From an uncultured Actinomycetes bacterium (GTDB lineage Bacteria > Actinomycetota > Thermoleophilia > RBG-16-64-13), in NCBI GenBank assembly GCA_903873715.1, contig CAIQPS010000079.1, positions 1 to 40,509 of the forward strand: 40,509 nt of DNA, read 5' to 3'. Shown piece after piece: positions 1 to 40,509 of the stretch (its first letter is position 1; every line of letters starts with the position of its first letter). A model generated the notes under the pieces. The model was given only the letters and a program-made list of their open reading frames with translations. It was not told where the DNA came from and did no database searches. The translations under genes were made by a program, and so were the position numbers.

Positions 1-630
1 GCTGGTGAGCTCGCGCACGAACAGGTCGGCGCCGAAGATGATGGCGGCCAAGGCGACGACGATCTGCAGGATCACCCTCGGGAGATCGGGGCTCTCGGCC
101 GTGCGATGGAAGTAGAGGGAGCGACATTCGCCTTCCAGGTCGCCCTCGCTGGCCATGGTCTTCTTGACGTAGACGCCGTAGCCGACTATGAGCAACACGG
201 CCACGGCCCACCGGAACGGCCCGATGTCGAAGATCCCGGCCGCGATGGCGACGACGTAGGCCACCAGGAAGTAACCCAGGTCGCGCCTCATGATCTCCCG
301 GTTGAACTTGATCTGCCGGGAGCGGCGCTTGCGGGCCGCGAAGATGAGCACCGCGACCCCGCACACGAAGATGGCGAGAGTGGAGAGCATGAAGGGGGCG
401 CCGAGGATGGCCCCGATCCCGACCTCCTTGCCCGAATCCCCACCTTTGATGAGGATGGCGATGAGCGGGATGATGGTCTCGGGCAACGCCGTACCGACGG
501 CGGCGAGGACACTGCCGACAGCCCCTTCGCCCAGATCGAGCTTGCGCCCGAACCACTCCACGCCGTTGACGAAGAGTTCGCACCCGGCAAGGATGACGGC
601 GAAAGCGACCAGTAGAAGGAGAATCGACAT
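1..630 (-). CDS. Sodium/calcium exchanger family membrane protein (partial, C-terminus outside window)
   Basis: The first 210 codons of a CaCA-superfamily cation antiporter are present and the gene runs off the left edge. The start ATG is at 630. The protein opens with a hydrophobic helix and then has an alpha-repeat-like segment GSVLAAVGTALPE at about residues 39-51, matching the G-S...GT-x-PE signature that lines the ion path in Na+/Ca2+ and H+/Ca2+ exchangers. Several more hydrophobic segments follow, including one close to the window edge. The second alpha repeat lies outside the window. It would sit in the inner membrane and exchange Ca2+ or another cation against Na+ or H+; the ion cannot be told from this half. 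It lies 88 nt downstream of the DUF1634/TauE pair on the same strand, with a small GC hairpin (682-697) in the gap, so co-transcription is possible but not certain. Confidence 0.75.
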   Translation of the reverse strand, partial: MSILLLLVAFAVILAGCELFVNGVEWFGRKLDLGEGAVGSVLAAVGTALPETIIPLIAILIKGGDSGKEVGIGAILGAPFMLSTLAIFVCGVAVLIFAARKRRSRQIKFNREIMRRDLGYFLVAYVVAIAAGIFDIGPFRWAVAVLLIVGYGVYVKKTMASEGDLEGECRSLYFHRTAESPDLPRVILQIVVALAAIIFGADLFVRELTS

Positions 631-718
631 GGCCCGGGGATTCTAACCGAACTCGGAAAGGCGCGCTACGCGGCGCGGCCCGGCACGACGCCGTGCCACC
701 CCGCCGGAGACCGGCGCC

Positions 719-1126
719 TCATCCCAGACTCATGCCCAGGGACGCCCCGACTATGAGCAGCGCCGCGACGATGGCGCTGATCCCGACGAAAAGCCACTGC
801 CGGCGCCCCGCGAAGACGGCCCCCAAGGCGAGGACCCGCGCGAACGGCGTGAGCAGAAGGACGATCAGGCCCAGTTGCAGGAAGCCTGAGGCCTCCCCCG
901 CCGCGATCTGGCCGGGGATCTTGGTGACGGTGCTGGCGTGGATCACCGCCTTGCCCGGTTGAACGGCGCTGAGGACCGCCCCGACCACCAGCAGCGCCAC
1001 GGCGGCCAGCAACCCGACGACGAGCACCCGCGAGATGACCGCGTTGAGCCGCATCTCGGCCTGATGGTCGTCGCGGACTCCCTGGCCCTCGACCGCCGGG
1101 CGGTCCCTGTCCGCGCCGCCGCTCAC
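719..1126 (-). CDS. DUF1634 small membrane protein
   Basis: A 135-residue protein with three predicted membrane helices (roughly residues 33-55, 80-100 and 110-130) and a short polar N-terminus. The GTG start at 1126 overlaps the TGA of the upstream permease gene in a GTGA junction, typical of translational coupling. An internal ATG at 1054 would give a protein 24 residues shorter that still keeps all helices. Size, topology and position directly after a TauE/SafE permease fit the DUF1634 family, which is commonly encoded beside such permeases. The biochemical role is not known; I infer that it is an accessory subunit of the adjacent exporter. Confidence 0.7.
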   Translation of the reverse strand: MSGGADRDRPAVEGQGVRDDHQAEMRLNAVISRVLVVGLLAAVALLVVGAVLSAVQPGKAVIHASTVTKIPGQIAAGEASGFLQLGLIVLLLTPFARVLALGAVFAGRRQWLFVGISAIVAALLIVGASLGMSLG

Positions 1127-1959
1127 CGTACGGCTATCCCGGCCGCGCCGAGGATCATCTGGATCGAGAGAGCGAAGAGGACCACGGCAAGAATGACCGT
1201 CAGTACCGAACTCTTGATACGGAGGGTGAGCTTGGAGCCGATGAACGCGCCGACGGTGGTCCCCAGGACCACGGGCACCGCCACCGCCGGGTCGATCATG
1301 CCTCGAGCGAAATAGACGGCGGAACTCGCGCAGGCGGTCACGCCGATCATGAAACTGCTCGTGGACACGGCCGCCCGCACCGGGACACCCATGCCCAGCA
1401 CCATGACCGGGACCTTGAGGAACCCGCCACCGACGCCCAGGAGCCCGGAGACCGCCCCCGCTATGCCGGACACCCCCATCCCCACGGGCAGCCGGTGCAC
1501 GCGATAGCTGACCACCGTCTGCTGGTTGCGGTCGTAGTAGGAGTGGCCGAGCGCACCCAGGTCGGCGTCGTGCGCCAGGGAACCGCGGACGGCCCGCTTG
1601 GCCACCACCATATAGACGGACACGCAGATCATCACCGCGCCGAAGATGCCCTGGAGCACGCCCTTGCTGAGCGCGGCCCCGACGAAGCCTCCAACGAGAG
1701 CGCCGGCCACGGTCATGGTCTCCATGGTCATGCCCAGGCGCATGTTGGACAGGTCCTCGCGGACGTATGCGGCGGCAGCGGTGGTGGACGTCGCGACGAC
1801 GGCGATGAGACTGGCCGAGATGGCACTGTGGATGGGGACCCCGAGGAAGAGCGTAAGCGCCGGGATGATGAACACCCCGCCGCCCAGCCCCACCATCGCT
1901 CCGAAGGTCCCGCCGACGAGCCCCACGATGCCCAAGAGGATCACATGCGTCATGCACAT
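1123..1959 (-). CDS. TauE/SafE family permease (sulfite/organosulfonate exporter family)
   Basis: A 278-residue polytopic membrane protein built from two similar halves. Each half has the glycine-rich GxxxGLGGGxxxxP pattern of the family: GAMVGLGGGVFIIPAL near residue 20 and GLLGVGGGFLKVPVMV near residue 172. About eight hydrophobic segments are visible. Family members move sulfite, sulfoacetate, taurine-derived anions or other small anions across the inner membrane; the substrate here is unknown. Two in-frame ATGs, 1959 and 1953, are possible starts and neither has a good ribosome-binding site; the longer is given. The gene overlaps the DUF1634 gene by 4 nt. Confidence 0.85.
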   Translation of the reverse strand: MCMTHVILLGIVGLVGGTFGAMVGLGGGVFIIPALTLFLGVPIHSAISASLIAVVATSTTAAAAYVREDLSNMRLGMTMETMTVAGALVGGFVGAALSKGVLQGIFGAVMICVSVYMVVAKRAVRGSLAHDADLGALGHSYYDRNQQTVVSYRVHRLPVGMGVSGIAGAVSGLLGVGGGFLKVPVMVLGMGVPVRAAVSTSSFMIGVTACASSAVYFARGMIDPAVAVPVVLGTTVGAFIGSKLTLRIKSSVLTVILAVVLFALSIQMILGAAGIAVR

Positions 1960-2160
1960 GAGGCTACCACAGGGCCCGCGGCCGCTGCCGGGCGGGAGGC
2001 GGCGCCCCAGAGCGCGGCGGGCGGCGGCGGGGCGGCGTGCGCCCCGGTAAACCGCCCACCGCGCCGCCGCACTTGGTCAAGCGGCCCCGACCTAGTACGC
2101 TGTCAGGGTCCTGCAGCGCCTGTCCGGCGCGACGACACGAGTACTTCCGAGGGGTGGCCC
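1960..2160. promoter_or_regulatory. Divergent intergenic region between TauE permease and zinc-ribbon gene
   Basis: 201 bp separate two divergently read genes, so it should hold promoters for both. Only the right half is less GC-rich. A ribosome-binding site (GAGGGG) lies a few bases before the ATG at 2161. A weak -35/-10-like pair (TTGGTC at 2073, TAGTAC at 2093) faces right, but its 14-bp spacer is too short to be convincing. No clear operator or riboswitch fold was seen. Confidence 0.3.
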
Positions 2161-3567
2161 ATGTTCTGCTCTGACTGTGGAGCGCGGATATCCGATGGGA
2201 CCCGTTTCTGCCCGGAATGCGGCGCGCCTCAGGCGCCCACTCAGGCGGGCGGCACGCCGCCGCGCGACCGGGCCGTCATCCACACGCCCGCGCCGGAGGA
2301 CCCGTATCTCCCGGGGCCGGACCACGTGTCGAGCATGCGGCCCGTCCCGCCCAGGAAGGGCCCCTCACCGGCGGTCTGGGTGGCGCTGGCCTGCGTGGCC
2401 ATAGTCGTGATCGTGCTCGCGGTGGCCCTGCCGATGCTGCTCCTGCGAGGCGGCGGCACCGAGGACACCACCACCACGGCGCTGTCGACGACGTCCACGA
2501 GTGAAGACACCACGACCACCGAGGAGTCGACGACCACGACGGAGGCCACCACGACGTCCAGCGAGCCGGCCGAGGTGTCCACCAGCATCACCGGCAAACC
2601 GGGCCCGGGCGTGCCCGGGGACTCGGGCGGCACGTGGACCGAGACCAGCATCACCGGGCTGGACCTCACTGTCAACGAGGTGGCCGTGTCCGATGACGCC
2701 CTCCTGTTCCAGGCCGGTACCAACGGCGTGTACGCCTACGTCTTCGAGTCCGGTAAGACCATCGGGCTGCCGACGGCGGCGGAGAAGGCCGGCGGCATCG
2801 CCCTCGACGGCATGCTCGCCGTCTGGTGGGAGGCGAACGGGACAGACCCCGTCACCGACGCGCACATCTACGCCATGCTCCTGCCCGACGGGCCGAAAGT
2901 GGAAGTGGCCTCGGGCACCAGTGTGGCCTACCCGCAGGTGGCGGGCGGCATGATCACCTGGGTGGAAGGCCAGCCGTGGGCCACCCAGCCGGACGAGTGG
3001 TACGACTACACCATCAAGGGCGTGTCGGTCGACGAGACCGGGAGCCCCGTCGCCTCGGCCTCCGTGCTGGTCAAGCCCGGGAGGGCCATCGCATCGACGG
3101 TGGGCGACTCCACCTGGGTCTACAGCCTGTCGGAGGGTTTCATCGCCTGGGAGCAGCAGAACAAGGCCGGCGCCATCAAGCCCGGCACCTGGATGATGGA
3201 CCTGGCCGAACTCAAGCCCTGGCGCATCGGCGCCGACGCGTGGCGCCCCTCTCTGTACAAGAACCGGGTGGTCTTCACCCTGGACGGGGTGGAGACGGCG
3301 AAGTTCAGCGGCAAGGCCCAGACCATAGACGGGGCCGGCGACTACGCGACCGCCGCCCCGACCTACGCAGCGTTCTACAGGCCGAAGCCGTCGGGCGACG
3401 GGACCGCGTGGGCCGTCGTGGCCAAGGGCTACACCGGCGGCTACCAGCAGGTTCTGCTGGACGACACCGGGTCGCCCCCGTGGTTCCTGCCGTCAATAGC
3501 GGCCTCGGCCCACCGGATCGCCTTCTCGGTAGACGGAGCGCTGCACCTGTTCACCTGGCAGGAATGA
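2161..3567 (+). CDS. Zinc-ribbon single-pass membrane protein with extracytoplasmic beta-propeller-like domain
   Basis: A 468-residue protein. Residues 3-20 form a CxxC...CxxC zinc ribbon (C3, C6, C17, C20). A Pro-rich cytoplasmic linker, one membrane helix (about 71-95) and a Thr/Ser/Glu-rich stalk (about 101-140) follow. The rest is an extracytoplasmic domain of short beta-strand blocks, with repeated phrases such as 'G-x-x-ayp.va.g.itW', reminiscent of TolB/WD-type propeller blades. The arrangement ribbon-inside, helix, stalk, sensor-outside is common in actinobacterial surface proteins of unknown job. It has its own start with GAGGGG upstream. Its TGA stop directly abuts the stop of the convergent RidA gene (TGA|TCA, 3565-3570). 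No function is assigned; a surface sensor or carrier role is inference. Confidence 0.75.
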   Translation: MFCSDCGARISDGTRFCPECGAPQAPTQAGGTPPRDRAVIHTPAPEDPYLPGPDHVSSMRPVPPRKGPSPAVWVALACVAIVVIVLAVALPMLLLRGGGTEDTTTTALSTTSTSEDTTTTEESTTTTEATTTSSEPAEVSTSITGKPGPGVPGDSGGTWTETSITGLDLTVNEVAVSDDALLFQAGTNGVYAYVFESGKTIGLPTAAEKAGGIALDGMLAVWWEANGTDPVTDAHIYAMLLPDGPKVEVASGTSVAYPQVAGGMITWVEGQPWATQPDEWYDYTIKGVSVDETGSPVASASVLVKPGRAIASTVGDSTWVYSLSEGFIAWEQQNKAGAIKPGTWMMDLAELKPWRIGADAWRPSLYKNRVVFTLDGVETAKFSGKAQTIDGAGDYATAAPTYAAFYRPKPSGDGTAWAVVAKGYTGGYQQVLLDDTGSPPWFLPSIAASAHRIAFSVDGALHLFTWQE

Positions 3568-4011
3568 TCAGTCGGGGACGCAGGCCACCACGCTCATCTC
3601 GAACTTGAGCCGGGGATCGGTCGCCAGCCGCACCACTTCGACCGTGCAGCTCGAAGGCCGGTGGGCGCCGAAGTACTCCGCCTGCACCCGGTTGATAGCG
3701 TCCTGGTTGGCCGCCACGTCCTTGATGTAGCGGGTCACGAAGACCACGTCGCTGAGCGTGCCACCGGCGGCCGCGAGCAACTCCTTGAGCTGCTCCATGG
3801 TCCGCCGGGCTTGGCCTTCCGCGTCCTCGGGCATGTCGTCGAACTCTTCGGGCCGGTGCGGATGATGGTGATAGGTCGGCGCCGCCATCGCGGCGGTGAA
3901 CAGCAGCCGCCCGCCGTTCACCACGATGGCCGGGGCGTACGGCAGGTTGTAGCTCGGGTCGTTCTTCGCCGTATGTATCACTTCGATGCGCGGCCTTTCC
4001 TCGATGCTCAT
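3568..4011 (-). CDS. RidA/YjgF/Rid family protein
   Basis: A 147-residue Rid-family protein. RidA hydrolyses reactive enamine/imine intermediates made by PLP enzymes in the cytosol; many relatives have other, often unknown, roles. Family landmarks are the N-terminal 'PYAPAIVVNGGRLLFTA' strand, a helix around GQARRTMEQLKELLAAAGG, and the 'VVFVTRYIKD' strand. The C-terminal 'VVRLATDPRLKFEMSVVA' lies where RidA carries its substrate-binding Arg (R105 in E. coli-type proteins); here an Arg is present but the surrounding motif (normally CV-R) is altered, so deaminase activity is uncertain. The start is ATG 4011, because a strong GGAGGGG lies 3 nt upstream; a longer reading to 4089 would overlap phosphoketolase. 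It follows phosphoketolase after 28 nt, suggesting one transcript. Confidence 0.85.
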   Translation of the reverse strand: MSIEERPRIEVIHTAKNDPSYNLPYAPAIVVNGGRLLFTAAMAAPTYHHHPHRPEEFDDMPEDAEGQARRTMEQLKELLAAAGGTLSDVVFVTRYIKDVAANQDAINRVQAEYFGAHRPSSCTVEVVRLATDPRLKFEMSVVACVPD

Positions 4012-4039
4012 TTCCCCTCCCGATCGTCTGTGCCTGTTC

Positions 4040-6520
4040 CTATTGGTCCGCGGATGTGTCCGCCGCCCGCGACGTCCTGCGGCGTACATCCCCTGCGGTC
4101 GCTCCGCTGTAGTAGCCCCACGCCCATCCCTTCACCTGGGGCATGTCGTCACCGGTGTCACGGATGTATCCCGCGTGGTCCACGTGGATGTCGCGGATCA
4201 GTTGGCGGACGTGGGCGGCGCGCTCGGCGAGCCCGGGCACCCGGTCGATGACGTCGCGGGCCAGGCTGAAGCGGTCGAGCTCGTTGAGCACCGTCATGTC
4301 GAACGGCGTGGTGGTGGTGCCCTCTTCCTTGTAGCCGCGGACGTGGATGTTGTCGTGGCCGGTGCGGCGGTAGGTCAGGCGATGGATGAGCCAGGGATAG
4401 CCGTGATAGGCGAAGATCACCGGCTTATCCGCGGTGAAGAGCGAGTCGAACTCGCCGGCACTGAGCCCGTGCGGGTGCTCTTCGCGGGGCTGCAGCGTCA
4501 TGAGGTCCACCACGTTGACCACCCGGATCTTGAGGTCCGGGACGTGCTCGCGTAGAAAGTCGACCGCCGCCAGGGTCTCCATGGTGGGCACGTCGCCGGC
4601 GCAGGCCATGACCACGTCGGGCTCCTGCCCCTGATCGTTGCTGGCCCATTCCCAGATACCGACGCCCGCCGAACAATGGCGGATGGCGGAGTCCATGTCG
4701 AGCCACTGGAGCTCCGGCTGCTTGCCCGCCACGATCACGTTGATGAGGCCCCGGCTGCGCAGGCAGTGGTCGGTGACCGCGAGGAGCGTGTTGGCGTCCG
4801 GTGGCAGGTAGACGCGGGTGACCGCGGCCTTCTTGGTGAGCACGTGGTCGATGAAGCCCGGGTCCTGGTGGGAGAAGCCGTTGTGATCCTGCCGCCACAC
4901 GTGCGAGGTCAGCAGGTAGTTGAGCGAAGGGACCGGCCGCCGCCAGGGGATGGAACGGGTCACGTCCAGCCACTTGGCGTGCTGGTTGAACATCGAGGAG
5001 ATGATGTGGATGAACGCCTCGTAGCAGGAGAAAAGGCCGTGCCGCCCCGTCAGCGTGTACCCCTCTATCCAGCCCTCTATGGTGTGCTCGCTCAGGATCT
5101 CCATGACCCGGCCGCCCGGAGCCAGACGGTCGTCGTAGGGCTCAGTGGCCGCCTCCCAGGCGCGGGGCGTCACCTCGAGGACGGCGTCCAGGCGGTTGCT
5201 GCGGGTCTCGTCGGGGCCGAAAAGGCGGAAGTTCCCGGCGCCCAGGTTGCGGCGCATGATCTCGGCCAGGAACTGGCCCATGATGCGGGTGGACTCCGCG
5301 ATAGTGACGCCCGGCGTGGGGCAGTGGACGCCGAACTCCCGGAAGTCCGGCATCTCCAGGTCGCGGAGAAGGAGGCCGCCGTTGGCGTGAGGGTTGTCCC
5401 CCATGCGCCTGCGGCCGTCCGGCGCGAGCGCGGCCAGTTCCGGGCGGAGCGCGCCGGCTTCGTCGAACAGCTCCTCGGGCTTGTAGCTGCGCATCCAGTC
5501 CTCGAGCAGCTTCAGGTGGCCGCCCGTCATGTCGGCGAACGGCACCTGGTGGGAACGGTACGTCCCCTCCACCTGCTTGCCGTCCACCGTCTTGGGGCCG
5601 GTCCAACCCTTGGGCGTCCGCATGACGATCATGGGCCAGCGCGGCCGCTCGACGACGCCTTCGACCCGGGCGCGGCGCTGGATGGCGGCGATCTCGTCGA
5701 GGACGTCGTCCAGAGTGGCGGCCATGAGCTGGTGCACGGTGGCCGGGTCGTCGCCTTCCACGAAGTACGGCGCGTAGCCCAAGCCTTCGAAATAGGCGGC
5801 CAGCTCGTCGTGGCTGATGCGGGCCAGCACCGTCGGGTTGGCGATCTTCGCCCCGTTGAGGTGCAGGATGGGCAGGACGGCACCGTCGCCCGCGGGGTCG
5901 AGGAACTTGTTGGACTGCCAGCCGGCCGCGAGAGCGCCGGTCTCGGCCTCACCGTCGCCAACGACACAGACGGCGATGAGGTCCGGGTTGTCGAAGACGG
6001 CACCGAACGCGTGAGTGAGCGAGTAGCCCAGTTCACCGCCCTCGTTGATGGACCCGGGGGTCTCGGGCGCCACGTGGCTGGGGATGCCGCCCGGGAACGA
6101 GAACTGCTTGAACAGGCGCTGCATCCCCACTTCGTTCTGGGGGATGTGGTTGTAGTACTCGCTGTACGTGCCCTCGAGGTAGACGTTGGCCACCATGGCC
6201 GGTCCGCCGTGGCCTGGCCCGCAGACATAGATGATGTCGAGGTCCCGGTCCTTGATGACCCGGTTGAGGTGCACGTACACCAGGTTGAGCCCCGGGCAGG
6301 TGCCCCAGTGGCCGAGCAGCCGGGTCTTGACGTCCTCGGGCACGAGCGGCCGCCGGAGCAGCGGATTGTCTTTCAGGTAGATCTGCCCCACGGACAGGTA
6401 GTTGGCCGCCCGCCAGTAGGCGTCCATGCGCTCGAGCTCGTCGGGAGCGAGCGGGGCACGCCGGTCGAGCGGGACCCGCCCCTCGACCGCCTGTTCCTGG
6501 GGAGACGCCGCGTCGCTCAT
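4040..6520 (-). CDS. xfp: Xylulose-5-phosphate/fructose-6-phosphate phosphoketolase
   Basis: An 826-residue thiamine-diphosphate enzyme that splits xylulose 5-phosphate (and usually fructose 6-phosphate) with phosphate into acetyl phosphate and an aldose phosphate in the cytosol. It shows the family's GHGGPA motif (residues 103-108) and the ThDP/Mg2+ motif GDGEAETG (188-195). The N-terminal 'YLSVGQIYL' block, H71 in GHWGT and the C-terminal '[16 protein letters not shown]' block are also typical. Full length for the family (about 790-830). The start is ATG 6520 with AGGAGG eight bases upstream; a reading from 6571 would overlap tag and lacks a site. It sits between tag (31-nt gap) and RidA (28-nt gap). 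It gives the cell a route from sugar phosphates to acetyl phosphate, as expected of a heterofermenter or mixed-lifestyle bacterium. Confidence 0.96.
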
Positions 6521-6551
6521 GATGGTCCTCCTCGCGCCCGGGGGCCGGACT

Positions 6552-7142
6552 CTACTCTCCGGCGACCCCACGCAGTTCCTGGTATCGGAAGCAGTCGACC
6601 GTGTGGTCGTTCACCATGCCGGTCGCCTGCATGTGCGCGTAGCAGATGGTCGGGCCGACGAACCGGAAACCCCGCTTCTTGAGGTCGGCGCTCATGCGCT
6701 CCGCCTCGGGCGTCTTGGCCGGTATGTCGGAGATGGTGCGCCATTCGTTGTGTATCGTCCCGCCCTCCGTGAACCGCCAAACGTAGGCGTCGAAGCTGCC
6801 GAACTCCTCCTGCACGCGCAGGAACGCCTTGGCGTTGCCGATGGCGGAGCCGATCTTGAGCCTGTTACGGACGATGCCGGGATCGGCGAGGAGCCGCTCC
6901 ACGTCCGCCGGACCGAAGGCGGCCACCTTCTCGGGGTGGAACCCGGCGAAGGCCACCCTGTAGCCCTCCCGCTTGCGCAGGATGGTCAGCCAGCTGAGCC
7001 CGGCCTGGGCGCCCTCTAGGACGAGGAACTCGAAGAGCAGGCGGTCGTCGTGGACGGGCACGCCCCATTCCTCGTCGTGGTAGGTCTGATAGAGGGGCTC
7101 GCCGCCCGCCCAGGCGCAGCGACAGACATCGTCACGAGGCAC
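6552..7142 (-). CDS. tag: DNA-3-methyladenine glycosylase I
   Basis: A 196-residue base-excision repair enzyme that removes 3-methyladenine from alkylated DNA. The zinc ligands known from E. coli Tag are conserved: C9 in CAW, H22 in YHDEEW, and the C-terminal His and Cys of NDHTVDC. The recognition Glu is E43 in [10 protein letters not shown]. The block [19 protein letters not shown] matches the family almost exactly. The chosen GTG start (7142) has a purine-rich GAAGGGAG site upstream and gives the usual length; an ATG at 7187 would add 15 residues with no conserved content. It lies 31 nt before phosphoketolase and may share its transcript, with no obvious functional link. Confidence 0.95.
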
Positions 7143-7226
7143 GAAAGGCTCCCTTCGCCGGTCGGGACCACCGGCCGACTGTAGCACGGCTGTGACGCCG
7201 GCCGGAGCACATCCGGTCCGGCCTTG

Positions 7227-7931
7227 TCAGATGTTGACGTGCGCCTCCACGACGAAGGCCCGCGTCCGGGACGGGTCGAGCAACTCCTCCTCGAGCCGCC
7301 GCACAGCCGCGCGCACCGCCGGGCCGGCGCCGAGCGCGGCGAGGCCGCCGGGGCCGTCCAGGTAGAACTCGTCGATGACGTCGTAGTACTTCGGGTCGCC
7401 ACCGTCGGGCATGTCGGCCTCGGCGATGGTGTGGTTCTGCAGATAGGCCGCCACGCCGGCCGGCCTTCCGGCCTCGTTGAAGATTGCGCCCATGCCCTCC
7501 AGCCAGCGGCGCTGGAACTCCTCGCGAGTGAGGTCGGCGGCGCGGCGCCGGAAGTAGAGCGCCCGGTCTGTGGTGCGCTGCCCCTCGAGCACCGGCTGCT
7601 CGGTCATCAGGTGGAAGACCGCGGCCCCGGCGAAGCGGTCCTCGTCGGGACGCACCTGTCCGATGTACTCCGGGCGCGCCATGTTGCCCCGGAACGCCTG
7701 CAGACTGTCGAACGACGCCTCCATGCAGTTGTCCACGTCGGTGGCGAGCGGATGACTGAAAGCGGTGTCAGTCGCCCCGGGGACCGGGAAGTTGTAGTGG
7801 TAGTGCCGGAAATCCCCGGCGAGGGCGGGCAAGCTCAGGATGAGCGGCCCGTGGTTCTCGACAAGATATCTCCGGTATTCCTCGTGGGTCATGCCGTCAC
7901 GGCGCCCGGCCACGATCATCACCTTGATCAT
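7227..7931 (-). CDS. Tandem EthD-domain protein
   Basis: A 234-residue protein made of two copies of the EthD fold (dimeric alpha/beta barrel, about 100 residues each). The first starts MIKVMIV and includes 'MTHEEYRRYLVENHGPLI'; the second starts near residue 120 with 'ALYFRRRAADLTREEFQRRW'. EthD proteins accompany degradation of ethers and aromatics, and fungal relatives act on polyketide-like ring substrates; many have no known reaction. ATG 7931 is preceded by AAGGAGCC; an upstream in-frame start at 8018 would cross the promoter region. It is transcribed away from the TetR operon across a 222-bp region holding a palindrome, so it is probably under the same repressor. Confidence 0.8.
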   Translation of the reverse strand: MIKVMIVAGRRDGMTHEEYRRYLVENHGPLILSLPALAGDFRHYHYNFPVPGATDTAFSHPLATDVDNCMEASFDSLQAFRGNMARPEYIGQVRPDEDRFAGAAVFHLMTEQPVLEGQRTTDRALYFRRRAADLTREEFQRRWLEGMGAIFNEAGRPAGVAAYLQNHTIAEADMPDGGDPKYYDVIDEFYLDGPGGLAALGAGPAVRAAVRRLEEELLDPSRTRAFVVEAHVNI

Positions 7932-8101
7932 TCGACAGGCTCCTTGACTCCGAGAGCGGTCACAGACGACTACGTGAGGAGGAGGGCTCACCCGGCCTCC
8001 CGCGCCAAGGGGGCACAAGGGCGGGAGGCGGGCAGTCCTTCAGACGGGAGACGCGGCCGGCTCGCTATTCCTTCCGCATCTTTCAGTTATGGTTCCGCCT
8101 G

Positions 8102-8117
8102 GTTAATATTGATTAAC
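8102..8117. promoter_or_regulatory. Perfect inverted repeat, candidate TetR operator
   Basis: GTTAAT-ATTG-ATTAAC is a perfect 6-bp inverted repeat with a 4-bp spacer, in an AT-rich island within GC-rich DNA. It lies 37 bp before the TetR start and 170 bp before the divergent EthD start. Position and symmetry are what a TetR-family dimer would bind; its role is inferred. Confidence 0.6.
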
Positions 8118-8153
8118 TTAGAGCATCGGCCCGGCCAAGTCAAGGGCGGTATC

Positions 8154-8789
8154 ATGGCTTTCATGAGGAAGACCAGCGAGGAAAGACGCCAAGAGATAGC
8201 GGCGGCTACCCTGCACATAGTCGGCGAGTTCGGGGTGGAAGGTGCGACGATGGCCCGGATAGCCGACGCGGTGGGCATCTCGGGCCCGGCCCTGTACAAG
8301 CACTATTCCGGCCGCACCGAGATTCTCGAAGGGGCCATGGACCTCCTGCTCCAACGGGTGGTCGCCTGGCTCGACTCGTCGACCAACCCCAACGCCCTCG
8401 AGCGGCTGCGGGAGTTGGGCGACACCCATGCCGCCACCATGACCACGGACCGCGAAGGCGTCGTCGCTCCCCTGTTCGAGTTCGCGGCGGCGGGGCACCG
8501 GTCCAACCTCACCAGCCAGATGGCCGAGAGGACCCGGGCGACGCTCGCCAAACTCACGGCGATAATCGAGGAAGGACGGGATCAGGGCACCATCAGGGCC
8601 GATGTGGACGTGCGACTGGTGGCGTGGAGCTTCCTCGGACTCACCTGGGTGGAGAACCTGGCCGGCGCGGAAGGCATGGCGGAGGAGTTCGTCGGCACCG
8701 GTGTTTCCGCTAGGATGCTGGACAAGATACTCACCGATATCGCGGCGCCCGGGGACGACTCGGGCCGCGCGCACAGTCAAGACTGCTGA
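8154..8789 (+). CDS. TetR/AcrR family transcriptional regulator
   Basis: A 211-residue regulator. The N-terminal helix-turn-helix spans about residues 15-55 with the family signature 'TMARIADAVGISGPALYKHY' and 'GRTEIL'. The remainder is an all-helical ligand-binding and dimerisation domain typical of the family, not informative about the ligand. The start ATG 8154 follows AAGGGCGG; an in-frame ATG four codons later is an alternative. It heads an operon with SDR and two MFS genes (13-nt gap to SDR) and is divergent from EthD. By analogy with similar loci it should repress itself, the operon and perhaps EthD until a small molecule, likely exported by the MFS proteins or reduced by the SDR, binds. 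Confidence 0.9.
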   Translation: MAFMRKTSEERRQEIAAATLHIVGEFGVEGATMARIADAVGISGPALYKHYSGRTEILEGAMDLLLQRVVAWLDSSTNPNALERLRELGDTHAATMTTDREGVVAPLFEFAAAGHRSNLTSQMAERTRATLAKLTAIIEEGRDQGTIRADVDVRLVAWSFLGLTWVENLAGAEGMAEEFVGTGVSARMLDKILTDIAAPGDDSGRAHSQDC

Positions 8790-8802
8790 CCAAGGGGGAT
8801 CG

Positions 8803-9567
8803 ATGGGCCTGATGGACGGAAAGATATGCGTGGTCACCGGCGGCGGGGGCAGCATCGGTCTGGCCGCGGCTGAAGCGCTGCTCGCCGAGGGCGCCCGCGT
8901 GCTGCTCGTGGGGCGGACCGAGGAGAAGCTGGCCAAGGCGGCCGCTTCCCTGGACGCCGCGCCCGGCATGCTGGACTACGTCGCCGCCGACGTCTCGGAC
9001 GCGTCCGACACGCGCAAGTACCTCAACCGGGCGGTCGCCGAATGGGGCCCCATCGACGTGATCTTCAGCCACGCCGGTATCTCCGGGGTCATCGCCCCGG
9101 TCACCGACTACCCTGAGGATGTGTTCGACGCGGTCATGGCCGTCAACGTCAGGGGCTCGTTCCTGGCGTGCAAGTACGGCCTCCCCCTCATGAACGACGG
9201 GGGCAGCATCATCATCACCTCGAGCATCATGGGCACCCGCGCCGACCCGGGCGTCGTGGGCTACGCCACGTCGAAGCACGCCCTCATCGGCATGGCCCGC
9301 GTGGTCGCCAAGGAGGCGGCGCCCCGCAACATCAGGGTGAACGTCTTCGCGCCCGGTCCCATCTCCAACGAGTTCCAGGACGTCATCGAGGACCGGCTCA
9401 CGGACATCGTGGGTCAGAACGGCACCGACTTCCTCAACGGGATCATCCCGCTGGGGCGGCACGGCCAGGCGTCCGAGGTGGCCAAGATGGTCCTCTTCCT
9501 GGCCTCAGACCAAAGCAGTTTCTCCACAGGCAGCGTCTTCCAGGCCGACGGAGGCATGAACATCTGA
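8803..9567 (+). CDS. Short-chain dehydrogenase/reductase (SDR)
   Basis: A 254-residue classical SDR. The NAD(P)-binding motif TGGGGSIG is at residues 12-19, the catalytic Ser is in 'IIITSSIMG', and the YxxxK pair is in 'VGYATSKHAL'. The usual NNAG is changed to SHAG ('IFSHAGISG'). The C-terminal 'SSFSTGSVFQADGGMNI' is typical of this family. The family oxidises alcohols or reduces ketones with NAD(P)(H) in the cytosol; the substrate is unknown. ATG 8803 has AAGGGGG just upstream. The TGA stop shares one base with the ATG of the first MFS gene (TGATG), so the two are translationally coupled and probably handle the same compound. Confidence 0.93.
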   Translation: MGLMDGKICVVTGGGGSIGLAAAEALLAEGARVLLVGRTEEKLAKAAASLDAAPGMLDYVAADVSDASDTRKYLNRAVAEWGPIDVIFSHAGISGVIAPVTDYPEDVFDAVMAVNVRGSFLACKYGLPLMNDGGSIIITSSIMGTRADPGVVGYATSKHALIGMARVVAKEAAPRNIRVNVFAPGPISNEFQDVIEDRLTDIVGQNGTDFLNGIIPLGRHGQASEVAKMVLFLASDQSSFSTGSVFQADGGMNI

Positions 9568-10898
9568 TGAGAGAGGCACGCAGCGCGGCAGCGGGGCAGA
9601 CGGAGACAGGCCACTCCTACCGGTGGGTGGTCCTGGCGATGGCCTTCCTGGGCGTATTCGGCGCCCTGGGCTTCGGCCGGTTCGGCTACAGCGCCGTTCT
9701 GCCCGCCATGCAGAAGGGCCTCCACATCAACAGCGCGGCCGCGGGCTCGCTGGCGTCGTGGAACCTCATCGGCTACACCCTGGCCTCTGCCGTGGGCGGC
9801 ATCTTCTCTCAGAAGCTCGGACCGCGGAAAGTCATCGCCATCGGGATGATGCTCAGCGCGGTCGGCATGCTCGCCACCGGCTTCGTCAACACGCTCGCCG
9901 GCGCTTCCGCGTGCCGCCTCATCACCGGAATAGGCAACGGTCTGGTGCTGGTGCCGTCCATCAGCCTCATGGCCGCCTGGTTCGAATCCCGCCGGTTGGG
10001 GCTCGCCTCCACCATCGTTCCGTCGGGGTCGTCCCTCACCCTGGTCGTCGTCGGTCTGGCCGCCCCGGCCCTCATCCGGGCGGGCGGCGACAGTGGCTGG
10101 CGGATCACCTGGTACGTGTTCGCAGGTGCCACCTTCGCGCTCGGCATCATCAGCTTCCTGGTGCAGCGCGACCGGCCACCCGGTACGGCACGGGGCAGCA
10201 TCCACGAGATCGAACTCGACGAGAACGCCCCCGAGTCCATCCGGGCGCGGCTCAGCCCGCCGTCGTTCGACCTGCGGCCGGTCATCCGGTCGAAGTACGC
10301 TTGGCACGGCGGCGCCGTCTACATGCTGTTCGGCATAGCCTTCCTGCTCTACTTCACGTTCTTCCAGAAACGTCTGACGGCCGACCTCGGCTACTCCAGC
10401 CAGACTGCCGGCTATCTGTTCATGCTCCTCGGCATCGCAGGCTTGGTGGGTGGTCTTTCGTGGGGGTCGTTCTCCGACCGCTTCGGGCGCGAGAAGACGC
10501 TGGCGCTCAACCTGTTCCTGTCTGGGGTGGGGGCCTTCTTACTGGGCACGCGGGCCGGACTGGGCGGATACGTCGTGTCGGCCATCCTGTTCGGCTCGAC
10601 CGGGCTCTCGTTCCCGGGCCTCATGGGCGCCGCCTGCGCAGACAGGTACGGGCCGAAGCTGGCATCCGCGTCCCTGGGATTGATCACCATCCTGGTAGGG
10701 ATCGGGCAGGCCGTCGGGCCGCTCATCGGAGGGGCCATGAACGACGCGCTCGACTCCCTCGCCCCCTCGTACCTCTTCTCGGGAGCGGTATTCATGGTGG
10801 CCGCGTTCGGCGCCCTGCTGTTGCCCCGAGGCGCGGACTACCGGGACTACGTCCCCACCGAACTGCCCGAGTTGCCGAACCGGCGCCGGGTGAAGTGA
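9567..10898 (+). CDS. MFS transporter (first of a tandem pair)
   Basis: A 443-residue major facilitator protein with twelve predicted membrane helices and a central cytoplasmic loop (around residues 205-235). The N-terminal 'GFGRFGYSAVLPAM' segment, 'WNLIGYTLAS' and 'GNGLVLVPSISLMAAWF' recall the YbfB/YjiJ-type and related organic-anion MFS subfamilies. Start ATG 9567 overlaps the SDR stop by one base. It shares the GRFGYSA motif, the ITGxGN segment and the same loop architecture with the next gene, so the two arose by duplication. Direction of transport and substrate are not visible; control by the upstream TetR favours efflux or inducible uptake of an aromatic or acidic compound. Confidence 0.9.
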   Translation: MREARSAAAGQTETGHSYRWVVLAMAFLGVFGALGFGRFGYSAVLPAMQKGLHINSAAAGSLASWNLIGYTLASAVGGIFSQKLGPRKVIAIGMMLSAVGMLATGFVNTLAGASACRLITGIGNGLVLVPSISLMAAWFESRRLGLASTIVPSGSSLTLVVVGLAAPALIRAGGDSGWRITWYVFAGATFALGIISFLVQRDRPPGTARGSIHEIELDENAPESIRARLSPPSFDLRPVIRSKYAWHGGAVYMLFGIAFLLYFTFFQKRLTADLGYSSQTAGYLFMLLGIAGLVGGLSWGSFSDRFGREKTLALNLFLSGVGAFLLGTRAGLGGYVVSAILFGSTGLSFPGLMGAACADRYGPKLASASLGLITILVGIGQAVGPLIGGAMNDALDSLAPSYLFSGAVFMVAAFGALLLPRGADYRDYVPTELPELPNRRRVK

Positions 10899-10967
10899 GC
10901 CGCACCGCGTGAGCGCTCGGACGCCTGGGCGCGCCGCACTGCGCGCCTCCGGCCGCGAGATGACGCC

Positions 10968-12170
10968 GTGCGCCTGACCCGGCACGCCAACTACCGGTTC
11001 GTCGTGGCCGGCATGGCCTTCGTGGCCGTCTTCGCCGCCATCGGACTGGGGCGGTTCGGCTACAGCGCCATCCTCCCCTCCATGAAGACCGCCCTCGGGC
11101 TGAGCGGCGCGGTAGCGGGCTCCCTCAACTCCTGGAACCAGGTGGGCTACACCATCATGGTCATGGTCGGAGGCATCCTGGCGTCCCGGTTCGGCGCCCG
11201 CGTGGTGGTGACCGTCGGGCTGGTGGTGACCGCCGGGGGGATGTTGCTCACCGGGGTGGCGAGCGGCCTGGCTCTGATCTTCGCCGGGCGGTTGATAACG
11301 GGGGTGGGCAACGCCATGGTGCTTGCTCCATCTATCGCACTGATGGCGGCGTGGTTCGAGCCCCGGCGCCTGGGCACGGCATCGGGCGTGGTGCCGGCCG
11401 GATCGTCGTTCGCCCTCATCATGGTGGGGCCGGTGGTGCCCCGAGTCATCGCCGCGGGCGGCGACGCCGGGTGGCGCTGGGCCTGGTACTTCTTCGCCGC
11501 CACCACCCTGGCGATCGCCGTGCTCGCCTTCGCGGTCTCGCGCGACCGCCCCTACTCGCAGCGCCACGTGCCGGCAGGCACCGTGCGCTGGTCGGACATC
11601 GCCCGCATCACGCGCTCCAAGCGTGCGTGGCACCTGGGCTTCGTCTACCTCTGCTACGGGTTCGCCTTCCTCCTGTTCTTCACGTACTTCCAGCAGCGGC
11701 TCCGCGACCTCGGCTACAGCGCCAACACCGCTGGGATCCTCTTCCTGATCCTCGGGGCGGGCGGGACCCTGGCCATGACCTGGGGCCGGGTGTCGGACAG
11801 TATCGGCCGAGGGCGCACTCTGGCGATGGTGCTGACCCTCGGGGCCGCGTGCTCGGTGGTGTTCGCACTCTGGCACAGCCTGATCGCCCTGGCCGTGGCC
11901 GGTGGGGTGTTCGGACTGTGCGGGCTGAGCGTGCCAGGGTTGTTCGGCGCCGCCTGCGGGGACCACTTCGGCGCGCGGCAGGCTGCTGCGTCGCTGGGCT
12001 TCGTCACCGCCTTCATGGGTATCGGCCAGATCCTCGGGCCGTACCTGGGCGGAGCACTCGAGGACCTATCGGGCTCGCTGACGGTCTCCTATCTCGTGTC
12101 CGCGGGTGTCTTCGTGGTCGGAGCGGTGGCCGCCCTCCTGCTGCGCGACCGGCGGCCGGTCTCCCGGTAG
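10968..12170 (+). CDS. MFS transporter (second of a tandem pair)
   Basis: A 400-residue major facilitator protein, paralogous to the preceding gene. Matching blocks are 'GLGRFGYSAILPSM', 'WNQVGYTIM', 'GRLITGVGNAMVLAPSIALM' and 'LGFVTAFMGIGQILGPYLGG'. The central loop is shorter than in its sister and the C-terminus ends soon after helix 12. It starts with GTG at 10968; no ATG in this frame lies nearby. A 69-nt gap separates the two, with no terminator-like hairpin, so both probably share one mRNA. Two retained sister copies suggest different substrates (for example substrate and product) or a heteromeric arrangement, which is inference. Confidence 0.88.
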   Translation: MRLTRHANYRFVVAGMAFVAVFAAIGLGRFGYSAILPSMKTALGLSGAVAGSLNSWNQVGYTIMVMVGGILASRFGARVVVTVGLVVTAGGMLLTGVASGLALIFAGRLITGVGNAMVLAPSIALMAAWFEPRRLGTASGVVPAGSSFALIMVGPVVPRVIAAGGDAGWRWAWYFFAATTLAIAVLAFAVSRDRPYSQRHVPAGTVRWSDIARITRSKRAWHLGFVYLCYGFAFLLFFTYFQQRLRDLGYSANTAGILFLILGAGGTLAMTWGRVSDSIGRGRTLAMVLTLGAACSVVFALWHSLIALAVAGGVFGLCGLSVPGLFGAACGDHFGARQAAASLGFVTAFMGIGQILGPYLGGALEDLSGSLTVSYLVSAGVFVVGAVAALLLRDRRPVSR

Positions 12171-12403
12171 CGATCCTGCGGCCGGCGAGCGCCGGCGGTG
12201 GCCCCACTGCCATGCAGCAGGCTCATACCACTCCCGCTCCATGAAATCTCGGCGCGAATGACTTCCAGCGCTTTTCCCTGCACTACTATGCTATGTGGCT
12301 GTAATAGCCTGTACTGGGGGAGTTAGGCATCTCATCGTCGGAAACCGCATAGATTTGCGCGTATAGTCAGATGCCTGTTCATCGGATGGAGGAGGCGAAC
12401 CGC
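12171..12403. promoter_or_regulatory. Intergenic region upstream of the first transhydroxylase-family operon
   Basis: 233 bp. A GC-rich hairpin GCCGGC-GAGC-GCCGGC (12181-12196) close to the MFS stop may help end transcription but has no T-run. From about 12255 the DNA is noticeably more AT-rich and should hold the promoter of the molybdenum-enzyme operon; TATGCT (12287) and TATAGT (12362) are possible -10 boxes without clear -35 partners. A GGAGGAGG site (12388-12395) fixes the downstream start. No riboswitch fold was recognised. Confidence 0.35.
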
Positions 12404-15058
12404 ATGGCAGACGAAACCTACAAACCGCCGACAGCCAAGGCGACAGGGGCCGACAAGACGGTCCACAAGGCGCTGGGGCTGAGCGGCGGCATCTTCGGCG
12501 CATCACCGTGCGCTGTCGATGTCAAAGACGGCAAGATCATCCGCATCAGGCCGCTCCACTGGGACTCGGCGTACGATCCCAAGACGTTCAATCCCTGGAC
12601 CATCGAGAGGAACGGCAAGCAGCTCAAGCCGTACTTCAAGTCGGTCCCGGCTCCGTGGAGCCTCGCGTACAAGAAACGCGCCTACTCGCCCAACCGGGTC
12701 AACTACCCGCTCAAGCGCGTCGACTGGGATCCCAAGGGCGAGCGTAACCCGCAGAACCGTGGCAAGAGCCAGTTCGAGCGCATCTCCTGGGACGAAGCGG
12801 CGCAGATCGTGGCCGACGAGGTCCAGCGCCTCTGCGACACCTACGGCCCGCTGTCCATCCTGGTGCAGGGCGACGGCCACGGCGAGTGCAAGATGGTGCA
12901 CGCTCCTCACGGCTGCTCCACCCTGCTCCTCGACAAACTGGGCGGCTTCACCCAGCAGATCCGTAACCCCGACAGCTGGGAAGGCTGGTACTGGGGCTCC
13001 AAGCACGTGTGGGGCAAGGGCTACATCGGCATGATGGCCCCCAACGACAACATCGTGAAGGACATCTGCGAGAACAGCGACATGGTGGTCATGTGGGGTG
13101 GCGACCCCGAGACCACGACCTGGGGCTTCCGCGGCCAGTTCGCGAGCCGCCTGCTCTACTTCTGGACCGAGATCGGCATCAAGCAGGTCTACATCAACCC
13201 GGACCTCAACTATGCCGCCGCCGTCCACGCCGACAAGTGGATCCCGGTGCTCCCGAACACCGACGCCGCCCTCCAGCTGGCGATCATGTACATGTGGATG
13301 ACCGAGGGCACGTACGACAAGGAATACGTCGAGACCCACACCGTCGGTTTCGACAAGATGAAGGCCTACGTCCTCGGTGAGGAAGACGGCACTCCCAAGA
13401 CCCCGGCCTGGGCGTCTCCGAAGTGCGGCATCCCCACCTGGACCATCAAGGCCCTCGCCCGCGACTGGGCGAAGAAGGTCGTCACCATCGGCCACTACTT
13501 CGGTGGTGGGATGGCCCGCGGCCCGTACTCCACCGAGCCGGCGCGCCTCGAGTGCGTCCTCCTCGGCATGCAGGGCCTGGGCAAACCGGGCGTTCATCAG
13601 GCGCAGGTGGCCTACACCGGCATGCCGAAGAACATCATCACCGGCGGCGCCGACCACATGGGCCCGTTCGCCAACCTGAACAGCAAACCGTACGGAGAGC
13701 GCCTGCTCAAACCCCACCGCGGCACTCCGACCGCCTGGGGCAAGCAGATGATCCCGAAGGTCCTCGTCGAAGAGGCCATCCGCGACGGCAAGTGCGAGTT
13801 CTGGGGCACCGGCGGCCACGAGGAACCCACCTCCGACCAGTACAGGCGCTATGAGTACCCCATCGCCAAGGAGAAGGGCGGCACCGAGATCCACAGGATG
13901 TGGACCGACACCCCGTGCCGGGTCACCTGCTGGGGCGGCGGCGGCGAGGTCATGGAAGCCTTCCGCAACCCGAAGATCGAGATCGTCGTGGCTCAGCACC
14001 CGTGGCTCGAGAACGACACCCTCTGCGCGGACATCATCTTCCCGGTGACCACCACCCTCGAGTGCGACGACATCTCGCCGTGCATCCGTGAGGGCGACAG
14101 CTTCCAGAGCGTCGTGCTCATGAACCGGGCCATCGACCCGGTCGGCGAGGCCCGCACCGACTACCACGTGGTCTGCGCCATCGCCGAAAAGATGGGCAAA
14201 CTCGAACTCGTCACCGACGGCTTCACGGATGAGGAACTCGTCCGCGGCACGTACGAGGGCATGAAGTTCGACACGGTCACCCCGTGGGAGGAGTTCGTCG
14301 AGAAGCAGTACACGGTCCTGCCCGTGGCTCCCGACTGGGAAAAATGGCCGGCCGGTCTCTACGAGTTCTGGAAAGACCCGGTCAACAACCCCATCCCGAC
14401 GCCCACCGGCAAGCTCGAGTTCTGGTCGGAGAGCCTGGAGAAGGCTTTCCCGACAGACGAAGAACGCCCGGGCATCCCGAAATGGATCGAGAAGGGCATC
14501 ACCCACGACGAGCGCATCTCCAGCTACCGCGCCCGCAAGTACCCGCTGCTCGTCATGTCCAACCACGGCCGCTGGCGTACTCACGCCCAGGGCGACGACA
14601 TCCCGTGGACCAAAGAGACGGTCACCGGCAAGATCAAGGGTTGGGACGGCTACTGGTACGAACCGTGCTGGATCAACACCAACGACGCCAAAGCCCGTGG
14701 CATCAAGCAGGGCGACATCGTCAAGGTCTTCAATGAGCGCGGTACGGTGCTCTGCGGCGCCCTCGTGTGGGAACGCATCATCCCGGGCTGCATCTCGGTG
14801 GACCACGGCGCCCGCGCCGACTTCATCGACGACGACTTCACCCTCGAGCGCGGCGGCGCCATCAACGTCGTGTCGCCCAAGGGCCTGACCTCCAAGCATG
14901 CCGGCGGCCAGGCGACCAGCGGCTACCTTGCCGAGGTCGCGAAAGTCTCGATGGCCGAGATGGAAGAGTGGAGAGAGAAGTATCCGAAGGCATTCGAACG
15001 CCCGTACGATCCCGCTTCCGGCCTTCGCTACGATAGCTGGGTCAAGGAGGGGAGGTAA
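12404..15058 (+). CDS. Molybdopterin (bis-MGD) oxidoreductase, transhydroxylase-family large subunit, divergent copy
   Basis: An 884-residue catalytic subunit of the DMSO-reductase superfamily. It lacks the N-terminal Cys cluster motif of most family members, as does pyrogallol-phloroglucinol transhydroxylase. The segment NPDSWEGWYWG (188-198) holds D190 and S191, matching the Asp174-Ser175 pair of the Pelobacter enzyme where Ser binds Mo; H159 corresponds to its His144. The FPGY tyrosine region of that enzyme is not conserved here (residues near 400-420 read QVAYTGMP). The substrate pocket therefore differs, and the reaction could be hydroxyl transfer, reductive dehydroxylation or another change on a phenolic ring. 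Start ATG 12404 is fixed by GGAGGAGG eight bases upstream. The stop lies 2 nt before the Fe-S subunit gene. Cytosolic; no Tat signal is seen. Confidence 0.85.
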   Translation: MADETYKPPTAKATGADKTVHKALGLSGGIFGASPCAVDVKDGKIIRIRPLHWDSAYDPKTFNPWTIERNGKQLKPYFKSVPAPWSLAYKKRAYSPNRVNYPLKRVDWDPKGERNPQNRGKSQFERISWDEAAQIVADEVQRLCDTYGPLSILVQGDGHGECKMVHAPHGCSTLLLDKLGGFTQQIRNPDSWEGWYWGSKHVWGKGYIGMMAPNDNIVKDICENSDMVVMWGGDPETTTWGFRGQFASRLLYFWTEIGIKQVYINPDLNYAAAVHADKWIPVLPNTDAALQLAIMYMWMTEGTYDKEYVETHTVGFDKMKAYVLGEEDGTPKTPAWASPKCGIPTWTIKALARDWAKKVVTIGHYFGGGMARGPYSTEPARLECVLLGMQGLGKPGVHQAQVAYTGMPKNIITGGADHMGPFANLNSKPYGERLLKPHRGTPTAWGKQMIPKVLVEEAIRDGKCEFWGTGGHEEPTSDQYRRYEYPIAKEKGGTEIHRMWTDTPCRVTCWGGGGEVMEAFRNPKIEIVVAQHPWLENDTLCADIIFPVTTTLECDDISPCIREGDSFQSVVLMNRAIDPVGEARTDYHVVCAIAEKMGKLELVTDGFTDEELVRGTYEGMKFDTVTPWEEFVEKQYTVLPVAPDWEKWPAGLYEFWKDPVNNPIPTPTGKLEFWSESLEKAFPTDEERPGIPKWIEKGITHDERISSYRARKYPLLVMSNHGRWRTHAQGDDIPWTKETVTGKIKGWDGYWYEPCWINTNDAKARGIKQGDIVKVFNERGTVLCGALVWERIIPGCISVDHGARADFIDDDFTLERGGAINVVSPKGLTSKHAGGQATSGYLAEVAKVSMAEMEEWREKYPKAFERPYDPASGLRYDSWVKEGR

Positions 15059-15060
15059 CA

Positions 15061-15882
15061 ATGGGCAAGAAAGTCTTTGTCATCGACACCGCCCGGTGCA
15101 ACGGCTGCTACAACTGCCAGATCGTCTGCAAAGACGAGCACGTGGGTAACGACTGGTCGCCGATCGCGAAACCGCAGCCGGAGATCGGCCAGTTCTGGGT
15201 CCACCTGCAGGAGAAGGTCCGCGGTACCGTGCCGAAGGTGAAAGTGGCGTACCGCCCGCACCTCTGCCAGCACTGCGACGACGCTCCCTGCATGGACGCG
15301 TGCAAGGTCGAAGGCGCCGTCTACAAACGTGAAGACGGACTGGTGGTCATCGACACCGACAAGTGCACCGGCTGCCGCCTCTGCGTGGCCGCCTGCCCGT
15401 ACGACGCCATCTTCTTCAACGAGGACCTCAACCTGGCGCAGAAGTGCACCGGTTGCGCGCACCTTCTGGACGACGGCTGGGGCGAACCGCGCTGCGCGGA
15501 CGCCTGCCCGACCGAAGCCCTCAAGCTGATGGACGAGGATGAGGCCAAAGAGCTCATCGCCAAGGCCGAGACCGTGAAGGGCACGTACGACAGCGGCGCC
15601 AAGCCGCGCGTCTACTACCTCGGTCTGCCCAAGAAGTTCATCGCCGGCACGCTCTACGAACCGGTCGAGGAAGAAGTGGTCATCGGCGCCAAGGCGACCC
15701 TCAAAGCCGCCGACGGCAAGGTCCTGACCACCGAGACCGACGCTTACGGCGACTTCTGGTTCGAAGGCATCGACGACGGCGTGTACTCCCTCGAACTGGC
15801 CTCCGCCGGCAAGAAGGTGGCCTTCGCCGACTTGGACACCACCGAAGCCGACATCAACCTCGGAGACATCCCGCTCGCCTAG
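15061..15882 (+). CDS. Four-cluster Fe-S subunit of transhydroxylase-family enzyme
   Basis: A 273-residue partner of the preceding subunit. Four ferredoxin-like Cys motifs are complete: CNGCYNC..C (starting C13), CQHC....C...C, CTGCRLC...C and CTGC...C...C. These sixteen cysteines are enough for four [4Fe-4S] clusters. Residues from about 195 form an Ig/carboxypeptidase-regulatory-like beta domain ('GATVTLKAADGKVLT', 'YGDFWFEGIDDGVYSLEL'), a known C-terminal feature of the transhydroxylase small subunit. It carries electrons to or from the molybdenum site or a docking partner. Its ribosome-binding site (GAGGGGAGG) lies in the end of the upstream gene, so expression is coupled. Compared with its sister at 25291-26112 it has one more cluster. 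Confidence 0.9.
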   Translation: MGKKVFVIDTARCNGCYNCQIVCKDEHVGNDWSPIAKPQPEIGQFWVHLQEKVRGTVPKVKVAYRPHLCQHCDDAPCMDACKVEGAVYKREDGLVVIDTDKCTGCRLCVAACPYDAIFFNEDLNLAQKCTGCAHLLDDGWGEPRCADACPTEALKLMDEDEAKELIAKAETVKGTYDSGAKPRVYYLGLPKKFIAGTLYEPVEEEVVIGAKATLKAADGKVLTTETDAYGDFWFEGIDDGVYSLELASAGKKVAFADLDTTEADINLGDIPLA

Positions 15883-15910
15883 TACACATAGGCCGCGGGG
15901 AAGTATCATG

Positions 15911-15942
15911 CGCCGCGGGGTGGCTTTCGCCACCCCGCGGCG
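15911..15942 (+). terminator. Strong 14-bp stem-loop after the Fe-S subunit gene
   Basis: A perfect 14-bp GC-rich inverted repeat (15911-15924 with 15929-15942) around the loop TTTC, 28 nt after the Fe-S subunit stop and before the flavoprotein gene. There is no T-run, so it may be a partial terminator or an mRNA-end stabiliser that lets the two Mo-enzyme genes be made in excess of the flavoprotein. Confidence 0.55.
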
Positions 15943-15990
15943 TCCACGTTAAGGACACATCGTTCAAGCAGTGACACACGGGGGGACGTG

Positions 15991-18066
15991 ATGGCACAGG
16001 ACCAGTTCGAGCACCTTTTCTCACCGTTCCAGATGGGCAAGGTGCAGATGAAGAACCGCATGGCCAAGACCGCGGCTCAGACCTACCTCTATGAATCCGG
16101 GGACCGCCGCTTCGGTTCGCTCGCCAAAGCCTTCTACGGCAACGTCGCCAAGGGCGGCGTGGGCCTTGTCATCGTCGACACCCCGGCCATGGAGTGGCCC
16201 CTCGAGGACGAGGGCGACCGCCGGCTCCGGGTGGACAACGACAAGTACAAGACGGACATCGCCGAGCTCGCCGACACCATCCACGCTGGCGGCATCCCGG
16301 CCTTCATGCAGTTCTACCATCGCGGCGGTTGGGGCGGTATCTACAAGACCATCGCCCGGCGCATCGCCGCCTCCCCCGTGACGTTCCCTTCGATCTTCGA
16401 CGTCCACGAGGCCGACCCGCCGGAGGAGATGACCAAAGAGGACATCGCCTGGTACGTGGACCACTACGCCGACTGCGCGGGCCGCATCGCGGACTGCGGC
16501 TTCGACGGGGTGGAGATCCATACCGGCGCCGACCACCTGTTCGACAGCTTCCTCTCGCGGTTCTGGAACCGGCGCGAGGACGAGTACGGCTGCCAGAACT
16601 GGGAGAACCGCACCCGGTTCGTCCGCGAAGTGCTCGCCGCCGTGCGCAAGCGCTGCGGCGACGGCTTCCACATCCAGGTCTTCATGAACGGCATCGAGTG
16701 GGGCGTGGGCGACCTCGGCCTCACCGTCGAGGAGAACCAGAAGCTGGCCCAGATCTGGCAGGAGAACGGCGCGGACTCCCTCCACGTCCGCTCTCACTGG
16801 GTGGGCATGCATCAGGGCTCGTACCTCAGCGACACCCTGTTCTATCCCGAGCCGCACATCCCCCTGAGCGAGTTCCCGCCCGTCATGGACTGGACCCACT
16901 ACGGCCAGCGCTGCAACCTGCCGCTCGCCACGAAGATCAAGGAGGTCGTCACCATCCCGGTGATGACCGTGTGCGGTTTCGACGCAGCCTCCGCCGACCA
17001 GGCGATCGCCGAAGGCAAGACCGACTTCGTCGGCTTCAACCGCCGCCTCTTCGCCGATGCGGAATACCCCAACAAGATGCGCACCGGCCGGGCCCTCGAA
17101 GTACAGCCCTGCACCAAGTGCGGCCATTGCTCCAGCACCTACAACGAGCCTCGGCACTGCCGCATCAACCCGTGCTTCGGCCGTGACACCTACGACCTCA
17201 CCCCGCTGGCCGAGAAGAAGAAGGTCCTGGTCGTCGGCGGCGGTCCGGCCGGCATGCAGGCCGCCCGCATAGCCGCCAAGCGCGGCCATGACGTGGCCCT
17301 GTGGGAGAAGGGCAAGTACCTCGGCGGTTCCATGTCCCTCGCCGCCATGGTCAAGGGCACTACCATCGAGGACGTGCGTGAGGTCATCTGGTTCCTGCGC
17401 CGCCAGGTCAGGCAGTACGGCGTCGACGTCCAGCTCGGCAAAGAGATCGACGCAGCCGCCATCGAGGCGTACAAGCCCGACGTCGTGATCGTCGGCTCGG
17501 GCGGCAAACCCCAGCTTCCGGACGTCCCGGGCGTCATGGGCAAGAACGTCGTGCGCAGCAGCGACCTCTACGGCACGCTGCAGTTCTACCTCAAGCTTGT
17601 CGGGCCCAAGATGCTCCGCGACCTCACCAAGTACTGGATGCCGGTCGGCAAGAGGGTCGTCATCATCGGCGGTGCCATCCAGGGTTGCCAGCTGGGCGAG
17701 TTCTTCGTCAAGCGCGGCCGCCAGGTGACCATCGTGGACACCGAAGAAGAGATGGGCCGGATGATGTATCCCGAGCGCAAGACCAGGCTCTTCTACTGGT
17801 TCGAGAAGAAGGGCGTGGAACTGCTCGGCGGCGTGAAGCTCAACGAGATCACCGACAAGGGCCTGTCGATCACCACCAAGGAAGGCGAGACGCGCTTCCT
17901 GGAGGCCGACAGCGTGGTCGTGGCCCTGCCGTTCAAGGGCGACCATTCGCTCGAAGACGCTCTCCAGGGCAAGGTCCCGGAGGTCTATTCCATCGGCGAC
18001 TGCAACGAGCCGGGGCTCATCCCCGACGCCACCGCAGCCGGGTGGTTGCTCGGTAACGCCATCTAG
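15991..18066 (+). CDS. NADH:flavin oxidoreductase (Old Yellow Enzyme / 2,4-dienoyl-CoA reductase type)
   Basis: A 691-residue, three-part enzyme. Residues 1-360 form an FMN-binding TIM barrel ('FQMGKVQMKNRMAKTA', 'GFDGVEIHTGADHLFDSFLS', 'NWENRTRF'). Near residue 375 is a cluster motif, C-x2-C-x2-C-x9-C (CTKCGHC...C). From about 410 an NAD(P)H:FAD oxidoreductase part carries VVGGGPAGM and a second nucleotide motif VIIGGAIQG. The architecture is that of dienoyl-CoA reductase and trimethylamine dehydrogenase: hydride passes from NAD(P)H via FAD and the cluster to FMN, which reduces an activated C=C or similar bond. The Cys spacing is shorter than the usual x2-x3-x11. ATG 15991 is preceded by GGGGG and a GTG codon at 15988. 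It lies directly after the divergent Mo-enzyme pair, so it may supply electrons to that pathway or reduce its product; which is inference. Confidence 0.9.
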   Translation: MAQDQFEHLFSPFQMGKVQMKNRMAKTAAQTYLYESGDRRFGSLAKAFYGNVAKGGVGLVIVDTPAMEWPLEDEGDRRLRVDNDKYKTDIAELADTIHAGGIPAFMQFYHRGGWGGIYKTIARRIAASPVTFPSIFDVHEADPPEEMTKEDIAWYVDHYADCAGRIADCGFDGVEIHTGADHLFDSFLSRFWNRREDEYGCQNWENRTRFVREVLAAVRKRCGDGFHIQVFMNGIEWGVGDLGLTVEENQKLAQIWQENGADSLHVRSHWVGMHQGSYLSDTLFYPEPHIPLSEFPPVMDWTHYGQRCNLPLATKIKEVVTIPVMTVCGFDAASADQAIAEGKTDFVGFNRRLFADAEYPNKMRTGRALEVQPCTKCGHCSSTYNEPRHCRINPCFGRDTYDLTPLAEKKKVLVVGGGPAGMQAARIAAKRGHDVALWEKGKYLGGSMSLAAMVKGTTIEDVREVIWFLRRQVRQYGVDVQLGKEIDAAAIEAYKPDVVIVGSGGKPQLPDVPGVMGKNVVRSSDLYGTLQFYLKLVGPKMLRDLTKYWMPVGKRVVIIGGAIQGCQLGEFFVKRGRQVTIVDTEEEMGRMMYPERKTRLFYWFEKKGVELLGGVKLNEITDKGLSITTKEGETRFLEADSVVVALPFKGDHSLEDALQGKVPEVYSIGDCNEPGLIPDATAAGWLLGNAI

Positions 18067-18084
18067 GGCGCGTGACGGAACAAC

Positions 18085-18147
18085 GTCCCGGCCCTTAGCC
18101 GGGACTCCCCCGGGAGACGCGTGGCGGCGATCCGCCGGCCGCGTCTC
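18085..18147 (+). other. Two nested stem-loops preceding the terminator
   Basis: Directly after the flavoprotein stop are GTCCCGGC-CCTTA-GCCGGGAC (18085-18105, 8-bp perfect stem) and a two-tier hairpin: outer GAGACGCG/CGCGTCTC (18114-18121 with 18140-18147) enclosing GGCGG-CGAT-CCGCC (18123-18136). With the terminator at 18172 they make a run of three structures in 120 nt. They could protect the mRNA 3' end; any small-RNA role is speculation. Confidence 0.5.
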
Positions 18148-18171
18148 GTCCGGCGGGAACGCGTGCTACAG

Positions 18172-18204
18172 GCCGGGCGGAAGTCTCTTCCGCCCGGCTT
18201 TTTT
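18172..18204 (+). terminator. Rho-independent terminator of the first Mo-enzyme/flavoprotein operon
   Basis: A perfect 11-bp stem (GCCGGGCGGAA at 18172-18182 with TTCCGCCCGGC at 18188-18198), loop GTCTC, followed by six T. It is a textbook intrinsic terminator for rightward transcription, ending the operon before the VanW gene. Confidence 0.92.
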
Positions 18205-18252
18205 GTCCCCCCATAGGTCGTCGCGCTGGAGGGTTTAGGCTATCCTTCCTGC

Positions 18253-20259
18253 ATGCCGTCCATATCCAGGAAGAGACCCCCCTCCAAAGAAAGCACCCCC
18301 ACCAGCGCACGGCCTGCACGTACCAGGCCCGCGCGCAAGCGTGCCTTCGGCGGACGGACGGCAGCCCGGCCCACCTCGAGCGAACGCCCGGCGGGCGAGC
18401 GCACCCCGGGGCGGCGCCCCAAGAGCAGGAAGCGCCGGCGGCAACAACGGCTGCTCATCGCGGCCGGTGTCGGGGCGGTGGTCCTCCTCTTCCTGCTGGC
18501 CGTCCTGATCGATTCGACCATCTATCACGGCAAGATCCACGGCGGCATAACCCTGTCGGGGATAGAGGTGGGCGGGATGACCCCGGACGAGGCCAAAGAG
18601 GCCCTCGACCTGCGGGTGGAGAGTGCCGCCGACGCCAAGGTGGTCATGATCAGCGGCGACAAGACCTGGACCGTGTCGCCCGAGGACGTGGAAGCCACCA
18701 TCGACACAGCCGCGTCCGTGGGCGCGGCGTTCGACGCGTCCCGCAACGGCAACTTCATCGTGAAGCGGTTCCGCGGATTCGCTCTCTACTTCAGGGACAA
18801 GAACGTCCCGCTGGTCGGGTCCCTCGACGACAAGAAGCTCACGGCGGCCGTCGAAGACGTCGCCCACTCGCTGGACCTGCCCCCCATCAACGCCGGACTG
18901 GTCTTCGACGGAGACAAGATCAAGATCGTGAAAGGCCAGAAAGGCCGCGTGGTCGACCAGAAGACCCTTTCCGATCAGCTCGAGACCGCGCTGCTCGCGA
19001 TGCGATCGGCCGAGATCCAGGTGCCGATGACGGTCGAGGAGCCCACCGTGATCGCCGAGAACTTCGACCAGGCGCTTCAGCAGGCCGTCGTCATGACCGG
19101 CTCCGACATCGTCCTCAAGAACGGCAACGACTCCTGGACCCTCGACAAGGAGGAGATCGTCGCCTACATGGACTTCAAGGCGGAGAGCAAGGACGGGACC
19201 TCGATCCTGGTGCCCTATCTGTCCGCCGAGAAGATGGCCCCCTTCCTCGACAACGTGTCCGCCAAGGTCAAGAGCGACCCGGTTGACGCCACCTTCAAGG
19301 GAGACGGCACCAAGGCCTGGGTCGTGGCCGGGATCCCAGGCAAGAGCCTGGACGCGGAGAAGACGGTGGAAGCGCTCAACGCGGCGGCCCTCAGCTCCAA
19401 GGACCGGAGCGTCAAGGTGGCCCTCGTCCTCAAGGACCCCAAGCTGACCACCGCCGAAGCCCAGGCCATGGGCATCCAGGACGTCCTCGGCTCGTACCAG
19501 ACCGAGTGGGTGGGCACGCCGGACCGGCAGACGAACGTGGAGATCACCACGGAGTACATCAACAACGCGCTGCTGGCCCCCGGTGAGGAGTTCAACTTCG
19601 ACAAGGTGGTGGGGCCCCGGACCGTGGCCCGCGGCTACAAGCTCGCCCCCGGCATCGTCAGCCCCGGGCAGCTGGAGGACGTGCTCGGCGGCGGCATCTG
19701 CCAGGTGGCGACCACGCTGTTCAACGCGGCCTTCGAGGCCGGCCTCAAGATCACCGAGCGCAAGAACCACTCCATCTACATCACGCACTACCCGAAAGGG
19801 CGCGACGCCACGGTCAGCGCCGACGGGCCGAACCTGCGCTTCGTGAACGACACGGACCACTACATCCTGGTGCGCGGCGCCTCGGACGGCATCACCACCA
19901 AGTTCGTCATCTACGGCACCGACGACGGCCGGACGGTGGAATCTGAGACCGGCGAGTTCTACGACATCGTCGAACACACGGTGGAGTCGACCACCAACAA
20001 GTCTCTGGGAGAGTCGACCACGAGCATAATCGACAAGGGCCAGGACGGCCGCAAGATCAAGGTCACCCGCATCGTGAAGTCCAAGGACGGCAAGGTCATC
20101 CACAAGGACGTCTTCACGAGCGTGTGGCCGATGCTGCCCGAGGAGATAGAGGTGGGCACGGCCAAGAGCACCACCACCACGATCGAGCCGCCGACCACGA
20201 CCACCGAGAAGCCGACCACTACCACGGAGCCCGATACGACCACCACGTCGGGCGGCTAG
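18253..20259 (+). CDS. VanW/YoaR-type cell-wall protein with peptidoglycan-binding-like and G5-like domains
   Basis: A 668-residue membrane-anchored surface protein. A very basic, Pro/Arg-rich cytoplasmic tail (1-65) precedes one membrane helix (about 66-87). Two related 'PG_binding_4'-type regions (roughly 95-260 and 265-400) follow. The VanW core comes after ('TNVEITTEYINNALLAPGEEFNFDKVVG', 'GGGICQVATTLFNAAFEAGL', 'NHSIYITHYPKGRDATV'), then a G5-like segment ('KIKVTRIVKSKDGKVIHKDV') and a Thr/Glu/Pro-rich tail. The GGGICQ...N and H motifs of VanW are intact. Such proteins sit in the envelope of Gram-positive bacteria and are linked to glycopeptide response or wall maintenance, but the reaction is not established. 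The ATG at 18253 lacks a clear site; the region upstream is short. Stop and the convergent ABC stop are only 7 nt apart. Confidence 0.9.
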   Translation: MPSISRKRPPSKESTPTSARPARTRPARKRAFGGRTAARPTSSERPAGERTPGRRPKSRKRRRQQRLLIAAGVGAVVLLFLLAVLIDSTIYHGKIHGGITLSGIEVGGMTPDEAKEALDLRVESAADAKVVMISGDKTWTVSPEDVEATIDTAASVGAAFDASRNGNFIVKRFRGFALYFRDKNVPLVGSLDDKKLTAAVEDVAHSLDLPPINAGLVFDGDKIKIVKGQKGRVVDQKTLSDQLETALLAMRSAEIQVPMTVEEPTVIAENFDQALQQAVVMTGSDIVLKNGNDSWTLDKEEIVAYMDFKAESKDGTSILVPYLSAEKMAPFLDNVSAKVKSDPVDATFKGDGTKAWVVAGIPGKSLDAEKTVEALNAAALSSKDRSVKVALVLKDPKLTTAEAQAMGIQDVLGSYQTEWVGTPDRQTNVEITTEYINNALLAPGEEFNFDKVVGPRTVARGYKLAPGIVSPGQLEDVLGGGICQVATTLFNAAFEAGLKITERKNHSIYITHYPKGRDATVSADGPNLRFVNDTDHYILVRGASDGITTKFVIYGTDDGRTVESETGEFYDIVEHTVESTTNKSLGESTTSIIDKGQDGRKIKVTRIVKSKDGKVIHKDVFTSVWPMLPEEIEVGTAKSTTTTIEPPTTTTEKPTTTTEPDTTTTSGG

Positions 20260-20266
20260 AGAGGCT

Positions 20267-22150
20267 CTACTCTCCCTCCGCCGGCTCCTCTGTCATCTGG
20301 GTGCTGAACTGAGTGTCGTACAGTTCGGCGTAGGTCCCTCCAAGCGCCAGCAATGCCTCGTGTCGCCCTTGCTCGACGATCCGGCCCCCTTCCAGCACCA
20401 GGATCTGGTCGGCGTTCCTCACCGTGGACAGCCGGTGTGCGATGACGAGGGAGGTCCGACCCCCGAGGGCGACGTCCAGCGCGCGCTGCACCGCCCGCTC
20501 CGACTCGGAGTCCAGGTGGGCGGTCGCCTCGTCTAGGATCACGATGTCCGGAGCTTTCAGCAGCAACCGGGCGATGGCGATCCGCTGCTTCTCGCCACCC
20601 GACAACCGGTAGCCCCGGTCTCCCACCACCGTGTCCAGCCCCTCGGGCAGCGCCTGCACGAACGGGAGGATCTGGGCGGCCTCGAGCGCGCTCGTCATCT
20701 CGGCCTCGGACGCCCCCGGGGCGGCGTACAGGAGGTTCGCGCGGATGGTGTCGTGGAAGAGATGGGCGTCTTGGGTGACCACGCCCACCAGTGCGGCTAT
20801 AGAGTCGAACGTCGCGTCCCGCACGTCCACCCCGCTCAGCCGGACGGCTCCCTCGCGGGCGTCGTAGAGACGGGGTACCAGATGGCTGATGGTGGTCTTG
20901 CCGGCCCCCGAGGGGCCGACGAGGGCCACCAACTCGCCAGGCCCCGCCCGGAAGGAGACGTCCACCAAGACGTCCTTGCCGGGAGCGGCAGGGAGCGCAG
21001 CCGCGTCGACCAACGACGACGCGGCCTCTTCGCCCGTGGGGTAGGCGAAGCTGACGTGATCGAACTCGATGGAAGCGGATCCCCTGGGGATGGAGACAGC
21101 TCCGGGCTTCTCGGTGACGGCCGGCCGGAGGTCCAGGATCTCGAAGACCCGTTCGAACGACACCATGGTGGTGGCGATATCCACCCGGATGTTGGACAGG
21201 GCGGTGAGCGGCCCGTAGAGCCGCCCCAGGTAAGCGGTGAGGGCCACGAGCGTCCCGACGTCGAGGGCGGAACGCACGGCGAGCATGCCGCCCCAGCCGT
21301 AGACCAGTGCCGTGGCGAGAGCCGCGGTGAGCATCAGAGCGACGAAGAAGACCCGGGCGTACATGGCCTGCGTCACGCCGATGTCGCGGACCTTGCCGGC
21401 CATGTCCCGAAAGGTGCGATCCTCCTCGGCCCGGCGCCCGAAGAGCTTCACCAGCATCGCCCCGGCGACGTTGAACCGCTCCACCATGATGGTGTTCATG
21501 CCGGCGCTGAGGTCGTACCGCTCGCGCATGACGGTCTGGAGGCGGCGCCCGAGCCAGCGCGCCGGCAGGGCGAAGGCGGGCAGCAGGACCAGAGACACCA
21601 GCGTGAGTTGCCAGGACAGCACGAACATCGCCGCCAGCACCAGCACCACGCCTATCAGGTTGCCGACGACGGTGGACAGCACGTCGGTGAAGGCCTCCTG
21701 AGCGCCGGTGACGTCGTTGTTGAGGCGGCTCACCAGGGCGCCGGTCTGCGTACGGGTGAAGAACGAGAGCGGCATGGTCTGGATGTGCGAGAAGATCTGG
21801 GTGCGCATCCGGTACACCAGCCCTTCACCCACCCGCGCGGACACCGCCCGCTCGACCAGGGAGAGGCCGGCGTTGCCGAGCGCCAGACCCGCTACGACCA
21901 GGGCCAGCGTGATCACCAGCCCGGAGTCGCGGCCGAGGATCCCCTTGTTGATGACCTCCCGGTACAGGAGCGGGCTGACGGCCCCGATGACCGCCTCGAG
22001 GATGACCACGACCAGGAACGCGGCGAGCAGCCACCGGTAGGGCGCCGCGAACCGGATGATGCGCATGGCCGTGCCCCGGGCGAACTTCTGCCCCTTCACG
22101 TCGTCGCCCCTGCGCATAGAACGGACCAGCTGGGGTCCTGCAGGTCTCAT
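20267..22150 (-). CDS. ABC-type exporter (fused permease and ATPase)
   Basis: A 627-residue half-transporter. A six-helix exporter domain (about 30-330) is followed by a nucleotide-binding domain with Walker A GPSGAGKTT, the Q-loop in 'VGVVTQDAHLF', signature LSGGEKQR, Walker B 'IVILDEATAHLD' and the H-loop in 'LVIAHRLS'. It works as a homodimer or with another half and probably exports a lipid, peptide or drug; substrate is unknown. The NBD is preceded by an insertion rich in Ala/Ser (EEAASSLVDAAALPAAPGKD). The ATG at 22150 has no adjacent site but follows a 5-codon mini-ORF whose stop overlaps it (see 22147-22164). An alternative start is ATG 22114 (MRRGDD), which lacks a clear site too. 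Confidence 0.95.
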   Translation of the reverse strand: MRPAGPQLVRSMRRGDDVKGQKFARGTAMRIIRFAAPYRWLLAAFLVVVILEAVIGAVSPLLYREVINKGILGRDSGLVITLALVVAGLALGNAGLSLVERAVSARVGEGLVYRMRTQIFSHIQTMPLSFFTRTQTGALVSRLNNDVTGAQEAFTDVLSTVVGNLIGVVLVLAAMFVLSWQLTLVSLVLLPAFALPARWLGRRLQTVMRERYDLSAGMNTIMVERFNVAGAMLVKLFGRRAEEDRTFRDMAGKVRDIGVTQAMYARVFFVALMLTAALATALVYGWGGMLAVRSALDVGTLVALTAYLGRLYGPLTALSNIRVDIATTMVSFERVFEILDLRPAVTEKPGAVSIPRGSASIEFDHVSFAYPTGEEAASSLVDAAALPAAPGKDVLVDVSFRAGPGELVALVGPSGAGKTTISHLVPRLYDAREGAVRLSGVDVRDATFDSIAALVGVVTQDAHLFHDTIRANLLYAAPGASEAEMTSALEAAQILPFVQALPEGLDTVVGDRGYRLSGGEKQRIAIARLLLKAPDIVILDEATAHLDSESERAVQRALDVALGGRTSLVIAHRLSTVRNADQILVLEGGRIVEQGRHEALLALGGTYAELYDTQFSTQMTEEPAEGE

Positions 22151-22164
22151 GGCCGGGCCCTCAT
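22147..22164 (-). other. Possible 5-codon leader cistron overlapping the ABC exporter start
   Basis: ATG AGG GCC CGG CCA TGA starts 6 nt after a good GGAGGTG site. Its TGA overlaps the ATG at 22150 in an ATGA junction. If used, ribosomes would end at the exporter start and re-initiate. No product is implied; the exporter may instead start further in. Confidence 0.3.
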
Positions 22165-22198
22165 GGCACGCACCTCCGTCACCGCGGCAGCCGCCGGA

Positions 22199-22218
22199 GC
22201 GCCGCCGGCCGGCGGCGC
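22199..22218. repeat. 20-bp perfect palindrome between the ABC exporter and URO-D gene
   Basis: GCGCCGCCGG/CCGGCGGCGC is a perfect 20-bp palindrome without spacer, followed at 22221 by a second small one (CACTG-C-CAGTG). It lies 68 nt past the URO-D stop and upstream of the exporter start, so it could weakly terminate or be a regulator site for the exporter. No T-run is present. Confidence 0.35.
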
Positions 22219-22266
22219 CTCACTGCCAGTGCAGTGTACCCGCGATGAGGGCGCTTCAGTGCGGGC

Positions 22267-22305
22267 TCACCGTTCCAGGTGCGCGCTCAACCGTTCCAGG
22301 CGCGC
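22267..22305. repeat. Imperfect tandem duplication covering the URO-D stop codon
   Basis: Two adjacent copies (22267-22286 and 22287-22305) of a 19-20 bp unit, TCACCGTTCCAGGTGCGCGC and TCAACCGTTCCAGGCGCGC. The right copy encodes the last residues and stop of the URO-D gene; the left is its untranslated echo. It looks like a small slippage or duplication event. Confidence 0.6.
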
Positions 22306-23669
22306 ACCGTCTGGATCATGGCCTTGAGGTTCTCGGCCTTCGCGTCGTCGAGCACAGCACCGTTCTGCAGCAGCAGGCCGCCGTCCGTGGCGCACGCGTC
22401 GAGGACCTTGGTGACGTACGCCTCCACGTCGGCCGGCTCGGCGAGGGCCAAGAGCGCCGTGGGAACGTTCCCTGCGATGGCCTGACGGCCCCCGAGCGCC
22501 CGCTTGGCGGCGAAGATGTCGGTCTGGTCGAACAGCCACACGACGCTCCCCGCCGGCAGCTCGTCGTCGGCGATGACCTCGAGCCGCTTGTTGTACGCGC
22601 CTTCGGCGAACATGAACGGCACCACGCCCTGCTCGATGAGGCCGAGCATGACCCGCTTGAGCGTCGGCCAGTAGAAGTGCCTGAAGTCTGCGTCGGACAT
22701 GAAGCTGTCGGCGCCCTTGTGGAGCACGAAGGTGATGAGCGGCGCATCGGACCGCGCGGCCTGGCGCACACCCCACTCCGTGACCACCGGGGTGAGCCGA
22801 TCGGAGGCCTCGAGGATCTTCTCGGGCCTACGGAACCGGTCGATCATGATTCCTTTGGTGCCCCGGAGCGTGTCGGCCAGGATGTCGTACGGGGCCTTGC
22901 CGAACCCCGCCATCGCCCGCGGGATGCCGAGCCGGCCGGCGGCGTCCGCGCCGGCTGCGCCCGTGGTCATGAGCCAGGTGAGACATTCCTGCGCGGCCTC
23001 GTGCAGGCGCTTGATACTCTCCACCACCGCCGGATCGGCGAAGGGCAGGAGACTGAAGAGCATGGTGGTGGATTCCATCATGTCCGTGAACGGCGACAGC
23101 CCCCCCAGGCCTCCGAAGGCCGTCCCGAAGCGCGGCAGCAGCGTGCGGCGGAAGTAGGTCTCCGGGTCGCAGATGAGGGCGTCGTACTCGTCCTCGCCCA
23201 TGTACTCGCCCTCGACGTACTGCCAGGGCGTCTCGTCGGAGAGCGCGCCTCCCGGCCACTGGACCAGGTTCAGCCCCAGCTTCTCGAACACCCGGGCGGG
23301 AGCCACGGCGCCCACCTGGTAGTCGGGCTCGAAGTCGTCGTGGAACTTCTTGACGGCCGCGGCGGCTTTCTCGTAGTCGTACATGAACTCTTTCTTGGAG
23401 AGCCCGCTGTGCTTGCCCACGAAGTAGCCACAGAGCGTGTTCACCGGCACCCGGGCCGGCTTCTTGAGCCCGATGACGTCGATGAAGAGCTGCACGCGCT
23501 CCTGGTAGGCCTGCCGGGCCTCGTCGCTCTGGAACTCCACGCCGGGCGCGCTCAGCCAGCGCTGGAACCGGCGGGCTCGGCGCTCTTTCCAGTCGAGCTT
23601 GTCCCACCCGTCGAACATCGGATCGGCCGGGGCGGCCACGGGCCGGGTGCTGCTCGCGTCGTCGCTCAT
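22287..23669 (-). CDS. URO-D-fold (MtaA/CmuA-like) protein, paralogue 1
   Basis: A 460-residue protein of the uroporphyrinogen decarboxylase superfamily. The barrel landmarks include 'LKKPARVPVNTLCGYF', 'FVLHKGADSFMSDADFRHFYWP', and the C-terminal 'IAGNVPTALLALAEPADVEAYV'. The HemE-specific RQAGRY motif is absent, so it is not the haem enzyme. The H-x-C...C zinc site of MtaA/MtbA methyltransferases is also absent: the strand reads LHKG and the C-terminal Cys is replaced (LLQNGAV). It may be a methyl-accepting or -donating enzyme acting on a non-thiol (for example aryl methyl ether demethylation) or something new. ATG 23669 follows AAGGTGG at 5 nt and lies behind a promoter-like TTGACA. Its neighbour at 23848 is a paralogue but separated by 178 bp. 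Confidence 0.8.
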   Translation of the reverse strand: MSDDASSTRPVAAPADPMFDGWDKLDWKERRARRFQRWLSAPGVEFQSDEARQAYQERVQLFIDVIGLKKPARVPVNTLCGYFVGKHSGLSKKEFMYDYEKAAAAVKKFHDDFEPDYQVGAVAPARVFEKLGLNLVQWPGGALSDETPWQYVEGEYMGEDEYDALICDPETYFRRTLLPRFGTAFGGLGGLSPFTDMMESTTMLFSLLPFADPAVVESIKRLHEAAQECLTWLMTTGAAGADAAGRLGIPRAMAGFGKAPYDILADTLRGTKGIMIDRFRRPEKILEASDRLTPVVTEWGVRQAARSDAPLITFVLHKGADSFMSDADFRHFYWPTLKRVMLGLIEQGVVPFMFAEGAYNKRLEVIADDELPAGSVVWLFDQTDIFAAKRALGGRQAIAGNVPTALLALAEPADVEAYVTKVLDACATDGGLLLQNGAVLDDAKAENLKAMIQTVRAWNG

Positions 23670-23713
23670 GTGGACCACCTTTACCGAATCAAGTTCATTA
23701 GTGTAGGACTCGC

Positions 23714-23742
23714 ACGTTATCGTCAGGCGGGATGCTTGTCAA
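23714..23742 (-). promoter_or_regulatory. Candidate promoter of URO-D paralogue 1
   Basis: On the minus strand a consensus -35 TTGACA (23742-23737) is followed after 17 bp by TAACGT (23719-23714), 45 bp before the ATG at 23669. The -10 is weak, but the DNA here is AT-rich compared with the surroundings. Confidence 0.4.
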
Positions 23743-23847
23743 CGGATGATGGACACCCCGATGGAGGAGACGAGCAGCAACAGCCGCCTGCGCGCGCTCA
23801 GTTCCGACTGGAATCCGCCCGGCGCAACGCCGGCCACAGCAGCGTCC

Positions 23848-25116
23848 TTAGTAGACACCGAACTCCCGCGTCGCGTCTGCCCAGGCCCGCACGTTCTCGA
23901 GCTTGCTGCCCGCCATCTCGCCGACGTTGCTGCCCATGATGAAGCCCCCGCCCTTGCCCACGATCTCGCATACTTGGTGCGTGCGTTCGCGGATCTCGGA
24001 GACGCTGCCGCCGGTGAGGAGCGAGTTGGGCATGCCCCCCATGACGCACATGGTGTCCCCGACGACTTCCTTCACCCTGAAGATGTCGCTCTTCTGGAAC
24101 CAGCCGACCGACTTGCCCTTGGGCAGTTCGGCCAGATACTCGAGGCGCTTGTCCCAGGCGCCCTCGTAGAACACGAACGGGGTGATGCCGTTGTCGATGA
24201 GCGCCACCAACAGTTGCTTCAGTTGGGGCCAGTAGAAGCGCTCGAACTGGGTCAACGACATGAAGCCGTCCGACCCGCGGTGCAGCGGCAGGCTGGCCAC
24301 TTTGAGCCCGGTGACACGCGCGAACTGCAGCGCGTACTCGAGCTGGGTCTCGAACACTCTGGCCTCGGCCTCGAGCAGCTGGTCGGGATGGCGGAGCATG
24401 TCGAGCATGATGCCGCGCATGCCGCGCATGGTGTCCGACATGAAGTCGAAGGGCGCTTCGATCAGCGACCCCGCGCCGAAGTAGGGCGGGATACCGAGCG
24501 CGGACAGGCGGACCGCGGAATCGATCAGCTCCCCGCCTCTCTTGGCCACTGCGGTCATGGCCTCACCAAGCGCCGCGATAGCCTCGCGCACGCCGGGGGC
24601 GCCATAGAACGCCAGGGCGTCGAGGCAGTAGATGCCGTAGGACCACATGCCCAGGGGCGGCAGATGCTGGAAACCTTCGAGCTTGGAGAACGCCCGCGGC
24701 AGGTAGGTCCGGATGATCCAGTCCGACGGGTCGTGGAGGAAGGCCGGATAGTCCTCAGCCTTCATGAACTCGTTCTCGACGAACTGGAACTGCCCGTCCT
24801 CGGGTAGCCCGTGCCCCGGCCACGCGGACATGCGGTCCCCAAGAGCCAGCCCTGCGGCCGGATGCATCACCGGGCCGGTCACGTTGTCCGGTTCGAACTC
24901 GAGCGCGAACCGTTCCAAGACGGCCTGGCCCGCCTCGAAATCGTCCTGGAGCGTCTGGTTGGAGATGCCGCCGTATTCGGCAAGCAGGTAGCCCGCCATC
25001 ATGAGCAGCGGCACCCGGTCGGGCTTCTTAAGAGTGACAGCATCCCAGATGCGCTGGTTGCGCTCGGCACACAGTGTCTCGGCGCTCTTCCCGGCGTCCA
25101 GATGGTTCGGCGACAT
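23848..25116 (-). CDS. URO-D-fold (MtaA/CmuA-like) protein, paralogue 2
   Basis: A 422-residue paralogue of the gene at 22287. Matching blocks are 'LKKPDRVPLLMMAGYLLAEYGG', 'LPLHRGSDGFMSLTQFERFYWP' and 'PFVFYEGAWDKRLEYLAELP'. As in its sister, HemE's RQAGRY and the H-x-C zinc ligand are missing (LHRG) and the C-terminal cysteine is absent (IMGSNVGEMAG). ATG 25116 has GAAGGGGG just upstream; a longer frame to 25176 lacks a site. It lies behind the terminator of the second Mo-enzyme operon and has its own likely promoter. It could act on the same class of methylated or carboxylated aromatic as the flanking molybdenum enzymes; no corrinoid-binding protein is encoded in the window. Confidence 0.8.
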   Translation of the reverse strand: MSPNHLDAGKSAETLCAERNQRIWDAVTLKKPDRVPLLMMAGYLLAEYGGISNQTLQDDFEAGQAVLERFALEFEPDNVTGPVMHPAAGLALGDRMSAWPGHGLPEDGQFQFVENEFMKAEDYPAFLHDPSDWIIRTYLPRAFSKLEGFQHLPPLGMWSYGIYCLDALAFYGAPGVREAIAALGEAMTAVAKRGGELIDSAVRLSALGIPPYFGAGSLIEAPFDFMSDTMRGMRGIMLDMLRHPDQLLEAEARVFETQLEYALQFARVTGLKVASLPLHRGSDGFMSLTQFERFYWPQLKQLLVALIDNGITPFVFYEGAWDKRLEYLAELPKGKSVGWFQKSDIFRVKEVVGDTMCVMGGMPNSLLTGGSVSEIRERTHQVCEIVGKGGGFIMGSNVGEMAGSKLENVRAWADATREFGVY

Positions 25117-25147
25117 TCGAGCCCCCTTCTCGGCGATGTGAGTGCTC

Positions 25148-25176
25148 ACCATATCCCGGTAGCTGCCGGGCCACAA
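25148..25176 (-). promoter_or_regulatory. Candidate promoter of URO-D paralogue 2
   Basis: Minus-strand TTGTGG (25176-25171), 17-bp spacer, TATGGT (25153-25148), 32 bp before ATG 25116. Both boxes are only partly consensus. Confidence 0.3.
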
Positions 25177-25211
25177 GCGCGGAGCGGAGGCGCGTCGCCG
25201 AACGCGCCCGG

Positions 25212-25256
25212 AAAAAAGACCGGCGCCGGGGCCCTGGGGGGCCGCCGGCGCCGGTC
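25212..25256 (-). terminator. Rho-independent terminator of the second transhydroxylase operon
   Basis: Perfect 12-bp arms GACCGGCGCCGG (25218-25229) and CCGGCGCCGGTC (25245-25256) with a 15-nt loop. On the minus strand the stem is followed by six U (A-run 25212-25217). It lies 35 nt after the Fe-S subunit stop. Confidence 0.93.
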
Positions 25257-25290
25257 TCAGCCGAACGGTGTATGTCAGCAGCGGCGATCT

Positions 25291-26112
25291 CTAGAGGACG
25301 ATGTCCCCCAGGTTCACCGACTTGTACAGCTTGACGTCGACGGCCTTCGGGTCGTAGCCGGCCGCAACCACCCGCACCTGATACTGCGTGGGGGCCGCAA
25401 GGCCTTCGAACTCGAAGTCGCCGAAGCCGTCGGTCTTGGTGGCGGCGACGGTCTTGCCCTCGGATTCGAGGATCACGTCGACATCCTTGGCGCACTCGTC
25501 CTTGTCGCCGAAGACCACCGCTCCCGCGATGAACTCCTTGGGCAGGCCCACGTAGCAGACCTTCTCGCCCAGCTTGTAGTTGGCGAGCTGCTCGGTCTTC
25601 GCGGACTTCACCAGCTTGGAGATGTCGCTGTTGGGGTCGTCCAGGTCACCGAACACCAGGGCGCCGGTGGGACAGGACTCGACGCAGCGAGGCTCTTTCC
25701 AGCCGTCGTCGAGCAGGTGGGCGCACATGGTGCACTTCTGCGCGACTTCCTTCTCCTCGTTCCAGGTGATCACCCGGTACGGGCAGCGGCCGACGATATC
25801 CTTGAGGCCGGCGGCCTTCTTCGGATCGATGATCACGATGCCGTCGTCCCGCATGTACACCGCGTCCGGATGCCCGTTACCACAGGGCATGGCGTCGCAC
25901 TGCTGACACAGGTGGGCGACGTAGTCGACCTTCACCTTGGGATACTGGCCGCGCTCTTTCTCCACGACGGTCAGGAAGGTCTGACCGGTCATGGGCAGAG
26001 CCGCGGAGTAGCCCTTGTGCTCGTTACCGCAGTACTCGTCCTTGCAGGAGATGAAGCAGTTGTAGCAGCCATTGCATTTGGTGACGTCCATCACCATCCC
26101 GAATCTAGTCAC
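25291..26112 (-). CDS. athS: Transhydroxylase small subunit, three-cluster Fe-S protein
   Basis: A 273-residue partner of the large subunit at 26114-28645. Cys motif 1 (CNGCYNC...C) and motif 4 (CTMC...C...C) are complete. Motif 2 reads CQQCDAMPCGNGH, its fourth Cys replaced by His. Motif 3 keeps only its last Cys (GRCPY). In four-cluster ferredoxin folds those four missing ligands belong to one cluster, so three [4Fe-4S] clusters remain, as known for Pelobacter acidigallici transhydroxylase. An Ig-like beta domain follows from about residue 195. GTG 26112 gives the same N-terminal length as that enzyme before the first Cys; its GGGAGG site lies in the end of the large-subunit gene, one base away. 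Confidence 0.9.
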   Translation of the reverse strand: MTRFGMVMDVTKCNGCYNCFISCKDEYCGNEHKGYSAALPMTGQTFLTVVEKERGQYPKVKVDYVAHLCQQCDAMPCGNGHPDAVYMRDDGIVIIDPKKAAGLKDIVGRCPYRVITWNEEKEVAQKCTMCAHLLDDGWKEPRCVESCPTGALVFGDLDDPNSDISKLVKSAKTEQLANYKLGEKVCYVGLPKEFIAGAVVFGDKDECAKDVDVILESEGKTVAATKTDGFGDFEFEGLAAPTQYQVRVVAAGYDPKAVDVKLYKSVNLGDIVL

Positions 26113-26113
26113 C

Positions 26114-28645
26114 TCAGGCCTCCCATTTCCGGAACTCGATGAGGCAGGAGTTGGGAGCCATGCCCGGCACGTTCTTGGACACCATCTTGCTCGGGGTGAG
26201 CATGTTCACGCAGCCGCCCCGGTCGGTGGTGCCGGCTTTGCCCGGCTCGATGGGATCGTAGCTGGCCGCTCCTTCATAGGAGTGCAGCACGCCCGGACGG
26301 ACCCTCTCTGTGACCTGGGCCACGCAGAGGACCGACGCGCGGTCGTTGTACAGCTCGATGACGTCACCCTGCTTGATGCCCCTCGGCTCGGCGTCCGACG
26401 GATGCACGCGCGCCACCCAGTACTTGTAACCATCGTTGTCCAGGCGGTGCCCCGGGATCTCCGAGAGCCACGGCACGTGGTGGTCGTGGTGGGTGTGGAA
26501 CGTGAACCGCGGGTGCGGCGAGATGAGGGCGATCGGGTACTTCTTGAACGCCTCGGACTCGTGGCCCTCCCAGCTGGGGATGTACTTGGCCAGCGGGGCG
26601 CGCTCGGTGTCGTCCGGGGTGTTGGCCAGCAGGCTCTGGGACACGAACTCGATCTTGCCCGAGTATGTGCCGAGCTCGGTGCCCTTGTCGGTGTGGCGCT
26701 TGGGGTTGCTGGTGTCGGGGGTGTCGCAGGTGCGGTCCTCGTACCACCAGCGGAGCGCCGGGGTGGGCTTGTAGTTCTCGAGCTGGGGCACCACGAAGTA
26801 GCCCTTCTTCTTGAACTCGTCGAACATGATGTACTTCGGCAGGTCCGACTTGTAGAACATCTTCTCGATCCACTGATCCCAGGTGTTGCCCTCGGTGTAT
26901 TCCTGGAGGACACCCAGCTTCTCGGCGAGGCCGCAGAAGATGTCGTAGTCCGACTTGGATTCGCCCACCGGCTCCACGCATTTCTGCTGGTAGATGATGA
27001 TCCGGTGGTTGGCCGAGCCGGACGCGTGCAGGGAGTAGCCGCCGGAGCTGGCGTACTCGCTGATGTCGTCGCGCTCGAGGTTGGTGCAGGCCGGGAGGAT
27101 CACGTCGGCCAGGCGGGTCTCGGTGGAGAACCAGCAGTCCTGGTTGACGACGAACTCGAGTTCCGGGCTCTGGTACATCCGCACCCATTTGTTGGTGTCG
27201 ACCATCGTGGACAAGAACGCGCCGCCGTAGCGGTAGAACATCTTGACCTTGGAGTGGCCGGGCAGCGGGTATTCCCACTTGATGAACTGCTGCTCGAGCG
27301 AGCCGCCGCAGAACGGCTGGCCCATCCAGGCGTCTTTGCCGTTGAGGATGGCGTCCGGCGCGGTGATGCGGTACAGGCGCTGAGCCACCGGGTTGGCGAT
27401 GGGCTTCTCGGCCATGAGGTTGAAGTTGCCGCCGCTGGCGTAGCCCGGGAAGTCGAGCGTGTGGTTGTACGGCGGCCCGTTGCCCGTCCCCCAGATGCCG
27501 ACACCGGGTTTGCCCAGGCCCTGCATGGCCTGGAGGAGCACCAGCATGCGGGCGTGCTCGGTGGCGTAGGCCTGCCGGCAGTAGCCGCCCTCGCCGCCCT
27601 TGGTGCCGCCGGCCAACGTGGTGCGATGCGAAGCCCACTCACGGGCCAGGGCCACGATGGTGCGGGCCGGCACGTCGGTGACTTCCTCGCCCCACTGCGG
27701 GGTCTTGGGAGTGCCGTCCTCTTCACCGAGGATGTACTTCTTGAACTCGTCGAAGCCCAGGGTCTTGCGCTCGACGTATTCCTTGTCGTACGTGCCTTCG
27801 GTGAGCCACACGTGCGCGATCGCCGCGGCCAGCGCCGAGGTGGTGCCGGGCCGGTAGGAGATCCACTTGCTGCCCACGTGGGCGGCGGTGTAGTTGAAGT
27901 ACGGGTCCAGGAAGATCTGCTTGACGCCCTTATCCCGGAACCAGAGGCGCCACTGGGCCGACTCGTTGCCGCCGTAGATGCCGTGCGTGCTGTCGACGTC
28001 GTTGCCCCAATGGATGATCAGTTCTGTGTTGCGCAGGCTGTCTTCGAGCATGTCGTAATGCTCGGGGTTGCCCAACCTCCAGTAGAAACCGTAGGTGTGG
28101 GTGGCGCCCCAGTGCCAGCCTTCCCAGCTGTCCGGGTTGTCCAGGATGTCGGTGAAGCCGATGAGGCTGAAGAACCGGGACCAGGCGCCGGTACGGTAGC
28201 CGACGTTGCCCCAGTTGTGGTGCGAGGACGCCCGCGAGGTGATGGCTTCCGGCCCGTAGTCCTTCCGGATGCGGATCATCTCGTTGCCGACCAGCTCGAA
28301 GGCCTCCTTCCAGCTGATGCGCACGTACGGCGATTTGCCGCGGTTCTGCGCGTTGCGGCCGCCGGGGCCGGTGGAACCCGGGGCCCCTTTGGGGTCGAAG
28401 TCGACGCGCTTCATCGGGTACATGATGCGGTCCTCGGAGTAGACCCGGGCCCGCTCGGTGAGCGTGAACGGTGCGACGCAGGCTTTGCGCGGCGGCGTGT
28501 ACTTCTTGCCGTCGACGTCGATCACCCAGGATGCGGCGTCGTTCTCGTCAAAGACGAGCGGGCGCACCTTGGTGATCTTGCCACCTTCGACGTGGACCCT
28601 GATGGGCCCGCCGCCTGTGCAGTTCACAAAGGTCTTTTCCCCCAT
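26114..28645 (-). CDS. athL: Pyrogallol-phloroglucinol transhydroxylase-like large subunit (bis-MGD molybdenum enzyme)
   Basis: An 843-residue subunit that agrees with the P. acidigallici enzyme (as I recall its sequence) over its whole length. That enzyme moves a hydroxyl from 1,2,3,5-tetrahydroxybenzene to pyrogallol, giving phloroglucinol, a first step of anaerobic gallate breakdown. The N-terminus has no Fe-S Cys motif. SSHHNWGNVGYR gives H142 (His144 there), NPDSWEGWHWG gives D172 and the Mo ligand S173 (Asp174, Ser175), and FPGY gives Y402 (Tyr404). C-terminal 'DRGGCVNMLTP' is the pterin-binding region. ATG 28645 has AAGGGGG upstream. It follows the acyl-CoA dehydrogenase-like gene by 51 nt. 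The real substrate should be a trihydroxybenzene or close relative. No phloroglucinol reductase gene is recognised in the window. Confidence 0.88.
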   Translation of the reverse strand: MGEKTFVNCTGGGPIRVHVEGGKITKVRPLVFDENDAASWVIDVDGKKYTPPRKACVAPFTLTERARVYSEDRIMYPMKRVDFDPKGAPGSTGPGGRNAQNRGKSPYVRISWKEAFELVGNEMIRIRKDYGPEAITSRASSHHNWGNVGYRTGAWSRFFSLIGFTDILDNPDSWEGWHWGATHTYGFYWRLGNPEHYDMLEDSLRNTELIIHWGNDVDSTHGIYGGNESAQWRLWFRDKGVKQIFLDPYFNYTAAHVGSKWISYRPGTTSALAAAIAHVWLTEGTYDKEYVERKTLGFDEFKKYILGEEDGTPKTPQWGEEVTDVPARTIVALAREWASHRTTLAGGTKGGEGGYCRQAYATEHARMLVLLQAMQGLGKPGVGIWGTGNGPPYNHTLDFPGYASGGNFNLMAEKPIANPVAQRLYRITAPDAILNGKDAWMGQPFCGGSLEQQFIKWEYPLPGHSKVKMFYRYGGAFLSTMVDTNKWVRMYQSPELEFVVNQDCWFSTETRLADVILPACTNLERDDISEYASSGGYSLHASGSANHRIIIYQQKCVEPVGESKSDYDIFCGLAEKLGVLQEYTEGNTWDQWIEKMFYKSDLPKYIMFDEFKKKGYFVVPQLENYKPTPALRWWYEDRTCDTPDTSNPKRHTDKGTELGTYSGKIEFVSQSLLANTPDDTERAPLAKYIPSWEGHESEAFKKYPIALISPHPRFTFHTHHDHHVPWLSEIPGHRLDNDGYKYWVARVHPSDAEPRGIKQGDVIELYNDRASVLCVAQVTERVRPGVLHSYEGAASYDPIEPGKAGTTDRGGCVNMLTPSKMVSKNVPGMAPNSCLIEFRKWEA

Positions 28646-28696
28646 CAATAACCCCCTTGGGTCGGATCCTATGTGTTTGAGATCCAAAGTCCCTAC

Positions 28697-29917
28697 TTAG
28701 GCGGTCGGGGCGCCGATGAGCAGCGCGACTTCCGTCGTCGAGAAACCGTGCAGGAAGGTGTAGACGTCGCGGACGTACTTGCTGATCGGGAAGTCGTCGT
28801 CGCCCGTGCCCATGCCGCCGAAGAGGGCGATGGACTTGCTGGCGATGCTCAGACCGATCTCGTCCACGAAGGCCTTGAAGAGCATGCCCATCTTGGGATC
28901 GTAGTCGTACCGCTCTTCCCAGGCGAAGCAGGTCTTGAAGAGCAGGGCCTCGGCGGCCGCGATCTGCACTTTCATACGGGCCAGGTCGATGGCGACGTGC
29001 TGCTGCTCGATGACCGGGCGGCCGCCCTGGATGCGCTGGCGGCAGTAGTTGACGGCTTCCTCGTAGCAGGCGATGACCGTGCCGAGGTTGACAGCCGCGC
29101 CCAGCAGGCCGAACGGCGGCGGGGCGCCGGGGCCCTTGGTCCAGTCCTTCTGGGGACCGCCTCCGCCTTCACCCTCGGAGCCCCAGGCCTCGCCCGCGAT
29201 ACCGATGAGGTTCTTGGCCGGCACCCGGCAGTTCTGGAACACCAGTTCCGCGTTGGGGAGCAGACGGCGGCCGAACTTGTTGTGGTAGCGGCCGATGGTG
29301 AAGCCGGGCGCGTCGGAGGGCACCAGGATCACGCTCATGCTGGTGGAGATGGGGCCCTTCTTGTCGGTGCGCACGTAGAGGAAGTACAGCTTGGCGGCAC
29401 CGCCCGAGGAGATGAAGTGCTTGGTGCCGTTGATGACGTACTCGTCGCCCTGCAGTTCGGCATAGGTCTGGATGGACTTGCCGGGCTCGTCGTACAGGAA
29501 GTGCGAGTCGGTGCCGGCGTCGGGCTCGGTGCGGCCCAGGCCCAGCAGGAAGGTGTCGTCCTTGAGGAACTTGGGCAGCCACTCGTCGCGCTGCTCCGGG
29601 GTGAGTTCGTGGACCAGGCGCGGCGATTCGGTGTAGCAGCCGCGGATGATGCTGGCGAAGCCGTGGTCGGCTTTACCGAGTTCGAGCAGGATGAGAGCGA
29701 GCGTGGTGTAGTCCGCGCCCTCGCCGCCCCACTCTTCGGGGATGGCGGCCGTGCGGAGACCGAGCTTGGAAGCCTTCTTGAGCAGATCCCAGGGGATGCA
29801 GTCCTCGGGCTTGGCGTTCTTGTCGAGGATGATCGCGGCGGGCTTAACTTCGTTCTGTGCGAAATCGCGGACCATGTCCCGCGTCATTTCCTGCACGTCG
29901 GTCAGCCTAAAGTCCAT
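28697..29917 (-). CDS. Acyl-CoA dehydrogenase-family flavoprotein with altered active site
   Basis: A 406-residue protein with the full three-domain acyl-CoA dehydrogenase layout. Landmarks are 'AAIPEEWGGEGADYTTLAL', 'LLGLGRTEPDAGTD', 'INGTKHFISSGG' and 'ALFGGMGTG..D.PISKYVRD'. Two oddities stand out. The C-terminal segment where medium-chain enzymes have the catalytic Glu (YEGT) reads LHGF, with His in its place and two residues fewer. A Gly/Pro-rich insert (about residues 229-255, GSEGEGGGGPQ...GPGAPPP) replaces the usual helix start. The protein may use another base or act on a non-standard substrate. ATG 29917 has AAGGAG upstream. It is the first gene of the operon with the transhydroxylase and is divergent from LysR, so it likely acts on the same pathway. 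Confidence 0.85.
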   Translation of the reverse strand: MDFRLTDVQEMTRDMVRDFAQNEVKPAAIILDKNAKPEDCIPWDLLKKASKLGLRTAAIPEEWGGEGADYTTLALILLELGKADHGFASIIRGCYTESPRLVHELTPEQRDEWLPKFLKDDTFLLGLGRTEPDAGTDSHFLYDEPGKSIQTYAELQGDEYVINGTKHFISSGGAAKLYFLYVRTDKKGPISTSMSVILVPSDAPGFTIGRYHNKFGRRLLPNAELVFQNCRVPAKNLIGIAGEAWGSEGEGGGGPQKDWTKGPGAPPPFGLLGAAVNLGTVIACYEEAVNYCRQRIQGGRPVIEQQHVAIDLARMKVQIAAAEALLFKTCFAWEERYDYDPKMGMLFKAFVDEIGLSIASKSIALFGGMGTGDDDFPISKYVRDVYTFLHGFSTTEVALLIGAPTA

Positions 29918-30178
29918 GCATGCTCCTTCTAGTCCTACCTGACTACCGTCGGTTCAAAGCGATGTCTGACTGGCTGGAGCTGAGCGTCTTCGTAGCTGCG
30001 GCGAGGGTCCCCCGGAAGGCAGTGCCACCTGGGCTCGCAGGCGAGGCTTCCCGCAGTCCCGACGCAGCGTGGAAACTCGGCTCCGGCGGCCTTTCGCAGC
30101 ATAGCACGCACCTTTCCAGGGACCTATCAGCGACCTGAGCTTTTCATAAATAGGAGGAAGTATTACTATGCCGCATAC
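29918..30178. promoter_or_regulatory. Divergent control region between the transhydroxylase operon and LysR
   Basis: 261 bp with no gene longer than a few codons. It should hold both promoters and the LysR binding site. The right end is AT-rich (CATAAAT near 30145) before AGGAGG (30152-30157). On the minus strand TTGAAC near 29955 is a possible -35 for the operon. I could not find a convincing T-N11-A palindrome. Confidence 0.5.
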
Positions 30179-30182
30179 ATGA
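30168..30182 (+). other. Possible 4-codon leader cistron overlapping the LysR start
   Basis: ATG CCG CAT ACA TGA lies 10 nt after AGGAGG and its TGA overlaps the LysR ATG (30179) as ATGA. The LysR ATG itself is 21 nt from the site, too far for normal initiation, and no other in-frame start exists near it. Translation of LysR may rely on re-initiation after this mini-ORF. Confidence 0.4.
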
Positions 30183-31066
30183 ACCTGGACCTGCTGAAGT
30201 CGTTCGTCGCGGTGGCGGAAGCCCGGAGTCTCAGCGGCGCCTCGCGCGCCACCGGAACCAGCCAGCCGGCCCTCAGCCGGAACATCGGCCGGCTGGAGGC
30301 TGAACTCGGTACCCCCGTCTTCGAACGCTACGGCCGCCACGTGGAATGCACGGTCGGCGGCGAGCTTCTCCTGCCTCTCGCACAGGCCATCATCAACCGG
30401 ACGGATGAGGCGGTCGCCATCATCCGCGAACACGCCGGAGGCGGTCTGAGTTCGGTGCGTTTCGGAGCGCCCGGCGGGGTCTTCGCGCGCCTGCTCACAC
30501 CCCACTTGGCCTCCTTCAGCGCCGCCTACCCCACTGTGGAGATAAGCCTGCTGGAGCGGGACGACGCCTCCCTGGAGGAGGCGGTGGTGAGCGGGGAGTT
30601 GGACTGCGCGGTCTTCACACCCTGGGGCGCGGCCCGGGCCGCCACCGTCCACCTCTTGACCGAGCCGTTGCTGCTGGTGGTCGCGGCCTCCCACCCCTTG
30701 GCAAGCGCCGCTGCCGCCACGCTTGAGATGCTCGCGGGCGAATCCATCCTGCTACCACCCAGCACGGTCAACACGGGCAACATAGTCGTGGACGCCTTCC
30801 GCAAGGCGGGGATCGAACCGCGGTTCTCGTTCCGGGCCAACTACCCGGAGTTGACCCAAGCGCTGGTGCGCAAGGACCTGGGCGTGGCGATCATGCCGCA
30901 ACTGCATCTGCCGCCGGACGTGCTGCACGGTCTGGCGGCCATCCCGTTCGCGAAGCCGTTCACCCGCGATCTGGTGCTGCTCTCGCCGCGTGACCGGCCG
31001 CTGCCCGCGGCGGCGCGCGCGCTGATGGGGCACATCAAGGCGGGTATCGGCCACCCGGGGCGTTAG
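30179..31066 (+). CDS. LysR family transcriptional regulator
   Basis: A 295-residue regulator. The winged helix-turn-helix occupies residues 1-60 ('LLKSFVAVAEARSLSGASRA', 'TSQPALSRNIGRLEAELG', 'PVFERYGRHVECT'). A type-2 periplasmic-binding-like effector domain covers about 88-290. Such proteins are tetramers that usually activate a divergent operon on binding a pathway metabolite, here most likely the acyl-CoA dehydrogenase/transhydroxylase genes and possibly a phenolic inducer. MNLDLLK is the classic LysR N-terminus, which supports ATG 30179 even though its ribosome-binding site is badly placed. It converges on the MoaD gene, 69 nt away. Confidence 0.93.
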   Translation: MNLDLLKSFVAVAEARSLSGASRATGTSQPALSRNIGRLEAELGTPVFERYGRHVECTVGGELLLPLAQAIINRTDEAVAIIREHAGGGLSSVRFGAPGGVFARLLTPHLASFSAAYPTVEISLLERDDASLEEAVVSGELDCAVFTPWGAARAATVHLLTEPLLLVVAASHPLASAAAATLEMLAGESILLPPSTVNTGNIVVDAFRKAGIEPRFSFRANYPELTQALVRKDLGVAIMPQLHLPPDVLHGLAAIPFAKPFTRDLVLLSPRDRPLPAAARALMGHIKAGIGHPGR

Positions 31067-31135
31067 CGCGTCCTGGGATGAGCCGCCGGGCGCGGCCACG
31101 GCCCGCGGCCGGCCTGGGATGCCGGGCTCGGCGGG

Positions 31136-31441
31136 CTACCCGCCGGCCACCGCCGCCGTCACCAGCATGGTCGCGTCGTCTCCGAGCCTGCGGCCCAGGC
31201 TGCGCTCGCCGGTCACCCGCAGTCCGTCGACCACGACGATCACGCCGGGTTCCACGGCTTCCAGCCGCTTGTCGATGACCGTGCCCATCATCACCGGGTA
31301 CCGCTCGGCCAGACGCCGCAGCGCCGTGAGAACCGTGTCGCCCGGTCGGATCTCCTCGGTGAACTCCGCGGCGCGCGGCCCATCGGCCAGGCGCAGCCGC
31401 ATGCTGAGCGGCGGCAGCACCTCGACCCGCAGGACCCCCAT
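31136..31441 (-). CDS. MoaD/ThiS-like sulfur-carrier protein
   Basis: A 101-residue ubiquitin-fold protein ending in Ala-Gly-Gly (AAVAGG). A GG C-terminus is the part that is adenylated and thiocarboxylated in MoaD, which supplies sulfur to molybdopterin synthase. The typical 'GDTVLTALRRLAERYP' helix and 'VVVDG' strand are present. It is the last gene of the molybdenum-hydroxylase operon, 7 nt after the FAD subunit, with no MoaE, MoeB or other cofactor gene nearby. It may serve cofactor assembly for this enzyme, or its sulfuration, or another sulfur-transfer job. Its TAG stop sits in the loop of a 7-bp hairpin (31129-31145) that may help end transcription. Confidence 0.8.
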   Translation of the reverse strand: MGVLRVEVLPPLSMRLRLADGPRAAEFTEEIRPGDTVLTALRRLAERYPVMMGTVIDKRLEAVEPGVIVVVDGLRVTGERSLGRRLGDDATMLVTAAVAGG

Positions 31442-31448
31442 GGCTGCG

Positions 31449-33800
31449 CTAGTCGGCGCAGGCCAGCAGCGTGCGCTCCACCAGCGCCCGGGCGATGCTG
31501 ACCTTGTAGCGGTTGTCTGACAGCGGGAGGGTGCCGCTCACGGCCAGGTCGGCCGCCGCGGCGGCGGTCTCGCCGTCGAGCCGCTTGCCGGCCAGGAAGT
31601 CCTGGGCCGCCGTCGCGACGACCGGGCGCCCGTAGACGGCGTTCAGGCAGATGGAAGCCCTGCCGACGACACCTTCCGTCGCGACGATCTCCACGGCGCA
31701 ACTGACAACCGGGAAGTCGATGGAGTTGCGCAGCGCGAACTTGGCGTGCCTGCTCCGCGACCCTTCAGCCGGGGCGGGTATGCGGATCTCGGTGACGATC
31801 TCACCCGCTTCCAGCGCGGTGCTCCCACCCGGCGCGACCGCGAAGAACTCGCCCGCGCCGAGCGCCCGCGCCGTCGTGCAGATCTCCCCGCCCAGCGCCA
31901 CGAGCACCGGCGCCAGGTCCGACGCGCTCACCGAGACGCATGCGCAGTCCATGCAGCGCCCCGCCTCCGTGGCCACCTGTTCTGCGGCGAGTCCGGCCAC
32001 ATCCTCTCGCTTCATGGTCCGGTCGCCCGGCTGAAGGCTGGACACTGTCACGCGCCGGACCCCCGCGGTGAACGACGAAGGGCAGTGCTCCTCGGCAACC
32101 GGCGGCTCCGCGGGGCCCGCGCCCCCCAGATACCGGTCGATGGCGGCGGCGGCACGGCGGCCCGAGCCCATCGCCGTGGTGACGTAGCTTGGGCCCGAGG
32201 TCACGTCGCCGCTGGCGAAGAGGCCGGGGATGGCCGTCTCCTGGGTATCGGCGTCGACACGGATGAGCCCGCGCTGGAAGACGGAATCCGGCAGTTCTAT
32301 CCGCAGCGCGGCGATGTCGGGCTGCTGGCCGATGGCCACGACGATGGTGTCGGCCATGACACTGCTGACGGCGCCGGTGTCGTACACGGGGGCGAACCGC
32401 CCCTCCTCGTCGAACACCGCAGTACAGGCGACCAGTTCCATCCCGGCCGCGCAGTCGCCGCTCAAGAGCACCCTGCTGGGCCCGCACGACGGCCGGATCT
32501 CGACGCCTTCCTCCAGCGCCTCGTCCACCTCGGCTTTGATGGCCGGCATGTCCTCCAACGCTTCCAGGCAGGCCAGACTGACGGTGGCGGCGCCCCGGCG
32601 CTTCGCGGTGATGGCCGCGTCGATTGCGACGTTCCCACCCCCGATCACCAGCACGCTCCGCGCCTTCTCCCGCTCGTCGTCCACGCGCGACCGGCGCAGG
32701 TACTCCAGGCCGGATATCAGTTCCGGTCCCTCGCCGATGCCCAGTTCGCGCTCGCGCCAGGTGCCCAATGCCAGGAAGACGGCGTCGTAGCGGTCGCGCA
32801 AGGCCTGCAGGGCCATGTCCTTGCCGACCTCGACGCCCGCCAGGAACTCGATGCCGAGACTGCACAGGATCTCCACCTGGCGGTCGACGACCCGGTCGGG
32901 GAGCCGGTAGCCTGGGATGGCGTGGTTGAGCATGCCGCCCGGCTTCTCGAAGCGGTCGAAGACGGTGACGGCATGGCCGCTCATGCGGAGGTAGTAGGCG
33001 GCGGACAGACCTGCCGGTCCGGCACCCACGACCGCGACGGTCTTGCCCGTGGCGGCGGCCGGCTCGAGGCCCAGCCGCTCCCATTCGTCCAGCGCATAGT
33101 CGCCCACCGTGCGCTCGAGCGCCCGGATGGACACCGCCTCGTCCACGTCGCCGCGGTTGCAGGCCTTCTCGCAGAAGTGCGGGCACACCCGGCCGGTCAC
33201 GGCCGGCAGCGGGTTGTGCGCCAGCAGGCGCCGGGCCGCCGAGGCCAGGTCGCCCTGCTGCACAGCGCGCAGGTACACGGGGATCTCGGTGCCGGCCGGG
33301 CAGGCGCGCTCGCACGGGCTCGCCTGGAGCTTCGCGCCCCCGTAGATGGAGTGGTAGCGGTTGTCGCCGGCCAGCGCGTAGCAGGCATCGCCGCCCTTGC
33401 GCATGCAGTGGAAGCGGTCGTCCGGGCACCAGTAGTACCAGCAGCGCGTGCTCTGGCAGATGTTGCCGGCCACGGTGCCCATCTCCCGGATCTGCGGGGA
33501 GGCTACGCTCGCCGCGGCGGCGGCCACAGCCGGGAAGCGCTCCTGGACGCCGGGGTGCTCGGCCAGCGCCTTCAACTTGGTGAGCGCGCCGACGGTCAGC
33601 CCATCGCCGTCCACCACGATGTGATCCAGCGCCGGGAGGCCCTTGAGGTCCACGACCATCTGGGGATAATCGGTGCCTATCTCGTCCTTCATCTCCCCGA
33701 GCAGGTCGGTGCCGCCGGCCATCGCGCGGGCGCCGTCGCGGGCGAGAGCTTCGGATGCCTCGACGAGGGTGGCGGGGCGCAGGTGTTCGAACGGTCTCAT
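31449..33800 (-). CDS. Molybdenum hydroxylase FAD-binding subunit with an internally nested GltD-like oxidoreductase
   Basis: A 783-residue protein of two interleaved parts. Residues 1-158 begin a CoxM/XdhB-type FAD subunit: AGGTDLL (28-34), 'MGTVAGNICQSTRC' (107-120), then a Cys-rich loop (C120, C125, C132, C140) like the 4Fe-4S loop of 4-hydroxybenzoyl-CoA reductase beta subunits. At about 160 a complete glutamate-synthase small-chain-like unit starts: CERACPAG, GRVCPHFCEKAC, VGAGPAG (258-264), VIGGGN (385-390), 'GLFASGDV' (526-533) and the closing RCMDCAC (615-621). After that the FAD subunit resumes exactly where family members continue ('SASDLAPVLVALGG') to the end. The result could pass electrons between NAD(P)H and the hydroxylase through extra flavin and clusters. 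ATG 33800 has GGGGAGGG upstream; 14 nt after the Mo subunit. Confidence 0.92.
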   Translation of the reverse strand: MRPFEHLRPATLVEASEALARDGARAMAGGTDLLGEMKDEIGTDYPQMVVDLKGLPALDHIVVDGDGLTVGALTKLKALAEHPGVQERFPAVAAAAASVASPQIREMGTVAGNICQSTRCWYYWCPDDRFHCMRKGGDACYALAGDNRYHSIYGGAKLQASPCERACPAGTEIPVYLRAVQQGDLASAARRLLAHNPLPAVTGRVCPHFCEKACNRGDVDEAVSIRALERTVGDYALDEWERLGLEPAAATGKTVAVVGAGPAGLSAAYYLRMSGHAVTVFDRFEKPGGMLNHAIPGYRLPDRVVDRQVEILCSLGIEFLAGVEVGKDMALQALRDRYDAVFLALGTWRERELGIGEGPELISGLEYLRRSRVDDEREKARSVLVIGGGNVAIDAAITAKRRGAATVSLACLEALEDMPAIKAEVDEALEEGVEIRPSCGPSRVLLSGDCAAGMELVACTAVFDEEGRFAPVYDTGAVSSVMADTIVVAIGQQPDIAALRIELPDSVFQRGLIRVDADTQETAIPGLFASGDVTSGPSYVTTAMGSGRRAAAAIDRYLGGAGPAEPPVAEEHCPSSFTAGVRRVTVSSLQPGDRTMKREDVAGLAAEQVATEAGRCMDCACVSVSASDLAPVLVALGGEICTTARALGAGEFFAVAPGGSTALEAGEIVTEIRIPAPAEGSRSRHAKFALRNSIDFPVVSCAVEIVATEGVVGRASICLNAVYGRPVVATAAQDFLAGKRLDGETAAAAADLAVSGTLPLSDNRYKVSIARALVERTLLACAD

Positions 33801-33814
33801 TGCTGCCCTCCCCT

Positions 33815-36247
33815 CTAGGCCTTGCCCAGGCTTCTCAGGACCCGGGACGGTGTGACCGGATACTCGTCGATCCACCGGCCGATGGCGTTGTAGACCGCCG
33901 CCGGGATGAGGTAGGGCGCCGTGGTGGCCACATCCTCGCCGATGCCCACCGCACCGTAGGGCCCGTAGCCCATGCCGGTCTCGACCAGCCGGGTCTCGAT
34001 GGGCCCGATGTCGAGGATGGTGGGGATCTTGTAGTTGAGCATGTCCGAGTTGAGGTAGACCCCGGTCACCGGATCGGTGACCATCTCTTCGAAGAGACCC
34101 CGGCCCATCGCCATGTAGGCGCCTCCGTACTGCTGGCCCTCGCATCCGTCCCAGTTGATCACGTGCCCCACGTCGTTCACCGTCACCAGCTTCAGGATGT
34201 CTATCTTGCCGGTGTCGGTATCGACCGCCACCTCCACGAAGTGCGCCTGCCGGCACAGCCGCAGCCGTTTGCTCGCGTAGGCCCCGTCCTGCACCTGGAA
34301 GCTGTCGGCGAAGAGGGGCTGGCAGTAGTCCTCGCGGGGCGCGCCCACGCGGGGGAACTCCGTCTCCACCATGGTCCCCGACGGCGCCGAGCGCTTGACG
34401 AACTCGGCTACCGAGATGCGGTTGGCCGGGTCGGCCTTCTCGAAGATGTAGCCCTCCTGGATCCCCAGGTCCTCGGGAAGCAGGTCCGGGAAGATGGGCG
34501 GGAAGCCGCCCTGCTGGGTGACCCCGCGCGGCGCCACCGCTGCCTCCAGGATGCGGCGCTTGAGGATCCTGGCCGCGTTGCGCACGGCGAAACCGTTGAC
34601 TGACAGGTTGGTGGAACTGTCGGGGGTCATCGCGAAGAAGCCCGCGTCCTCCTGCTGGCGGTAGAAGACCTTCTCCACCGGCAGGCCTATCTCGTCGGCT
34701 GCGATCTGGCAGTAGGCGGTCTCGGCGTTCTGCCCGCCGTCGGCCCGGCAGCCGAAGATGGTGGCGCTGCCGTCGTTGCGCTCCAGCCGGATGGCCATCT
34801 CGCTGGACCCGCTCGAATCCTCCCACTCGTGCGTCCACACGAAGCCGAGGCCGTGCATGCGGTGGTCATCCAGGCTCTTGGTGCCGGGCAGATGCCACTT
34901 GGCATCCCAGTCGATGGCCGCCTTGCCCTTGTCGAGACATTCGCGCAGGCTGTCGCGCTGCGCGAACCCTAGTTCGGCCTTCCTCTCCGCCAGCCAGGTC
35001 ACGTCGTGGCCGTCGGCGCCGTCGTTCTTGAGCGCCACCTCGACGGGGTCCAGCCCGAGCTCTCCGGCCACCTTGTTGCACACCAAGTTGAGCGTGCACA
35101 CGTTGGTGTTCTGCTCGCAGCGCACCGGCACGGTCGGCACCTTGTTCACCTCGACCATCACGCTGTGCTCGCGGACGTTGGGGATGCAGGTGTTCTCCAG
35201 TATGTGGTTGAGCGTGCCGAATACCGGATACTCCTGGTTGTCCAGCAGCGAATCCCCCGAGACGGCCAGGATGGTACCGTCCCGCGTGGCGCCCACCTTG
35301 AGGGTGACGAAGCCCTCGTCCATGTTGCCGCCACAGAAGTCGTTCCGGCGATCCATGGTCCACTTGACCGGGCGGCCGGTCCTCTTGGAGAGCACGCCGG
35401 CACAGTAGTTGCCGAAGTTGCTCCGCGGAGTAGCGTTCCAGCCGCCGAAGCTCGCCCCCTGACGAGGACAGTGCAGGCTGATGGTGCTCATGGGCACGTC
35501 GAACCACTTGGAGATGCAGCGCTTGATGATGTGCGGGCGCTGGTGCTTGATCCATATCTCGGGCGCGTCCCCGTTCCAGCGGAAGACCCCGCAGGGCCGC
35601 TCCGGCCCCACCCAGGTGTTCAGGTGCTGCCGGTACGTGAACTCCAGGACGATATCCGAGGCGAGGAACCCGGCCTCGACGTCCCCGCGGCCGCCCAGTT
35701 GGTCCATGCGCACGTTGCCCACCGGGAAGGTCTCCGGTTTGGTGAGGAGGGCGTCCGGCTTCACGGCGTCGCGGATGTCGAGCAGGAAGGGCAACTGCTC
35801 CCACTCCACCTCGATGAGCCGCACCGCTTCCTCGGCCACGGCCACCGAGTCGGCGGCGATGACCGCGCCGACCTCCTGCCCCTCGTAGTAGGCGATGCGC
35901 GGCACCGGCGGCTCAGACGTCACGATGTGGCCGCCCAGGTCCACCACTTCGGGGAGCCCCGGGTCGTCGTAGCGCAGGATGGCCCGCACGCCGGGGAGTG
36001 CAGCGGCCTTGGAGGTATCCATCGACACGATGCGGCAATGCGCGTACGGCGACGCCAACCACCGCATCTGCAGCATGCCCGGCAGTGCCACATCGAAGGT
36101 GTAGACCGCCTGTCCGCTTGCTTTCTCGTACCCATCGATGCGGCGCACGCCCCGCTTGCCGATATAGCGCTGGTCCTCGAGCGGATAGGCGTCCGCCCGC
36201 AGGTTGTCCATGAGCCCGAGGATGCGGGCCAGGGTCTCGTCGGTCAC
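33815..36247 (-). CDS. Xanthine-oxidase-family molybdenum-binding catalytic subunit
   Basis: An 810-residue subunit of the XdhA/CoxL/aldehyde-oxidase class. An N-terminal 'hammerhead' domain (about 30-150) contains 'IGKRGVRRIDGYEKASGQAVYTFDV'. The Mo-cofactor domains follow: 'QGASFGGWNATPRS', 'RPVKWTMDRRNDF', and the catalytic Glu in GIGED (E771) near the C-terminus. The cofactor is molybdopterin (cytosine dinucleotide usually) with a sulfido ligand, and the enzymes hydroxylate aldehydes, purines or aromatic rings with water. The CODH motif AYRCSFR is absent. The substrate is not evident; aldehyde oxidation would fit the operon. The GTG start (36247) overlaps the [2Fe-2S] gene's TGA by 4 nt and has GGGAGGTG upstream. 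Confidence 0.92.
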   Translation of the reverse strand: MTDETLARILGLMDNLRADAYPLEDQRYIGKRGVRRIDGYEKASGQAVYTFDVALPGMLQMRWLASPYAHCRIVSMDTSKAAALPGVRAILRYDDPGLPEVVDLGGHIVTSEPPVPRIAYYEGQEVGAVIAADSVAVAEEAVRLIEVEWEQLPFLLDIRDAVKPDALLTKPETFPVGNVRMDQLGGRGDVEAGFLASDIVLEFTYRQHLNTWVGPERPCGVFRWNGDAPEIWIKHQRPHIIKRCISKWFDVPMSTISLHCPRQGASFGGWNATPRSNFGNYCAGVLSKRTGRPVKWTMDRRNDFCGGNMDEGFVTLKVGATRDGTILAVSGDSLLDNQEYPVFGTLNHILENTCIPNVREHSVMVEVNKVPTVPVRCEQNTNVCTLNLVCNKVAGELGLDPVEVALKNDGADGHDVTWLAERKAELGFAQRDSLRECLDKGKAAIDWDAKWHLPGTKSLDDHRMHGLGFVWTHEWEDSSGSSEMAIRLERNDGSATIFGCRADGGQNAETAYCQIAADEIGLPVEKVFYRQQEDAGFFAMTPDSSTNLSVNGFAVRNAARILKRRILEAAVAPRGVTQQGGFPPIFPDLLPEDLGIQEGYIFEKADPANRISVAEFVKRSAPSGTMVETEFPRVGAPREDYCQPLFADSFQVQDGAYASKRLRLCRQAHFVEVAVDTDTGKIDILKLVTVNDVGHVINWDGCEGQQYGGAYMAMGRGLFEEMVTDPVTGVYLNSDMLNYKIPTILDIGPIETRLVETGMGYGPYGAVGIGEDVATTAPYLIPAAVYNAIGRWIDEYPVTPSRVLRSLGKA

Positions 36248-36798
36248 CGGGTCACCTCCCGGGCGGCGCGGGTATCGCCGGTCGCCTCGGCCGCTCCGCC
36301 ACTCGCGCCCGGCGCCGCACCGCGCAGGATCTCGGCGGCCTCCAGCACCGCCTTGATGTGCTGCGGGTAGGTGCCACAGCGGCACAGGTTGCCGGCCAGC
36401 CCCTCCATGACCTCCCGTTCCGTGGGATCGGGGTTCCGGTCGAGCAGTGCCTTGGCGGCCACCACGAAGCCTGGGGTGCAGAAGCCGCACTGCATGCAGC
36501 TGTACTTCACATACGACTCGATGAGCGGGTGGCCCGCGGCGGCGATGCCCTCCACCGTCTCCACCGAACGGCCGTCACACTGGATAGCGAGCACCATGCA
36601 GGACAGCACCACGCTGCCGTCCAGGATGACCGAGCAAGCGCCGCAGGCGCCGCGGTCGCAGAACTCCTTGACGCCCAAGAGGCCAAGCTGGTCGTGGAGC
36701 AGGTGCTGCAATGTCCAGTTGGGCTGCACCAGCAGGTCGTGCGGTTGCCCGTTGACCGCCAGCCTGATGGGGGCGTGACTTTTGACCTTCTCGGCCAT
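36244..36798 (-). CDS. Molybdenum hydroxylase [2Fe-2S] subunit
   Basis: A 184-residue electron-transfer subunit. A plant-ferredoxin-type cluster motif (C-x4-C-x2-C...C: CDRGACGAC and SC near residues 47-67) is followed by the second helical cluster domain (CGFC near 103 and CRCG near 138). The C-terminal 27 residues are a Gly/Ala-rich tail beyond the conserved domain. It carries electrons from the Mo site to the FAD subunit. ATG 36798 follows AAAGGAG and lies 18 nt after the dehydratase gene; its end overlaps the Mo-subunit start (GTGA). Confidence 0.95.
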   Translation of the reverse strand: MAEKVKSHAPIRLAVNGQPHDLLVQPNWTLQHLLHDQLGLLGVKEFCDRGACGACSVILDGSVVLSCMVLAIQCDGRSVETVEGIAAAGHPLIESYVKYSCMQCGFCTPGFVVAAKALLDRNPDPTEREVMEGLAGNLCRCGTYPQHIKAVLEAAEILRGAAPGASGGAAEATGDTRAAREVTR

Positions 36799-36816
36799 GC
36801 GTGGCTCCTTTGCCCG

Positions 36817-37968
36817 TTATCCGATGACGCCGAGCCGCGTGGCGTTCATGAGGTCCCAGTCGATGCGGCACCCCAGACCCGGCAGCGTGGGCGCGTGGAT
36901 GAACCCCTCCCGGTCGACGGTCAGCGGTTCTTCCAGGCCGTAGCTGACGAAGTCGAAGCCATAGGCACCCGGCTCGTTGGGGCAGAGCAACTCGAAGAAG
37001 TCGCAGTTGGTGATGGCCATGGCGATGTTGAGCATCGCCACCTGGTTCGTCGGGCTGTAGGCGTCGTGCAGCTCGCAGTTCATCCCGTAGGCTTCCGCCA
37101 GGTGGCAGATCTTCATGACTCCCGTGATGCCGCCCTTGACCATGACGTCGGCGCGCAGGTAGTCGGTGGCCTTCATCTCGATCCAGGCGGGATACACGTG
37201 CAGACCGCCCAGCGTGCTCTCCGTGGCCAGCACCGGGATGGTCAGCTTCTCGCGGAGCCGGGAGTAGCCGGCGATGTCGTCGGCCTTCAGCGGATCCTCG
37301 TACCAGTAGTAGTCCAGCTCCTGGAGCGCCAGGCCCAGACGCAACGCCTGCGGGTACTTGTACTGCCAGCCGGCGTCGATCATGAGTTCCATGTCGCTTC
37401 CGACCGCTTCGCGCACCGCGGCACACGCCTCGATGTCGCCTTTCAGGGTGCCGCTGCCACTGTTGGTGAAGAAGTCCGAGAACGACGGCGGGTGCAGCTT
37501 GTACGCCTTGATGCCCATCTCTTTGTAGGCCAGCGCTTCGGCGACGTACGCGGCCGCGTCGGGGAGAGCCCACGAGGACGCGTAGGCGGGAAGCTTCTCG
37601 CGACAGGTGCCGAGCAGCCGGTGGACCGGCAACCCCACGGACTTGCCGGCGATGTCCCACAGGACCACGTCGATGTAGCCCTGAACGGTGTGGTGCAGAC
37701 AGCGGGCCATGCCGCGCAGTTGGTGCCAGATGGCCCCGATGTCCATGGGGTCGCGGCCGAGCAGACGGGGCTTCACCACCTCGACGATCTGCTTCGCGAC
37801 GACCTCCACGCCGGCGCCGACAGCCAGCTGGTCGGCGATGAAGGTGTGACCGCTCACACCCTCGTCGGTCTCTATGGTCAGTATGCCCAGACGGCTGTCC
37901 GCCGGGAATCCCACTACTCGGGCACAGTCGTACGTGTGTACGCTCACCCTGATGTCCGTGATCTTGAT
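36817..37968 (-). CDS. Mandelate racemase/muconate-lactonizing-type enolase superfamily enzyme (sugar-acid dehydratase-like)
   Basis: A 383-residue enzyme. Metal ligands are D198 (LMIDAG), E224 (WYEDPL) and E250 (ATEST); the acid/base dyad is D274 (DVMVKGG) and H301 (LHDAYSP), in the same order and spacing as in mandelate racemase. The KxK motif of that family appears as K157-x-H159 (YKLH), so the second Lys is replaced by His, and a 12-residue longer loop follows. Members abstract a proton alpha to a carboxylate; many are sugar-acid dehydratases. The reading frame begins ATC AAG ATC ACG, in the place where relatives have MKITDIRV, with AGGAGG five bases upstream. No ATG, GTG or TTG fits nearby (a GTG at 37947 lacks a site), so a non-standard ATC start or a sequence error is likely. 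It lies 23 nt after glycerate kinase. Confidence 0.88.
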   Translation of the reverse strand: MKITDIRVSVHTYDCARVVGFPADSRLGILTIETDEGVSGHTFIADQLAVGAGVEVVAKQIVEVVKPRLLGRDPMDIGAIWHQLRGMARCLHHTVQGYIDVVLWDIAGKSVGLPVHRLLGTCREKLPAYASSWALPDAAAYVAEALAYKEMGIKAYKLHPPSFSDFFTNSGSGTLKGDIEACAAVREAVGSDMELMIDAGWQYKYPQALRLGLALQELDYYWYEDPLKADDIAGYSRLREKLTIPVLATESTLGGLHVYPAWIEMKATDYLRADVMVKGGITGVMKICHLAEAYGMNCELHDAYSPTNQVAMLNIAMAITNCDFFELLCPNEPGAYGFDFVSYGLEEPLTVDREGFIHAPTLPGLGCRIDWDLMNATRLGVIG

Positions 37969-37991
37969 GGTGTCCTCCTGCCTGCTCGGTC

Positions 37992-39518
37992 CTACTTCAC
38001 GCCCACGCTGGTGGCGCTCTGCTTCTCGCCGCCCCGGGCCAACACCAGGACCACCGTGAGGTCCTGTGCGCTCACGCCGGGTTCGGCGTCCACCCCGCAG
38101 CCGGCCGCCCACAGGACGGGGCTGGTGTTGTGCCGCTTGAGTCCTTCGGCCGGGTCCAGTCCCGCCGCCTCGATCTCCGCCCGGGTGTGGCCGTCGACGA
38201 TGCCCCCGGCGAGACACCAAGGCATGCCGGCCACGGCGACGCCGCCCTCCACTCCGGGCCCGTCCGTCCCATCGGTGTCCACGGACCCGATGACGATGTT
38301 CTCGCTCCCCGCGATCCGCAACGCCGCCGCCACCGCGTACTCCTGGTCGCGACCGCCAACGCCGCCATCCTGCCCCACCGACACGACCATCTCGCCCCCG
38401 CTGAACAGCGCGACCGGTGGCTCCACCGGCTGCCCGCCTGACTCGATCTCGCGTGCGATGCAGCCGGCCATGGCCCCCGCCTGAGAAGCCTCGACGAACC
38501 AGAGGTTCTCGGCCAGGAAGAGGGCGTTGAACCCCAGTTCCCGGGCCTTCCGCATCGCGGAGGGGAAGAGCCCGGTGTCCGAGCCGGACGGCATGAGTCC
38601 GAAGAGCCGCCAAGGCGCGAACCCCTCGAACTCGTCGGCTTTGACCGTCTCCCACTCTCCGGGCGCCCGGCGCAGGAAGTCCTCGACCGCCGCCGGCACG
38701 GCATCCGCCGCGCCGTAGGACTCGAGCACGCCGGCCGCTCCCGCGAACGTGGTGCAGTCGGGCAGGCCGTGAAGCCAGAAGTTCTTGCGCATCAGGGCTT
38801 CGTGCGAGCTGGGGTCGGCCAGGATGAGGTGTATCACCCTGGCGGGTTGCAGCGCCCGGGTGATACGGCCGCCCTTGAGGCGGTCGAGGTGGTTCCGCAC
38901 CGCGTTGAGTTCGGGGGTCGGGACGCCCCGCTCGATCTGCAGGATACGGGTGGTCTCCTGGATGTCTTCGAGCGTGATACCCGGCGCGGGCAGCGTCAGC
39001 AGCGAAGAGATGCCGTTACCGGCCAGCATGAAGACGAGGTCGTCCGGACCGAAGCCGCCACACATGTCAAGGATGGCCTCGCACCCACGGACGCAGTCCG
39101 CGTCGGGCACCGGATGGCCGCCCAGCGTCACCCCGATCTTCTCGCAGATCACCGGATGACCCTTCTTGTCTATCACGTGGCCGCCGGTGAGCCGGTCGCC
39201 AAGGATGTCCTCGAGCGCCCGCGCCGCCCTCTGCACGCCCTTGCCGGCGCCGAACACGAACACCCGCCCGACCCGCGACAGGTCTATGACCTCCGTCCCG
39301 CTGCGCGGATCCCCTCGGGGCTCGAAGCGCCCTCCCCCGATGACGAGCCGGCGCCGGGCCGTGCCGTCATCCTCTTGGTCCAGCCGGACGAGTTCGCGGA
39401 CGTTCGCGTAGGGGTCGGCGCCCTGCAGACCGGCCTCCAGGATCTCCACCATGGCCCGCCGCCCAGGCAGGTTGCCGTGAGAGGTGAGGGTCTCCGCGTT
39501 CCTTATGCGAGGAGGCAC
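37992..39518 (-). CDS. Glycerate 2-kinase (MOFRL family)
   Basis: A 508-residue kinase of the DUF4147/MOFRL type that phosphorylates D-glycerate to 2-phosphoglycerate. N-terminal 'RVFVFGAGKGVQRAARALEDIL' and 'GGHPVPD' belong to the nucleotide-binding part; 'PELNAVRNHLDRLKGGR' and the C-terminal 'DQEYAVAAALRIAG', 'SVDTDGTDGPG' and 'GIVDGHT' belong to the MOFRL domain. It is somewhat longer than typical bacterial members (about 420-450). The GTG start (39518) is favoured because 'RIRNAE.LTSHGN' is the usual N-terminus and AGGAGAGG lies upstream; it overlaps the enolase-like gene by 16 nt. It would feed glycerate into lower glycolysis. Confidence 0.9.
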   Translation of the reverse strand: MPPRIRNAETLTSHGNLPGRRAMVEILEAGLQGADPYANVRELVRLDQEDDGTARRRLVIGGGRFEPRGDPRSGTEVIDLSRVGRVFVFGAGKGVQRAARALEDILGDRLTGGHVIDKKGHPVICEKIGVTLGGHPVPDADCVRGCEAILDMCGGFGPDDLVFMLAGNGISSLLTLPAPGITLEDIQETTRILQIERGVPTPELNAVRNHLDRLKGGRITRALQPARVIHLILADPSSHEALMRKNFWLHGLPDCTTFAGAAGVLESYGAADAVPAAVEDFLRRAPGEWETVKADEFEGFAPWRLFGLMPSGSDTGLFPSAMRKARELGFNALFLAENLWFVEASQAGAMAGCIAREIESGGQPVEPPVALFSGGEMVVSVGQDGGVGGRDQEYAVAAALRIAGSENIVIGSVDTDGTDGPGVEGGVAVAGMPWCLAGGIVDGHTRAEIEAAGLDPAEGLKRHNTSPVLWAAGCGVDAEPGVSAQDLTVVLVLARGGEKQSATSVGVK

Positions 39519-40509
39519 GGCAGCACGCCTCTCCTCTTGTGGATGGCCGCCTCGCCGAGCGCATCCTGGATACGGAGCACCTCGTCCAGATGGGCGGTGC
39601 CGCTCGGCGCCTCCACCATCTTCGCCTGGCCGAGACAGCGTCCCACGCAGAGATGGGCCATGAGGGGGTCGAACCCCTGGCCGGAACGTAGCGACAACAC
39701 CGTGCCGTACCCGTGCGCCTTCGCCAGATCCACGGTCTGCAGCGCCTCGGTGAGCGTGCCGATCTGGTTGGGCTTGATGACCACCGCGTTGGCGCACCCC
39801 GTCTCGATGCCGCGGCGCAACCGAGCGGGGTCGGTCACGAAGAAGTCGTCGCCCACGAGTTGCACCCGGCGGCCCAGCCGCTCGGTCAGCAGGCGCCAAC
39901 CGTCCCAATCTTCCTCGTCCAGGCAGTCCTCCATGCCGACGATGAGCGGGTAGCGGTCGCACAGGTACTCGAGGCGGTCTATCCAGGCGTCGCGCGACAG
40001 CGCCTGATGCTCGGCGCTCAGGTGGTACTTGCCATCTCTGTAGAGGTGGGTGGCGGCGACGTCGATGTACAACCCTATGTCCTTGCCCGGCTCGTATCCG
40101 GCTTCGCGGACCAGGTCGGTGAGCACAGTGAGGGCTTCCTCGTTGGTGTCGAATCGGGCACTCAGCCAGCCGGCCACCCCGGCCAGCCGCGGGACGCCGG
40201 CTCCCTGCTTCTTGGACACATACTCGCGCAGCCGCCCGAAGATCCGGCTGGTGCGGGCGAACCCGTCCCGCGGATCGCGGGCGGAGAGGTCGTAGAGAGC
40301 GTACTCCTGGAAATCGGCGGTACCGGCGACGCCGACATGCACCGGCCCGCCGAACATGACGATCACCAGGGACACCGGGATCTCGGTCCCCCCGCCCAGG
40401 TACTCCCTGAGGTCGACCCCGCGCGAGCAGGCAGCCGCCTTGGCCACTGCCGCGGAGGTGGCGATGATGGTGTTGCCTCCGAGACGGCTCTTGTTCGGCG
40501 TGCCGTCCA
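39503..40509 (-). CDS. Divergent enolase paralogue (partial, N-terminus outside window)
   Basis: The last 334 residues of an enolase-family protein; the gene begins beyond the right edge (the frame is open through DGTPNKSRLGGN). Retained, in yeast numbering: a His near 159 (GGPVHVG), E168 (DFQEY), metal ligands D246 (IDVAAT), E295 (MEDCL), D320 (VGDDF), K345 (IKPNQIGTL) and K396 (GQAKM). Lost: the GDEGG loop with E211, replaced by AGWLSA, and H373, with SHRSG read as SLRSGQ. The SRSER segment near the C-terminus is also gone (APSGTAHLDE). Normal 2-phosphoglycerate dehydration is therefore unlikely or altered, although proton abstraction by the Lys could remain. It heads the visible operon, next to glycerate 2-kinase. 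Confidence 0.85.
   Translation of the reverse strand, partial: DGTPNKSRLGGNTIIATSAAVAKAAACSRGVDLREYLGGGTEIPVSLVIVMFGGPVHVGVAGTADFQEYALYDLSARDPRDGFARTSRIFGRLREYVSKKQGAGVPRLAGVAGWLSARFDTNEEALTVLTDLVREAGYEPGKDIGLYIDVAATHLYRDGKYHLSAEHQALSRDAWIDRLEYLCDRYPLIVGMEDCLDEEDWDGWRLLTERLGRRVQLVGDDFFVTDPARLRRGIETGCANAVVIKPNQIGTLTEALQTVDLAKAHGYGTVLSLRSGQGFDPLMAHLCVGRCLGQAKMVEAPSGTAHLDEVLRIQDALGEAAIHKRRGVLPCLLA

Follow-up and report, generated by a model that had tools for sequence, protein, structure and literature searches.

The window analysed here, a stretch of 40,509 nucleotides from an uncultured Actinomycetes bacterium, carries a gene for a protein that an earlier note read, from the sequence alone, as a whole GltD-like oxidoreductase nested inside the FAD subunit of a molybdenum hydroxylase. 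This raises two questions: whether one redox enzyme has really been built into another, and which electron carriers such a chain would connect.

The gene, termed NEST, starts with the ATG at position 33800, preceded by a ribosome-binding stretch (GAGGGGAGGG), and has its stop at 31449. A Pfam scan of the product identified FAD_binding_5 (residues 3–118), Fer4_20 (160–237), Pyr_redox_2 (254–547) and CO_deh_flav_C (687–779). Both domains of a xanthine-oxidase (XO) family FAD subunit score above the Pfam cut-off (PF00941, 113.4 bits; PF03450, 44.6 bits), and the AGGTD and TxxGN FAD motifs are almost invariant among the aligned nested proteins. When the outer halves are joined without the insert, they match residues 2–327 of 5y6q_B (E 1e-42), 4-HBCR beta (1rm6_B, E 2e-32) and 5g5g_B, all whole XO-family FAD subunits with a [4Fe-4S] loop; the score of NEST with the 4-HBCR beta model TIGR03195 (151.3 bits) lies below the family cut-off of 404.55. 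Alignments to the un-nested relatives L017 and L019–L022, which come from other genomes, end at query residues 155–157 and restart at 618–621, with few residues between. The interior contains Fer4_20 and Pyr_redox_2 with cluster cysteines and FAD and NAD(P) motifs. NEST is an XO-family FAD subunit (residues 1–157 and 621–783) split by a GltD-like module (residues 158–620; Table 1).

Most of the layout described in the earlier note holds: the GltD-like unit of about 460 residues is complete and brings Cys motifs and sites for FAD and NAD(P) of its own, the FAD subunit resumes at the homologous point, where the un-nested relatives break, a single chain has all motifs for a pair of FAD sites, for one nicotinamide site and for several clusters, and the junctions, placed near 33330 and 31940, were correct within one or two residues. 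The interruption had been described as falling after the Fe-S loop; its position at about residue 158 stands, but the insert lies inside the loop, with the fourth ligand, C621, beyond it.

Table 1 Features of the nested gene and its operon in the window
Feature	Position	Strand	Basis
MoaD/SAMP1-like small protein, GG C-terminus	31136..31441	(-)	family scans
Nested FAD subunit (NEST), 783 aa	31449..33800	(-)	gene call, Pfam, homologue copies
Outer part 2, residues 621-783, remaining FAD domain + CO_deh_flav_C	31452..31940	(-)	Pfam, structure-sequence matches
Second junction R-C616-x2-C619-x-C621	31938..31955	(-)	alignments
Inserted circularly permuted GltD-like module (by sequence comparison), residues 158-620	31941..33329	(-)	family scans, alignments to GltD types
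NAD(P)-binding motif GGGNVA (387-392), NADH-type C411-L412-E413 where GltD has YRR	32562..32642	(-)	alignments
GAGPAG dinucleotide-binding motif of module FAD, residues 259-264	33009..33026	(-)	Pfam, alignment
Putative module Fe-S ligands C163, C167, C206, C210, C214, E229 (SIRALER)	33114..33314	(-)	alignment; PMC10482914
Outer part 1, residues 1-157, FAD_binding_5 (AGGTDLL, TVAGNI) + C120, C132, C140	33330..33800	(-)	Pfam, structure-sequence matches, alignment
Loop ligand codon C140	33381-33383	(-)	
Loop ligand codon C132	33405-33407	(-)	
Loop ligand codon C120	33441-33443	(-)	
Mo-binding large subunit (MoL), nearest solved relative 4-HBCR alpha (1rm6_A)	33815..36247	(-)	family scans, structure-sequence match
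2x[2Fe-2S] small subunit (FeS)	36244..36798	(-)	family scans
Mandelate-racemase/sugar-acid-dehydratase-like enolase-superfamily gene, 5' end approximate	36817..37980	(-)	family scans
Glycerate 2-kinase-like (DUF4147/MOFRL) gene	37992..39452	(-)	family scans
Enolase gene, cut by contig end	39503..40507	(-)	family scans

Exactly 11 cysteine columns are invariant in all 31 of the 31 full-length nested proteins: C120, C132 and C140 ahead of the insert, C163, C167, C206, C210 and C214 early in it, and C616, C619 and C621 at its end. Together with E229, which is invariant in the alignment (n = 32), they make 12 ligands, the number needed for three [4Fe-4S] clusters. C621 aligns with the last loop cysteine of un-nested relatives and of 4-HBCR beta and stands 7 residues ahead of a conserved Asp; because this spacing is the same in 4-HBCR beta, the hydroxylase loop cluster would consist of C120/C132/C140/C621. 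All four cysteines of the 4-HBCR-type [4Fe-4S] loop are thus present and invariant, three before the insert and the fourth after it. By analogy with DPD and Nfn, the other seven cysteines and E229 would form two GltD-type clusters, with C616 and C619 belonging to a module cluster and C621 to the loop cluster; since C619 and C621 are two residues apart, these two clusters would have to adjoin. In StnC, K170 is a ligand of the FAD-proximal cluster, with Glu at this position in NfnB (PMC10482914). E229 aligns with K170 of StnC, and the invariant R299 aligns with R201 of NfnB and R239 of StnC.

The order of motifs within the module differs from that of GltD, PreT, DPD and NfnB, with which it has in common Fer4_20, the FAD/NAD(P) fold and the cluster cysteines. 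RCxxC is N-terminal in these proteins, in GltD and PreT just ahead of PCxxxCP, whereas in the NEST module it is C-terminal, behind the nucleotide-binding fold. With the tail moved to the front, the BLAST score rose from 203 to 209 bits against E. coli GltD and from 184 to 189 bits against PreT, and RCMDC aligned with RCLSC and RCLLC of the two proteins; a weak phmmer match to 4ylf_B likewise puts the tail ahead of the module. Judged by these alignments, the module is a circular permutation of GltD, which places C616 and C619 next to C621. Permuted relatives also occur as stand-alone proteins (PRK12771-type and others, including L004 from the same genome, 42% identical), so that the permuted order extends beyond the nested form. 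They carry a C-terminal RCxxC, in most cases leading into ferredoxin-like clusters, whereas in NEST the tail leads into the hydroxylase loop. StnC (8oh5_C) and the A subunits of NfnABC (9bov, 9n5u) have RCxxCGC after the nucleotide-binding fold as well, but their modules are fused end to end with NuoG/formate-dehydrogenase-like domains. What is particular to NEST is that both ends of the module lie within the loop of the hydroxylase, whose cluster stands in for the ferredoxin-like extension. An AlphaFold2 model based on a 32-sequence alignment reached a pLDDT of 88 and a pTM of 0.81, with low confidence at residues 565–570. Its top Foldseek matches were the GltD-like modules of NfnABC (9bov, 9n5u) and StnABC (8oh5), with TM-scores of at most 0.56 on the query; among the matches listed, none spanned both outer and inner parts.

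We searched other genomes for the same insertion. The source genome itself holds three full-length nested copies on three contigs (100, 50 and 47% identity), and further full-length copies are found in metagenome-assembled genomes of a Pseudoscilispira, Lachnospiraceae, Deltaproteobacteria and Spirochaetaceae and in relatives. With a probe of 103 residues spanning the first junction, nested genes were detected in 10 of 299 genomes from the class of the window genome; the class of L005 contributed 4 of 291, the phylum of L018 6 of 296 and that of L007 7 of 297 (an eighth match there, G1278, is un-nested). In the window's family, about 8 of 18 genomes carry nested genes, contig ends cutting two of the 8, and in the family of L006 the count is 6 of 299 (one copy cut short, another on a single contig of 6,931,886 bases), all of these being counts from samples and lower bounds wherever few candidates per genome were scored. 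Across the sampled genomes of Clostridia, Spirochaetota and a deltaproteobacterial phylum, the nested frequency is 1–3%. The possibility that NEST is an assembly chimera or a sequencing error is negligible in view of three copies in the source genome and dozens elsewhere, the conserved ligands and the copy on a 6.9-Mb contig, and an assembly chimera is ruled out by independent full-length or junction-spanning copies in several phyla. The nested architecture is real and recurrent. In L110 (G1328) and L133 (G1837), the nested genes carry a frame break or a TAG in frame; these are possibly pseudogenes or sequencing errors.

The nested proteins fall into two types at the nicotinamide site. NADPH-dependent GltD has the motif AYRRDEENMPG and NAD-dependent E. 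coli PreT has VAREELDEFPA. The window copy and about two thirds of the nested proteins carry CLE (or ALE, SLE, CVE) in place of YRR, the NADPH signature, which is present in the remaining third or so. On the basis of this one motif, the window type would use NADH and the YRR sister group NADPH. The earlier proposal that the module lets the hydroxylase use or make NADPH is upheld for an NAD(P)H link, to which the invariant junction ligands point, but for the window copy the acidic CLE motif makes NADPH less likely than NADH.

Trees of the outer and inner parts conflict. In the outer tree, the window copy groups with L037, L038, L041 and L042 (SH-aLRT 93) and with L109 (97); in the inner tree, the former four join the YRR group, and L109 groups with Clostridia (99). 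The inner data reject the outer grouping when it is imposed on them (p-AU 2e-6 without L109, 4e-74 with L109), and the outer data in turn reject the inner groupings (p 0.022 for L109, 3e-6 for the YRR group), p-values that are optimistic since the groups were chosen after the trees were seen. Over residues 158–559, L109 is 57–79% identical to L101/L118 versus 28–64% to its outer kin, with no excess outside the module, and its kinship switches near 144–146 and 609–629, close to both junctions. For the window copy, the switch is weaker and falls inside the module, from about residue 325 onwards, not at the junctions, and does not show a clean transfer of the whole cassette. The un-nested L122, L123 and L124 lie inside the window's outer clade (99) and serve as an empty-site comparison; their position implies that the module was gained or lost more than once. 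These comparisons indicate that the module was exchanged between lineages, most clearly in L109, and gained or lost. A two-gene version, with an un-nested FAD subunit and a separate GltD-like gene, was not found near L017, L020–L022 or L122–L124. We see an even chance that the XO-family loop is a recurrent docking site, where a permuted GltD cassette with close ends would be gained, lost and exchanged between one and the same pair of points, so that hydroxylases change among ferredoxin, NADH and NADPH with the Mo site untouched.

NEST lies in a run of genes on one strand from 40507 to 31136, separated by no more than about 80 bases, in the order enolase, glycerate 2-kinase-like, sugar-acid-dehydratase-like, FeS, MoL, NEST and MoaD-like. 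The genes for the Mo and [2Fe-2S] subunits adjoin NEST and stand directly upstream at nearly all nested loci with enough flank; at L104 and L115, the [2Fe-2S] gene precedes the nested gene and MoL was not detected there. The gene types of the window operon are those of a non-phosphorylative Entner-Doudoroff route, a lead towards an aldehyde oxidoreductase, although the scores with the glyceraldehyde dehydrogenase models NF041018–NF041020 (198.7, 116.9 and 160.3 bits) all lie under the equivalog cut-offs (790, 350 and 290). Other nested loci adjoin ABC importers, a dihydroxy-acid dehydratase or different genes, so that the substrate probably varies.

Further genes were observed around these operons. 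MoaD/SAMP1-like genes directly follow the nested gene in L038 (5977–6240), L041 (5933–6208), L045 (6143–6421) and L046 (1959–2234); such proteins are possibly dedicated to the nested enzyme. At the locus on the 6.93-Mb contig, a MobA-like NTP transferase gene (PF12804), which we read as MocA-type, lies behind the nested gene. In the source genome, 97% complete and with at least three XO-family enzymes of the NEST type, no XdhC_CoxI (PF02625, XdhC-type maturase) was found, nor was a 16S gene. A conserved protein of about 145 residues (YSKxAxRILWxDDQ) is encoded near nested operons (L038, 5446–5898; L041, 6255–6689 and 3–377); two copies scanned gave no Pfam match. The window also contains two DMSO-reductase-family-like operons, each with a large subunit and an Fe-S protein, at 25291–28645 (-) and, known from gene calls, at 12386–15882 (+); the large subunit at 26114–28645 (-) matches the pyrogallol hydroxytransferase-like domain PF21423.

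The nested module probably wires the Mo site directly to NADH or NADPH. The layout of the chain, its repeated occurrence, the invariant ligands and the gene neighbours are seen directly; from them we infer a cluster assignment and an electron path that could run in either direction: NAD(H), module FAD, three [4Fe-4S] clusters, hydroxylase FAD, two [2Fe-2S] clusters and Mo. The proximal [4Fe-4S] cluster next to the module FAD would be bound by C167/C206/C210/E229 and the distal one by C163/C214/C616/C619, followed by the loop cluster. In 4-HBCR, the loop cluster is the delivery point of ferredoxin; the module would therefore take over from the loose ferredoxin as a nicotinamide port built into the chain. 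XDH-type FAD sites are themselves able to bind NAD, so that the module need not be the sole nicotinamide site. We consider it likely that NEST is the flavin subunit of a three-subunit XO-family Mo enzyme, with a permuted GltD-like NAD(P)H:FAD module in its [4Fe-4S] loop as the wire from NAD(H) to Mo, although the negative search for an XdhC-type maturase in the source genome speaks against this. That the module is instead a relic with a structural or regulatory role and no electron transfer is very improbable, since its FAD, NAD(P) and Fe-S ligand motifs are kept across phyla.

The earlier note had further suggested that the chain could bifurcate electrons between two carriers. In such a scheme, the module FAD would split pairs between the loop cluster and hydroxylase on one path and ferredoxin or a second carrier on the other. 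The chain does combine two flavins with the residues of NfnB-type enzymes, by alignment a Glu at the proximal cluster (E229; Lys in non-bifurcating StnC) and an Arg near FAD N5 (R299), which are necessary at most and insufficient. The same Glu occurs in E. coli GltD, which is not known to bifurcate. StnC, the nearest solved example of a module supplying another domain, has the Arg too, and its GltD-like domain passes NADPH electrons via two [4Fe-4S] clusters to another domain and is described as non-bifurcating (PMC10482914). The window operon encodes neither an NfnA-type partner with a second flavin and [2Fe-2S] nor another second acceptor. Bifurcation is therefore unsupported, and we regard it as improbable.

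Within the preferred reading of a nicotinamide-to-Mo wire, two refinements concern its direction. NADH-driven dehydroxylation of an aromatic or heteroaromatic compound, as in Ucdh and 4-HBCR, is a tentative reading to which we give somewhat less than an even chance: the 4-HBCR-type loop is retained, the nearest solved relative of MoL is 4-HBCR alpha, Ucdh uses NADH (PMC12771579), and branched-chain amino-acid type ABC importers adjoin L039 and L043, but the 4-HBCR models all score far under cut-off and the window operon is not aromatic-looking. Rather unlikely is the converse, an NAD+-linked oxidoreductase for an aldehyde such as glyceraldehyde in sugar-acid breakdown, feeding the glycerate 2-kinase and enolase. 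It would account for the tight same-strand run of Entner-Doudoroff gene types and for the best NCBIfam match of the FeS subunit, glyceraldehyde dehydrogenase gamma; against it stand the scores under all glyceraldehyde dehydrogenase cut-offs, the higher scores of MoL with 4-HBCR and XdhA, and the other nested loci examined, which are without this neighbour set.

Among known systems, the HcrB (1rm6_B, TIGR03195) and PaoB-type subunits have, like NEST, an FAD domain, a four-Cys [4Fe-4S] loop and CO_deh_flav_C, and Mo and 2x[2Fe-2S] subunits as partners, but they are contiguous proteins of 320–330 residues without a nicotinamide module, and 4-HBCR takes its electrons from ferredoxin. StnC, which has Lys where NEST has E229, is an NADPH user. 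The urolithin C dehydroxylase Ucdh of Enterocloster bolteae is an NADH-driven, three-subunit XO-family enzyme nearest to 4-HBCR, for which the description of UcdhA goes no further than an FAD medium subunit (PMC12771579). In the E. coli uric acid pathway, the cluster with XdhD-YgfM and YgfK likewise pairs an XO-family enzyme with a GltD-like flavoenzyme, but YgfK is a separate enzyme that reduces the next intermediate (PMC12507026), which excludes a link to NEST, and YgfM is without the [4Fe-4S] loop and the insert. A survey of about 5,900 genomes reported GltD fused to members of the DMSO-reductase family but to none of the XO family (PMC6147048), a survey of molybdoproteins whose scope perhaps left separate FAD subunits outside, and a review of GltD-like modules covers GltS, DPD, Nfn and AegA (PMC8097209). 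In the part of the literature covered, we found no published description of the nested form, which is apparently undescribed so far.

Domain searches rank nested proteins highest as glutamate-synthase-like oxidoreductases, which calls for caution in annotation. If the proposed wire is true, NEST would represent a further route, besides the XDH-type FAD site and ferredoxin, by which a molybdenum hydroxylase is joined to the electron carriers of the cell, a route made by nesting one redox enzyme within the cluster loop of another. It would also predict which cofactor, NADH or NADPH, serves a group of molybdenum enzymes of anaerobes that is so far unassigned, and enzyme design would gain a natural NAD(P)H module that appears to be exchangeable.
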